A DNA stretch of 41,563 nucleotides, from the IMG/VR virus record IMGVR_UViG_3300020214_000040, positions 1-41,563 of that record. One strand, given 5' to 3'. The number at the start of each line of letters is the position of its first letter. The stretch's first letter is position 1. A program made the translations under genes and the position numbers. The DNA is from a virus. The notes beneath the pieces are model-generated. The model worked only from the letters and a program-made list of their open reading frames with translations, ran no database searches and was not told the origin of the DNA. This document shows, one piece after another, positions 1 through 41,563 of this stretch.

Positions 1-184
1 TTGGTTTTTCAACAATTGGTTTTTCAACTTCAACGACAACTTGTTGTACAACATATTTAGTAACTATTTCCGGCTCTAATGATTTGTAATAGCCTTTTGT
101 GGTTGTATGACCAATTACTAAACCAATTAGAGCGCAATATATTAAACCAATAGTGCCAAGTATTGGTGATGATTTTATCTTCAT
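1..184 (-). CDS. Small membrane-anchored protein, C-terminus cut by window edge
   Basis: ATG at 184-182 is preceded by a good ribosome site (GGAGGAAA just upstream) and the frame stays open for 61 codons to the window edge. The product begins MKIKSSPILG and has one hydrophobic segment at about residues 8-25 (LGTIGLIYCALIGLVIG). A short basic or polar N-terminus precedes it. A valine/glutamate/proline-rich stretch follows, with two VEKP units at the edge. This looks like an N-terminal membrane anchor or uncleaved signal with an extended extracytoplasmic stalk. The function is not recognised, and spanin-like or cell-envelope roles are possible but unsupported. It is the last gene in the leftward series and its stop lies outside the window. 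Confidence 0.7.
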   Translation of the reverse strand, partial: MKIKSSPILGTIGLIYCALIGLVIGHTTTKGYYKSLEPEIVTKYVVQQVVVEVEKPIVEKP

Positions 185-305
185 TTTCCTCCAAAGTTTT
201 AGGGTTTGCGTTGTAACGCATTAGCATTAGCATTTAGAAGAAACCGAAAGCAAATCAACAACTTTACTTTCGCTTTCTTAATCTAGATATAATAATCAGC
301 CTCCT

Positions 306-686
306 TTACTCATCTTCTTTAAATAGTGCTTCGCCAAACTTATCTGCAAGATTTGGGTGAAGAATTGAAATATTTGCCATTCTAAGACGAATATCTGTAT
401 TGTATTCTTCCAAATATTGCGACCAGGCTTCTCTGGCACTAATACCTTTTTCTGTTGCAATTTTTTCTATCAAAGTCGTAATGTGTAGCATACAGCCAAA
501 TAATAGACCTGGCATACCACTAGGGTTATGCGCAATATCGTTACCTATGCTTTTGCAAACGGATCCAATAATTTTTGTGTTTGATGTAAACCAGCTAGAA
601 ACTAATTGAGCAATGAAATCTGTATACAGAGTATCATTTGTACTCAAATTTTGTTCATCTGGTTCCCATTTAAAATCTTCATTCAT
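306..686 (-). CDS. Hypothetical protein, 126 aa
   Basis: I do not recognise this family. The product is soluble and mildly acidic, and starts MNEDFKWEPDEQ. Its middle (about residues 47-75) is rich in G, M, L and C (SGMPGLLFGCMLHITTLIEKI) and looks like a buried helix, not a clear membrane segment. The start is supported by AGGA seven bases upstream. The ATG overlaps the end of the preceding gene by 8 nt, so the two are translationally coupled. It belongs to the run of small genes of unknown function at the left of the window. Confidence 0.7.
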   Translation of the reverse strand: MNEDFKWEPDEQNLSTNDTLYTDFIAQLVSSWFTSNTKIIGSVCKSIGNDIAHNPSGMPGLLFGCMLHITTLIEKIATEKGISAREAWSQYLEEYNTDIRLRMANISILHPNLADKFGEALFKEDE

Positions 687-843
687 AATAAAATCCTATC
701 AGTTGATGTTCCTTGTTTAATATTGCCCTTGTATATTCAATACGATTGTTATCTATCCATTCTACCAAATCAAATCTACTTTGTCCAATTAAAGTATTTC
801 TGACTTGTTTGTAATCATATATCACCATCTCCTTTCTTTCCAT
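679..843 (-). CDS. Hypothetical protein, about 54 aa (start uncertain)
   Basis: Unrecognised small charged protein ending LIGFYYE. The frame is open from an ATG at 885, but that start would overlap the upstream gene by 71 nt. I chose the in-frame ATG at 843, which has AGAGG about 11 nt upstream. A third possibility is ATG 828 or GTG 825, just behind a strong AAAGGAG that is rather too close. The C-terminal two thirds (VIYDYKQVRNTLIGQ onward) are common to all choices. The stop overlaps the next gene by 8 nt. Confidence 0.5.
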   Translation of the reverse strand: MERKEMVIYDYKQVRNTLIGQSRFDLVEWIDNNRIEYTRAILNKEHQLIGFYYE

Positions 844-1168
844 TTCCAATATCGCCTCTAATAATTGCTTTTTCAAATTCAGCAATGGTCATTCCTTTCT
901 GTATAATATCATTAAAGTATTCTATATTCTTTGTTAATTCTCTGTAATTGGAAGAATTTGGATTATAAAAGTATTCTTTAAGATGACCAATTTTGTTTTG
1001 GCCGGTTGAATATTCAAATATTCTTGCGTTCCAATTGTCTGGTTTAAAACCAAACTCATTTTCACACATTTGTTTTGCTCTACTAACTGCTTCTTGTACG
1101 GAATTAATAGAATCTACTTTAACTGGTAGTCTAAATTCTACAATATAGTATTGATCAAATTTAGGCAT
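815..1168 (-). CDS. Hypothetical protein, 117 aa
   Basis: Unrecognised. It begins MPKFDQYYIVEFRLPVKV, an alternating pattern suggesting an N-terminal beta strand, followed by a helix (SVQEAVSRAKQMCENEFGF). The C-terminus is lysine/glycine-rich (GNGKKGDGDI). No catalytic motif is apparent. The ATG lies one base after the TGA of the small membrane protein at 1170-1307, and no strong SD is seen, so translation probably depends on re-initiation from that gene. Confidence 0.65.
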   Translation of the reverse strand: MPKFDQYYIVEFRLPVKVDSINSVQEAVSRAKQMCENEFGFKPDNWNARIFEYSTGQNKIGHLKEYFYNPNSSNYRELTKNIEYFNDIIQKGMTIAEFEKAIIRGDIGNGKKGDGDI

Positions 1169-1169
1169 A

Positions 1170-1307
1170 TCAAGCCAAAATGTACGCTATTACTACTATG
1201 ATAGCAAGAGGCAAAATAAGTATTGCTACTGGAATCAATAATACTGAACCAATTGAAAGCAAAAATATTCCCCAACAACACCACAAGAAAAATGTAAACT
1301 TTGACAC
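1170..1307 (-). CDS. Very small hydrophobic membrane protein, 45 aa
   Basis: A GTG codon directly follows the TAA of the 540-aa gene (TAAGTG) and opens a 45-codon frame that ends one base before the ATG of the next gene. This spacing fits the packing of the whole region. The product starts MSKFTFFLWCCWGIF. Nearly all of residues 4-45 are hydrophobic, enough for two short membrane passes with a break near the proline at residue 26. There are no charged residues after Lys3. The function is unknown, and a holin-like or regulatory role cannot be distinguished from sequence. Its position immediately after a possible membrane-linked ATPase gene is worth noting. Confidence 0.55.
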   Translation of the reverse strand: MSKFTFFLWCCWGIFLLSIGSVLLIPVAILILPLAIIVVIAYILA

Positions 1308-2930
1308 TTAGCCCACCCTTTTAATTTGTGAATCTCGTGGAACTTTGATGATAAAATGTTCACCTGATTCATCAACAGAACATACGCCTGATTTTGAATC
1401 AATAATGTGGTTTGAATCCAACCTAAATAGTAACTTGCCAATACGAACTAAATGCCAACCGAAATTTGGTAGGTATTCTATGACATAATCCAGAGTTCCA
1501 TACAAAGGCAAATCTATTGTTTTAATTTTAATTTCACCTTTATGGAGAGAAATCGGAGTCTCCTTGTAAAGTTGTAACATAAGATGACTTAATCTTTTGT
1601 CTGCCAAATTGCGGAACTCACGGAACATACTATCAGTAATACCACTTGAATAGTGGTCATATTCATGAATTATTGTTGCCAATATTGCTTTGATTGTACC
1701 GTTCTCTGCCAAGTCTTTAGAAATCAAAATTTTTCTTTCTTCCTTGCTTGACATATTAATTGTAATGCCCTCAATAGATACTTCTTCATTTGGTTTAAAC
1801 ACAGCAAGTGGATTCAGCATTTCACCTAGTCCCGGTTCAAAAAATGATGCAATCTTCATTGCTTCAACAAGTTTTGGATATTGATCAACATCTTCTTCGA
1901 TATCGAACTTAGCGCTTTCGGAGATACAATCTTCACCTTTGTCAATAGCACAACCTATTGTTAGAAATATAAAAGCAGCATTTGTCGTAACAACAATTGG
2001 TCTTTTGCCAGCAGTCTTTACCAAAGAAATAAAGCCAGCAATTAGTGCTTGCTGTGGTGAAACGATTACTGCATTTTTCCCATTAACTTCGTGAAAACAT
2101 TCTTTCCACAATTTAGATGGCGAAGTGTATGCCCAATGAATTTCACTAATCTCTGTAAATTCAATTAGATTATAATTAATGACCTTATCCAACAAATAAT
2201 TTTTAATTAGATCCTTATCTTGACACTGGGCAATAGCTTTTGAAATCTTGACACGCTCAGTATTAGGATATTTCAGAGCGCGCTCTTCATTCATTTCTGC
2301 ATTTTTAAGGCAATAGTCAAACAAACTAATTCTGTCATTGTCATTATATTTGTGAACCAACACTGTCTTGTGATAGATTCGTTCAGTCATATCATACTTT
2401 TTAAGAAATGATACCCCGTTATATTCACAGTCATAAATGACTTCTCTGTTCTCAGAGAAATATATTTCATGATCATTATAAATTTTAAACATATTCGGTG
2501 TTGCACGAATATATACAGCAAATTCATAAGGAACTTGTTTAATTCCGTCAACAAGTTCTTTGCGCCATTCACCGTTATCTTTGGCATTAGAGATAACTTC
2601 ACGATAAATTTGCCATTCGCTATCCCAACTCAAAGTACCAGCATCAATAGTAAAAGAAGATTCTTTTACATATGTGTCATAATCATACACAACGCATTGA
2701 ATTCCATCTTCTTCTCTTGATCTATATCTAAGTTGATAATCACCCTTGTCGTCAAAGCCAACAAATACAAAATCAATATTCATTCTCAATGCTGAGATTG
2801 GGGCATATTTAATACCTGAGCCAAATTGACCAATTGTATCTGGGTCTGACCTTTTGGTTGAAAGACCAAGTTTTTCCAAATGCAGTCTATTAACCCCGGC
2901 TGACTTATTCGATATCCTGATGTATTTCAT
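1308..2930 (-). CDS. GHKL-like ATPase with permuted motifs plus HEXXH metallopeptidase motif, 540 aa
   Basis: The N-terminus looks like the second half of a GHKL/Hsp90 ATPase core. A degenerate motif II region (NKSAGVNRLHLEKLGLSTK, residues 8-26) is followed by IGQFGSGIKYA (33-43), closely like the Hsp90/MutL motif III. A sequence resembling motif I, REVISNAKDNG (E111, N115, D118), follows about 70 residues later, whereas it comes first in canonical GHKL proteins. The C-terminal half has a HEYDH motif (H422, E423, H426) in a helix-like context, matching zincin metallopeptidases. The start has AAAGG upstream. Phage T4 rIIA is a GHKL protein with the usual order, so this is at most a distant relative. 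Catalysis of either activity is inferred from motifs only. What sits between residues 130 and 400 is not recognised. Confidence 0.6.
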   Translation of the reverse strand: MKYIRISNKSAGVNRLHLEKLGLSTKRSDPDTIGQFGSGIKYAPISALRMNIDFVFVGFDDKGDYQLRYRSREEDGIQCVVYDYDTYVKESSFTIDAGTLSWDSEWQIYREVISNAKDNGEWRKELVDGIKQVPYEFAVYIRATPNMFKIYNDHEIYFSENREVIYDCEYNGVSFLKKYDMTERIYHKTVLVHKYNDNDRISLFDYCLKNAEMNEERALKYPNTERVKISKAIAQCQDKDLIKNYLLDKVINYNLIEFTEISEIHWAYTSPSKLWKECFHEVNGKNAVIVSPQQALIAGFISLVKTAGKRPIVVTTNAAFIFLTIGCAIDKGEDCISESAKFDIEEDVDQYPKLVEAMKIASFFEPGLGEMLNPLAVFKPNEEVSIEGITINMSSKEERKILISKDLAENGTIKAILATIIHEYDHYSSGITDSMFREFRNLADKRLSHLMLQLYKETPISLHKGEIKIKTIDLPLYGTLDYVIEYLPNFGWHLVRIGKLLFRLDSNHIIDSKSGVCSVDESGEHFIIKVPRDSQIKRVG

Positions 2931-2943
2931 AATTACCTTTCTG

Positions 2944-3816
2944 TTATTTATTAGTAAAGTTAATAGTTACCTTATTGAATTCTTCAATAATTCTTTCCTT
3001 AGTAACTTGGAACAAATCCAAGCCATTAATAAACTGTTTGAATTGCTCAACAGTAATTGATGGCTCATTGTATAGTTCAGAAAGATATCCTGAAGTAATT
3101 GATGGCTCATTGTGTAGTTCAGCTGTAACTGTTTGCTGATTCAATTTATCAACAGTTTCTTGCATATAACCATCTTTATTCTTGAGATATTTTTCTTTCT
3201 CTTCGTTGATACGAACTTCAATTCTCTCATCAACGAATTGTCTCAATGAATTAGTAATGGTATGTTCATAAGTGCTTCCAGCACCACCTTGCTTTTCACG
3301 CAAATGCATAGCCAAGTCGTAACGAATTACATCAATCACAACCCTAGCTGCTTCTTTAGCAGTATTGCAAGTGCCACCAGCAATAAAATTGTGGAGTTGT
3401 GTATCTATCCATTCGTTAATTTGACTGTCTACATCAATATCATCTTTAACTTCACTAGCAATTTCACTAATATCAATATTGCGCTCAATGACTGTTTCAA
3501 TATTGGTTTCTAGTGTATCAACAATTTCGTAAGCATTGCTTGAAATGTAGTCATTAATCCAATCATCAGCTTTCTCTTCAAAAGTTGTTTCAGCCGCTGT
3601 GCCAGCAATTTCATCAACTTTTTCTCGAAAGTCATCTGAGCTTACAACAAAATTTGTAAGCGTTCCAGATTGTTTAAGTCCTTCAATTACTTGATCTAGC
3701 GAAAGATTGATTTTGATTTCAACCTGATTACTTTGTACTTCTGGTGTCATTTTTGTCTCCTGTTTGCTTGGGTTTACTGTATTTCCTGCCGTTTCTGTTC
3801 TTTCTAGGTATTCCAT
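2944..3816 (-). CDS. Acidic, helix-rich hypothetical protein, 290 aa
   Basis: Unrecognised. It is strongly acidic, with long predicted amphipathic helices from residue 30 onward and many I, V, E and D residues (TLETNIETVIERNIDISEI). The first 30 residues are polar and low in complexity. Near the C-terminus a 14-residue unit is tandemly duplicated (ELHNEPSITSGYLS then ELYNEPSIT). The ATG is preceded by AAGGAG and lies 9 nt after the upstream stop. No enzymatic motif is visible. The composition would suit a scaffold or protein-binding role, but this is a guess. Confidence 0.7.
   Translation of the reverse strand: MEYLERTETAGNTVNPSKQETKMTPEVQSNQVEIKINLSLDQVIEGLKQSGTLTNFVVSSDDFREKVDEIAGTAAETTFEEKADDWINDYISSNAYEIVDTLETNIETVIERNIDISEIASEVKDDIDVDSQINEWIDTQLHNFIAGGTCNTAKEAARVVIDVIRYDLAMHLREKQGGAGSTYEHTITNSLRQFVDERIEVRINEEKEKYLKNKDGYMQETVDKLNQQTVTAELHNEPSITSGYLSELYNEPSITVEQFKQFINGLDLFQVTKERIIEEFNKVTINFTNK
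3052..3122 (-). repeat. Tandem 42-bp in-frame duplication
   Basis: A 29-bp sequence (agtaattgatggctcattg followed by ta/tg and tagttcag) occurs at 3052-3080 and again at 3094-3122, differing at one base. The period is 42 bp, exactly 14 codons, so the duplication keeps the reading frame of the 290-aa gene and repeats NEPSIT. The near-identity indicates a recent duplication. Confidence 0.8.
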
Positions 3817-3825
3817 ATTTTCTCC

Positions 3826-4293
3826 TTAGCGGTATATTTCACCGATAGATTCACAATACATCTGACAAAATTCCATCATTGGATCGTCATCTTTTACTTC
3901 CATTTGAGCACCATCAAACCAATCTTGGAAATGATAAACCGCTCTATTGATAAATCCATCTTCATCAAGATAAACTTCAATAAAATCAGCAGGGCCACCC
4001 GTACTCAATTCAATTCTGATAACTGTTTGTTTGGAATGACCCAATGGGAACTCATATAAACTTGATTCATTGTACTCACTATTTTTGTAATACTCTTCAA
4101 CAAATTGATCAACCGCTTCTTCAGCAGGTTCTTCATTGTATGTCTTTGTGTATTCCTCAACAAAACGATCACGCTCATCGATAACCTGTTCATCAAATTG
4201 ACCATTTGTAGCCATAATCATTTTATTGATTGACTCATTCCTGGATTTGTATTCTCCAGCAATTCTGTCCTTACACCTTATTTTATCTGTCAT
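3826..4293 (-). CDS. Acidic hypothetical protein, 155 aa
   Basis: Unrecognised. It is very rich in D, E and Y, with a helical N-terminal half (QVIDERDRFVEEYTKTYNEE) and a probable beta-rich C-terminal half (TVIRIELSTGGPADFIEVYLDEDG) that ends in a cysteine-containing helix (FCQMYCESIGEIYR). The ATG has GGAGAAAA upstream and its stop lies 9 nt before the next ATG. Acidic proteins of this size in phage early regions are sometimes DNA mimics or host-takeover factors. Nothing in the sequence proves that here. Confidence 0.7.
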   Translation of the reverse strand: MTDKIRCKDRIAGEYKSRNESINKMIMATNGQFDEQVIDERDRFVEEYTKTYNEEPAEEAVDQFVEEYYKNSEYNESSLYEFPLGHSKQTVIRIELSTGGPADFIEVYLDEDGFINRAVYHFQDWFDGAQMEVKDDDPMMEFCQMYCESIGEIYR

Positions 4294-4303
4294 ATATTTT
4301 CTC

Positions 4304-4507
4304 CTATATTCCGTTGACCAAATCTCGCTCAGCTATTTCTCTACCCTTAATATATTCTTCAATAATATTTATATTAAGAGTATCTAAGTAATAGTCGTTT
4401 AGTTCAGCAGAAGGTGGATTGTCTACTTTATTCATTCTGTCGTGATATCCACGCGCAAAGTAATACTTTCTACTGAACGAAACGCTATGTACTTTCTTTG
4501 ATGCCAT
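4304..4507 (-). CDS. Hypothetical protein, 67 aa
   Basis: Unrecognised small protein with a basic N-terminal half (MASKKVHSVSFSRKYYFARG) and an acidic C-terminal half. Its ATG immediately follows the TAA of the ParB-like gene (TAAATG), so translation is probably coupled to it. The basic/aromatic N-terminus could bind nucleic acid, but there is no defined motif. Confidence 0.65.
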   Translation of the reverse strand: MASKKVHSVSFSRKYYFARGYHDRMNKVDNPPSAELNDYYLDTLNINIIEEYIKGREIAERDLVNGI

Positions 4508-5473
4508 TTAGGCTTTTGCCCAAACCTGTTGTGGCAACAGATTCATTGGGAAATCAGGAAGGCGATTTGTCGTCAATTTCACGTTGTATCTGCTGACAAT
4601 AAGAAATGGCAAAGATGTAAATGTAACTGTTTGACCACTGCTAATCATAGCTTGAGCCTGAGCAATAACCAATGAAGGATTGCCAATCTTGGCTAATACT
4701 TCACTCATACGCTTTGGGTCAACTTTCTTACCATAACGATGATAAATGCAACCAAGAGCCGAAACCATTTGGTCACGGTACATTTCAGTGTTATTTGGAT
4801 ATGCAGTTTTGAGTGTTTCCAAAGTCTTAGCCAAAACTGAAGCGCCAGCATTTGTGTAAACTCTACGAACAGTAGCAACACATCTGATTTTGTTAATACC
4901 GGGGCCTTCTTCAAATGAAGCACCAACTTTTGCTACAACATTTGCAATACCAACAGCAATTGGGTCTCCAGACACAATGCCTGCCTTAAAGATTTGCGAA
5001 GGCGTTGGCTTTGTGTGTTCCTTATTGGTAAGAGCAAAGATTTGCGCTTCATCTTGGAGAGTCAAACCGAAATACACAAGCGCATTTACATTTGCATCTT
5101 TCATATTCATCTCATTCAAAGCGTGATAGCGATGGCTACCGTCAATGATTGCCAATGTGTTATCATCACGCATTGAGACTGTGATAACGCCAAGCAAATC
5201 TGGATTGAAATTCTTTACAATCCTATTGATCTTTGCTTTTAGTGGCTTCCGTTGATATGTATAATCAACGAACATTTCACTGACTTTGACCAATGACGAC
5301 ATCTTTGAAATATGTCCTTCATTAAAGTTTGCGCCAAGAGATTCGTATTTTGTAGCAATTGCTACATTTACAACTTTCTTGACTTCTTTTTGTGTTACTG
5401 TTTCAGCAGTGTTTTGTTTTAGCACGGCCTTCTCCTTTTCTTTGGTTTGTACGGTATTCTTTTTCCTTGGCAT
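4508..5473 (-). CDS. ParB/sulfiredoxin-fold protein (DUF6551-like), 321 aa
   Basis: A lysine-rich N-terminal tail (about 40 residues) precedes a ParB N-terminal-like core. YQRKPLKAKINRIVKNFNP resembles the strand and helix that carry the partner-binding surface. AIIDGSHRYHAL at about residues 114-125 matches the GxHRxxAL motif of ParB/Srx-fold proteins. The C-terminal part is helical (MSEVLAKIGNPSLVIAQAQAM) and resembles phage proteins annotated ParB-like nuclease or DUF6551. The fold binds CTP or acts as a kinase/nuclease in different families, and I cannot tell which applies. No ParA gene is seen, so plasmid-type partitioning is not implied. GGAGG stands upstream of the start. Confidence 0.7.
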   Translation of the reverse strand: MPRKKNTVQTKEKEKAVLKQNTAETVTQKEVKKVVNVAIATKYESLGANFNEGHISKMSSLVKVSEMFVDYTYQRKPLKAKINRIVKNFNPDLLGVITVSMRDDNTLAIIDGSHRYHALNEMNMKDANVNALVYFGLTLQDEAQIFALTNKEHTKPTPSQIFKAGIVSGDPIAVGIANVVAKVGASFEEGPGINKIRCVATVRRVYTNAGASVLAKTLETLKTAYPNNTEMYRDQMVSALGCIYHRYGKKVDPKRMSEVLAKIGNPSLVIAQAQAMISSGQTVTFTSLPFLIVSRYNVKLTTNRLPDFPMNLLPQQVWAKA

Positions 5474-5482
5474 ATTTGCCTC

Positions 5483-5653
5483 CTATTGGTTGGATATTGC
5501 TATTACATCACTACTTACTACTACTAAACTGCCAAACAAAGTGTCATTCATTTCTCTTGCCATCATCATATCAGCAATAGAAAGAGCCTCATCATATGTT
5601 TTGGCATATATTTCAGTTTCTTTGGTTACTTTGAGACAATACTTCGTTTCCAT
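5483..5653 (-). CDS. Hypothetical protein, 56 aa
   Basis: A 56-codon frame starting MEGlu-type (METKYCLKVTKE) fills the gap between the WhiB gene and the ParB-like gene, and its TAG sits right at the SD of the latter. It overlaps the WhiB 3' end by 41 nt. If that overlap is judged too long, one of the three consecutive ATGs at residues 29-31 could be the start. The pattern KVTKETEIYAKTYDEALSIADM suggests strand-strand-helix. No function is recognised. Confidence 0.5.
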   Translation of the reverse strand: METKYCLKVTKETEIYAKTYDEALSIADMMMAREMNDTLFGSLVVVSSDVIAISNQ

Positions 5654-5948
5654 ATTTAATCACCAATTCCTTGGCTTCCTCCTTTGTTAAATTAATAATT
5701 GATCTTGTAATTTTACCTCTTTCACGTGGCGTAAAGCCACCCCAAACACCAAACTTTTCCTGATTGCTTACAGCAAAAGCTAGGCATTCGTGAGCAACAA
5801 CGCAATGATGACACATACTTTTTGCCAACTTAATTGTGTGCTTATCATCAGAGTAAAAATCAATCTGAGTAGCCGATTTTAGACAATAGGCTTTACTTCT
5901 CCAACTCTCACCCATATTTACTTCATCCATTTGATAGTTATCACTCAT
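5613..5948 (-). CDS. whiB: WhiB-like iron-sulfur transcription regulator, 111 aa
   Basis: This has the diagnostic layout of Wbl proteins: four cysteines at C22, C46, C49 and C55 (CHHCVVAHEC gives Cx2Cx5C) that ligate a 4Fe-4S cluster. The GVWGG turn is at residues 67-71, followed by a basic region TPRERGKITRS. Family members bind the sigma-A C-terminal domain and modulate transcription in Actinobacteria. Phage copies such as TM4 WhiB can repress host whiB2. The start at 5948 is chosen because AAAGGA lies five bases upstream and overlaps the previous stop by 8 nt. A longer frame back to 6005 lacks support. This gene is strong evidence for an actinobacterial host. Confidence 0.93.
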   Translation of the reverse strand: MSDNYQMDEVNMGESWRSKAYCLKSATQIDFYSDDKHTIKLAKSMCHHCVVAHECLAFAVSNQEKFGVWGGFTPRERGKITRSIINLTKEEAKELVIKYGNEVLSQSNQRN

Positions 5949-6336
5949 CACTATCCTTTCCAAAGTCTGATTCATAGAATGGTAGCATTTTAGATTCTTC
6001 TTCAAATTGCGGGATTATTTCTTCATTCGTTATTCTGAAATACTCTTGCCTTGTTTCTTCATCTGTACCAGACAAAATTGATTGAATGTGATACAGAATC
6101 GCAATAACTACACCGTATAATTTATCTTCATCTACTGTATCTTCATCATCGTGATACAAGTTAATAATATTCATCATAGCGACCATACGACTATTAGAGT
6201 CGTCATAATCAGTTTGTTCTATGAATGCTGTAACTTGTTTCAACAATTCGTGATAATCAGAAGCGTCAACTATACCATCTGGTACTGCGTCAGGCTCATT
6301 TTTATTAATATTGCTAAAATCGTAGGGATTAAACAT
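5941..6336 (-). CDS. Acidic hypothetical protein, 131 aa
   Basis: Unrecognised. It is strongly acidic (NLYHDDEDTVDEDKL), with a hydrophobic helix in the middle (YGVVIAILYHIQSILSG, residues about 74-90) that looks like a packed helix more than a membrane segment given the acidic flanks. AAGAGG precedes the ATG. It is directly upstream of, and coupled to, the WhiB gene (ATGAGTGATGA junction). Confidence 0.7.
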   Translation of the reverse strand: MFNPYDFSNINKNEPDAVPDGIVDASDYHELLKQVTAFIEQTDYDDSNSRMVAMMNIINLYHDDEDTVDEDKLYGVVIAILYHIQSILSGTDEETRQEYFRITNEEIIPQFEEESKMLPFYESDFGKDSDE

Positions 6337-6354
6337 TTTCCTCTTTTCTACAAG

Positions 6355-6855
6355 TTAGTACCAAATGGATGAACCTTCACAATACTCAGCAGCAAATTTT
6401 AACCACCAAGTTGCGTATAGCCAATCATTAATCATCTGTTTTTCATCACCCCCATCTTCTTTTTCACAGTACTCTTTTGCTTGATGAGCAAATTCTTCGG
6501 TATGTTCTGTCATATAGTTATGCATATCTAAACAATAATCTTTACTCATACCCTCAGTATTTTCATCAATACCTTCGCCATAGAATGAATATTCTGTATC
6601 AGCGTAAGCATCAGGATTGCCTTCAAGCAAACCTAAAAGAAAATTGCCATATTTTCCTCTATACCAACAAGCAGCTCCAAGCATTCCATAAGTTGGACGT
6701 GCTTCTTTTAGCAGAACTGCTTTTTCAAATTCATTTTTCCAAGGACAATTGCCATTCGCTATAGTTTGATCACAATCAATTCTTCCATCTTCTGAGAAAG
6801 AAGCAATACCTTGTGCGTGACAAGGATATTTGTGTGGAATGTTATCTAATCCCAT
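6355..6855 (-). CDS. Conserved phage protein of unknown function (MGLDN family), 166 aa
   Basis: Opens MGLDNIPHKYPCHAQG and contains CDQTIANGNCPW and MLGAACWYRGKYGN. I recognise this combination from phage hypothetical proteins that start MGLDNxPxxYPC, but no function is known to me. Conserved cysteines at about residues 12, 28, 37 and 62 could bind a metal. The C-terminal half is acidic and helical, rich in W and Y. The upstream stop is 4 nt away. Confidence 0.75.
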   Translation of the reverse strand: MGLDNIPHKYPCHAQGIASFSEDGRIDCDQTIANGNCPWKNEFEKAVLLKEARPTYGMLGAACWYRGKYGNFLLGLLEGNPDAYADTEYSFYGEGIDENTEGMSKDYCLDMHNYMTEHTEEFAHQAKEYCEKEDGGDEKQMINDWLYATWWLKFAAEYCEGSSIWY

Positions 6856-6859
6856 TTTT

Positions 6860-7384
6860 TCACCATAGACTTTCTATGTTGTCTGCGATATATTCTCTTG
6901 TTTCTTTATATTCTGTTTTGCCATTTCTTACAAATAAAGAACCTGCAAAGCCTATTCCTGGTTCTTCATATGTAAGAAAGAATGATAGATTGTTTAATTT
7001 TTGAAAGATTTCTTCAAGACAATCATCACCCGGAGCCCAAGCAGTTTGATAATATATTTCAAGATCATAAAGATCATCGTAATTTGTTCCTATTGGCGTT
7101 TCATTACGCCATTGAACATCACAACAACCCCACTTAGTTCCCCAAACAATATTTGCCCAATTATACCAATCAGAAGCACCATATTTAGCAATCCTTTCGT
7201 TTGCTAATGCTTCATCGTCCTGAGGAGATTTGTCATTTCTTAATTCTTTTGGCATTGGCCGGAAAGTATTAAAAATACAAATCTCCCTGTCATTCTCTTT
7301 AGAATCTTGAAGTTTTTGCTTAAAAGCTTCAAGGTCTTCTTTCTTTCCACGTATCCTTAATGTATTTTCACACCAATTTGGCAT
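6860..7384 (-). CDS. Api92/YubB ferredoxin-like domain protein (DUF1281-type), 174 aa
   Basis: The start MPNWCENTLRIRGKKEDLEAF, the middle ASDWYNWANIVWGTKWGCC and the later YYQTAWAPGD are hallmarks of the phage Api92-like / DUF1281 ferredoxin-like family. That family is carried by plasmids and phages, and its molecular function is unknown. The ATG overlaps the end of the KTSC gene by 17 nt. Full length for the family as I know it. No catalytic assignment is justified. Confidence 0.8.
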   Translation of the reverse strand: MPNWCENTLRIRGKKEDLEAFKQKLQDSKENDREICIFNTFRPMPKELRNDKSPQDDEALANERIAKYGASDWYNWANIVWGTKWGCCDVQWRNETPIGTNYDDLYDLEIYYQTAWAPGDDCLEEIFQKLNNLSFFLTYEEPGIGFAGSLFVRNGKTEYKETREYIADNIESLW

Positions 7385-7721
7385 ATTTTTTTCTCGCTTT
7401 CTCTTCTTTTCTTTGTTGATCTATTTTTCTTGCTTTTTCCATCGTTAAATTGAATTTCTTTGTCTTTCTAATTTTATCAACGACAAAATGAGCATTGAGA
7501 TATTTATTAAAAGCAGTGCCTATTTCACGACTTGATGAGTTCAGAAAAGCCTCAGCAAAGGGTTTCTTTACATTGATAAATTCATAAACTAAGCCTGACC
7601 TAAAATAGACAGTCATTTTGCCACTATCATTGGTTTTAGAATATTGATATCTTGCTTTCTCAATGATAATTGAATCATATTTTTTTTCTATTTCATTATT
7701 AAAATTTCTTACGTGTGTCAT
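7368..7721 (-). CDS. KTSC-domain protein, 117 aa
   Basis: Residues about 33-81 (SGKMTVYFRSGLVYEF, KPFAEAFLNSSSREIGTAFN) match the KTSC domain, named from the C-terminus of some lysyl-tRNA synthetases and common as a stand-alone phage protein. The domain is thought to bind RNA or protein. A basic C-terminal tail rich in K and R (ARKIDQQRKEEKARKKYAKLV) extends beyond it. Start ATG 7721 overlaps the previous stop by one base (TAATG). Confidence 0.8.
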   Translation of the reverse strand: MTHVRNFNNEIEKKYDSIIIEKARYQYSKTNDSGKMTVYFRSGLVYEFINVKKPFAEAFLNSSSREIGTAFNKYLNAHFVVDKIRKTKKFNLTMEKARKIDQQRKEEKARKKYAKLV

Positions 7722-8413
7722 TAATTAAATAACCTTTCTTGATTTTTATTCCAATATGAAGTGCTTTCTAAATCAAAAGGTGGTCTTGGAACTTTATTCT
7801 TATCAGCCCAATCAAACCATTCTTGATGATATTCAGCATTCCATAACCTTAATTCATAAGCTGCCATAAGTAGTTGATTATCATCAGGGCTTTCAGTTTC
7901 GGCATCCCAATAATCACCATTTGTTTCCATTTGATAGATAATATCAGCAGCCCAATTCGTGTCTGTTTGATTGATCATTTTGACAACATCTAGATAAGGT
8001 AAATCTTGAATTCTTCTTAGATGTTGTTTGTCAAAATAGTCACTCTCATCAGCAATCAAATAGTCTGCCAAATCGTCAAGCCATTTCATAGCTTTTCGGA
8101 AGGCATCAGTTATATTTTTATCTTCAACTATACCTTTACGATGAAGTATCCGACAAACTAATCTTGTTTCGCTTCCGACAGCCCAATGATTATAGTTTTC
8201 AATTCTAAAGTCATCTGGAAATTCTTCCATTAGTTCTTTAGAGATATAATCAAAGTTGCTAATATCTAAAATACTTGAACCACGATTTTTGTCTATTCCA
8301 CAAAAACCCCAAGTTTTAAACATATCTTTTGGCCCCCAATAACCAAAGTCAGAAGGTTTTTGTAAGCCATCAGAAGCACATCTAATTAGATTGTCTGAAT
8401 AAGAAAATGTCAT
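7721..8413 (-). CDS. Hypothetical protein, 230 aa
   Basis: Unrecognised. Soluble, with many W, Y and D residues (WGPKDMFKTWGFCGIDKNRG, ESETRL-type turns) and a helical central region (AFRKAMKWLDDLADYLIADE). The start MTFSYSDNLIRC at 8413 is chosen because TTAGGA lies eight bases upstream and the ATGA junction with the preceding gene is typical. The frame is also open for 13 codons further upstream, inside the neighbour. Confidence 0.7.
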   Translation of the reverse strand: MTFSYSDNLIRCASDGLQKPSDFGYWGPKDMFKTWGFCGIDKNRGSSILDISNFDYISKELMEEFPDDFRIENYNHWAVGSETRLVCRILHRKGIVEDKNITDAFRKAMKWLDDLADYLIADESDYFDKQHLRRIQDLPYLDVVKMINQTDTNWAADIIYQMETNGDYWDAETESPDDNQLLMAAYELRLWNAEYHQEWFDWADKNKVPRPPFDLESTSYWNKNQERLFN

Positions 8414-8727
8414 ACTAAAAGTCCTAACTCCAATCTTGCTTCTGTATCCCAATACAAGGGCAACTCTTTTTCTACTTTGTAAACAATATCTTCTTCCTCA
8501 CTGCCGGGAATATAGTAAATTACAACTTCACCATAAGTTCCAAAGTCGTGTGGAAACCATTTTATTGAAAATGACAAAGTTTTGCTGCTAACAATTTCAG
8601 GAAATTGCCTTTTTAGTTGATTTAAATAGGCTTTCATTTCCTTTGGTGCTTCAATAGCAAATTCCGGAGTTCCAACTTGAGCACATTCTTCGTGTGTTGG
8701 CGTTGACCCTAACTCAAGATATTCCAT
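8410..8727 (-). CDS. Hypothetical protein, 105 aa
   Basis: Unrecognised in function. It starts MEYLELGSTPTHEECAQVG, a motif I associate with uncharacterised phage proteins (LGS-x-P-x-x-E/D-x-CAQVG). A probable helix and two strands follow (SFSIKWFPHDFGTYGEVVIYY). Start 8727 shares one base with the previous stop (TAATG). A start four codons upstream has no better ribosome site. Confidence 0.7.
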   Translation of the reverse strand: MEYLELGSTPTHEECAQVGTPEFAIEAPKEMKAYLNQLKRQFPEIVSSKTLSFSIKWFPHDFGTYGEVVIYYIPGSEEEDIVYKVEKELPLYWDTEARLELGLLV

Positions 8728-9188
8728 TATTCTTCCCATCCAATATCATTAAGCATATCTTTAAATGCGTCTTGAAGCGCACCCTGACCGTCACCACAAG
8801 AGTAAATCAACCCGTCACTATCATCAAATGACATAATGGATGCCGTTTGATTAGATGTATATCCAATCATTGCCAATTTAACTCTTCTTCTTTCAGGATG
8901 AATAGATGGCGGCAAATTCTGATAATCATCATTATCGTTAGGCGCAGCCCAACCAGCAGTCAAAACGGCAATTAAATCATAACCCTCAAACTTTTCTAAG
9001 TGAGAACTAGCACCTCCAAGCATATCGTAAATATCACCGTATTCTATGATTTTTTCACAAACAAGTGTTTCTTCAATCATCTTGATCCCAACAAGTTGGG
9101 TTTTCTTGTCTGTTCTCATCTCATTAGTCATTCCAAAAATATCTTTGGAAATAACTTCAAATTTTTCACTCTCTAGTTTGTTTGTCAT
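8727..9188 (-). CDS. Hypothetical protein, 153 aa
   Basis: Unrecognised. It appears to be an alpha/beta fold with a hydrophobic strand LIAVLTAGWAAP near residue 75, then PPSIHPERRRVKLAMIGY and a glycine-rich LIYSCGDGQGALQDAF. The wording of the middle part suggests a conserved core, but I cannot name the family. The ATG is preceded by AAAGGAAAAA. The mRNA leader upstream is the 3' side of tRNA-Arg, 46 nt away. Confidence 0.7.
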   Translation of the reverse strand: MTNKLESEKFEVISKDIFGMTNEMRTDKKTQLVGIKMIEETLVCEKIIEYGDIYDMLGGASSHLEKFEGYDLIAVLTAGWAAPNDNDDYQNLPPSIHPERRRVKLAMIGYTSNQTASIMSFDDSDGLIYSCGDGQGALQDAFKDMLNDIGWEE

Positions 9189-9234
9189 ATTTTTCCTTTG
9201 TTTTTCCCTACCATTATTGATAGGAGATCTTTTG

Positions 9235-9308
9235 CGCTGCCAATAGGATTTGAACCTATAACCTACAGATTAGAAGTCTATTGCTCTATCCAATTGAGCT
9301 ATGGCAGC
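9235..9308 (-). tRNA. tRNA-Arg (anticodon UCU)
   Basis: Complete cloverleaf on the minus strand: acceptor GCTGCCA pairs fully with TGGCAGC, D-stem GCTC/GAGC, anticodon stem ATAGA/TCTGT with loop CTTCTAA giving anticodon TCT, and T-arm ATAGG-TTCAAAT-CCTAT. The discriminator is G and CCA is not encoded. UCU reads AGA/AGG codons, which are common in this AT-rich genome, so it probably supplements the host pool during late translation. It sits inside the operon between two protein genes. Confidence 0.95.
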
Positions 9309-9315
9309 CTAACAA

Positions 9316-9561
9316 TTACTTATCGCCCCACATTTCCTTTTGCCATAAGGCAAAGTCTTCATTCATTTGGATATCCAATTGCCAATCGTATGGTTCAATT
9401 ACTTCGTGAACTGCCAACACTTCTTTTGTTGTTGCGTATTGCCAATTCTGCCAATGTTTCTTACTCATTTCTTTTCCCTTCCATTTGATTTTTTCTGTTT
9501 GGTTGTTATTGATATTACGTGCTATTCTTTTTACATATTTTTCGTACTCTTCTGGTATCAT
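9316..9561 (-). CDS. Hypothetical protein, 81 aa
   Basis: Unrecognised, charged and tryptophan-rich (KHWQNWQYATTKEVLAVHEV, EPYDWQLDIQ). Start ATG 9561 forms an ATGA junction with the preceding stop and has GAGG about 12 nt upstream. A TTG two codons earlier is less likely. The stop is 8 nt before the mature 5' end of tRNA-Arg. Confidence 0.65.
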   Translation of the reverse strand: MIPEEYEKYVKRIARNINNNQTEKIKWKGKEMSKKHWQNWQYATTKEVLAVHEVIEPYDWQLDIQMNEDFALWQKEMWGDK

Positions 9562-9914
9562 TTCCAATATTCCTCAAAGCCTTTTAGTGCGTTGTTATTA
9601 ATTTTATTAATCATTCTCATTTGCAAAATGTGATCAATAACTTTAGAATGGCAATGTAGATTACACATTTCACTATATCCACCATTTTGTAGGCCGTAAT
9701 CAATTGCTGATTTTATATCATATGAGTAATTGCTTTTGATATTAATTTTTTCATCTGTCATTGTGTCAATAAGCAATATCTCATAATTTTGGATATAATT
9801 ATCTGGAGCATTTGCAAAAACATCATTCTTACTATATTTTTGATACACTCTGTAATAGGTAATAATTACGCCCTTGTATTGATATTTCCTGATGTTTTCT
9901 TTTTTATTAAACAT
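9558..9914 (-). CDS. Hypothetical protein, 118 aa
   Basis: Unrecognised. Start MFNKKENIRKYQYKG at 9914 is strongly supported by GGGAGGAG five bases upstream and a TAATG junction, so the longer frame beginning at 9986 is rejected. Beta-rich N-terminal half (GVIITYYRVYQKY, YEILLIDTMTDEKINI), then CNLHCHSKVIDHI, a Cys/His cluster that might bind a metal. Confidence 0.7.
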   Translation of the reverse strand: MFNKKENIRKYQYKGVIITYYRVYQKYSKNDVFANAPDNYIQNYEILLIDTMTDEKINIKSNYSYDIKSAIDYGLQNGGYSEMCNLHCHSKVIDHILQMRMINKINNNALKGFEEYWK

Positions 9915-10285
9915 TAGCACTCCTCCCTTAGATTTTCTTCGTCTAAAGCTTTTCCCTCTTCTATTGTCCAACCCCATTTGCAGCATTTAGTGCCATCTTC
10001 ATTTATTGTCGGATGCCCACCTTTTTGCGTAATCTGAGGGTCAATTATTTCCATTACCTTAACCGAACAGGAATGGCAAAGCAAAACTTCAAGTGGTGGT
10101 CTATCAATAAATGTATCAAAAAATTCAGCGTAACCACCATAAATTTTGAAATACATACCGCTATCAACTTGTTTCAGGCTAAATCCACTCCACTCGTTAT
10201 TTTTTCCCCAAAACACTGGTTTTACTGCTTCACCACAAGATGAGCATTTGTACCAACCGTTTTCATCATTTATTTCTAGTGTCAT
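9914..10285 (-). CDS. Zinc-ribbon-like hypothetical protein, 123 aa
   Basis: Two CxxC pairs (CSSC at residues 14-17 and CHSC at 70-73) are spaced as in a split zinc ribbon, separated by a segment rich in aromatic residues (MYFKIYGGYAEFFDTF). A further CC pair occurs near residue 101. This probably folds around one zinc ion. It could bind nucleic acid or protein, and no family name is offered. AAGGGA precedes the ATG, and the ATGA junction overlaps the upstream gene by 4 nt. Confidence 0.7.
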   Translation of the reverse strand: MTLEINDENGWYKCSSCGEAVKPVFWGKNNEWSGFSLKQVDSGMYFKIYGGYAEFFDTFIDRPPLEVLLCHSCSVKVMEIIDPQITQKGGHPTINEDGTKCCKWGWTIEEGKALDEENLREEC

Positions 10286-10497
10286 ACATTTCCCTTGTCA
10301 TTTGAGATTATAAATTTACAAATACGAATAATTTTATCAAGATTTTTGTGACCTTGATTATTTATCCCAGCATTTTGCAATAGCCATTTTGGATCTTTTT
10401 GTCGAACCAATGGAATATCCATTAATCGCGTCAAATTTTCAAGCTCATCCAGAAGTTGTTTTTTTACATTTTCTGAAAATGAGTTATCAGTTTCCAA
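10282..10497 (-). CDS. Hypothetical protein, 71 aa, probable TTG start
   Basis: Unrecognised helical protein (NVKKQLLDELENLTRLMDIP, then GHKNLDKIIRICKFIIS). I place the start at TTG 10497 because AAAAGG lies seven bases upstream and the overlap with the preceding gene is then 11 nt. An ATG at 10518 (KSKGKALE form) is the alternative, with a poorer ribosome site. The stop forms an ATGA junction with the next gene. Confidence 0.55.
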   Translation of the reverse strand: METDNSFSENVKKQLLDELENLTRLMDIPLVRQKDPKWLLQNAGINNQGHKNLDKIIRICKFIISNDKGNV

Positions 10498-10912
10498 GGC
10501 TTTTCCTTTTGATTTCATCACCTTCATAAACAACAAAAAGCAAATCTGTGTCATAAAGGTATTGGCAAAGCTCATTTGCTTCTTTTGTTGGTATCATACG
10601 GAATTCCTTGATGTCATCAAGAACCGTAAGTTTGTCTTTTCGCGTATTCCTTGCGACTTTCATTCGCACAAGCGAAGCATAAAAATCCCAATCAGCTTTT
10701 GTCCAACCATCACGGTGATGTGGATAATTAGTCAAATAAGTACCACCATCAAAGTAAAGTTTTACTTCTGGCTTTTTTGTTCGCCTAACAAAAACCAAAT
10801 CTTCTTCATTGACGATAGTAAAATCGTCAGATGAAGATACATCATTTTGCATAATGCTATCCCTTTCTTGTTGGTCGGTCATTTGCTGTTCCTGTTCTTG
10901 TTCGTTTTCCAT
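10487..10912 (-). CDS. Hypothetical protein, 141 aa
   Basis: Unrecognised. The first 30 residues are glutamine- and glutamate-rich and probably disordered (MENEQEQEQQMTDQQERD). The folded part has a strand-rich segment (DLVFVRRTKKPEVKLYFDGG) and a helix with TKADWDFYASLVRMKVAR. Nothing catalytic is seen. A good AAAGG precedes the ATG, and the upstream stop is 15 nt away. Confidence 0.7.
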   Translation of the reverse strand: MENEQEQEQQMTDQQERDSIMQNDVSSSDDFTIVNEEDLVFVRRTKKPEVKLYFDGGTYLTNYPHHRDGWTKADWDFYASLVRMKVARNTRKDKLTVLDDIKEFRMIPTKEANELCQYLYDTDLLFVVYEGDEIKRKSLGN

Positions 10913-10927
10913 TGTTGTTTTACCTTT

Positions 10928-11251
10928 CTATTGGATTGGTGAATATTGAAGTATATCTTTTGTAATTCCAGCAATTTGATACATACTTGATTTGTATGGC
11001 CAATAAATGTGCTCATTATTGATTGATGAGAAATCATTCTCATAATTTTCATCCCATAGCGATTGAAATACACTAATCATAAACAATTTATCCTGAATAG
11101 ATAAATTCATAGCTTTGGCCTTATCAATCAATTTCTTTTTGCTATTCTCCCCACTTGACCAAACACGAAAGTCATCTGAAAAGTAATAAGTATGGTCAAA
11201 CCTGAATATTTCTATTGCTAGTTCTCCAATTTTACTGATGTTATTATTCAT
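10928..11251 (-). CDS. Hypothetical protein, 107 aa
   Basis: Unrecognised, mostly helical. The sequence FDHTYYFSDDFRVWSSGENSKKKL in its first half followed by IDKAKAMNLSIQDKLFMISVFQSL recalls small phage proteins that begin with a degradation/feedback motif, but this is not a firm match. The upstream stop lies one base away, and GGAAAT precedes the ATG. Confidence 0.65.
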   Translation of the reverse strand: MNNNISKIGELAIEIFRFDHTYYFSDDFRVWSSGENSKKKLIDKAKAMNLSIQDKLFMISVFQSLWDENYENDFSSINNEHIYWPYKSSMYQIAGITKDILQYSPIQ

Positions 11252-11252
11252 C

Positions 11253-11690
11253 TTATTTCCTTTCTTCTATGTCGTTTTTGCGAATTTTTGTGCTTTCATT
11301 AGACGCAACGTGAGATGAAATGTTGATTATTTCACCATCAATTTGCGCAAGATTACTGATACCTGTACCCATACCAATAACTGTATGATGATGGAAACGC
11401 TTACCTGAAAACACGCGCTTAGCGTATTTGTAACCATCAGGATAAGCCACAATAATAAATTTACCGTCATCTTTGCGACGTAGGTAAATCTTTTGTGAGG
11501 CCAATAACTCAGACAAAAACTTGAGCGAAACTGCTTTGTTTTTGCCACTCTCAGTCAAAGATGAAAGCACAGCGAAAACATTTGTTTTACCGTCAGTCTC
11601 AACGGCAACAAATTTTAGAACCTTGCCCCAATCTTTTTTGTTATCTTTGATAGATAACCCTATCAAAGCGTCAAAAATAGTCAAATTCAT
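11253..11690 (-). CDS. Hypothetical protein, 145 aa; first gene of the left block
   Basis: Unrecognised. The middle is basic and beta-rich (QKIYLRRKDDGKFIIVAYPDGYKYAKRVF) with a HHHT stretch, then GMGTGISNLAQIDGEIINISSHV. Start ATG 11690 has AGGGGAAAA upstream. It is the promoter-proximal gene after the 393-nt non-coding region, so it is probably the first gene of the left transcription unit. Confidence 0.7.
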   Translation of the reverse strand: MNLTIFDALIGLSIKDNKKDWGKVLKFVAVETDGKTNVFAVLSSLTESGKNKAVSLKFLSELLASQKIYLRRKDDGKFIIVAYPDGYKYAKRVFSGKRFHHHTVIGMGTGISNLAQIDGEIINISSHVASNESTKIRKNDIEERK

Positions 11691-11775
11691 ACTTTTCCCC
11701 TAACCTTGATGTGTTCTTTTATCGGATAAATTGTGCGAAACAATACACGACACAATACGCCACGCAATTGTTGAG

Positions 11776-11794
11776 ACAATAAGCGATTTATTGT
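11776..11794. promoter_or_regulatory. Operator-like inverted repeat ACAATAA-5-TTATTGT
   Basis: Perfect 7-bp arms separated by five bases. Two more ACAATA half-sites lie at 11740-11745 and 11752-11757 and an ATTGTG lies just beyond, so similar half-sites cluster within 70 bp upstream of the ATG at 11690. This arrangement is typical of a protein-binding operator. The binder is unknown. The window encodes a MerR-type and two WhiB-type regulators. Confidence 0.4.
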
Positions 11795-11952
11795 GTAGGT
11801 AATAGTTCGCCATTAGAACCACCAGCCTAGCACCCGAACAAGTCAAAAAAAACCTCAAAAAACAGATTTCTGAGATTTCTTTTGGGTCGGCAATAAGGCG
11901 CGATCAATGGCGAAAACAACGGTTCACTAAATCCCGGCGTTTATCTTTCGTT

Positions 11953-11989
11953 TTAGTTAAAAAAGCCGGCCAAGAGCTTAGTTAAAAAA
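11953..11989. repeat. Two direct copies of TTAGTTAAAAAA
   Basis: Identical 12-mers at 11953-11964 and 11978-11989, spaced 25 nt start to start. Each ends in an A6 run. They may simply be the T-runs of adjacent terminator-like structures on the minus strand. Confidence 0.6.
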
Positions 11990-12005
11990 TTAGCTCACGG
12001 TCCGG
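11959..12005 (-). terminator. Possible imperfect intrinsic terminator after the glycosyltransferase gene
   Basis: On the minus strand an outer CCGG/CCGG pair and an inner GAGCT/AGCTC pair can form an interrupted stem, followed directly by C and six T. It lies about 80 nt downstream of the stop at 12084, where a terminator is expected. The stem is interrupted, hence low confidence. Confidence 0.35.
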
Positions 12006-12032
12006 TGTAATAATACAGCTTTGTAATAATAC
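12006..12032. repeat. Two direct copies of TGTAATAATAC
   Basis: Identical 11-mers at 12006-12016 and 12022-12032, spaced 16 nt start to start. They lie immediately 3' of the glycosyltransferase stop in transcription order. The function is unknown. Iteron-like or fortuitous AT-rich repetition are both possible. Confidence 0.6.
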
Positions 12033-12083
12033 GTTTGGCGTTTAGCCAATTTTTTAGCAAATTTTAATATATTTATCAAAGCC

Positions 12084-12926
12084 TTATGTGGACTTTATGG
12101 CATTCTCATTTTCCAAATCCTTTTGGGAAATATCAATAATATACTCAATCATATTTCCTTTATACACAAAATAACCTAAATGCTCAAGCTCAACAGCGGG
12201 ATCAACCCAAACTTTGCCACCCATCTTTTGCCAATAACGACAAAATCCGTAATCCTCAGATAAAAATCTTTTTTGATCCTCATCTACATAAGAATTGAAT
12301 AAGGCGTATGTGTAGTCCCTTTCTTTATCTTTTAGACTCCCGGTATCGTCATTAAATTTTAATTCTGGATAGTGCTCGAACATCTTGATAAAGACTTCTC
12401 TTTTTATCAACATAAACCCTGTCCCCGCATCATAGACAGAAAGTGCGCCCTCATCGGTTTCAATTTGATTTTGACCAATTTTAACTGGATTTACAACAAA
12501 TCGCGTTGCTTTTTGTGCTAGTTTATCTGCTGGCACACCAGCCTGTACCATTTTATGAACCTTTCCCCAATTAATATCTTTAACCGGATAAGCTCCCGCA
12601 ATCACATCTTTATTATGCCAAAGAAGTTTTAATATATCATTATAATTAAACTTAAGATCAACATCAATAAATAGCAAATGCGTAAACTGTTCATTGGCCA
12701 TAAACTTGGCAACAAGATTACACCGGGATCGACTAATTAGTGAATCACTTATGGTGCTAATAGCAAAACGCATACCGATTTGCTTAAAGTACATTATTGA
12801 CTGAACTAGCGACATCATAAATGGTTCAGTCAATTCACGATTATAACACGGTAGCGCAATCATAGGACACCACGATTTAATTTGATCGGGCGTAATCTCA
12901 ATATTTTGATCTTCCGTTGTTAACAC
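12084..12926 (-). CDS. Glycosyltransferase (GT-A-like), 280 aa
   Basis: LLFIDVDLKF carries the DxD motif (D88, D90 in this numbering) that binds the metal and nucleotide sugar in GT-A transferases. The upstream CNLVAKFMANEQFTHLL and the later AGAYPVK and YDAGTGFMLIKREVF fit phage-encoded GT2-type enzymes. The C-terminal LSEDYGFCRYWQKMGGKVWVDP is the acceptor-side signature. It may glycosylate virion proteins or modified DNA. The frame extends to a TTG at 12971, but that would put the N-terminus inside an intrinsic terminator. I therefore place the start at GTG 12926, seven bases after a TATAAT, implying a leaderless mRNA. An ATG at residue 22 is the fallback. Confidence 0.75.
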   Translation of the reverse strand: MLTTEDQNIEITPDQIKSWCPMIALPCYNRELTEPFMMSLVQSIMYFKQIGMRFAISTISDSLISRSRCNLVAKFMANEQFTHLLFIDVDLKFNYNDILKLLWHNKDVIAGAYPVKDINWGKVHKMVQAGVPADKLAQKATRFVVNPVKIGQNQIETDEGALSVYDAGTGFMLIKREVFIKMFEHYPELKFNDDTGSLKDKERDYTYALFNSYVDEDQKRFLSEDYGFCRYWQKMGGKVWVDPAVELEHLGYFVYKGNMIEYIIDISQKDLENENAIKST

Positions 12927-12932
12927 GCTTTC

Positions 12933-12941
12933 ATTATAGCA
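12933..12941 (-). promoter_or_regulatory. Extended -10 promoter element TGCTATAAT
   Basis: On the minus strand TGC directly precedes a consensus TATAAT (12938-12933), just after the T-run of the terminator. Seven bases after the hexamer comes GTG 12926, exactly where transcription would begin. No -35 is recognisable because that area is the terminator hairpin. TGn-TATAAT promoters can work without one. Confidence 0.5.
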
Positions 12942-12968
12942 AAAAAAAAGTGGGGCTTTCGCCCCACT
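12941..12968 (-). terminator. Intrinsic terminator
   Basis: On the minus strand an 8-bp GC-rich stem AGTGGGGC/GCCCCACT is closed by a GAAA tetraloop and followed directly by eight T. It lies about 30 nt after the stop at 13001, ending the packaging-region transcript. Confidence 0.9.
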
Positions 12969-13000
12969 CAAAAAAATTTTTTTCTTTTTTTATTGATTGA

Positions 13001-13327
13001 TTACTTGGACTTTACGGCGGTGCTAACCTTGTTCTTAACATCAACCGTTGGAAGTGAAGTATTACCACCACGATTAGCCTTAAAGAAAAGCGTCTTTGTA
13101 GCCGCATCATATCTGATGATAATCTTGTATCCATACTTTTTAGCCTGCGCACGAATTCTCTGTTGCATTGAGTTATACGGATTACCCGGCTCAACATTTA
13201 GGCTAAATTTTTGTCCACTAGTTGCTGATTCATGCAAAGCATTAACAATTGTTTGCAAATCCTCAGACTGTCTTCCTGACCTTGTAATTTCAGGAAAACT
13301 ATCAACCTTATTCATTTTGATTGCCAT
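13001..13327 (-). CDS. Small basic protein, 108 aa
   Basis: Unrecognised. It starts MAIKMNKVDSFPEITRSGR at 13327 with GGAG six bases upstream. The longer frame to 13426 reads through a cysteine-rich, unlikely N-terminus and is rejected. The body contains RSGRQSEDLQTIVNALHE and a basic stretch MQQRIRAQAKKYGYKIIIRY, and the tail is polar. This layout resembles small nucleic-acid-binding phage proteins, but there is no named domain. Its own promoter-like element lies upstream and the strong terminator follows, so it may be a separate monocistronic unit expressed at high level. Confidence 0.7.
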   Translation of the reverse strand: MAIKMNKVDSFPEITRSGRQSEDLQTIVNALHESATSGQKFSLNVEPGNPYNSMQQRIRAQAKKYGYKIIIRYDAATKTLFFKANRGGNTSLPTVDVKNKVSTAVKSK

Positions 13328-13387
13328 ATTTTTCTCCATACTTTGATGTTGGTTTTTTATTTCACTGACGGAATGCCAGCAAGAAGA

Positions 13388-13396
13388 ACAGTAGCA
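13388..13396 (-). promoter_or_regulatory. Possible extended -10 element TGCTACTGT
   Basis: TGC followed by TACTGT on the minus strand about 60 nt before the ATG at 13327. It has the same TGCTANNNT form as the elements at 12933-12941 and 11824-11832. No matching -35 was found. Together with the terminator at 12941-12968 it would frame a one-gene transcript. Confidence 0.35.
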
Positions 13397-13444
13397 CACG
13401 CCAGACCCAAAACAGGGGCAAAACAATTTTTTTTTAAAAAAAAT

Positions 13445-13624
13445 TTAAAATTTTGTAGAAGGCTTGCTCGTATTTTCGGTCAGTTCCTTCAGTTTTTGAT
13501 GGAGTTTGTCATTTTCAATTTTTAACGCAACCAACTGAAGAAGAGCCTTCTGCAATTCACCAGACAATACGACAGCAATTTCCTCAGGTGTCGCCTGAAC
13601 ATCTTCTATAGGGTTTCCAGCCAT
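13445..13624 (-). CDS. Small coiled-coil protein, 59 aa
   Basis: ATG 13624 has an excellent SD (GGAGG, seven bases upstream) and overlaps the terminase 3' end by 19 nt. The product starts MAGNPIEDVQATPEEIA and continues in an uninterrupted helix with leucine heptads (ELQKALLQLVALKIENDKLHQK-type spacing), ending in a polar tail. Small leucine-zipper-like proteins next to terminase can be assembly or regulatory partners, but there is no specific evidence. It is too short for standard gene-size cutoffs and easily missed. Confidence 0.75.
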   Translation of the reverse strand: MAGNPIEDVQATPEEIAVVLSGELQKALLQLVALKIENDKLHQKLKELTENTSKPSTKF

Positions 13625-15336
13625 TTATTCGCCTCCGATTTTCCTTTGGAAAATCCCCGCTCAAATTTTCCCGTAGAACCATTATACATTGAAACAGTTC
13701 CAAATTCGGGCATTTCCTCATCTATTTCATAAAATTTATCCGGCTTTAAAAATTCAATTTCGATCTCGGTGTTTACCGAAATATTTTCTATGCAATTATA
13801 AACAGACCCAGCGATAGCGTCGGCCAAATCTTTTGACCCAGATGTTGGGTGATCTATTTTGTTATTTGAAAACAGACGTAATTTTAGAAGTTCTTCCTCA
13901 ACTAATAATTCATTCCAATACCCACGCAATCGACCATCATAAATAGCAGATGTTAGAGTATCATAATCTGTTTTTTTAACGCTATGAAAATCAGCGTTTA
14001 TGGACAATGATCGCAGGCTTTGTATCATTTCAATAGATTGCCACCTGTCAAATGTAACTTTAGCCACATCAAATTTTTTACATAAATCAATAATTAATTG
14101 TCGAATTGCAGAAAAATTAATTTCTTGATTCATACCGGCCTCCCAAGAATAAACAAGATCAACATTTACTACTGGAAGTTTTTCTGAACCATTTAGAGTC
14201 TTGACTTCTTTTAATCCGGGAGAATGGACTAATGCTAATGCAGCTCTGTCTCTTTTAAGAGCTAAGTCAACATGAATAAATCTAATATGCTGATCTGTGC
14301 TATTAAACCATTTTTTAAATGTACCATCTTCATTAGTTGGATCTTCACCATATGTAAAAGCTTTTCTAACTAAATCTGGATCTCTAAAGTATGCATCTTC
14401 CATATTTGGTGGATTACATTCAAATCTTGCTGCTGCCTCAACTGGATTTCTAATATATTCTGATTCTAATTGCTCTCTCGTAATCGTTGGATTCACTTCC
14501 CACGTAGCAGCTTTTATAAACCAAGTTTTTGGTTCTTGTTTTTCTCGAGCCCCATAATAACGTTGTTCAATAAAGTCACCTCTATATCTAGGGAATGACA
14601 AAAGAATTACTTTACCGACTTCTGGGAAGCGTGACATAACAGATAGCTTACTCATATTATAAATCGCTGAAGCAGAGCCTTTTGATCTAATTTCCCCTTT
14701 TAATTCCGCATCTGTTTTGAATGCAGCAATCTCATCCAATACCACAGTTAATACTTCATATCCTTCCCAACCTTCACTTTCAGAGTGACCTGAGAAACAT
14801 CTTACTGGTCTTGAAAAGAAAAATATTTCTGAAACTCTTGGCTCAAATCCTACTTCATTAAAGTATGGAGATTGTAACAAAAGATTTTTCAATGGCTCAA
14901 AAAAAACCCTTTGCGCTTGCTGTGCATTTACGGCAAGATTTAGAATATCGATATATACTCCGTGGGCTTTGCCAAAATAATTTAGAGGATCCCTTAAACA
15001 ATGGAGTAGGTATGATGTATAAGCGATTGAAATTCTTGAACAATGATCTTTTCCTGAACCCTTACCCAGCATGCAAATAACTTCATTAGCAGTATATTTT
15101 TCATAATACTCACGCCCTACTTTCTCCCCGTGTATAGATAGCAGTGTCTTTTCTTTAAATATTTGCGTACTGTGTTTTACAATTTCTTCCTGTATATCCG
15201 ATAAAGGTGGTAATCCTAAATATTTTTTATCCTGAACAAATATTTGAACTGGCACAGGCGTTTCAATAAGATCGTCTTGACGCAAAAGACGATCAAAATC
15301 ATTAAATTCTAAATTTAGCCCAACAAAATCCGACAT
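13606..15336 (-). CDS. terL: Terminase large subunit, 576 aa
   Basis: This is the DNA-packaging ATPase and nuclease. ATPase part: Walker A-like GKGSGKD (91-97), Walker B VLTVVLDE (195-202, catalytic Glu 202) and coupling segment ILLSFPR. Nuclease part (RNase H fold): HVDLALKRDRAAL (D357), VTFDRWQS (D430) and KDLADAIAG (D503, D506) supply the expected acidic metal ligands. Length is normal for TerL. The first G-x4-GK is shifted (LGKGSGKD), as in many phage terminases. The start at 15336 lacks an SD but lies 13 nt behind a TATAAT. It precedes a small coiled-coil gene and follows the putative small subunit. Confidence 0.95.
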   Translation of the reverse strand: MSDFVGLNLEFNDFDRLLRQDDLIETPVPVQIFVQDKKYLGLPPLSDIQEEIVKHSTQIFKEKTLLSIHGEKVGREYYEKYTANEVICMLGKGSGKDHCSRISIAYTSYLLHCLRDPLNYFGKAHGVYIDILNLAVNAQQAQRVFFEPLKNLLLQSPYFNEVGFEPRVSEIFFFSRPVRCFSGHSESEGWEGYEVLTVVLDEIAAFKTDAELKGEIRSKGSASAIYNMSKLSVMSRFPEVGKVILLSFPRYRGDFIEQRYYGAREKQEPKTWFIKAATWEVNPTITREQLESEYIRNPVEAAARFECNPPNMEDAYFRDPDLVRKAFTYGEDPTNEDGTFKKWFNSTDQHIRFIHVDLALKRDRAALALVHSPGLKEVKTLNGSEKLPVVNVDLVYSWEAGMNQEINFSAIRQLIIDLCKKFDVAKVTFDRWQSIEMIQSLRSLSINADFHSVKKTDYDTLTSAIYDGRLRGYWNELLVEEELLKLRLFSNNKIDHPTSGSKDLADAIAGSVYNCIENISVNTEIEIEFLKPDKFYEIDEEMPEFGTVSMYNGSTGKFERGFSKGKSEANKWLETL

Positions 15337-15349
15337 AATGTGCTAATCT

Positions 15350-15355
15350 ATTATA
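15350..15355 (-). promoter_or_regulatory. -10 box TATAAT of the terminase promoter
   Basis: Perfect TATAAT on the minus strand, 13 nt before the terL ATG. The expected start site would leave a leader of only about seven bases with no SD, so terL mRNA from this promoter would be nearly leaderless. Leaderless mRNAs are common in Actinobacteria. The -35 position falls in unremarkable sequence next to the inverted repeat at 15378-15403. Confidence 0.55.
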
Positions 15356-15377
15356 CACTATGAAAGCTTACCCGGAT

Positions 15378-15403
15378 GTAATGTTACCCCCGTGTAACAT
15401 TAC
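15378..15403. promoter_or_regulatory. Perfect 10-bp inverted repeat upstream of terL
   Basis: Arms GTAATGTTAC (15378-15387) and GTAACATTAC (15394-15403) are exact reverse complements separated by six bases (CCCCGT). There is no T-run, so it is not a terminator. It lies 22 bp upstream of the TATAAT, where an activator or repressor would sit. Each arm is itself nearly palindromic, which suits a dimeric regulator. Confidence 0.6.
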
Positions 15404-15488
15404 AAACTTGAAATCTTACGCGCACGCAAGTTTACAAATCAAAGAATAGGGCTATCTAAGTAAGCAATTTACACCTTTATGTGGGACA

Positions 15489-15526
15489 TTTTCCGTCTCT
15501 TTATGTAAACTTTTTTCCGTCTCTTT
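15489..15526. repeat. Direct repeat TTTTCCGTCTCTTT, two copies
   Basis: Identical 14-mers at 15489-15502 and 15513-15526, 24 nt apart start to start, in the terL leader region. The second overlaps the stop codon of the putative small-terminase gene. Position near the terminase genes makes them candidate packaging-recognition or regulatory sites, which is inference. Confidence 0.7.
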
Positions 15527-16100
15527 AGTCGGCCCCGCTGACATCCATAATCTCAAAGGCAATCTCCAACTCTCGGCGGACCTCCTCAGCAATTTGCGGA
15601 TGTTTAGCAATCACATCTCTCAAGATTTTAGATAGGATTTGATTTACATTTTCAGCCTTTTGCATTCTAGAAATGTATTGGGCATCAGCTTGATTACCAC
15701 CCATTAACTTATGCAGCTGGGCTTTTTTGGTTGCAATTTCCCCGGCTAACTTAATTGCTTGTATTCTTGCAGGAACCATGCCGTGATCTGTTGCAATATT
15801 TATTGTTTCCCACGCTTCTTTGCTCAGTTGATCAAATTCTTGCAAAGCCTTGATTGTATTGAATTGTATCTTTTCAAGAAAGTATGGGTCAATCTCTGCC
15901 TGTCTATTTAATATTTTTCTATATTCACCAATCATTTCTTTAGTGCGCTCAAGTGGCGCGTTCATTAAAGAACTAATTTCGTGAAAAGAATAACCTTTTA
16001 CATGAAGCAACCCGGCCTGCTCAATATCAGCCAGTTCATCAATAATAGTTTTTTCAGCAGGAACTATCTCTGCACCCACCACTGGTTCAACATCTGTCAT
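15525..16100 (-). CDS. Putative terminase small subunit, 191 aa
   Basis: Placed directly upstream of terL. An N-terminal helix-turn-helix-like segment (GYSFHEISSLMNAPLERTKE, residues 36-55) is followed by long helices (EFDQLSKEAWETINIATDHG, AIKLAGEIATKKAQLHKLMG), and a Q-rich hinge leads to a C-terminal helical domain. This layout, DNA-binding head plus helical oligomerisation region, is typical of phage small terminases that recognise the packaging site. No specific family motif is certain. Start 16100 has GAGGAA upstream and adjoins the previous TAA. Confidence 0.65.
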   Translation of the reverse strand: MTDVEPVVGAEIVPAEKTIIDELADIEQAGLLHVKGYSFHEISSLMNAPLERTKEMIGEYRKILNRQAEIDPYFLEKIQFNTIKALQEFDQLSKEAWETINIATDHGMVPARIQAIKLAGEIATKKAQLHKLMGGNQADAQYISRMQKAENVNQILSKILRDVIAKHPQIAEEVRRELEIAFEIMDVSGAD

Positions 16101-16868
16101 TTATTCCTCTTCTTTGGGGAATCTTAACTCCAACTTAACAGCCTTTGCTTCCCTATCTAGTCTATCATATTCATATCCATGCATCTTGATGTACTGCACT
16201 CTGTAATTAAACCAGCCCTCGACTCCCATCCAAAATTTTGAATCTGTTGTTTTTTCTAATTCAATCAACTCCTCGTCGGTCAAGAGGAAACTTAAGACCC
16301 CCAGTGGCATATAAACCACCATAGTATATCCCTGATCTTTATCGGAAGAATACTCCTTTAAAAAATCTTGAAAAGCCCTAATTATTTTTTTAACGCCATC
16401 GCCAGCAAAATAATCAATGTTCCCATTGGCATTTCTAATTCTGGGGCAATAGTCATCAACATGCGTTACTGTTCCGAATGTTCTACAAACCATCGGTCTG
16501 TAGCGATAAATCGTGCATCCACCCTTATAAAAAGCACAATGTCTTTTAGTTTCTCCACCCGGCTCCCAGTCGGCATCGTACATTGCTTCCTTAAGACTAT
16601 TGACTACTCCTTCCATCCAATCATCAGCAACTTGCTGGCCCTTATCTTCATATGTTAAGTAATATTGTTGACGCAGGCTAAATGCAATATTTGCACACTC
16701 TGCCATGTGAATGGTTAGTCCAATTCGGCAGCAATTTCCGGAACCTAAGCATTTATATTGAGTTGCATTTTGTTTTGCCTCAATCACTCTAATTTGATTA
16801 TAAATCATGTCTAGAGTTGCAAAACTTGTAATATCTTTTACGCTAACGCTTCTTCTCATTGATTTCAT
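16101..16868 (-). CDS. YkgJ-like cysteine-cluster protein, 255 aa
   Basis: CLGSGNCCRIG (C40, C46, C47) and CAFYKGGCTIYRYRPMVC (C111, C118, C128) reproduce the zinc or iron-sulfur binding pattern of the YkgJ/UPF0153 family, including the typical YxxRPxxCRxF. The biochemical role of that family is unsettled and annotations as Fe-S oxidoreductase are tentative. The C-terminal half is helical and acidic. Its place between an HTH gene and the small terminase suggests it is expressed with packaging genes. The ATGA junction overlaps the upstream gene, and a second ATG three codons later is equally possible. Confidence 0.8.
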   Translation of the reverse strand: MKSMRRSVSVKDITSFATLDMIYNQIRVIEAKQNATQYKCLGSGNCCRIGLTIHMAECANIAFSLRQQYYLTYEDKGQQVADDWMEGVVNSLKEAMYDADWEPGGETKRHCAFYKGGCTIYRYRPMVCRTFGTVTHVDDYCPRIRNANGNIDYFAGDGVKKIIRAFQDFLKEYSSDKDQGYTMVVYMPLGVLSFLLTDEELIELEKTTDSKFWMGVEGWFNYRVQYIKMHGYEYDRLDREAKAVKLELRFPKEEE

Positions 16869-17164
16869 CGTCCCTTAATTTCCTTTCTTCTTTGCCTTAC
16901 TCTTTTTTGAATCTCCCTTTTGCGCTCATTAGCAGCCCTCTGAGCGGCGGATTGGGGTCTTCTCATGCTCGTTGCAGACAAATTTCTGCCCTTGCCTCTA
17001 AATTTAAGAAGATCGTATTTCTTTACCCAGTTATAAATTGCCTGCGGGGTAACTTCAATACTATAAGTATTTTTAAGATGCGCACAAATATCTGTCAAAT
17101 TCATCCTTCTTTTGACATACATTTCATATAAAAAAGCTTTATCCTTGTAAGGTTCACTTTGCAT
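16865..17164 (-). CDS. Helix-turn-helix DNA-binding protein with basic tail, 99 aa
   Basis: Residues 21-50 form a probable HTH (MNLTDICAHLKN, then VTPQAIYNWVKKY), similar to the Hin/terminase-type HTH where the final W-V-K helix contacts DNA. The last 40 residues are extremely basic (RRPQSAAQRAANERKREIQK and onward), likely non-specific DNA contact. Start 17164 is fixed by GGAGG six bases upstream and an 11-nt overlap, so the frame to 17215 is rejected. It may be a regulator or an alternative small terminase component, because the terminase genes are just downstream. Confidence 0.7.
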   Translation of the reverse strand: MQSEPYKDKAFLYEMYVKRRMNLTDICAHLKNTYSIEVTPQAIYNWVKKYDLLKFRGKGRNLSATSMRRPQSAAQRAANERKREIQKRVRQRRKEIKGR

Positions 17165-17750
17165 TTGATTCCTCCAAAACCTTTTTACAGTACCAAAGAC
17201 CAATTCCTGCTGCATCTATGATATCATCATCCTTAAGATATTCCGGCATATCGGTGAAGTAATTTTTTACAATTTCCTGCACCCGGCGCTTCCTTTCTTT
17301 TTTTAATTTTATTGCAAGAGAACCCTTTTGTCCGTCATTGGCAATAATTTCCTGCTCCTTCTTGTTTAAATTTTTATATCCAATGCCAGATTTCCAAACT
17401 AATGGATTAACATCTGTAATTTGGCAACCAAAGTTATTTAGCACACCCCAGGAGTATCCTATAATGTAAGAAATTATTCTACTTGTTTCAAAATTTTGCA
17501 CATAAATTGATTGCTCAATTATGCCAATTCTTGGTTTATATTTTTTATAAATATCTTTAAGCTCTTTATCAATAACAGTAAACTTTGCTGACGCACCCCT
17601 GCACTCTTTATAATTAATTTTACCGCAATCAAAAATAGATATCTTGGATGATTTTATATCATAAATGACCCAAGCTAAAGAATGAGAGGCGGGATCAATT
17701 GCTATAATCCTAGAATTCTTAACTGATGCCACAAGATTCCCAATTGTCAT
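17154..17750 (-). CDS. ruvC: RuvC-like Holliday junction resolvase, 198 aa
   Basis: RNase H-fold resolvase signatures in order: IIAIDPASHSLAWVIYD (D19), IGIIEQSIYVQN (E79) and YLKDDDIIDAAGIGLW (D174-176, D179), giving the four acidic residues that bind the catalytic metals. A basic linker lies before the last motif. Phage RuvC homologues resolve branched DNA before packaging, which fits the neighbouring recombination and terminase genes. Start ATG 17750 lies two bases after the preceding stop. The frame extends a further 13 codons upstream into the neighbour and is not used. Confidence 0.85.
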   Translation of the reverse strand: MTIGNLVASVKNSRIIAIDPASHSLAWVIYDIKSSKISIFDCGKINYKECRGASAKFTVIDKELKDIYKKYKPRIGIIEQSIYVQNFETSRIISYIIGYSWGVLNNFGCQITDVNPLVWKSGIGYKNLNKKEQEIIANDGQKGSLAIKLKKERKRRVQEIVKNYFTDMPEYLKDDDIIDAAGIGLWYCKKVLEESNAK

Positions 17751-17752
17751 AT

Positions 17753-18058
17753 TTACTGACCGCGAGCCTGTTTCTCCGACCATCCCCACGACATGAGGCG
17801 TTTGACATATCTTTCCCTTTTACAGCTTTCACAAATTTTTTCTTTATTGTAACGAGAAAGAATCGTTCCACAATTTGGCGTTTTGCAGACTCGTTTTTTA
17901 TTTTTGTTATCCTTCTTTTCATAATAACTTGCAAGAAGATTTTTATTTGTAACAACCCTTCTACACTCTGGGGAGCAGTAGACAGCGTTGTATACTCTTG
18001 CTATGAAAATCTTCTTGCATTCGGGGTTAGAACACTTCTTCTTTTCCTTCTTGTACAT
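17753..18058 (-). CDS. Double zinc-finger protein, 101 aa
   Basis: Two cysteine quartets: CSNPEC and CSPEC (C9, C14, C27, C31), then CKTPNC and CESC (C57, C62, C75, C78), each typical of a treble-clef or zinc-ribbon finger. The rest is highly basic, so nucleic-acid binding is likely. It lies between a Cas4-like nuclease and RuvC and could be an accessory factor in recombination. The start is uncertain: 18058 has GGAG very close, and 18088 gives ten more residues without a ribosome site. The overlap with the upstream gene is 32 nt for the chosen start. Confidence 0.7.
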   Translation of the reverse strand: MYKKEKKKCSNPECKKIFIARVYNAVYCSPECRRVVTNKNLLASYYEKKDNKNKKRVCKTPNCGTILSRYNKEKICESCKRERYVKRLMSWGWSEKQARGQ

Positions 18059-18770
18059 TCTCCGACCAACATAAAGCAGCCAAATCACAAGAACTACAAT
18101 TTGCCGACGTTCTCTTGTATGGTCGCTCAGGCATCTGATTATTCAGATAATTGTTATAAATTTCTGTATATTTTTTGAATAATTTTGTGATAAATTTTTC
18201 GTCTTTTTCAATGTAAATTGATAAAATCTCTTGATTATTTTTGTTTTCATAAATCACATACCCTGAATCGAGATCTAAACATTTCATGTAAATTTGAGCC
18301 TGTCTATAATGCTCGTCTTTTGGTTTGTTATAAAGTTTTCTATAGTGGAAGCCTTCGGAACTAATTGACTTCAATTCAATGAGCTTCCGACCACCCCATT
18401 CTATAATACCATCTGCTGTGCCTTCAATTGGCGGAGAATCGTATTTTACAGGTATTTCTTCTTCTAGTAAAATTCCCATATCTTTAAAATAACTGTAAAG
18501 TCTGTTGTGAACCCCGTGTCCATTATCAAAAATTCTATATGTCTGAGGACTGAACGACGACTTCATTTGAACCCCAGAAAACAAATAATACCAATATCTA
18601 GTGCATTGGTTTGTGTAACTTGGATGAAAGCCACTAATTTGTTTAAATACAGATGTATTTCTTTTTTCTAAATGCTCATCTATGCCCTCAACAAGCGTTT
18701 TTCTAATCTCTACAGCAACTTCCTGTACGACATCTTCTTTTTTTTCACGTAATTTCTTTAATGATTTCAT
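18027..18770 (-). CDS. Cas4/AddB-like PD-(D/E)XK exonuclease with probable 4Fe-4S cluster, 247 aa
   Basis: The catalytic core IEGTADGII (D120) followed by KLIELKSIS (E132, K134) and the QAQIYMKC motif (157-164) match RecB-family nucleases. One cysteine near the N-terminus (C56, in NQCTRYWYYLF) and three at the C-terminus (C225, C228, C234, in CSSCDLAALCW) have the spacing of the iron-sulfur staple of Cas4 and AddB. Likely a 5'-3' or 3'-5' exonuclease that processes DNA ends for the RecA-like recombinase nearby. No CRISPR array or cas1/cas2 is present, so a CRISPR role is not implied. TAATG junction with the upstream gene. Confidence 0.85.
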   Translation of the reverse strand: MKSLKKLREKKEDVVQEVAVEIRKTLVEGIDEHLEKRNTSVFKQISGFHPSYTNQCTRYWYYLFSGVQMKSSFSPQTYRIFDNGHGVHNRLYSYFKDMGILLEEEIPVKYDSPPIEGTADGIIEWGGRKLIELKSISSEGFHYRKLYNKPKDEHYRQAQIYMKCLDLDSGYVIYENKNNQEILSIYIEKDEKFITKLFKKYTEIYNNYLNNQMPERPYKRTSANCSSCDLAALCWSENVQEGKEEVF

Positions 18771-19090
18771 TAATTATTTGCTCCTTTTGCTGCTAGTTTT
18801 AGTGCATTTATATTTTCTGTTAATGCTTCATACATGGTTTTCCATATATCATTTACAAATTTGTCTTGCTCAGACATCATTGTAGATTTTCTCTTATACA
18901 TTTGAGATTTTACAATCATTAGTGTTCTATATCCAGCAAGAACATTGGCATATTTAATTGCCTGAAATCCAACATATCGATCTGGATTTTCAATAATATC
19001 CTCAACTATTCTTAGGCATTCTAAGAATTCTTCAGCCTTATCACCCATGTGATTAGCCAAAATTTCTCTATTAATTATCATATCTGGCAT
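18770..19090 (-). CDS. Hypothetical protein, 106 aa
   Basis: Unrecognised all-helical protein (KAEEFLECLRIVEDIIENPD, VGFQAIKYANVLAGYRTLMI). It ends exactly where the Cas4-like gene begins (TAATG), so the two are probably made together, and a partner role for that nuclease is plausible but unproven. AAGAGA lies upstream of the ATG. A second Met at residue 4 is an alternative start. Confidence 0.7.
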   Translation of the reverse strand: MPDMIINREILANHMGDKAEEFLECLRIVEDIIENPDRYVGFQAIKYANVLAGYRTLMIVKSQMYKRKSTMMSEQDKFVNDIWKTMYEALTENINALKLAAKGANN

Positions 19091-19092
19091 AT

Positions 19093-19230
19093 TTATCTCT
19101 TTCTATAAAACTGAAGCCCGACAAGCCAATTCGCAATGTACACACCAAAGTATACACCATCATCCCAATTGAAAGTGATGCCAAGCGCAACCCATCCATA
19201 TAATCTGTCACAAATAAATTTAAATCGCAT
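19093..19230 (-). CDS. Small tryptophan-rich protein, 45 aa
   Basis: ATG 19230 has AGGAG nine bases upstream, overlaps the methyltransferase stop by 11 nt, and its own TAA lies two bases before the next ATG. The product begins MRFKFICDRLYGWVALGITF and ends GLQFYRKR. It is aromatic with basic ends, possibly membrane-surface associated. A longer frame through 19071-19283 exists in a different register but lacks a ribosome site. The function is unknown. Confidence 0.65.
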   Translation of the reverse strand: MRFKFICDRLYGWVALGITFNWDDGVYFGVYIANWLVGLQFYRKR

Positions 19231-20818
19231 AAATTTTTTCTCCTATCCATTTTGCTACAGGTGTGGCTACCGCATTGCCACACATTTTATATCTATTTGT
19301 ATCTGCTATTTTTTTACCACTTGCTGCAAACTCAGTATGCCCATCTGGAAAACCCATCAGTCTTTCACACTCAATCGGAGTCAATCTTCTCAAAATAAGA
19401 TCTGACGTCATTACGCCATGCTGAGATATTGTATCTAATGTATAAGATGGATCATTTTCATCACCAAATCCTTTGCCTTGTGGGCCGGCTGTATCCGATC
19501 TTCCAATAATTGTGCCTTGAATTGGAATTGCAATATGGTCTGCAGAATCAATACCGATCCTAAGCGTTCTATAAATATTCTCAGAAACGGCATTATTATA
19601 TCCATCGTAAGCCAATACAGGTTGTTCTATACCCACCAATGGTACTTGACCTCCACCAGTTCCCATTCTATGTTTAAGAGTAGGAGCAATTTGATCGTCA
19701 TAAATACGAATATCATTTGTTCTTGTACCATCAAGAATAATTGGTGGCACAGCAACAGCGATTCCATTTTGCCCATACAGCGTTTGAGAAACATTTTCAG
19801 AAGAAATGGGGTCTTGTTTTGAATGAAAAGAAATTGGCTCTACTGCAATATGTGGAAAATTATCACCATTGTGATGCTCCGCTCTGAGAGTAGGCACTAC
19901 ATCTTCAGATACCCCACCGCCTTGACGAATCATAACTCCTGGCTGAAAAACGAGCACGGTTGCTCGACTTTCCCCACCATTATCAAATGCATTAAGCGTT
20001 GGAGATACACCACCCTCAGACCATGTTTCAAAATCTTCTGTGTTTTGTGCGCGTCTAACTTTTACAAAAGGCTCTGCAACAACATTTCGCTCCGGTCTTT
20101 TATAATCAGTAGCATTAAGGGTTACTCCGCCTTCTGCCCATCTTGCGTGTCCTGATTGACCATAGAGGACAGGGCTATTAGCGCTTTCTTTAGTTTCTCT
20201 GGCAACTCGTTTCCTTTTTTTCCTGCCCTGTTTAATATTCCCCTTGCTGTCTTTGGGGACAGGTAATATTTCTTGTCCACATCTTGCAGCGGTTCTAGAA
20301 TCGTAACAAGCAAGCACAAAGACTCTTCTTCTGCGCTGGGCGACTCCGAACCATTGTGCATCCAAGATGTGCCATTCAAGGACCAATGCCCCGATGTTTG
20401 CCATTTCATCAAGGACTTTCCCGAAGTCTCTCCCATTATTACTTGTGAGGGCTCCTGGGACATTTTCCCAGACTGACCACTTTGGAAATTGATTTCCAGT
20501 TGCATTTCTCATCTCCTTTATTATCCTAATTGCTTCATGAAATAAACTTGATCTTTCACCTTCAAGACCTCCACCCTTACCGGCAACCGATAAGTCCTGA
20601 CAGGGGGAGCCAAAAACAATGCAATCTACCGGGGCTATCTTTCCCCCATCAACATCTTTTACATCTAAATATTTTGGAACACTAGGCCAGTGCCTTTGCA
20701 AAACTGATTGGCAGTGTTTTTCCCACTCCACTTGCCATTGGCAATCCCAACCAGCCTGCTCCATACCCAAATCAAATCCACCAATGCCAGCAAATAGTGA
20801 ACCAAATGTTTTATTCAT
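19220..20818 (-). CDS. dcm: DNA (cytosine-5) methyltransferase with repetitive target-recognition region, 532 aa
   Basis: Canonical m5C motifs in order: I FAGIGG (9-14), IV GSPCQDLS with nucleophile C73, VI ENV (118-120), VIII QRRRRVF (161-167), then a variable region, then IX RLTPIECERLMGFP and X CGNAVATPVAKWIG near the C-terminus. All key residues are intact. The variable region (about 205-480) is unusually long and holds about seven units with a TL core (TLNA, PTLRAEHHNG, QTLYG, PTLKHR, RTLRI, YTLDT), as in multispecific phage methyltransferases. It probably protects phage DNA from host restriction. No partner restriction enzyme is seen. The start overlaps the previous gene by 8 nt. Confidence 0.93.
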   Translation of the reverse strand: MNKTFGSLFAGIGGFDLGMEQAGWDCQWQVEWEKHCQSVLQRHWPSVPKYLDVKDVDGGKIAPVDCIVFGSPCQDLSVAGKGGGLEGERSSLFHEAIRIIKEMRNATGNQFPKWSVWENVPGALTSNNGRDFGKVLDEMANIGALVLEWHILDAQWFGVAQRRRRVFVLACYDSRTAARCGQEILPVPKDSKGNIKQGRKKRKRVARETKESANSPVLYGQSGHARWAEGGVTLNATDYKRPERNVVAEPFVKVRRAQNTEDFETWSEGGVSPTLNAFDNGGESRATVLVFQPGVMIRQGGGVSEDVVPTLRAEHHNGDNFPHIAVEPISFHSKQDPISSENVSQTLYGQNGIAVAVPPIILDGTRTNDIRIYDDQIAPTLKHRMGTGGGQVPLVGIEQPVLAYDGYNNAVSENIYRTLRIGIDSADHIAIPIQGTIIGRSDTAGPQGKGFGDENDPSYTLDTISQHGVMTSDLILRRLTPIECERLMGFPDGHTEFAASGKKIADTNRYKMCGNAVATPVAKWIGEKIYAI

Positions 20819-21110
20819 AATCTGATCCTTTTATAAGCTCTCTGAACACATCCCACTCCACTATAGCAACTTTGGTCTCGGAATGTTCGCCAAATACAAC
20901 AGAAATGCAGGGATAACGATAGTTTGAATTCCAAGAATTTTTACGGTGCTCAAGCCAATTTTCAAGAGTAAGCGTAAATGTTTTTTTATTGTGTTTGTAG
21001 TCAACAAGAAATTTATTCAAGGTTGCATCTCCCTTTTTAACACCACGCCCTGAATTCTTAACACCATCCGCCTTGTCTTTCTTTATTTCTTCCCTCTCTG
21101 TTCTTTTCAA
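20811..21110 (-). CDS. Putative PD-(D/E)XK-type nuclease or resolvase, 99 aa, TTG start
   Basis: After a basic tail, GRGVKKGDATLNKFLVDYKH (G27-D28, D37, K39) resembles the core of small phage Holliday-junction-resolvase-like nucleases: GD, then a strand ending D-x-K. KTFTLTLENWLEHRK and RYPCISVVFGE follow in the usual order. The match is by motif only. TTG 21110 is the only available initiator, forming a TTGA junction with the recA-like stop, with AAGG upstream. It sits between recombinase and methyltransferase genes, which suits a DNA-processing role. Confidence 0.5.
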   Translation of the reverse strand: MKRTEREEIKKDKADGVKNSGRGVKKGDATLNKFLVDYKHNKKTFTLTLENWLEHRKNSWNSNYRYPCISVVFGEHSETKVAIVEWDVFRELIKGSDYE

Positions 21111-22021
21111 GACAAAATAACCTTTTCAATCGCTTCTTTTTGATGAGAAGATAAATCTATAGATGCAAGGCCATTCCATTTACTTTCGCCATAGGTATAC
21201 CAAGCACCCTTTCTTTGAATGATACCAGAATCCACAGCAATGTCAATAAGTTCTCTGTCCATATCAATCTTGCCCTCTTGTGGTAAAACATAATAATATC
21301 CGGCAGTTCCAATACTTGGTGTTTGTTTTGATTTTTCAATAGTCCAAGTTGCTTTTTGACTTGTAATCAGATTGCTATCATCCCTTTCCATTTCGTTTTT
21401 TGACATTGAAAGAAACAATTTGACAATGCTATGCATGTTGTGATGGACAGTATTACTAATCTTGCCTTTGGTTACAGCAAACATACCACTGAGATCTACT
21501 GTTTGATGGGCAACGAATAACATGATATTTTTTTCTTTGTGTAAATAGTTTACTAGTTTTTGCAAAAAGAAACCTTGCGATCTTGCTTGAAGACCCATTG
21601 CCTTGCCACCTTCTGGCTTATCATAAAATTCTTCCTTGATAATATTAGAAATACTATCAAACAAGAAAATATGCTTTTCTTCTGGATGGATCAAGAAATC
21701 ATAGATATTTTTTAAAATATCTTCAACAACAGTTGACTGAACCACAACAATGTCGTCAACATTAATATCACATTTGGTTGCATACTTGTCATTATACGAT
21801 GATTCAGAATCAACGATAACCGGCCTATAACCCATCTTTTGCGCCACAGCAATAATTCTAAAACACATAGTTGTTTTACCAACAGATGGCGTTCCCCAGA
21901 ATAAATGACTTGCCCCGGTATGCAATCCACCGCCTAGTGCTCTATTCAATCCAATGCTTGGGGTTGGAATAACCTCATGCACTGGCATTCTATCGCCTTT
22001 GCGCTTATCTACAACTAACAT
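21107..22021 (-). CDS. recA: RecA-like recombinase, 304 aa
   Basis: Walker A GTPSVGKTT (43-51), the catalytic-type glutamate in DSESSY (E73), Walker B HIFLFDS (D122), and a RecA-like ending with IDIAVDSGIIQRKGAWYTY. The N-terminal PSIGLNRALGGG matches the RecA start of the ATPase core. It is shorter than bacterial RecA (about 350) and lacks the long acidic C-terminal tail, like other phage UvsX/RecA proteins. Strand exchange for recombination-dependent replication or repair is the expected role. AAGGAG precedes the ATG. Confidence 0.88.
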   Translation of the reverse strand: MLVVDKRKGDRMPVHEVIPTPSIGLNRALGGGLHTGASHLFWGTPSVGKTTMCFRIIAVAQKMGYRPVIVDSESSYNDKYATKCDINVDDIVVVQSTVVEDILKNIYDFLIHPEEKHIFLFDSISNIIKEEFYDKPEGGKAMGLQARSQGFFLQKLVNYLHKEKNIMLFVAHQTVDLSGMFAVTKGKISNTVHHNMHSIVKLFLSMSKNEMERDDSNLITSQKATWTIEKSKQTPSIGTAGYYYVLPQEGKIDMDRELIDIAVDSGIIQRKGAWYTYGESKWNGLASIDLSSHQKEAIEKVILS

Positions 22022-22029
22022 ATATCTCC

Positions 22030-22635
22030 TTATTCGTGTATGTGTTCTGGTCTAATATAATTAGAATTTTTTCTGATCCAGATTTGCCATCTTTTTTCAA
22101 GAATAACGCAATGCTCTGAATACATGCTGACAAATAAATCCATTGATTGTTTTGGATTATACCTTTCACCACGTGGATGACTCCATGCATAATCGTCAAT
22201 TGCCATTATTCCACCCCGTTTTAGCAATTCCCATGAAAGCAAAGCATCAAGCATGAATGCCTGCGGCATATGGTCTCCATCAATATAAATAAAGTCAAAT
22301 TGTTTATCTCTATTTCTCATGAGATAATCTTCGCTATACATTTTATGCTTAATCAATCTATCCTTATATGGCTCAAGTTGTTGATCAAATGCTGCTTCAA
22401 CATCCGCAAAACTAAATATTTCATGGGCTATATTGCCATTCCAGGGATCGACGCATGTAAGTCTACATGATGGGTCTGTCAATATATTACCCATCATCCA
22501 CGCAGCACTATTACCACAAAATGAACCAATTTCTAAAAATTGGAGATCGGGCTTACCCTTAAATTCTAAAAGCAGTCTTTCAAAATCTTTTTCAGTTTGA
22601 TTTCCAAGAAACCAGTTAGGAAGTTTTTCTGCCAA
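22030..22635 (-). CDS. Class I SAM-dependent methyltransferase (Methyltransf_24-like), 201 aa
   Basis: Motif I FLEIGSFCGNSAAW (E35, G37) binds SAM, the motif II region contains CVDPWNG, and FDFIYIDGDH (D119, H122) with LLKRGGIMAIDDY matches methyltransferase family 24 enzymes that often methylate sugars. The adjacent upstream gene is a GT25 glycosyltransferase, so sugar modification of a virion or cell-surface glycan is a reasonable inference. The start is a TTG at 22635 with only weak SD support. The ATG-less N-terminus may begin a few codons upstream on a CTG. Confidence 0.8.
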   Translation of the reverse strand: MAEKLPNWFLGNQTEKDFERLLLEFKGKPDLQFLEIGSFCGNSAAWMMGNILTDPSCRLTCVDPWNGNIAHEIFSFADVEAAFDQQLEPYKDRLIKHKMYSEDYLMRNRDKQFDFIYIDGDHMPQAFMLDALLSWELLKRGGIMAIDDYAWSHPRGERYNPKQSMDLFVSMYSEHCVILEKRWQIWIRKNSNYIRPEHIHE

Positions 22636-22643
22636 TTCTCTAC

Positions 22644-23372
22644 TCAGCTTAACACCTCTCTTTTTTGTCTATGTTGAAATGTTGATTCCAACATTGCCAG
22701 ATTACAATACATTTTAGATTTCTTTGCAATCGTATATGAATTGTATTTTTTGCGCTGCCGTAAAAAATAATGGTCTAATGGAAGATTGATTGGATTAACC
22801 GTAACATCATCTAGTATTTTTTTTGCAGACCTTCTATTTATTATATAGCATAACATTGACCAATTTTGGTAAACTTCGCATATATCTGAATTATTTGACG
22901 ACACACCCGAAGCAACCGATGGTAATGGGTTGGTGTCAAATGGAGAGAAACACACCTCGTCATCATAATGACTTGGGTTGTAATAAAAAAATGCATCCCA
23001 AGCATCTGGGAGTTGCGACATATACAATACAAGATTTTCAAAAAATCCATCAATATATACAATGTCGTCTTCCATCAAAATTAAATAATCTGAATCGGTT
23101 TCGAGAAATTTTTTATATGCGTTTACATTGCTTGCCCATATACCAAATTCACTGTATTTCCAACCAAATGCATTGCATTCATAATAACCTTCATTTGTAA
23201 ATCTAATATTTGAATTCTTATAATAGTTTTCCAAATCTTCTTTGCACGAAATTTTAATTGTTGACACATCAAGTTCAGAAGAATATTGACTAATGTAGTT
23301 ATTTATAGATTTATAGAATTTTTCTCTTTCAATATGCTCATCCAAGTGAAATACTTTATGCGTATATTTCAT
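22644..23372 (-). CDS. Glycosyltransferase family 25-like protein, 242 aa
   Basis: KVFHLDEHIEREKFY at the N-terminus, ALGW-like NAFGWKYSEFGIW, the LILMEDDIVY motif (E101-D103) and QNWSMLCYIINRRSAKKIL in the C-terminal half match GT25 enzymes, which transfer galactose or glucose in lipopolysaccharide and collagen-type glycosylation. The EDD triad replaces DxD as in this family. An ATGA junction links it to dnaE. It may pair with the methyltransferase just downstream to build a decorated glycan. Confidence 0.8.
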   Translation of the reverse strand: MKYTHKVFHLDEHIEREKFYKSINNYISQYSSELDVSTIKISCKEDLENYYKNSNIRFTNEGYYECNAFGWKYSEFGIWASNVNAYKKFLETDSDYLILMEDDIVYIDGFFENLVLYMSQLPDAWDAFFYYNPSHYDDEVCFSPFDTNPLPSVASGVSSNNSDICEVYQNWSMLCYIINRRSAKKILDDVTVNPINLPLDHYFLRQRKKYNSYTIAKKSKMYCNLAMLESTFQHRQKREVLS

Positions 23373-26300
23373 ACCTTAGCCAAATTCTTTCTTTTTATAA
23401 AATCATCAACGGTTATTAATCCATCGCCGGACGACAGTTTGAATGAGTCGATCTGAACCAGGGGATTCTTTTCATCAACTTTTTCAATTTTAGCAGCAAA
23501 CCATGCGTTAGGCTTGATAATTAATTTAATCTTTTTTAGCACCGAGGCAAAAACAACAATCTTAAACATGTTCTCGCCATCCCAGCAATAAATGTTGCAC
23601 ATCTCAAAGCCTTTTGCTGTTTTAAATATTCTAAGATTAAAAATATAAAGCAAAGTTTTTTCATCACTCATGCCACCAATTCCATGATTGTATAACCATG
23701 CGTACTTATGATTCTTACCCTGCATTTTTAACTTGATAAAATTATGCAATTGTGTATCTACATAGTTGTAAGCATCACAAAATCCATGCAGCGTTCTATC
23801 ACCGATAAGCGCATAGACATAATCCCTAGTTGAAAGTTCCGTATTCCTTTCTGCAAATATCGTTGCAGAACCAGATATGTCTTCCAATTCAACACGAAGA
23901 TATTGAGGTGTTTTTTTAGTAGATCTAACAACTGCCTTGATTAACATCAATGGAGAATTTGTTTCATGAAAATTACAAAGTTTGTCTAAGATTACATCAA
24001 TTTCATTCGCTTCTGTATCACCAATAGAAAATCCTAAAATTGGCAAATAATATCTGTTATGTTGATATTGCGAAATATATCCAAGGGATTGAAACGCCCC
24101 AACTTTATCAAAGTTTTCTCGCAAGGGCTTCTTTACTGCACTCTTTGAACACTTGGCATCAAATTCGTCATAACAGGTAAATGGTCGTTTTGACAAAATT
24201 TCATTGATTGCGGCTTTACCACAAGACAATACATTTGAAAGACCAAATCGGATTGCTGTCTTTTCGGCCGAATAATCAATTGTAAAGAATTCATCCGACA
24301 GATTAACATCTGGTGGTAAAATTGGGATATTAAGCCTCTGCGCCTCCATGAGATAGGCTGTAATCTTTTCACCAACATCCTCATTGTACAAAAGAGCCCA
24401 TAGATACTCAGATGGATAATGTACCTTTAACCACATCGTTTGATATGAAAGCATCGAATAGGCAACCGCATGAGATTTATTGAACATATAAAGAGCCGAT
24501 AATTCAAACTCTTTCCATATCTGCCTAGCTTCCGGCTTAGAAATAATTGAGTTATTGATGAATTTATCTTTAAATTGCTCAAATTCAGCAGCGTCACGCT
24601 TTTTACCAATAATTTTACGCAACTTGTCAGCTTCTGACCAAGTAAATCCTGACAGGCTGACTGACATTTGCATCAACTGTTCTTGGAAAATAACTGTGCC
24701 GTATGTTTCTTTCAATATCTCTTGTACCGACTTATCAGGATAAGAAGCTGGCTTGAAGCCCTTCTTGCGCTCAATATACTTCTCCCCCTGCGACAACAAA
24801 GCGCCGGGTCTAACCAGCGCGTTTGACACCACAAGATCGTTGAAACTATCAATCCCCATTCTTTCAATAAGATTACGATAAGCAGCGGCATCGGTCTGGA
24901 ATACGCCAACCGTGTTGCCATTGTTAAAGTTTTCATAAACGCTTGGATCATCCAGCCCAAGCGAAACCGACTCCACATCAAGCCCATAACGCTTCCTAAT
25001 CATCGCTAGAGCGTCTTTAATCACAGATACCGTCTTGAGACCCAGAATATCTATTTTTATAAGCCCAACCGCTTCTGCGTCGGTCATATCAAATGCCGTT
25101 ACAACGGTACGCCCACCTCCGTCAGTATCCTTGCGTGTTTCAATTGGGCATACCTGCGTTAGCGGGATTGACGAAACGACCATACCGGCAGCGTGTACGC
25201 CAGCATTACGAACACGACCCTCAAGACGCTTTGCAAGCCGTGGCACATCGGGATATTTGGAGCAAAACAACTTGCCCTTTTCCGTCGATTGCAATTCCTC
25301 AATTGTTTCAAAAAATGGGGTGATGTTGTTGGTTTCCTTGTATGGAACCTGTAGCACCCTGGCAACGTCTTTTACCGCACTCTTGGGCTTAAATGTACCA
25401 TAAGTGGTAATTGCCGCCACATTTTCACGCCCCCAGCGCTCAATCAAATATGACCGAACCTCAATCCGGCGCTTATCTTCAAAGTCTAAGTCAATATCGG
25501 GGTAGTCGTTTCGTTCGGCATTGATAAATCGTGAAAAAAGCAGACTATATTTGATGGGATCAACCTTTGTTATATCCAATAAAAAGGCCAAAATACTACC
25601 GCCCACCGAGCCTCGGCCTGTACCCCTACCAATATTGTTGTTGTCAGCCCATTTTACCAAGTCCCACACAATCAAAAAGTAATCGGCAAATCCAAGTTGT
25701 TTAATCGTATCTAACTCTGTAGCCAGCCTGTCTTTATACTCTTGACCCAGACCAAGTTCTTTTAGCCTAAATTCTGCCATTTCTTTCAGATAATCGTCGG
25801 AATTAAGTGACTTCATATACTTTGGCAATAGATTACGCCGTTTTTGGATTTTGGCAGTACATTTTTCGGCTACTTCCAAGGTATTTTCTATAGTGTCTGG
25901 GATATCGTACCCGGCGGTTTTAAACCATCCCGCAATCTCTTCTGCTTTGGCAAGATATGGATTGATACTATCAAATCGCAATTGACGATCTGGATACATG
26001 ATGTTAATCTTTTTCAACAAATCCTTTTCGTGCTTGTCAAACTTTTCAGCCTGCTCTGTTGCATGCCTTAATTCTGCTGGAGAAAAACTGGGATATTGAG
26101 AAACGCATAGCAATACTTCTTCACATCCCTTGTCGTGAACATTGGGAAAATGACAGTCTGCAGTCGCCACGATTTTTTTACCAAAAGAACTGGCTAGGTT
26201 AATTATTCCATCATTAATCTTTTTGCTATTCCAAGCCTGCATTTCATAATAAAAATCATCTTTAAAGATTTTTATAAACCGCTCAGAAGCCTGTTCTGCT

Positions 26301-26758
26301 AGAGAATAATTGTCTGCCTCTAGCGCCCTACAAACAGTGCTTGCCATACAACCAGACAGGGCAATTATGTCTCCATCAACCATTTCTTCAAGTGTTGAAA
26401 AATCAATTCTTGGTTTGTAGTAAAAGTTGTTTGTCCAGCCAATTTTGGACATCTTAAATAATTTCTCAAGCCCCTCATTTGTTTTTGCCAATAAAATCAA
26501 ATGATGCCGTTCGTGTTTACCCTCACCATCTTTTTCTATTGCTGGAGTAAAATATGCCTCTACACCAAACAGCGGTTTTACTTTTGTTTTTTCACATGCG
26601 TTTTGAAATCTCAATACGCCGGCCATTGAGCCATGATCTGTAATTGCGGCAGCATACTGCCCATTTGTGCTTGTAATTTTAGCAATCTCTTCTGGCGTTG
26701 ACATCCCATCCAGCAACGAGTATTCAGAATGGCAGTGAAGGTGAACAAAGTTGCTCAC
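23369..26758 (-). CDS. dnaE: DNA polymerase III alpha subunit, 1129 aa
   Basis: The N-terminal PHP domain has HLHCHSEYSLLDG (H6, H8, H10), ITDHGSM, LFGVEAYF, RHHLILLAK and TADCHFPNVHD, so the metal ligands needed for proofreading appear intact. The C-family palm has GRGTGRGSVGGS and PDIDLDFED (D421, D423, D425). Thumb and finger regions and HhH-type and OB-fold parts follow (RVELEDISGSATIFAERN). Length is close to bacterial DnaE. In Actinobacteria DnaE1 PHP proofreads, so a separate epsilon subunit may not be needed. GTG start overlapping the previous TAG by one base (TAGTG). Confidence 0.95.
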   Translation of the reverse strand: MSNFVHLHCHSEYSLLDGMSTPEEIAKITSTNGQYAAAITDHGSMAGVLRFQNACEKTKVKPLFGVEAYFTPAIEKDGEGKHERHHLILLAKTNEGLEKLFKMSKIGWTNNFYYKPRIDFSTLEEMVDGDIIALSGCMASTVCRALEADNYSLAEQASERFIKIFKDDFYYEMQAWNSKKINDGIINLASSFGKKIVATADCHFPNVHDKGCEEVLLCVSQYPSFSPAELRHATEQAEKFDKHEKDLLKKINIMYPDRQLRFDSINPYLAKAEEIAGWFKTAGYDIPDTIENTLEVAEKCTAKIQKRRNLLPKYMKSLNSDDYLKEMAEFRLKELGLGQEYKDRLATELDTIKQLGFADYFLIVWDLVKWADNNNIGRGTGRGSVGGSILAFLLDITKVDPIKYSLLFSRFINAERNDYPDIDLDFEDKRRIEVRSYLIERWGRENVAAITTYGTFKPKSAVKDVARVLQVPYKETNNITPFFETIEELQSTEKGKLFCSKYPDVPRLAKRLEGRVRNAGVHAAGMVVSSIPLTQVCPIETRKDTDGGGRTVVTAFDMTDAEAVGLIKIDILGLKTVSVIKDALAMIRKRYGLDVESVSLGLDDPSVYENFNNGNTVGVFQTDAAAYRNLIERMGIDSFNDLVVSNALVRPGALLSQGEKYIERKKGFKPASYPDKSVQEILKETYGTVIFQEQLMQMSVSLSGFTWSEADKLRKIIGKKRDAAEFEQFKDKFINNSIISKPEARQIWKEFELSALYMFNKSHAVAYSMLSYQTMWLKVHYPSEYLWALLYNEDVGEKITAYLMEAQRLNIPILPPDVNLSDEFFTIDYSAEKTAIRFGLSNVLSCGKAAINEILSKRPFTCYDEFDAKCSKSAVKKPLRENFDKVGAFQSLGYISQYQHNRYYLPILGFSIGDTEANEIDVILDKLCNFHETNSPLMLIKAVVRSTKKTPQYLRVELEDISGSATIFAERNTELSTRDYVYALIGDRTLHGFCDAYNYVDTQLHNFIKLKMQGKNHKYAWLYNHGIGGMSDEKTLLYIFNLRIFKTAKGFEMCNIYCWDGENMFKIVVFASVLKKIKLIIKPNAWFAAKIEKVDEKNPLVQIDSFKLSSGDGLITVDDFIKRKNLAKV

Positions 26759-27297
26759 TAATCCTCCAGATTAATTTCAAATAGTGACTCAATGGTATTA
26801 AAATCATTCCAATATTTTTGGTTATAAAATTGTGCCCTTAAATAGCATTTCACCCCCGATGCTTCTATTATTTCAATTTCAAATGGATTGTCCTCTACAA
26901 CAAAAATTGGGTCAATTTTTTGAATATAGTTAATCTTTTCACCCAAATCACAAAAGATTGGCATAGCAGTATTTATGTTCCAATTTTCCAACCAAGGAAG
27001 TGTCTCTTGTACGGCATTCGGCTGCCTTCTGGCAGTAATAACATTAATTGCATAACCAAGACTGAACCAGTAGTTTACCTGATGCCACGCATCAAAGTAG
27101 GGTTTCATATTTTTCCAAAATAATGGATCATTATAAATTTTTAGAATATCCTTATTCTTGGTATTCCCAATAATCCATTCCTGAAAATTGCCTTCTTTTA
27201 TATCACCTAGGGCAAATAAAACATCTTCTAGCGAAGTTGCGATGTCAGCAATGACACCATCAAGGTCCATCACAATCGCTTTGTTAACGTGTTTCAT
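26758..27297 (-). CDS. HAD-superfamily phosphatase (5'-nucleotidase-like), 179 aa
   Basis: HAD motifs: I MDLDGVIAD (nucleophile D11, acid D13), II VITAR (T88), III K121 region (GEKINYI) and IV VVEDNPFE (E135, D136). Length and the short cap fit phage nucleotidases or phosphatases related to 5'(3')-deoxyribonucleotidase and polynucleotide kinase phosphatase domains. The substrate is unknown. The frame extends upstream through tRNA-Lys, but that N-terminus is tRNA sequence. ATG 27297 has AAAGGAAAAA immediately upstream and is the real start. Confidence 0.85.
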   Translation of the reverse strand: MKHVNKAIVMDLDGVIADIATSLEDVLFALGDIKEGNFQEWIIGNTKNKDILKIYNDPLFWKNMKPYFDAWHQVNYWFSLGYAINVITARRQPNAVQETLPWLENWNINTAMPIFCDLGEKINYIQKIDPIFVVEDNPFEIEIIEASGVKCYLRAQFYNQKYWNDFNTIESLFEINLED

Positions 27298-27308
27298 TTT
27301 TTCCTTTG

Positions 27309-27381
<73 letters not shown>

Positions 27382-27389
27382 TGCTGGTT

Positions 27390-28034
27390 TTACCAGCTAT
27401 CCTTGCTCAATTCGCCAGTTGTTAAAAAAACCTGTTGCTTTTCATATGGCAATGTCATATAAACATTGTTAAGATCATGCATAACAAGTTGCTTAATTTG
27501 ATCGTTTTGCTCCCCTATAGCCAAAGGAATTAAGCTATAGTTTGTATCCGATGCCCCAGAACCAGTACGAGAATATTTATAGTATCTATCTGTAATCGTA
27601 CTAAATTCTTTGGCATATTCAAGCAGGGTCAATCCAATGTGTCGCTGATTAAATGTTGTATCAAGGACGCGAGCCTCCCATTTATTTGGCTCAACCTCAA
27701 CAGCAACATTCACTAGCAAGTGTGGCTTTGATCTCCACGCCTTGTCTTGAACTGATTGCTCAGTACCCCAGCATCTATAGTTATACTTTTCAAGTGATGC
27801 CGTAGATGCAACCTTCCACTTCCAGTTGATTGGCGAAACAATGACCGGAACCGTAATTGCTGTTCCAACCTTTTCATTGTAATTTGCGCCATCTTCTGTT
27901 AGTTCCTGAAGGAATCTAATTTTGAACGAGTCGCCAGATTGAAGCGAGAAGAACTTCTTGGCTCCCGATGACTTTCCTGTTGGTACGACTTGCTTCTCCA
28001 AGTCTTTTAATGTTTTAACTGATGTAAATGACAT
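27390..28034 (-). CDS. Putative single-stranded DNA-binding protein, 214 aa
   Basis: Position between primase and polymerase genes, with the layout SGAKKFFSLQSGDSFKIRFLQEL followed by a beta-rich core with conserved aromatics (INWKWKV, RCWGTEQ, YKYSRTG), resembles phage SSB/gp32-like proteins that open with a signature FxLxDGDxxKIRFL. C-terminal half: TLLEYAKEFSTITDRYYKY. The end (SKDSW) is short and not the long acidic tail of bacterial SSB. No metal ligands as in T4 gp32 are evident. Good SD (AGGAGAAAA). The function is inferred from position and fold-like pattern. Confidence 0.6.
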   Translation of the reverse strand: MSFTSVKTLKDLEKQVVPTGKSSGAKKFFSLQSGDSFKIRFLQELTEDGANYNEKVGTAITVPVIVSPINWKWKVASTASLEKYNYRCWGTEQSVQDKAWRSKPHLLVNVAVEVEPNKWEARVLDTTFNQRHIGLTLLEYAKEFSTITDRYYKYSRTGSGASDTNYSLIPLAIGEQNDQIKQLVMHDLNNVYMTLPYEKQQVFLTTGELSKDSW

Positions 28035-28042
28035 GTTTTCTC

Positions 28043-28939
28043 CTATAATGTAATTTGTTTGTTATTTATGATATTTTGTATTTCTATTGCATTCATATCA
28101 CCAGGATCTTTATGCCCCGGCGGTATTTGTGTCGTGTAAATATTCTTTCCACGGCACAGACCTATTATAGCACCTCGCATAGCGTCTCCAGCGCTATCAT
28201 TGTCAGAAAAAATTATAATGGCATCAAAATATTTTCGCAATAAAAAGGCTTGGTATTCTGAAACTTGTGCCCCAAGAGTCGCAACAACATTGGGAAATCC
28301 AGCCTCGTAGACTTTCATTGCGTCAACGCTACCCTCAACAACAATCACATCCGAATAATGCTTTGCATTTTGTAGATTAAATAAGACATCTGCTCTTTTA
28401 AATCCCTTATTGTATAAATATCTTGGCTCTTGGTCTTCGTTAATTGCTCGACCTATAAAGCCAACAACCTTATACTGATGATCTCTAACAGGAATTACTA
28501 TCCTAGATTTGGCATTTGAGAACCCAATCTCAAAGTATTTTAATGTACTTATCGAAAGTCCGCGCTTAACAAACGGCTGAATTTTTTGTATCTGCTCATC
28601 GCTGGTGTAATCAATCTCTATTGCTGACAAATTGAGTATATCTTCTTTTTGCTCAATGAAGCCAGCGTCAATTCGCTTCTGTAACTCAACGGGGTCAATT
28701 TTAATTGATGAATTAAAAGAACGCCCAGCAATATGTCTAAACAGTTGTCTAAAATTACCTTTTTTACCACAAGACGGATTAAAACACTGCCATAAACCAG
28801 TCTTGGAATTTATATAAAAAGATGGCGTATTTACATTCTTGTGAAATGGACAAAAAATAATATATTCATCACCGCTGTGCGCACGAATATCAATATGATA
28901 TTCTTTAAATAGCGTATCTATTTGATTTTTAAGACTCAT
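28043..28939 (-). CDS. dnaG: DNA primase, DnaG-type, 298 aa
   Basis: Zinc-binding domain CPFH (C30, H33) and CFNPSC (C52, C57), then TOPRIM core: VIVVEGSVDAMKV (E202) and IIFSDNDSAGD (D246, D248), the glutamate and DxD that bind metal in primases. About half of bacterial DnaG length, because the C-terminal helicase-binding domain is absent. The start is uncertain: ATG 28939 overlaps the previous gene by 11 nt, ATG 28984 adds 15 residues with a 56-nt overlap, and neither has a clear SD. The zinc domain start favours 28939. It serves priming with the DnaB helicase encoded next to it. Confidence 0.88.
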   Translation of the reverse strand: MSLKNQIDTLFKEYHIDIRAHSGDEYIIFCPFHKNVNTPSFYINSKTGLWQCFNPSCGKKGNFRQLFRHIAGRSFNSSIKIDPVELQKRIDAGFIEQKEDILNLSAIEIDYTSDEQIQKIQPFVKRGLSISTLKYFEIGFSNAKSRIVIPVRDHQYKVVGFIGRAINEDQEPRYLYNKGFKRADVLFNLQNAKHYSDVIVVEGSVDAMKVYEAGFPNVVATLGAQVSEYQAFLLRKYFDAIIIFSDNDSAGDAMRGAIIGLCRGKNIYTTQIPPGHKDPGDMNAIEIQNIINNKQITL

Positions 28940-29108
28940 TTGCGAAAATGATTTTAAATCTAAATAAGTTTTGGTTTTTATCATAGTCTGTTATTAGTTT
29001 GCTTTCTCCCAAGTCACCGTATTCTCTTCGAGCCTCAGACTCCATCCACGGTCGCAATCTTGCAATTGTTTCTATATCCCGAGCAACGCCTTCAAGTATC
29101 ATATTCAT
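28929..29108 (-). CDS. Hypothetical protein, 59 aa, between helicase and primase
   Basis: Start ATG 29108 shares its A with the helicase stop (TAATG), giving a 59-aa product MNMILEGVARDIETIARLRP ending in FKIIFANES. A longer frame to 29153 lies inside the helicase gene. Charged helix plus a strand. Unrecognised. It may be a linker protein or loading factor for the primosome, judged only by position. Confidence 0.6.
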   Translation of the reverse strand: MNMILEGVARDIETIARLRPWMESEARREYGDLGESKLITDYDKNQNLFRFKIIFANES

Positions 29109-30325
29109 TAGAAATCCCACTCCTCTGTCCATTTTCCAGTGTCTAAATTCCATCTCAAGAAAAATGCAAAGTGTGTTGCTCTTCTTACTTTTCTTGAGAC
29201 AATTTGAAAAAGATCTGACGATGGCTCACGGTGTATTGCCAACACCAAATCTGCATCGTATGCCAACTGCTTACTCCAAGCAACTTCTTCTAATTCCGGT
29301 GGTCTTTCAGAATGTCCGTCAGCCATTGTTACGGCAGCAACATCTATTATTGGCACAGCGTTCTTAACAGCAAGGCGTTTAAATGCCTTAGAAAGATTCT
29401 TGGCTTTTTCAGTTTCGGTCTTAGCACCGGATGCATCATCAAATAAGCTATGATAATCAAGAATTACCATATCTGGATGATACTGATCAATCTTAGCCTG
29501 CACCATCATTTGATCTGCGGTTTCAAGCCCTTCTGATGTTATAAGATGAATTGGGTGTTTGCCTTCAAATGTTTTTTCTGCCCATGCTTCGTAAGCGTCT
29601 ACAATTTCAGCACTCGCCCGAACAAGGTCAGTGTTTGTAAAATGACCTTCTCCATTGCTTAGCAAAGTATCCAGGCGTTGCCCCTCTTGCTGCTTGTTCA
29701 TTTCAAGAGAAATAATTAACGGTCTGTACCCGGCCCTCCAAGCATTTGCTGCAAATAGTCTTGCAAGAAAAGATTTGCCTACGCCTGTCCATCCAAGCAA
29801 CACAATAAAGTCACCCGGTAGCCAGCCCCCAAATGTTCTATCTATAACAGTAATCCCGCTTGGGATACCCATATAATCTTTTTCTGGGCGCTCCGAACGC
29901 TCACGTAGGTCTTTTGCCCTATCTTGCCACTCAGCAGCAAGATCGGTATCTTTAAGACTGCTAGAGAACTTATACAGCCTTGATGTTTGCTCCATCAAAA
30001 AGGATAGGGCATCTTTTGCACCAAGTTCATTCAAGATATTATTTGACTTAGAAACTATCATTCTTGTCTGATAGGCGAGTGATTCCTTTTTGGCTTCATT
30101 AATATAATACTTCAGGGGTTCTGGCGTTGCAACAAAATCAAAATCAGGAAAATGGTGCTTTATAGTGTCTTTAGATGGGGTCTTTTGATGCTCATCGTGG
30201 TGCTTAACAATAAATCCCCAAATGTCCTTATACTCCAAAAAAACATTTTCTGCACCCTCAGTTATTGCATCAATATAACTTCCGCTATCAACAATAGCAT
30301 TTAAAAGTCTTACCTCGTAATTCAC
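29108..30325 (-). CDS. dnaB: Replicative DNA helicase, DnaB-like, 405 aa
   Basis: RecA-fold helicase of the DnaB/SF4 type: GGWLPGDFIVLLGWTGVGKS with Walker A GWTGVGKS (178-185), Walker B DMVILDYHS (D290), then a DIAAV-like strand (PIIDVAAVTMADGH) and RKVRRATHF with the arginine-finger-like basic patch. The N-terminal 110 residues are helical and may mediate primase or loader contact. GTG start at 30325 with a GTGA junction to the upstream gene. Confidence 0.9.
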   Translation of the reverse strand: MNYEVRLLNAIVDSGSYIDAITEGAENVFLEYKDIWGFIVKHHDEHQKTPSKDTIKHHFPDFDFVATPEPLKYYINEAKKESLAYQTRMIVSKSNNILNELGAKDALSFLMEQTSRLYKFSSSLKDTDLAAEWQDRAKDLRERSERPEKDYMGIPSGITVIDRTFGGWLPGDFIVLLGWTGVGKSFLARLFAANAWRAGYRPLIISLEMNKQQEGQRLDTLLSNGEGHFTNTDLVRASAEIVDAYEAWAEKTFEGKHPIHLITSEGLETADQMMVQAKIDQYHPDMVILDYHSLFDDASGAKTETEKAKNLSKAFKRLAVKNAVPIIDVAAVTMADGHSERPPELEEVAWSKQLAYDADLVLAIHREPSSDLFQIVSRKVRRATHFAFFLRWNLDTGKWTEEWDF

Positions 30326-30633
30326 TCCAACTCCATTCTCTTTTTAGTTTCCTTGACCATAAATATAAAATTATCACGAGACTTTTTTTCTAAAATCACA
30401 TGATCAATATATTTTTTAGATTGTACGGCAAAATCAAAAACAATGAAGGGGCCGGGGTTTACTTTGACATATTCATCGATTGCATCAAATAAGATGTCAA
30501 TCTCATAAAAGTCACCCAGCGCATCACAAACTTGCTCTTGCCGAGGAGTATCTGGAACAAATAACTTACTTCTTTTTTTGCAACAACTTATGAAGTGTTG
30601 AAGAACTTCTTGACCAGTTAGAGCGCTTTGCAT
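30322..30633 (-). CDS. Hypothetical protein, 103 aa, upstream of dnaB
   Basis: Unrecognised helical protein (MQSALTGQEVLQHFISCCKK, then YVKVNPGPFIVFDFAVQSKKY). In this position, between a WhiB gene and the helicase and coupled to it by GTGA, phages often encode helicase-loading or accessory factors, so that is a hypothesis. It overlaps the WhiB gene 3' end by 68 nt, a large overlap, and no alternative downstream Met would preserve the hydrophobic core. Confidence 0.55.
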   Translation of the reverse strand: MQSALTGQEVLQHFISCCKKRSKLFVPDTPRQEQVCDALGDFYEIDILFDAIDEYVKVNPGPFIVFDFAVQSKKYIDHVILEKKSRDNFIFMVKETKKRMELE

Positions 30634-30865
30634 TTGTCACCCGCTTCCATGTTTTATTTAAAAAATCCCATTCCGATATACCAGCATTTACACCCACATA
30701 TACTTCTTGGCTTATTGCATTATTTAGGCATTCTGCTTTAACTGTACACACCGAGCAGCCTTTTTTAGCATACTCGATATGTTCTAGTTTATAAGATAAC
30801 CAATAGAATGAGTTTTTATCTCCTAGGCAAACTGCAGACTTTTGCCAATCACGACTGCTTTTCAT
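30566..30865 (-). CDS. WhiB-like protein, second copy, atypical turn, 99 aa
   Basis: Cysteines C13, C37, C40 and C46 (CSVCTVKAEC gives Cx2Cx5C) fit the WhiB iron-sulfur site. Instead of GVWGG it has GVNAGISEWD at about residues 58-67, so the sigma-contact turn is altered. A basic C-terminus (KRSNWSRSSSTLHKLLQKKK) follows, likely a DNA-binding tail. Compared with the WhiB at 5613-5948 it is shorter and divergent. The 68-nt overlap with the downstream gene covers this basic tail. Confidence 0.8.
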   Translation of the reverse strand: MKSSRDWQKSAVCLGDKNSFYWLSYKLEHIEYAKKGCSVCTVKAECLNNAISQEVYVGVNAGISEWDFLNKTWKRVTNAKRSNWSRSSSTLHKLLQKKK

Positions 30866-31055
30866 TGTCTAATTCTTGCAATTTCGCTTCAATTTGTGAG
30901 TCAATTGACTCCCAAAGTTTTTTCCAAGCATCTTCATCATCAAGAGATTTTGCAGTGGTTCTTCCCCCAGCGTCTAGCCTGAGGGACTCGTAGTTGCCAA
31001 GATTCTTGGTAATTCCAATTGAGGCCCAGATTTCAGTTCCATTAATGTCTTTCAT
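30849..31055 (-). CDS. Hypothetical protein, 68 aa
   Basis: Starts MKDINGTEIWASIGITKNLGNYESLRLDAG, a pattern I have seen in small phage proteins near replication genes (an SIGxTxNLGNYES-type strand), then an acidic helix (DDEDAWKKLWESIDSQIEAK). No function is known to me. AGGAGATAT precedes the ATG. The stop overlaps the WhiB-like start by 17 nt. Confidence 0.7.
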   Translation of the reverse strand: MKDINGTEIWASIGITKNLGNYESLRLDAGGRTTAKSLDDEDAWKKLWESIDSQIEAKLQELDNEKQS

Positions 31056-31062
31056 ATATCTC

Positions 31063-31500
31063 CTATTTGTGTAGCTTGACTTTTTGGTTTAATGATTTTA
31101 TTTTTGTTATAACAAAACCTTGAGATTTATTAACTGGTCGCCCCTGTACTCTACTGCCAAAAAATTCAACAATACCGTACACATCGGCTTCCTCGTAATA
31201 TCTCCAGTTTCTGTAACCCTTATAATCATCTCCAAACTTCTTTGGCGATGGAATAAGATTTTTCTTTTCATACTTTCTCAGCGTGTTCGGCTGTCGGTCA
31301 ACAATCTTAGCAACTTCTCCCACCGTATAAATGCGTTTCAGCAACAAATCTGAAGATTTGATTGGAATTTCAATTGAAGAGTCATCGTGAAGATTTAAAA
31401 GTAAAATTTTGTTTGATGTTTTGCTAATTTTTTTTACTTTGACAAAATGATTTGCATATTGATAAAACTTATTTGTAATAACTCTATTCTGAAAGAGCAT
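31063..31500 (-). CDS. MerR-type HTH protein, 145 aa
   Basis: Residues 57-86 (RIYTVGEVAKIVDRQPNTLR, then KYEKKNLIPSP) are a MerR-family winged HTH with recognition helix TLRKYEKK. The following YKGYRNWRYYEEADVYGI resembles the wing and helix of that family. The N-terminal 55 residues are beta-rich and not recognised (about 20 residues form an IEIPIKS strand pair), so a sensing or dimerising domain precedes the HTH, whereas canonical MerR places it after. A candidate regulator of the replication operon. Confidence 0.75.
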   Translation of the reverse strand: MLFQNRVITNKFYQYANHFVKVKKISKTSNKILLLNLHDDSSIEIPIKSSDLLLKRIYTVGEVAKIVDRQPNTLRKYEKKNLIPSPKKFGDDYKGYRNWRYYEEADVYGIVEFFGSRVQGRPVNKSQGFVITKIKSLNQKVKLHK

Positions 31501-31732
31501 ACCTAACCGCCTTTTGTTTAAAATTAAACCCTTTTAGAATTGCGTTGAATTGGTTAATTTCAATATCAACTCCTCTAGCACATCCAATACATGTAAAATC
31601 AATCCAAATTTTTTTGCCAGCATAATATTGACTACCGGCAAACATTTTATTATCGCAATGCTGACAACGTATATCCCTACTCCTTACGCAGTAATATGCA
31701 TTTAAATCTGGAATGTCAATTCTATTTTTCAT
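31484..31732 (-). CDS. Zinc-ribbon protein, 82 aa
   Basis: CQHC and CIGC (about residues 23-26 and 48-51) form a two-knuckle zinc ribbon around a KIWIDFTCIGCARGV strand pair. Residues after it form a helix with a basic end. A DNA- or RNA-binding role is likely from the fold. Two consecutive ATGs (31735, 31732) are possible; I use the second. The stop overlaps the MerR-type gene by 17 nt. Confidence 0.65.
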   Translation of the reverse strand: MKNRIDIPDLNAYYCVRSRDIRCQHCDNKMFAGSQYYAGKKIWIDFTCIGCARGVDIEINQFNAILKGFNFKQKAVRYALSE

Positions 31733-32897
31733 CATCTAACCAACAATTATACTCTGCTGTTATAATCCCCTTTTCTGGGTGGACAAATACCAGCGATTGC
31801 GAGGGTCTTCCTGCTGAAGCCAGGGTTTCTGCAGCATATGTATTAACAGATTCTGGGCTTCCTGCAATTCTTAATTGAACAGTATTAAAAGTCATCTTTG
31901 TTGGGGTATGAAAATGACCAATATAAATGTCATCAAAATCCTCTTCTACAGCCCCAATCTTCCAGCCATACGCTTTCTTTTGAAAGGCATAAAAAGACGA
32001 AAAACTTTTAAACTGATCGCCGTGACAAAGTAATGCTTTGTATTGACCAACTTTATCAATTGCATACCAATGTCGTTCTCCACGACCATCTGGAATAATG
32101 AATTTGATTCGGGGCTCTTTCTCAAACATTAACTGAGTAATACGGTACAGCATCCTGTCTCCGTTTGTTTCTGGGTCGTGGTCTCTGCTTGTCCTACCAC
32201 CGATTCTACCGTGATTACCAATAACGCCAACAAATGTAACCTTTTCAAAATTTTCAAGCATTATATTAATAAAATTTTTCATTATTCTTGGACCATCTAC
32301 AGTAATTTGCCTATACAAACCACCATCAACCAGAAATGATTGCCCCGGAAATATAAGTTCACCCTCAATAAGATCACCAAGAGCCCAAATATGAAGTTCA
32401 TTTACTGGGTGATCTTTTCTTTGGATATTTGTAAGTTGTATAACTTTTTCTGCAAACTTGTAGATTCTTTGTTCACAAATTTGTGAATTATAATCTGGTG
32501 TAATCTTAGACAGTTGCCAGTCTGATAAAATTGCTGCCGCTACTTCTTGTGACCCTTTAGCCTTGCTTAACTTTGGCTTTGGAATCTTAACTTTCTTGGA
32601 AGAATCAATATCTTCCTTAACGGCTCTAAAAATAGCATCAACAAAATCGTCACTTTTGTCTTTAAGTTTTTTATACTCAGTCAAAAGTTTGGAATAAGCA
32701 ACTTTTAATTCTGCATCTGTTGCGGGGACTTCCCCAGTTATTGGGCTTGCTGGCACTTCAAATAAACCTTTCTTTCTTCTAAATTGACATAAACCACTGA
32801 TATCGATTGACCTACGACATTCTTTATCAGCGTATTTTTGGTTGGCGGTCTTGGGTTCAAATTGCTGGCTACACCCCTCCGCTTGGCATATTTTCAT
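31722..32897 (-). CDS. Metallophosphoesterase with N-terminal zinc finger, 391 aa
   Basis: N-terminal CQAEGC and later DKEC form a possible finger (C4, C9, C27, C37). A lysine-rich linker with a coiled coil leads to a calcineurin-like phosphoesterase: ILSDWQ (D126), ALGDLIEG (D175), VIGNHGRIGG (N228, H229), CHGDQF (H292) and YIGHFHTP (H328, H330), all dimetal ligands in order. This combination is typical of phage nucleases of the SbcD/Mre11-like type or phosphatases. Substrate unknown. Good GGAGGTGA upstream of the ATG. Confidence 0.85.
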   Translation of the reverse strand: MKICQAEGCSQQFEPKTANQKYADKECRRSIDISGLCQFRRKKGLFEVPASPITGEVPATDAELKVAYSKLLTEYKKLKDKSDDFVDAIFRAVKEDIDSSKKVKIPKPKLSKAKGSQEVAAAILSDWQLSKITPDYNSQICEQRIYKFAEKVIQLTNIQRKDHPVNELHIWALGDLIEGELIFPGQSFLVDGGLYRQITVDGPRIMKNFINIMLENFEKVTFVGVIGNHGRIGGRTSRDHDPETNGDRMLYRITQLMFEKEPRIKFIIPDGRGERHWYAIDKVGQYKALLCHGDQFKSFSSFYAFQKKAYGWKIGAVEEDFDDIYIGHFHTPTKMTFNTVQLRIAGSPESVNTYAAETLASAGRPSQSLVFVHPEKGIITAEYNCWLDDEK

Positions 32898-32956
32898 AAG
32901 GATTTTTCACCTCCGGCGAAAGGATATCATATTGCGACGAATAAAACGGGGCAATT

Positions 32957-33259
32957 TCATTTTTTTTGATTGATATTTTTAGCAAAGTTTCTTTTTCTTG
33001 TGTGTGGCTTATTGGCATAAGCCATCTCACGAAGTTTTTTGCGATGATCATCTGATAGGTGGGAACCTTCTTTATGGATTGCGCTGTGTTCTTTGTGTGA
33101 ACACAGAAATAGATTATCAAGCCTATTATCTATTTTAATTTCATTAATGTGATGGACCGTTTCCCACGCTTGTAAAAATCGACCTAAATAGTCTTCCATA
33201 ACTAAACGATGTTCATAAGTATAACCACGAATATTTTTGGGATGATCTGGTTTTAGCAC
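32957..33259 (-). CDS. HNH endonuclease, 5' end unclear
   Basis: HNH signature: GYTYEHRLVMEDYLGR, then VHHINEIKIDNRLDNLFL with catalytic H36-H37, D44-N45 and N49, and the final H58/H62 (KEHSAIHKE). The shortest start is GTG 33259 (AAAGGA nine bases upstream). However, the same frame remains open upstream to 33394 and encodes GEGSPNYRGGKYIDDKGYVR, a typical HNH N-terminal segment, with no ATG, GTG or TTG. A CTG at about 33382 overlapping the previous stop (CTGA) has GGGGG six bases upstream. Probably a free-standing homing endonuclease, perhaps truncated or using a rare start. Confidence 0.75.
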   Translation of the reverse strand: MLKPDHPKNIRGYTYEHRLVMEDYLGRFLQAWETVHHINEIKIDNRLDNLFLCSHKEHSAIHKEGSHLSDDHRKKLREMAYANKPHTRKRNFAKNINQKK

Positions 33260-33378
33260 CCGGACATATCCTTTATCATCAATATATTTTCCACCACGAT
33301 AATTTGGACTGCCTTCACCAGTCGGCGCTTTATCGTTCCATTTGACATCTTTGCGTTGAGAGGCAAGTGTTGGTTTTC

Positions 33379-34056
33379 TCAGGCGATTCCCCCGATATCT
33401 TCAACAAATAATTGCAAAGGAGCCGTTGCAGATGTTGGAATAATGTAACTTGGTGCATATGCTGGCGATGCACCCGCAAATCTAGTTACTGCTGCAAAAT
33501 AGGATTTATTGGTTGAGGCAGATGAGCCAGTTTGCTTAACAACAGAATATGTGCCAGCTCCAAACCTGCTATCGTAAGCATCACTACGAAGAGCAATGTT
33601 TGCAATCGTTGCTTGCGAAGCAAGCGTGGCGACATTTATAAATGCAAAAATAGGCGGAGTGAAAGAAACCGTATGCAATGTCGTATTTGCTCCACCATGA
33701 GTCCCTTCATGCAGTGAGATTTGATAAAAAGAATCTTCAGCACCTTTTGCATCTATTTGAAAACCAGTAAAATGTAAAGTTATTCGATAATATCTATTTG
33801 CATCAATTGTTACTCGATTATCTGCATTACCACCAGTAGAAAATTCATCTTTTAGAGCAATAATTTCTGTTGTTGAAGAAAAACTTGATATTGAGCCGAC
33901 TTGATCAGGATTTGATTTAATCTTTTTAAGACCCTGTGGAGAGTCATCCGTTGCTTCTTTAACTTGCTCAATGTTGGTGGACATCTGCTGGAGCCTTTCT
34001 CCAGTTAATGGGCTACCATCTGTCCAAGATACTTGAGAGTAGTTTTCGTATGCCAT
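33379..34056 (-). CDS. Minor tail or fibre-associated protein, 225 aa
   Basis: The N-terminus MAYENYSQVSWTDGSPLTGERLQQMSTNIE is the pattern of minor tail proteins of actinophages and other siphophages (NYxQVxWTDGxPLTxxRLxQM). A beta-rich domain with threonine- and alanine-rich strands follows, as in fibre tips or adhesins. No catalytic motif is seen. It ends in a frame that runs on into the HNH coding region. The next gene upstream is the fibre with the S74 chaperone, so it is likely part of the same adsorption apparatus. Confidence 0.75.
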   Translation of the reverse strand: MAYENYSQVSWTDGSPLTGERLQQMSTNIEQVKEATDDSPQGLKKIKSNPDQVGSISSFSSTTEIIALKDEFSTGGNADNRVTIDANRYYRITLHFTGFQIDAKGAEDSFYQISLHEGTHGGANTTLHTVSFTPPIFAFINVATLASQATIANIALRSDAYDSRFGAGTYSVVKQTGSSASTNKSYFAAVTRFAGASPAYAPSYIIPTSATAPLQLFVEDIGGIA

Positions 34057-35820
34057 TTAACTATTATACCCCAAACGCTGCTCTAATGCCTGCAATCTTT
34101 TATTTAAATCTACAATGGCTGCTAGTAGATGCGGAATCATTTTTGCATAAACAACTTGATAATACCCTCCTGGGGTTTGAGGGGCTTCTACAAATTCTGG
34201 GAAATTAACCTCTAATTCATCCGCCATAACACCAACACTATGTTTGCCTCGAAGCCAAGAACTGGAAATGTCTTTTTTATAATCAAATTCATAGATTTTT
34301 GTGTTATAAATTTTTTGCAATACATCAGGAGTAATTGATTGAATATTTTCTTTTAATCTTCTATCTGAATCAAAGCCAGACGGGATAAAGAATGGTCTAA
34401 CATACAGGTCATTGTTGACTACACATGTCAGCCTGCCGGCAGCGTTACTCCAACCAAACGCTATTCCAAATCTTTCCCCAGCAAGATTTTCTGCTTTGTA
34501 ATAAACACCGGTTCCTCCAGCTCTAATCATATCGTCAGATTCAATTTGTCCTCCAGATGTAATCTTATCGCCAGATTCAATTTGTCCACCAGATGTAACT
34601 GTACCGGCAGAATGAATTGCTGCTCCTGAAATTATTCCTGTAGCATCAATATTACCACCAACAAGACTAATTCTTGAAGTGATTGCATCAAGAACTATTG
34701 AAGCTGGAGTAATTTGTGTTACTGTTGTACCAAATGCACCATTTGAGGAAACCTCAATCATCCCCCAATACAATTCTGTTCTAGCAAATGTGCTGCCTCC
34801 GTAAACAAAAGGAGTAAGGTAATCACTAATTGGTTTAATAATAGTTGCTCCATCGGCACTGGCAAATCCAATATTATCAGAATTTATTGTCCACCCCCCA
34901 ATATTTCCACTATTTGAAAATAAATCTCCATTGCTTTGAACTTGAAAAGCCCCGCTTCCGCTAAAAATCGAGCCATCATTTGGATTGATATAAATATCAG
35001 AACCGAGTCTTACAACTTGTCCGATGCCTCCTATTGGTACAGTAGAAACTCCATTTTCTCCATTTAAACTAAAACTATCAGCATCCCAATAATTATCTTC
35101 ATCGATAACAACTTCATCGGTAGCAACAGTACCCTCAATAATAACATCTGTACCAATTCTTACAATGCCACCAGCTGTGCGAATACCAGTATTACCACCA
35201 AGCTCGAAGCCATCAGCATTCCAAAAATTGTTTGCATTAATTGCGAGTTCAGCAGCAGTAAGATTGCCTTCAATGACAACATCTGTACCAATTCTTACTT
35301 GATTACCGCTTGTGTAAATACCAGTATTACCACCAAGTTTAAAACCATTTGCATTCCAAAAATTGTTTGCATCTATTGAAAGTTGTCTAAATACGGAATC
35401 GCCAGCATATGTTATAGCCCAGCCCTGTGTGCCAGTTGATGTTATAATACCATTTTCTGCAATTGTTCCATCAAAGTTACTGCTTCGTATAACATTGTCA
35501 ATTAAAACAAGATCTGCAGATAATTCGGTTGCCGTAACACTGTTGGCAATAAGAATTCCGCCAGCAATAGATCCTGGTTGAATATGTATACCAGCGTCTT
35601 TATGAAGAATTTTAAAAATTTCAGTTCTTATTGCCGGAATAAAACCTTGATTATACCTCTGATTTCTGAGTTCGTTTCTCAGTGGCGTTGAGCCTCCTTC
35701 TGGCTGCCACTCAAAATCAAAAATAGAATAGGCTGACATGTCAATGAGGCTTGAATCAACCCCATCGTGGCTATGACCACCGCCAGGGTAAAAATATATT
35801 GCAGCTTCGCCAATTATCAT
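34057..35820 (-). CDS. Tail fibre or tailspike with S74 intramolecular chaperone, 587 aa
   Basis: The C-terminus carries the peptidase S74 domain: SDRRLKENI (S485, K490) with HSVGVMADELEVNFPEFV and a terminal coiled coil (LNKRLQALEQRLGYNS). Such domains trimerise the fibre and then cleave themselves off at a Ser/Lys dyad. Three tandem 45-residue repeats occupy about residues 147-280, each with NNFWNADGF-L-GGNTGI and VRIGTDVVIEG, a beta-solenoid-like pattern. A second short repeat, TSGGQIESGDKI, follows. The start at 35820 shares one base with the preceding TGA (TGATG). The TTG at 35823 is rejected. Confidence 0.85.
   Translation of the reverse strand: MIIGEAAIYFYPGGGHSHDGVDSSLIDMSAYSIFDFEWQPEGGSTPLRNELRNQRYNQGFIPAIRTEIFKILHKDAGIHIQPGSIAGGILIANSVTATELSADLVLIDNVIRSSNFDGTIAENGIITSTGTQGWAITYAGDSVFRQLSIDANNFWNANGFKLGGNTGIYTSGNQVRIGTDVVIEGNLTAAELAINANNFWNADGFELGGNTGIRTAGGIVRIGTDVIIEGTVATDEVVIDEDNYWDADSFSLNGENGVSTVPIGGIGQVVRLGSDIYINPNDGSIFSGSGAFQVQSNGDLFSNSGNIGGWTINSDNIGFASADGATIIKPISDYLTPFVYGGSTFARTELYWGMIEVSSNGAFGTTVTQITPASIVLDAITSRISLVGGNIDATGIISGAAIHSAGTVTSGGQIESGDKITSGGQIESDDMIRAGGTGVYYKAENLAGERFGIAFGWSNAAGRLTCVVNNDLYVRPFFIPSGFDSDRRLKENIQSITPDVLQKIYNTKIYEFDYKKDISSSWLRGKHSVGVMADELEVNFPEFVEAPQTPGGYYQVVYAKMIPHLLAAIVDLNKRLQALEQRLGYNS
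34978..35382 (-). repeat. Three 135-bp direct repeats in the fibre gene
   Basis: Copies begin near 35382, 35247 and 35112 (exact period 135 bp, 45 codons). The first two are nearly identical in DNA (the segment encoding ANNFWNA and GGNTGI), the third is diverged. Identical stretches allow length change by recombination, as in other adhesin genes. Confidence 0.8.
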
Positions 35821-38800
35821 CAAGAAACCTGCCTTAATATCATTTGTTGACTAAAATTATCACCAATTGATCTACTATATGATATCACCCAATAGTCTGT
35901 ATTTACAATACCAAGAGATGTTAGATTAGATATTCTAACCCGGTCCCCCAATTGAATTTTTGGAATTAAAATAGTATTTACATTTAGTATTGGAACTGGA
36001 ATTTGTGTTTTTTCAATAATAAAATCTGCTATTTTTTGAGCGTGAATTGCATCACTGATGAAGGTGCTTTCAATAGTTACATCTTTCAATCCAAATTTTT
36101 TAATACTATCTGCAATTGATTTAGTTTGTGATTTAATATCGCTCTTTTGATCTTCAATTTCAACAGCAACTCCAGCAATAGATGTTGCATATGGGTAATT
36201 AGTTAATCTATCTATGCCAGATAAAAAGACAATTCTACCGTGATCAACATTTTCCGATGCGGAAATAATTAACTCTGCCCCATAGGAATATGGAATAAAC
36301 TTATGAATCTCTATTAAATTTGGCTCATCTATATCAATTGCTGTAATGAATGGAGATTTAACATTAAAGGCCGGCGTTTTTTGATATTGGACATCGTAAT
36401 ACTTAACTTCTCTTATCTTTAAATAATTTAAAGACCCATTAGCATGATAAATACTGTGTGCGGCTGGAGTTGTTTGAAAATGCCCTCTTTCAAGGGACAT
36501 AAACGCGCCACCCCTTCTTTCATTGTATTTAATTATCTCATTATTGATTTTAATATACCCAGCATCTGGAAATGGAATATTTGTATTCAAATTATCTTTA
36601 TATTCACTATAATATGCAACATTAGCATTTGCTGTAAGATTTGAAGTTAAAAGAACCGCTGTAACGGTTGTATCACTGTCGGCTACCCAAAGAGCCTGCA
36701 GTCTGTTTGTTGCTTTTTGCAAATTTGATATTGGAACAGTGACTTTATTGCATTGAAGTTGAACCGAATATGAAGCATCAATAATATTTGTTGAATCACT
36801 CATATTGGCTTGAATATTAGAATGCTGTTCTATACTCGGTTCAAAAAATCTATAATAATGTTCGTAAACAGCATTATTGAATTCATTTATATAAACCCTG
36901 CCTAATTCTGCAAAGGTTATATCATTGAGTAATTCCCTTATTGATCGATCATTGCCATACAAGAAAGCAAATCTAGTCAATGGTTGAATTTTGGCTTCCG
37001 CGTATCGATTTTTAATGTCTTTTGTTTTTAAACATGTATTGTAAATATACAATTCGTCAGCCGTAAAACTTCTTATTGTTGCGGGCGCTGACTCACCAGT
37101 ATTTGCAACATAACTAGCCCCTCGACCCCCAATCGTGATATCTCCTGTAAAACTAATTGGAGTTCCCGTAAGGACAACATTTGATTTTAAATCTCCATTA
37201 ACATAGTAAGACATTGATGTTCCATCGTATGTGGCTGCGATGTGATGAAACGTATTATTCTGAAGAGCAATATTGGAAGATGCCGTTTCGGTAATTACAG
37301 TATTACTTGATAGCGTCTTGATTTTAAACCCGTGTGATGTTGAATTGCTGTACAATTCAAATCCGTTAGTTGGAGAAGAATTTGACCAGGTGCTAATATA
37401 CTCACCATCATTACTAAATGAGGAATTACTAAATTTACCAAAAAATTCAACAGACCATTTTCCGGTATAGAGAGAAGCATTGCTATTTGTAAAATTATAA
37501 CTTTCATGATTTGGAATTCTTATATAGGCATTAGATTCCAATAAAACAGATTTATCAGTGGATATATTTGAACTTAAATTTAAGCCACTCGCTTGAGATA
37601 GTTTTGGATCATTAATATAAATCCCATTATTTCTCATTAAATATGCGTCAGCTGTTGCAAAATTATTTGATCCATTTCTAACACCAATGCTGTCCATTGG
37701 AACAATTGTGACACACTCCGCTGCTGTAACAATCGTTTCAGCGGCAGTCGCTGTTATAAATTTATACAGCGCTATAGAAAAACTTGATGAACCAAGAGAA
37801 TTGTTGTGTGCATGATAAAATTCAATTCTAATTTTTCTTGGAACACCGGCCGTTAGATTAACAGTTGTGCTTTGTAGCCTGGTAATTGCCTCATGCATAA
37901 AAAATTTATTTAATATTAAAACATCATCTAAATAGACTTTTACACCACCGCTTTCAATATAGATTACAATGGCTTGATTGCCACTGCTTCTAGGAATATA
38001 ATAGCCATCAAAAACCCCATTAAAGTATTCAATATATGTGTTATTATCCTGACCAACAAAAGAATAATTTGACAACTGTAGAGCATTGGATGTGTTTGTA
38101 GAGATGTTCTTAGACAGATTTACATATGTTGGACTAACAAAAGTTGTTTGCCCTAGAGCAAGATCTAATTTTGTTAAATTCTTATCTAACGCATCAGCCA
38201 AAATATCTTTAACTGCAATAGTATTTTTTTTATTAGTTGGCATTCCCCAAAATCTTGCCCGAAGCCCAGATGAAGATATTAACTCATTTCCACTTCTGTC
38301 AACGCTTTCTTCTTTAAAATTATAGCCAGCTATTGCACCACGAAGTATTGCACCTCGCCCAAATGTATTTAATTTTTCAATATTTGCTTTTGGAAAATTT
38401 GATCTTAATAGCAAAGCCTCAACTGCATCTCCAACATATGAGTTTTGCTCAAGAAAGCCATATTTAATAGTTGACTCAGTTAGATATTTTGTCCAATCTT
38501 GCATGCTTGCACCAACAGCCATATCAGAAGATTTTGCATCCCATTCATCAATGTAAAATGTTCCACTCTTAACATACTCATATATATCAAATACAACCGA
38601 CGACTCTATAGAATGTGACGCTGGAGAAGATCCAGCATATCCCCTGGTCACAACATTTAGAATATTGGGTTGCGTTGTCCCCGAGCATAGAATATATTCT
38701 TCTGATTGATTATTATCATCCAATATGACAACAAAGTTGTTTCCGGCCCCGCCAGTAGGAAAAATGCTAATATCGTTAACAATTAACGATGTTGCTGATG

Positions 38801-39797
38801 TGTTTGCACTGGCGGTTAAAAATGTTGTTAACTCTGTATTATTAATATAATCCTCATTTGGTTTTTTAATTCTCCAACCGCTATATATATCAACCTTTAA
38901 ATCTTTTTTCATATATTTACCAAATTCAGAATTATTATCAAAAACATTAAATTTTTTTGTTGTATTGTCAAAACTAATACTGGCGGAGGAGGTTTCACTG
39001 CCACCAATTGGCAAGCTTGTTTCATGTACATCTCTGGTTCTATTTAATGATACAGACATTACATAATTTGTCATATCCTCTTCATATAACGGGACAATCT
39101 CTTGTATTCTTGCATAATCTTGTGGATTTTTTGTGCTACGAATATAGCATCTAATCCTTGCAACATTCTGTGTTGATAAAGCAGTAGTTATTAAATGATC
39201 TTTATAATAAGTATTTGGTAAAATTACACCAGTTTGATTTGTTATTAAATTATTAGAGCCATCATAAACAAATATTTCATAGTTTGAAATTTGCCCATAA
39301 TATTCTGATGTTATCACCCTAATCTTATTGACTTTTCGAGTAGTAAAAGCCATATCAACATATGGGTCTACAGCAAAACCATAACCTGTGTAGGTATTGC
39401 TGGCTGAGGAACTGCTTTTAGACCCCGACCACCATCCAAACTCTAGATTGCCACCAATGCGTGAATTAGCAAGGTCTGACGTTGTTAAAGATGGCATGGT
39501 GTACCAAGTGCCATCTGCTTTTATAATATCGCCATTAACATCCTTAGCGCCCGCTACACCCCATGTAAACGACTGACGCTCGTTCCCGTTAGCAACTTCA
39601 GATTTAGAAAAATAAAACCCTATACTTGGATAACTGGTATTGGCATGAGAGTCGTTTGTTGTAACGACTAGATTATCAAGGTGTCTGCTATCTAGCCAAG
39701 TTACAACAATTTTTGGTTTAATTTTTTGAGCTTTTGCAGCAATCGCAGTGTTAAAATCTGTAGACAGGTCTTTACCGTATTGGTCAACTGTAATCAT
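35820..39797 (-). CDS. Large tail protein with PA14-like and LamG-like domains, 1325 aa
   Basis: About residues 574-678 (YIEYFNGVFDGYYI to SSSFSIALYKF) look like a PA14 beta-barrel, a carbohydrate-binding module. About 745-935 (SVLLESNAYIRIPNHESYNF to DELYIYNTCLKTKD) is a LamG/concanavalin-like jelly-roll, with the classic WSVEFFGKFS and TFHHIAATYDG strands. The C-terminal 150 residues (IQLGDRVRISN, DYWVISYSRSIGDNFSQQM) resemble hub proteins that close with a short strand-rich domain. Overall a modular receptor-binding or baseplate protein probably contacting cell-wall glycans. The start overlaps the previous gene by one base. Confidence 0.75.
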   Translation of the reverse strand: MITVDQYGKDLSTDFNTAIAAKAQKIKPKIVVTWLDSRHLDNLVVTTNDSHANTSYPSIGFYFSKSEVANGNERQSFTWGVAGAKDVNGDIIKADGTWYTMPSLTTSDLANSRIGGNLEFGWWSGSKSSSSASNTYTGYGFAVDPYVDMAFTTRKVNKIRVITSEYYGQISNYEIFVYDGSNNLITNQTGVILPNTYYKDHLITTALSTQNVARIRCYIRSTKNPQDYARIQEIVPLYEEDMTNYVMSVSLNRTRDVHETSLPIGGSETSSASISFDNTTKKFNVFDNNSEFGKYMKKDLKVDIYSGWRIKKPNEDYINNTELTTFLTASANTSATSLIVNDISIFPTGGAGNNFVVILDDNNQSEEYILCSGTTQPNILNVVTRGYAGSSPASHSIESSVVFDIYEYVKSGTFYIDEWDAKSSDMAVGASMQDWTKYLTESTIKYGFLEQNSYVGDAVEALLLRSNFPKANIEKLNTFGRGAILRGAIAGYNFKEESVDRSGNELISSSGLRARFWGMPTNKKNTIAVKDILADALDKNLTKLDLALGQTTFVSPTYVNLSKNISTNTSNALQLSNYSFVGQDNNTYIEYFNGVFDGYYIPRSSGNQAIVIYIESGGVKVYLDDVLILNKFFMHEAITRLQSTTVNLTAGVPRKIRIEFYHAHNNSLGSSSFSIALYKFITATAAETIVTAAECVTIVPMDSIGVRNGSNNFATADAYLMRNNGIYINDPKLSQASGLNLSSNISTDKSVLLESNAYIRIPNHESYNFTNSNASLYTGKWSVEFFGKFSNSSFSNDGEYISTWSNSSPTNGFELYSNSTSHGFKIKTLSSNTVITETASSNIALQNNTFHHIAATYDGTSMSYYVNGDLKSNVVLTGTPISFTGDITIGGRGASYVANTGESAPATIRSFTADELYIYNTCLKTKDIKNRYAEAKIQPLTRFAFLYGNDRSIRELLNDITFAELGRVYINEFNNAVYEHYYRFFEPSIEQHSNIQANMSDSTNIIDASYSVQLQCNKVTVPISNLQKATNRLQALWVADSDTTVTAVLLTSNLTANANVAYYSEYKDNLNTNIPFPDAGYIKINNEIIKYNERRGGAFMSLERGHFQTTPAAHSIYHANGSLNYLKIREVKYYDVQYQKTPAFNVKSPFITAIDIDEPNLIEIHKFIPYSYGAELIISASENVDHGRIVFLSGIDRLTNYPYATSIAGVAVEIEDQKSDIKSQTKSIADSIKKFGLKDVTIESTFISDAIHAQKIADFIIEKTQIPVPILNVNTILIPKIQLGDRVRISNLTSLGIVNTDYWVISYSRSIGDNFSQQMILRQVS

Positions 39798-41122
39798 CAG
39801 ACCTCCTGCAATGACATTGAGCAGTCAAAATAGTATACATTATCAATCAAGTCCCGGCGGATTAAATTCTCTGAATAGTTGGTAATAAGAACATCAACAT
39901 TTTCTTCGGTGTACGGTGTCGTACCAGCCTCATCCTGTTTTAAAATTGTAAGCGTATGAACATCACCGTCTTTTGATTTTTTATTTAAAAAGTCTCTTGA
40001 TGCTCTTAAATCAACAGTTTTATTTTCATAATTTGGTATAAAACTCCATTGGAGATTAAATGTCCTCTTAGCCGCTGAGTTTGCCGATGCATTTTTATAA
40101 TATCTAGAAGCATCACCCTGCCAGTTTAAATTTTCAATAAATACCGGTGCTGCAGAAACATCTAATTTTCTATTTTGATTTGTCAATGGCACTCCATCTA
40201 GAACTAGTAATGATCTTATTGAAGAAAAGTCAACAGTTGTTGTTGAATTATATACAACAGCAGTATTGCTAAATTTAAGAGTTTGAACCGTAATTGACAG
40301 ATTGTTAAATAGTTGATTAATTTTTGCTACCATCAAAACAACTTTGCCAACAACTATAAGGTTTGAATTGATATTAATTACAGATGATGCAAATTTAATT
40401 CTTTTCGCAATTGTTGTTACTGTTGCAGATGGTGTAATTATAGATGCGGCAAATGAATGTTTCTTAATTGTTGTAATTGCATTACTTGTAACATTAATCG
40501 CAACTTGAGCTTTCAAAATCTCTTGTGCGATTGCTGTAGTTGATGTAACACTTGAAATTGATGTAGAAGCAAATAGAATTTCCTTGGCGATTACTGTGGC
40601 ATTGGATTGAATAGAAATAGCAGATGAGGCCATTTTCAATCGCAAAGCAGTAACGATTACATTTGAACTTGAACTTGTATTAGAGGCGGCAAGTAGCAAT
40701 TCTATTGCTTTGACAACAACATTTGAATTTGCAGAAATTATAGAAGCAGCAAATGATGTCTTTTTTATACTTACAATAGCATTTGAATTTGCAGAAATTT
40801 GTGTTGTAGCAAAAGCATTTTTCAATATTGAGACTGTAAGGCTTGAATTACTAGAAATTGCTATTGATGCCCGCCTTATGCCTTGGCCAAGAGTAAGCGT
40901 TGCGCCATTAACATTAAGCAAAGCACTAGCAAATACAATTCTTTTTGCTACAGCAGTTACGCTGCTTTGAACTGCAATATTAGATCTAATTTGTAATGTA
41001 AAGTTTACATTAATTGAAGATGTAATAGAAATGATACTGCTGATTTCTTTACTTTCATCTGGGGTAAAAAAATCTAGTCCGGGCTTAAGTGGTTCAGAAA
41101 ATGAATAAAAACCAAAAGTCAT
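39797..41122 (-). CDS. Repetitive tail protein: ~12 tandem 20-residue repeats plus C-terminal tail domain, 441 aa
   Basis: From residue about 30 to 290 the sequence is a run of 20-residue units of the form A-S-x-I-S-x-x-S-N-x-x-V-x-A-x-x-I-L-F-A. Examples are SSAISIQSNATVIAKEILFA and QVAINVTSNAITTIKKHSFA. The alternating hydrophobic pattern suggests a beta-solenoid with one rung per repeat. The C-terminal 140 residues (LLVLDGVPLTNQNRKLDVS to YYFDCSMSLQEV) are homologous to the whole product of the gene at 41124-41540. Probably a fibre or distal tail component. Confidence 0.75.
   Translation of the reverse strand: MTFGFYSFSEPLKPGLDFFTPDESKEISSIISITSSINVNFTLQIRSNIAVQSSVTAVAKRIVFASALLNVNGATLTLGQGIRRASIAISSNSSLTVSILKNAFATTQISANSNAIVSIKKTSFAASIISANSNVVVKAIELLLAASNTSSSSNVIVTALRLKMASSAISIQSNATVIAKEILFASTSISSVTSTTAIAQEILKAQVAINVTSNAITTIKKHSFAASIITPSATVTTIAKRIKFASSVININSNLIVVGKVVLMVAKINQLFNNLSITVQTLKFSNTAVVYNSTTTVDFSSIRSLLVLDGVPLTNQNRKLDVSAAPVFIENLNWQGDASRYYKNASANSAAKRTFNLQWSFIPNYENKTVDLRASRDFLNKKSKDGDVHTLTILKQDEAGTTPYTEENVDVLITNYSENLIRRDLIDNVYYFDCSMSLQEV
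40250..41035 (-). repeat. Tandem ~60-bp repeats coding for 20-residue units
   Basis: About 12 consecutive 60-bp units in frame, diverged at the DNA level but conserved in protein pattern. Some neighbours are close in DNA (the two units ending with ATTTGAATTTGCAGAAATT, around 40730-40800), indicating recent local duplication. Confidence 0.75.
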
Positions 41123-41123
41123 A

Positions 41124-41540
41124 TTATGCCTCTGATAGAGACATTGTTACATCATAATATGCGCATTGCCCAGGAATGTCTCTCCTGATTAATACTTCTG
41201 AATACGAATCAACATGCACTATCGTATTATAGAACGGTTTTGCTGGATCTAACTTAATTGACAAAGATACACTTGATGGAGTTCGGGCAAGATCATAAAA
41301 AAAATCCCTTCCTTTTCGCCCGTCAATTGTTTTCTCTTGCTTATCGGGTAAATATTTAAATGATAGATTATATAAATTTTTATTATTTTTTATAAATCTT
41401 CTTTTATTGCCATTTGCTAAATCTAAATCAACAGAATTGAATTTATTACTAGAATTAAAGGTACGACCGTGCTCTGTAACCTGCTGTCCATTGATTACAA
41501 GAAGATGTGTAATTCCGGGTTGTTGATTTTGTATAGTCAT
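41124..41540 (-). CDS. Tail protein, 138 aa, related to the C-terminus of the next gene
   Basis: Contains LLVINGQQVTEHGRTFN, LYNLSFKYLPDKQEKTIDGR, GRDFFYDLARTPSSVSLSI and a final VLIRRDIPGQCAYYDVTMSL. Each segment lines up with the last 140 residues of the 441-aa protein (LLVLDGVPLTNQ, FNLQWSFIPNYENKTVDLR, SRDFLNKKSKDGDVHTLTI, NLIRRDLIDNVYYFDCSMSL), so the two share a domain from duplication. By position it is a tail-tip or tail-completion protein. AGGGGATG lies upstream of ATG 41540. Confidence 0.75.
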   Translation of the reverse strand: MTIQNQQPGITHLLVINGQQVTEHGRTFNSSNKFNSVDLDLANGNKRRFIKNNKNLYNLSFKYLPDKQEKTIDGRKGRDFFYDLARTPSSVSLSIKLDPAKPFYNTIVHVDSYSEVLIRRDIPGQCAYYDVTMSLSEA

Positions 41541-41563
41541 TACATCCCCTGATTAATTCCATT
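41540..41563 (-). CDS. C-terminal end of the upstream tail gene (partial)
   Basis: At the right edge an open frame encodes seven residues (NGINQGM) and ends in a TAA that overlaps the next ATG by one base (TAATG), the junction seen throughout the window. It is the end of a gene that starts outside the window. Nothing can be said about its function. Confidence 0.45.
   Translation of the reverse strand, partial: NGINQGM

Follow-up and report, generated by a model that had tools for sequence, protein, structure and literature searches.

P0001, a 540-aa tailed-phage protein, is probably a naturally circularly permuted phage ATPase of the GHKL (Hsp90/MORC-like) type, with a WLM/SprT-like zincin fused to it. 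That its GHKL domain is permuted is close to certain. The first-pass annotation of this DNA had proposed a permuted GHKL ATPase joined to a metallopeptidase motif and lying next to a small membrane protein. Of that proposal, the circular permutation is well supported and the zincin supported, but the membrane gene is not conserved and the His that serves WLM/SprT proteins as third zinc ligand is absent.

The gene and its distribution

The window, meaning the whole stretch of 41,563 nucleotides that was analysed, comes from a tailed phage, with PHROGs matches to terminase-like, DNA polymerase, DnaB-like helicase, RecA-like, methyltransferase and tail genes. P0001 is encoded by an ORF at 1308-2930(-) that starts with ATG and is preceded at 5 bases by AAAGG, a plausible ribosome site. 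About 70 related loci were fetched from IMG/VR, and the gene is borne by a family of viruses infecting freshwater bacteria. An identical protein is present in a 58.9 kb IMG/VR contig (L003/L025). Residue invariance was scored over 53 homologous loci representing 52 distinct proteins, most of them 35-65% identical to the window protein, and motif order over 54 sequences with the window protein included.

Plain scans of P0001 against Pfam, NCBIfam and PADLOC gave nothing above cut-off or convincing, and a plasmid search for relatives returned no match. The GTDB genomes contributed one short MAG contig (L090, Kapaibacterium, 5.3 kb), on which a member of the family occurs together with part of the DUF6551 neighbour described below; it is likely a phage contig binned with a Kapaibacterium genome. 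The window itself carries genes for tRNA-Arg (9234-9308(-)) and tRNA-Lys (27308-27381(-)). A WhiB-like regulator gene at 5613-6005(-) suggests an actinobacterial host for its phage.

GHKL motifs in a permuted order

The permuted Bergerat (GHKL) domain spans residues 1-145 (2496-2930(-)), as defined by profile comparisons and the fold model. Along it, the G1 (adenine) strand with N8 (2907-2909(-)) comes first and is followed by the ATP lid (S24-K26), the GxFGxG helix (34-39), four strands, the N-box helix and further strands. By alignment, N8 stands where motif G1 (DxGxG) normally has the Asp that contacts adenine, and would take its role. The lid and G2 motif STKRSDPDTIGQFGSGIK cover residues 24-41 (2808-2861(-)). 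The N-box helix, displaced beyond G2, occupies residues 105-118 (2577-2618(-)) and contributes E111, N115 and D118. The motifs lie where the first-pass annotation had placed them (LGLSTK 21-26, IGQFGSGIKYA 33-43, REVISNAKDNG 110-120 and HEYDH 422-426), and the permuted order it described is borne out by all 54 sequences, in which GxFGxG stands ahead of the N-box. The superfamily order is N-box, G1, G2, so the protein is filed as a permutant variant.

Across the 53 loci, N8, S24, K26, G34, G37, G39, E111, N115 and D118 are invariant in the GHKL part, as are N214, E215 and R217 in the domain that follows and H422, E423, D425, H426, D433, F439, R440, A443 and D444 in the C-terminal part. Because of this invariance, the motifs stand far above chance. 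The N-box pattern ExxxNxxD, the lid and GxxGxG are thus intact throughout the set. In G1, by contrast with the superfamily pattern, all 53 loci have Asn at the Asp position and the GxG is not kept, so the choice of nucleotide may differ from the usual one. In L003, the contig that carries the identical gene, only 12 open codons precede the ATG, and the extensions in relatives are also short; a second N-box is therefore not concealed upstream of the start.

Profile evidence for circular permutation

The same 15 diverse members were made into two profiles: A4 keeps the native order, and in A3 residues 100-145 are shifted to the front. Against PDB sequences, HMMER found 8 matches with the native profile and 87 with the un-permuted one, the latter mostly Hsp90 and aligned from the N-box through G2. 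Individually these A3 matches are weak (E mostly 0.04-0.3); MORC2 falls below 0.001 with A3 and A4 alike, and with A4 its N-box is aligned separately, out of order and without significance of its own. When compared by hhalign with an Hsp90 N-domain profile made from HtpG and 20 bacterial Hsp90s, the un-permuted profile aligns over 113 columns (P 1e-6) and the native order over 15. The Hsp90 score rises only when the chain is cut between about residues 41 and 106; it is 43.4 for the intact profile and no higher than 29.9 or 37.1 once one half or the other is shuffled. The effect is visible with profiles only, as single-sequence Pfam scans differ hardly at all between un-permuted and native segments.

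A further comparison is provided by phage proteins that carry the motifs in ordinary order. A BFVD structural match, A0A5J6DBI2, led to Erwinia phage pEp_SNUABM_01, whose 382-aa gp197 was chosen by protein length. It belongs to phrog_6077, with relatives in 112 phage records, some of them labelled "histidine kinase-like ATPase" or "chaperon protein". In all ten aligned members, the N-box (23-32) precedes G2 (72-84), and one sibling lies above the Pfam HATPase_c_3 cut-off. The P0001 profile matches these siblings in two non-colinear blocks: residue 2 onward aligns with sibling residue 42 onward, and residues 90-121 align out of order with sibling residues 5-34 (P 7e-7). Placing the N-box segment in front raises the score from 97.8 in native order to 136-139 (maximum 138.9). 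With the N-box half shuffled (n=100), the score stays at 98.0+/-2.5 and never exceeds 105.2. Beyond the GHKL part, the match extends across the following domain as far as residue 324 (P 3e-21).

Searches in native order, taken alone, yield weak GHKL matches only. This could be read to mean that residues 8-43 are GHKL-like by descent and that REVISNAKD is a chance N-box match within another fold. Such a coincidence is very improbable given the shuffling controls, the out-of-order profile matches, the ordinary-order siblings and the Foldseek results given below. A circular permutation is well supported because the out-of-order matches, the cut-point scan with its shuffle controls, the siblings with their common next domain and the GHKL fold call all point to it.

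Predicted structure and the Hsp90-middle-like domain

Models were made of the full-length protein (16 sequences, pLDDT 83.5, pTM 0.61) and of the two-domain segment 1-245 (55 sequences, pLDDT 89.8, pTM 0.87). They place a strand at 3-9, the lid, a helix at 38-49, strands at 54-94, the N-box helix at 105-118 and strands at 122-142 before a second domain begins. For the 1-245 model, the best Foldseek match is the AMP-PNP-bound (closed) form of Hsc82 (E 2e-3, TM 0.42), and the top 17 matches are all Hsp90 or gyrase, with no E-value passing 0.001. The sequential TM-scores are low, which is to be expected of a permutant. The full model matches Hsp90 at E 1e-6 and MC-Hsp90 3q6m, an Hsp90 without its N-domain, at E 3.4e-4.

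By sequence and model, the strands after the N-box lead straight into an Hsp90-middle-like domain (residues 146-240, 2211-2495(-)), assigned from the 3q6m match and the sibling profile match and common to the ordinary-order siblings. Within it, MNEER (family LNxxR; residues 213-217, 2280-2294(-)) is a candidate catalytic arginine loop contributing R217. It was aligned with LNVSR of Hsp90, a sequence match that is not significant. Residues 143-345 do not match the Hsp90 middle domain significantly by sequence (P about 0.1), and the curated Hsp90 profile PF00183 does not match P0001. An alpha/beta linker region follows at residues 241-342 (1905-2210(-)), defined by the model and aligned in part with the siblings.

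Permuted and ordinary forms in related phages

The members of phrog_6077, including gp197 and Pseudomonas phage Ab19 gp34, share with P0001 the G1-lid-G2 segment, the N-box, the Hsp90-middle-like domain with LxxDR (at about 200-235 in nine of the ten aligned) and part of the next region. They differ in having the ordinary motif order and a shorter C-terminus, and none of the ten has an HExxH. The Asp of G1 is mostly departed from in these proteins too. A PADLOC match to TmtA, a defence protein, covers residues 20-81 of the ordinary-order sibling P0003 (L126:26094-27242; E 2.5e-6).

The permuted form is itself found in a second family, phrog_8203, which includes Pseudomonas phage YuA gp29. P0001 matches it over residues 1-259 (E 2.7e-18), as do 20 of 20 members of the A2 set. 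These YuA-type proteins have the permuted order and the same domains, but are about 390 aa long, carry EExxH where P0001 has HExxH, and end without the C-terminal beta domain. The family is unannotated in PHROGs, and single records call its members "HATPase" (e.g. phage Epa38), "ATP-binding protein" or "hydrolase, metallopeptidase". A YuA-type-like gene broken up over several frames is present in Escherichia phage ERS-1 (L127, PP337211.1), a record marked UNVERIFIED.

Profile alignment to the phrog_6077 siblings indicates that one protein occurs in both wirings. We presume the ordinary order to be the ancestral one, since it is shared by the other GHKL families known to us. Within the Mesyanzhinovviridae, YuA (Yuavirus) gp28 and Ab19 (Abidjanvirus) gp33 are homologous (47% over 68 aa, E 7e-15) and are small, apparently single-pass membrane proteins. 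The former lies directly upstream of the permuted gp29 and the latter directly upstream of the ordinary gp34. The presence of a homologous small gene upstream of both forms suggests that the two may do the same job.

The zincin-like domain

Turning to the C-terminal half, residues 343-458 (1557-1904(-)) very likely adopt a zincin fold, as indicated by the model, Foldseek and profile searches. The model contains a helix, three strands, the HExxH helix and a further helix. HEYDH (residues 422-426, 1653-1667(-)) lies on the modelled active-site helix as in WLM/SprT proteins, within the 415-430 stretch where a zincin helix had been anticipated, and HExDH is kept in 53 of 53 loci. In Foldseek, this part of the full model gives modest-scoring matches to Spartan, selecase and Wss1, and the family profile matches Wss1 at E 1.7e-4. 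The curated Pfam cut-off is not reached, with SprT-like giving a best E of 0.005 over 15 members and the window protein falling below the cut-off. A C-terminal beta domain (residues 459-540, 1311-1556(-)), defined by model and alignment, is absent from shorter members.

The metallopeptidase originally proposed from the HEXXH motif is therefore upheld as a zincin by fold and by the Wss1 profile, but the usual third ligand is absent and distant relatives have EExxH. The family pattern is [HE]ExxHxxxGxxD, against HExxHxxxGxHD in Wss1, and all members lack the third-ligand His (GxH) of WLM/SprT, with GITD where Wss1-type proteins have GPHD. D433 or D444 may serve as a substitute metal ligand. Relatives keeping both the GHKL and HExxH motifs, which would define a family, comprise all 53 loci; the more distant YuA-type members have EExxH, and two loci (L021 and L101) have neither version. 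Catalysis is accordingly plausible in the window's clade and doubtful in other members. P0001 has about an even chance of being an active protease.

A less likely alternative is that the permuted GHKL ATPase carries a non-catalytic zincin, structural or peptide-binding, and acts as a membrane- or DNA-linked ATP switch without proteolysis. YuA-type relatives retain the domain in spite of their EExxH, and no member has the third ligand of WLM proteins, both of which fit this idea. Against it, H422, E423, H426, D433 and D444 are invariant in 53 of 53 loci, a degree of conservation not called for at a dead site.

Neighbouring genes

The adjoining 45-aa membrane protein singled out by the first-pass annotation exists as an ORF at 1170-1307(-), between the P0001 gene and the next gene downstream. 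It occurs in five of 68 loci, the window's virus included, and was rejected as a general partner. A better candidate partner is that next gene, which encodes a conserved 117-aa protein (815-1168(-)) and adjoins the P0001-type gene in 64 of 68 loci. Its product is 55-87% identical in most relatives and has no convincing family match; no homologue was recognised by eye among the genes beside YuA-type members. Upstream, an acidic 155-aa protein (3826-4293(-)) is conserved in 66 of 68 loci. A DUF6551 / ParB-DndB-like protein (4508-5473(-); Pfam E 7e-20) is encoded in 32 of 68.

Comparison with known systems

P0001 resembles Hsp90 and MORC ATPases in its motifs and, by model, in its predicted Bergerat and middle-domain fold. 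It differs from them in its permuted chain, in the Asn that replaces the G1 Asp and in lacking the Hsp90 C-terminal and MORC CW parts. With Wss1/WLM and SprT-like metalloproteases it shares the domain fold and HExxHxxxGxxD; unlike in Wss1/WLM, the third-ligand His of GxHD is absent and the zincin is fused to an ATPase.

A well-known phage GHKL protein is rIIA, and BFVD lists RIIA models among the matches to P0001, at weak scores. P0001 might then be a divergent rIIA with ordinary wiring, a reading that is extremely improbable. T4 rIIA has the N-box first (RELITNMID, then DFGPGM, then GGFGLGS), in agreement with the order first claimed for it, and no zincin was found in it. Moreover, P0001 matches no rIIA family, and pEp_SNUABM_01 encodes rIIA/rIIB apart from the sibling gp197. 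Membership of rIIA was rejected on the differing motif order and the lack of a profile match. A survey of jumbo phages describes rIIA orthologues as an N-terminal GHKL domain with a variable C-terminus, and SprT-like phage peptidases as separate proteins (PMC7824862). A GHKL-zincin combination is absent from that survey's description of these proteins (PMC7824862). Among the open-access papers searched, no published precedent for a permuted GHKL domain was found.

Proposed mechanism and implications

P0001 is quite likely to bind ATP. ATP and Mg would be bound at N8, the lid, G2 and E111/N115/D118; as the lid closed, the following domain would present its R217 to the gamma phosphate. A pair of protomers might then shut around a protein target, or a protein-DNA one, in the manner of an Hsp90/MORC clamp, and in the window's clade the C-terminal zincin could cut the target so held. 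The target would probably be a host or host-defence protein, perhaps bound to DNA, since proteins on DNA are what relatives of the Wss1 and SprT kind cleave. As a whole, an ATP-coupled clamp-protease is a tentative proposal, and ATP-driven clamp action and self-regulation are properties that we infer. The permutation is the well-supported part; clamp-protease action is one candidate purpose for the machine.

We suggest, with some reserve, that this may be the first described natural circular permutation of a GHKL ATPase, that both forms may interchange in one slot of related phages and that one branch may have become an ATP-gated metalloprotease clamp for host takeover. The findings give an identity to phrog_8203, an unannotated family that includes YuA-like Pseudomonas phages, and link a GHKL ATPase with a Wss1-like protease domain within one phage protein. 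In GHKL machines such as Hsp90, gyrase, MutL, MORC and histidine kinases, motion at the ATP site reaches the next domain via one chain path. In P0001 it is instead the N-box side that joins the next domain; sister phages keep the ordinary wiring. The two wirings amount to a natural experiment, through which the connections that ATP-driven coupling needs become directly testable.
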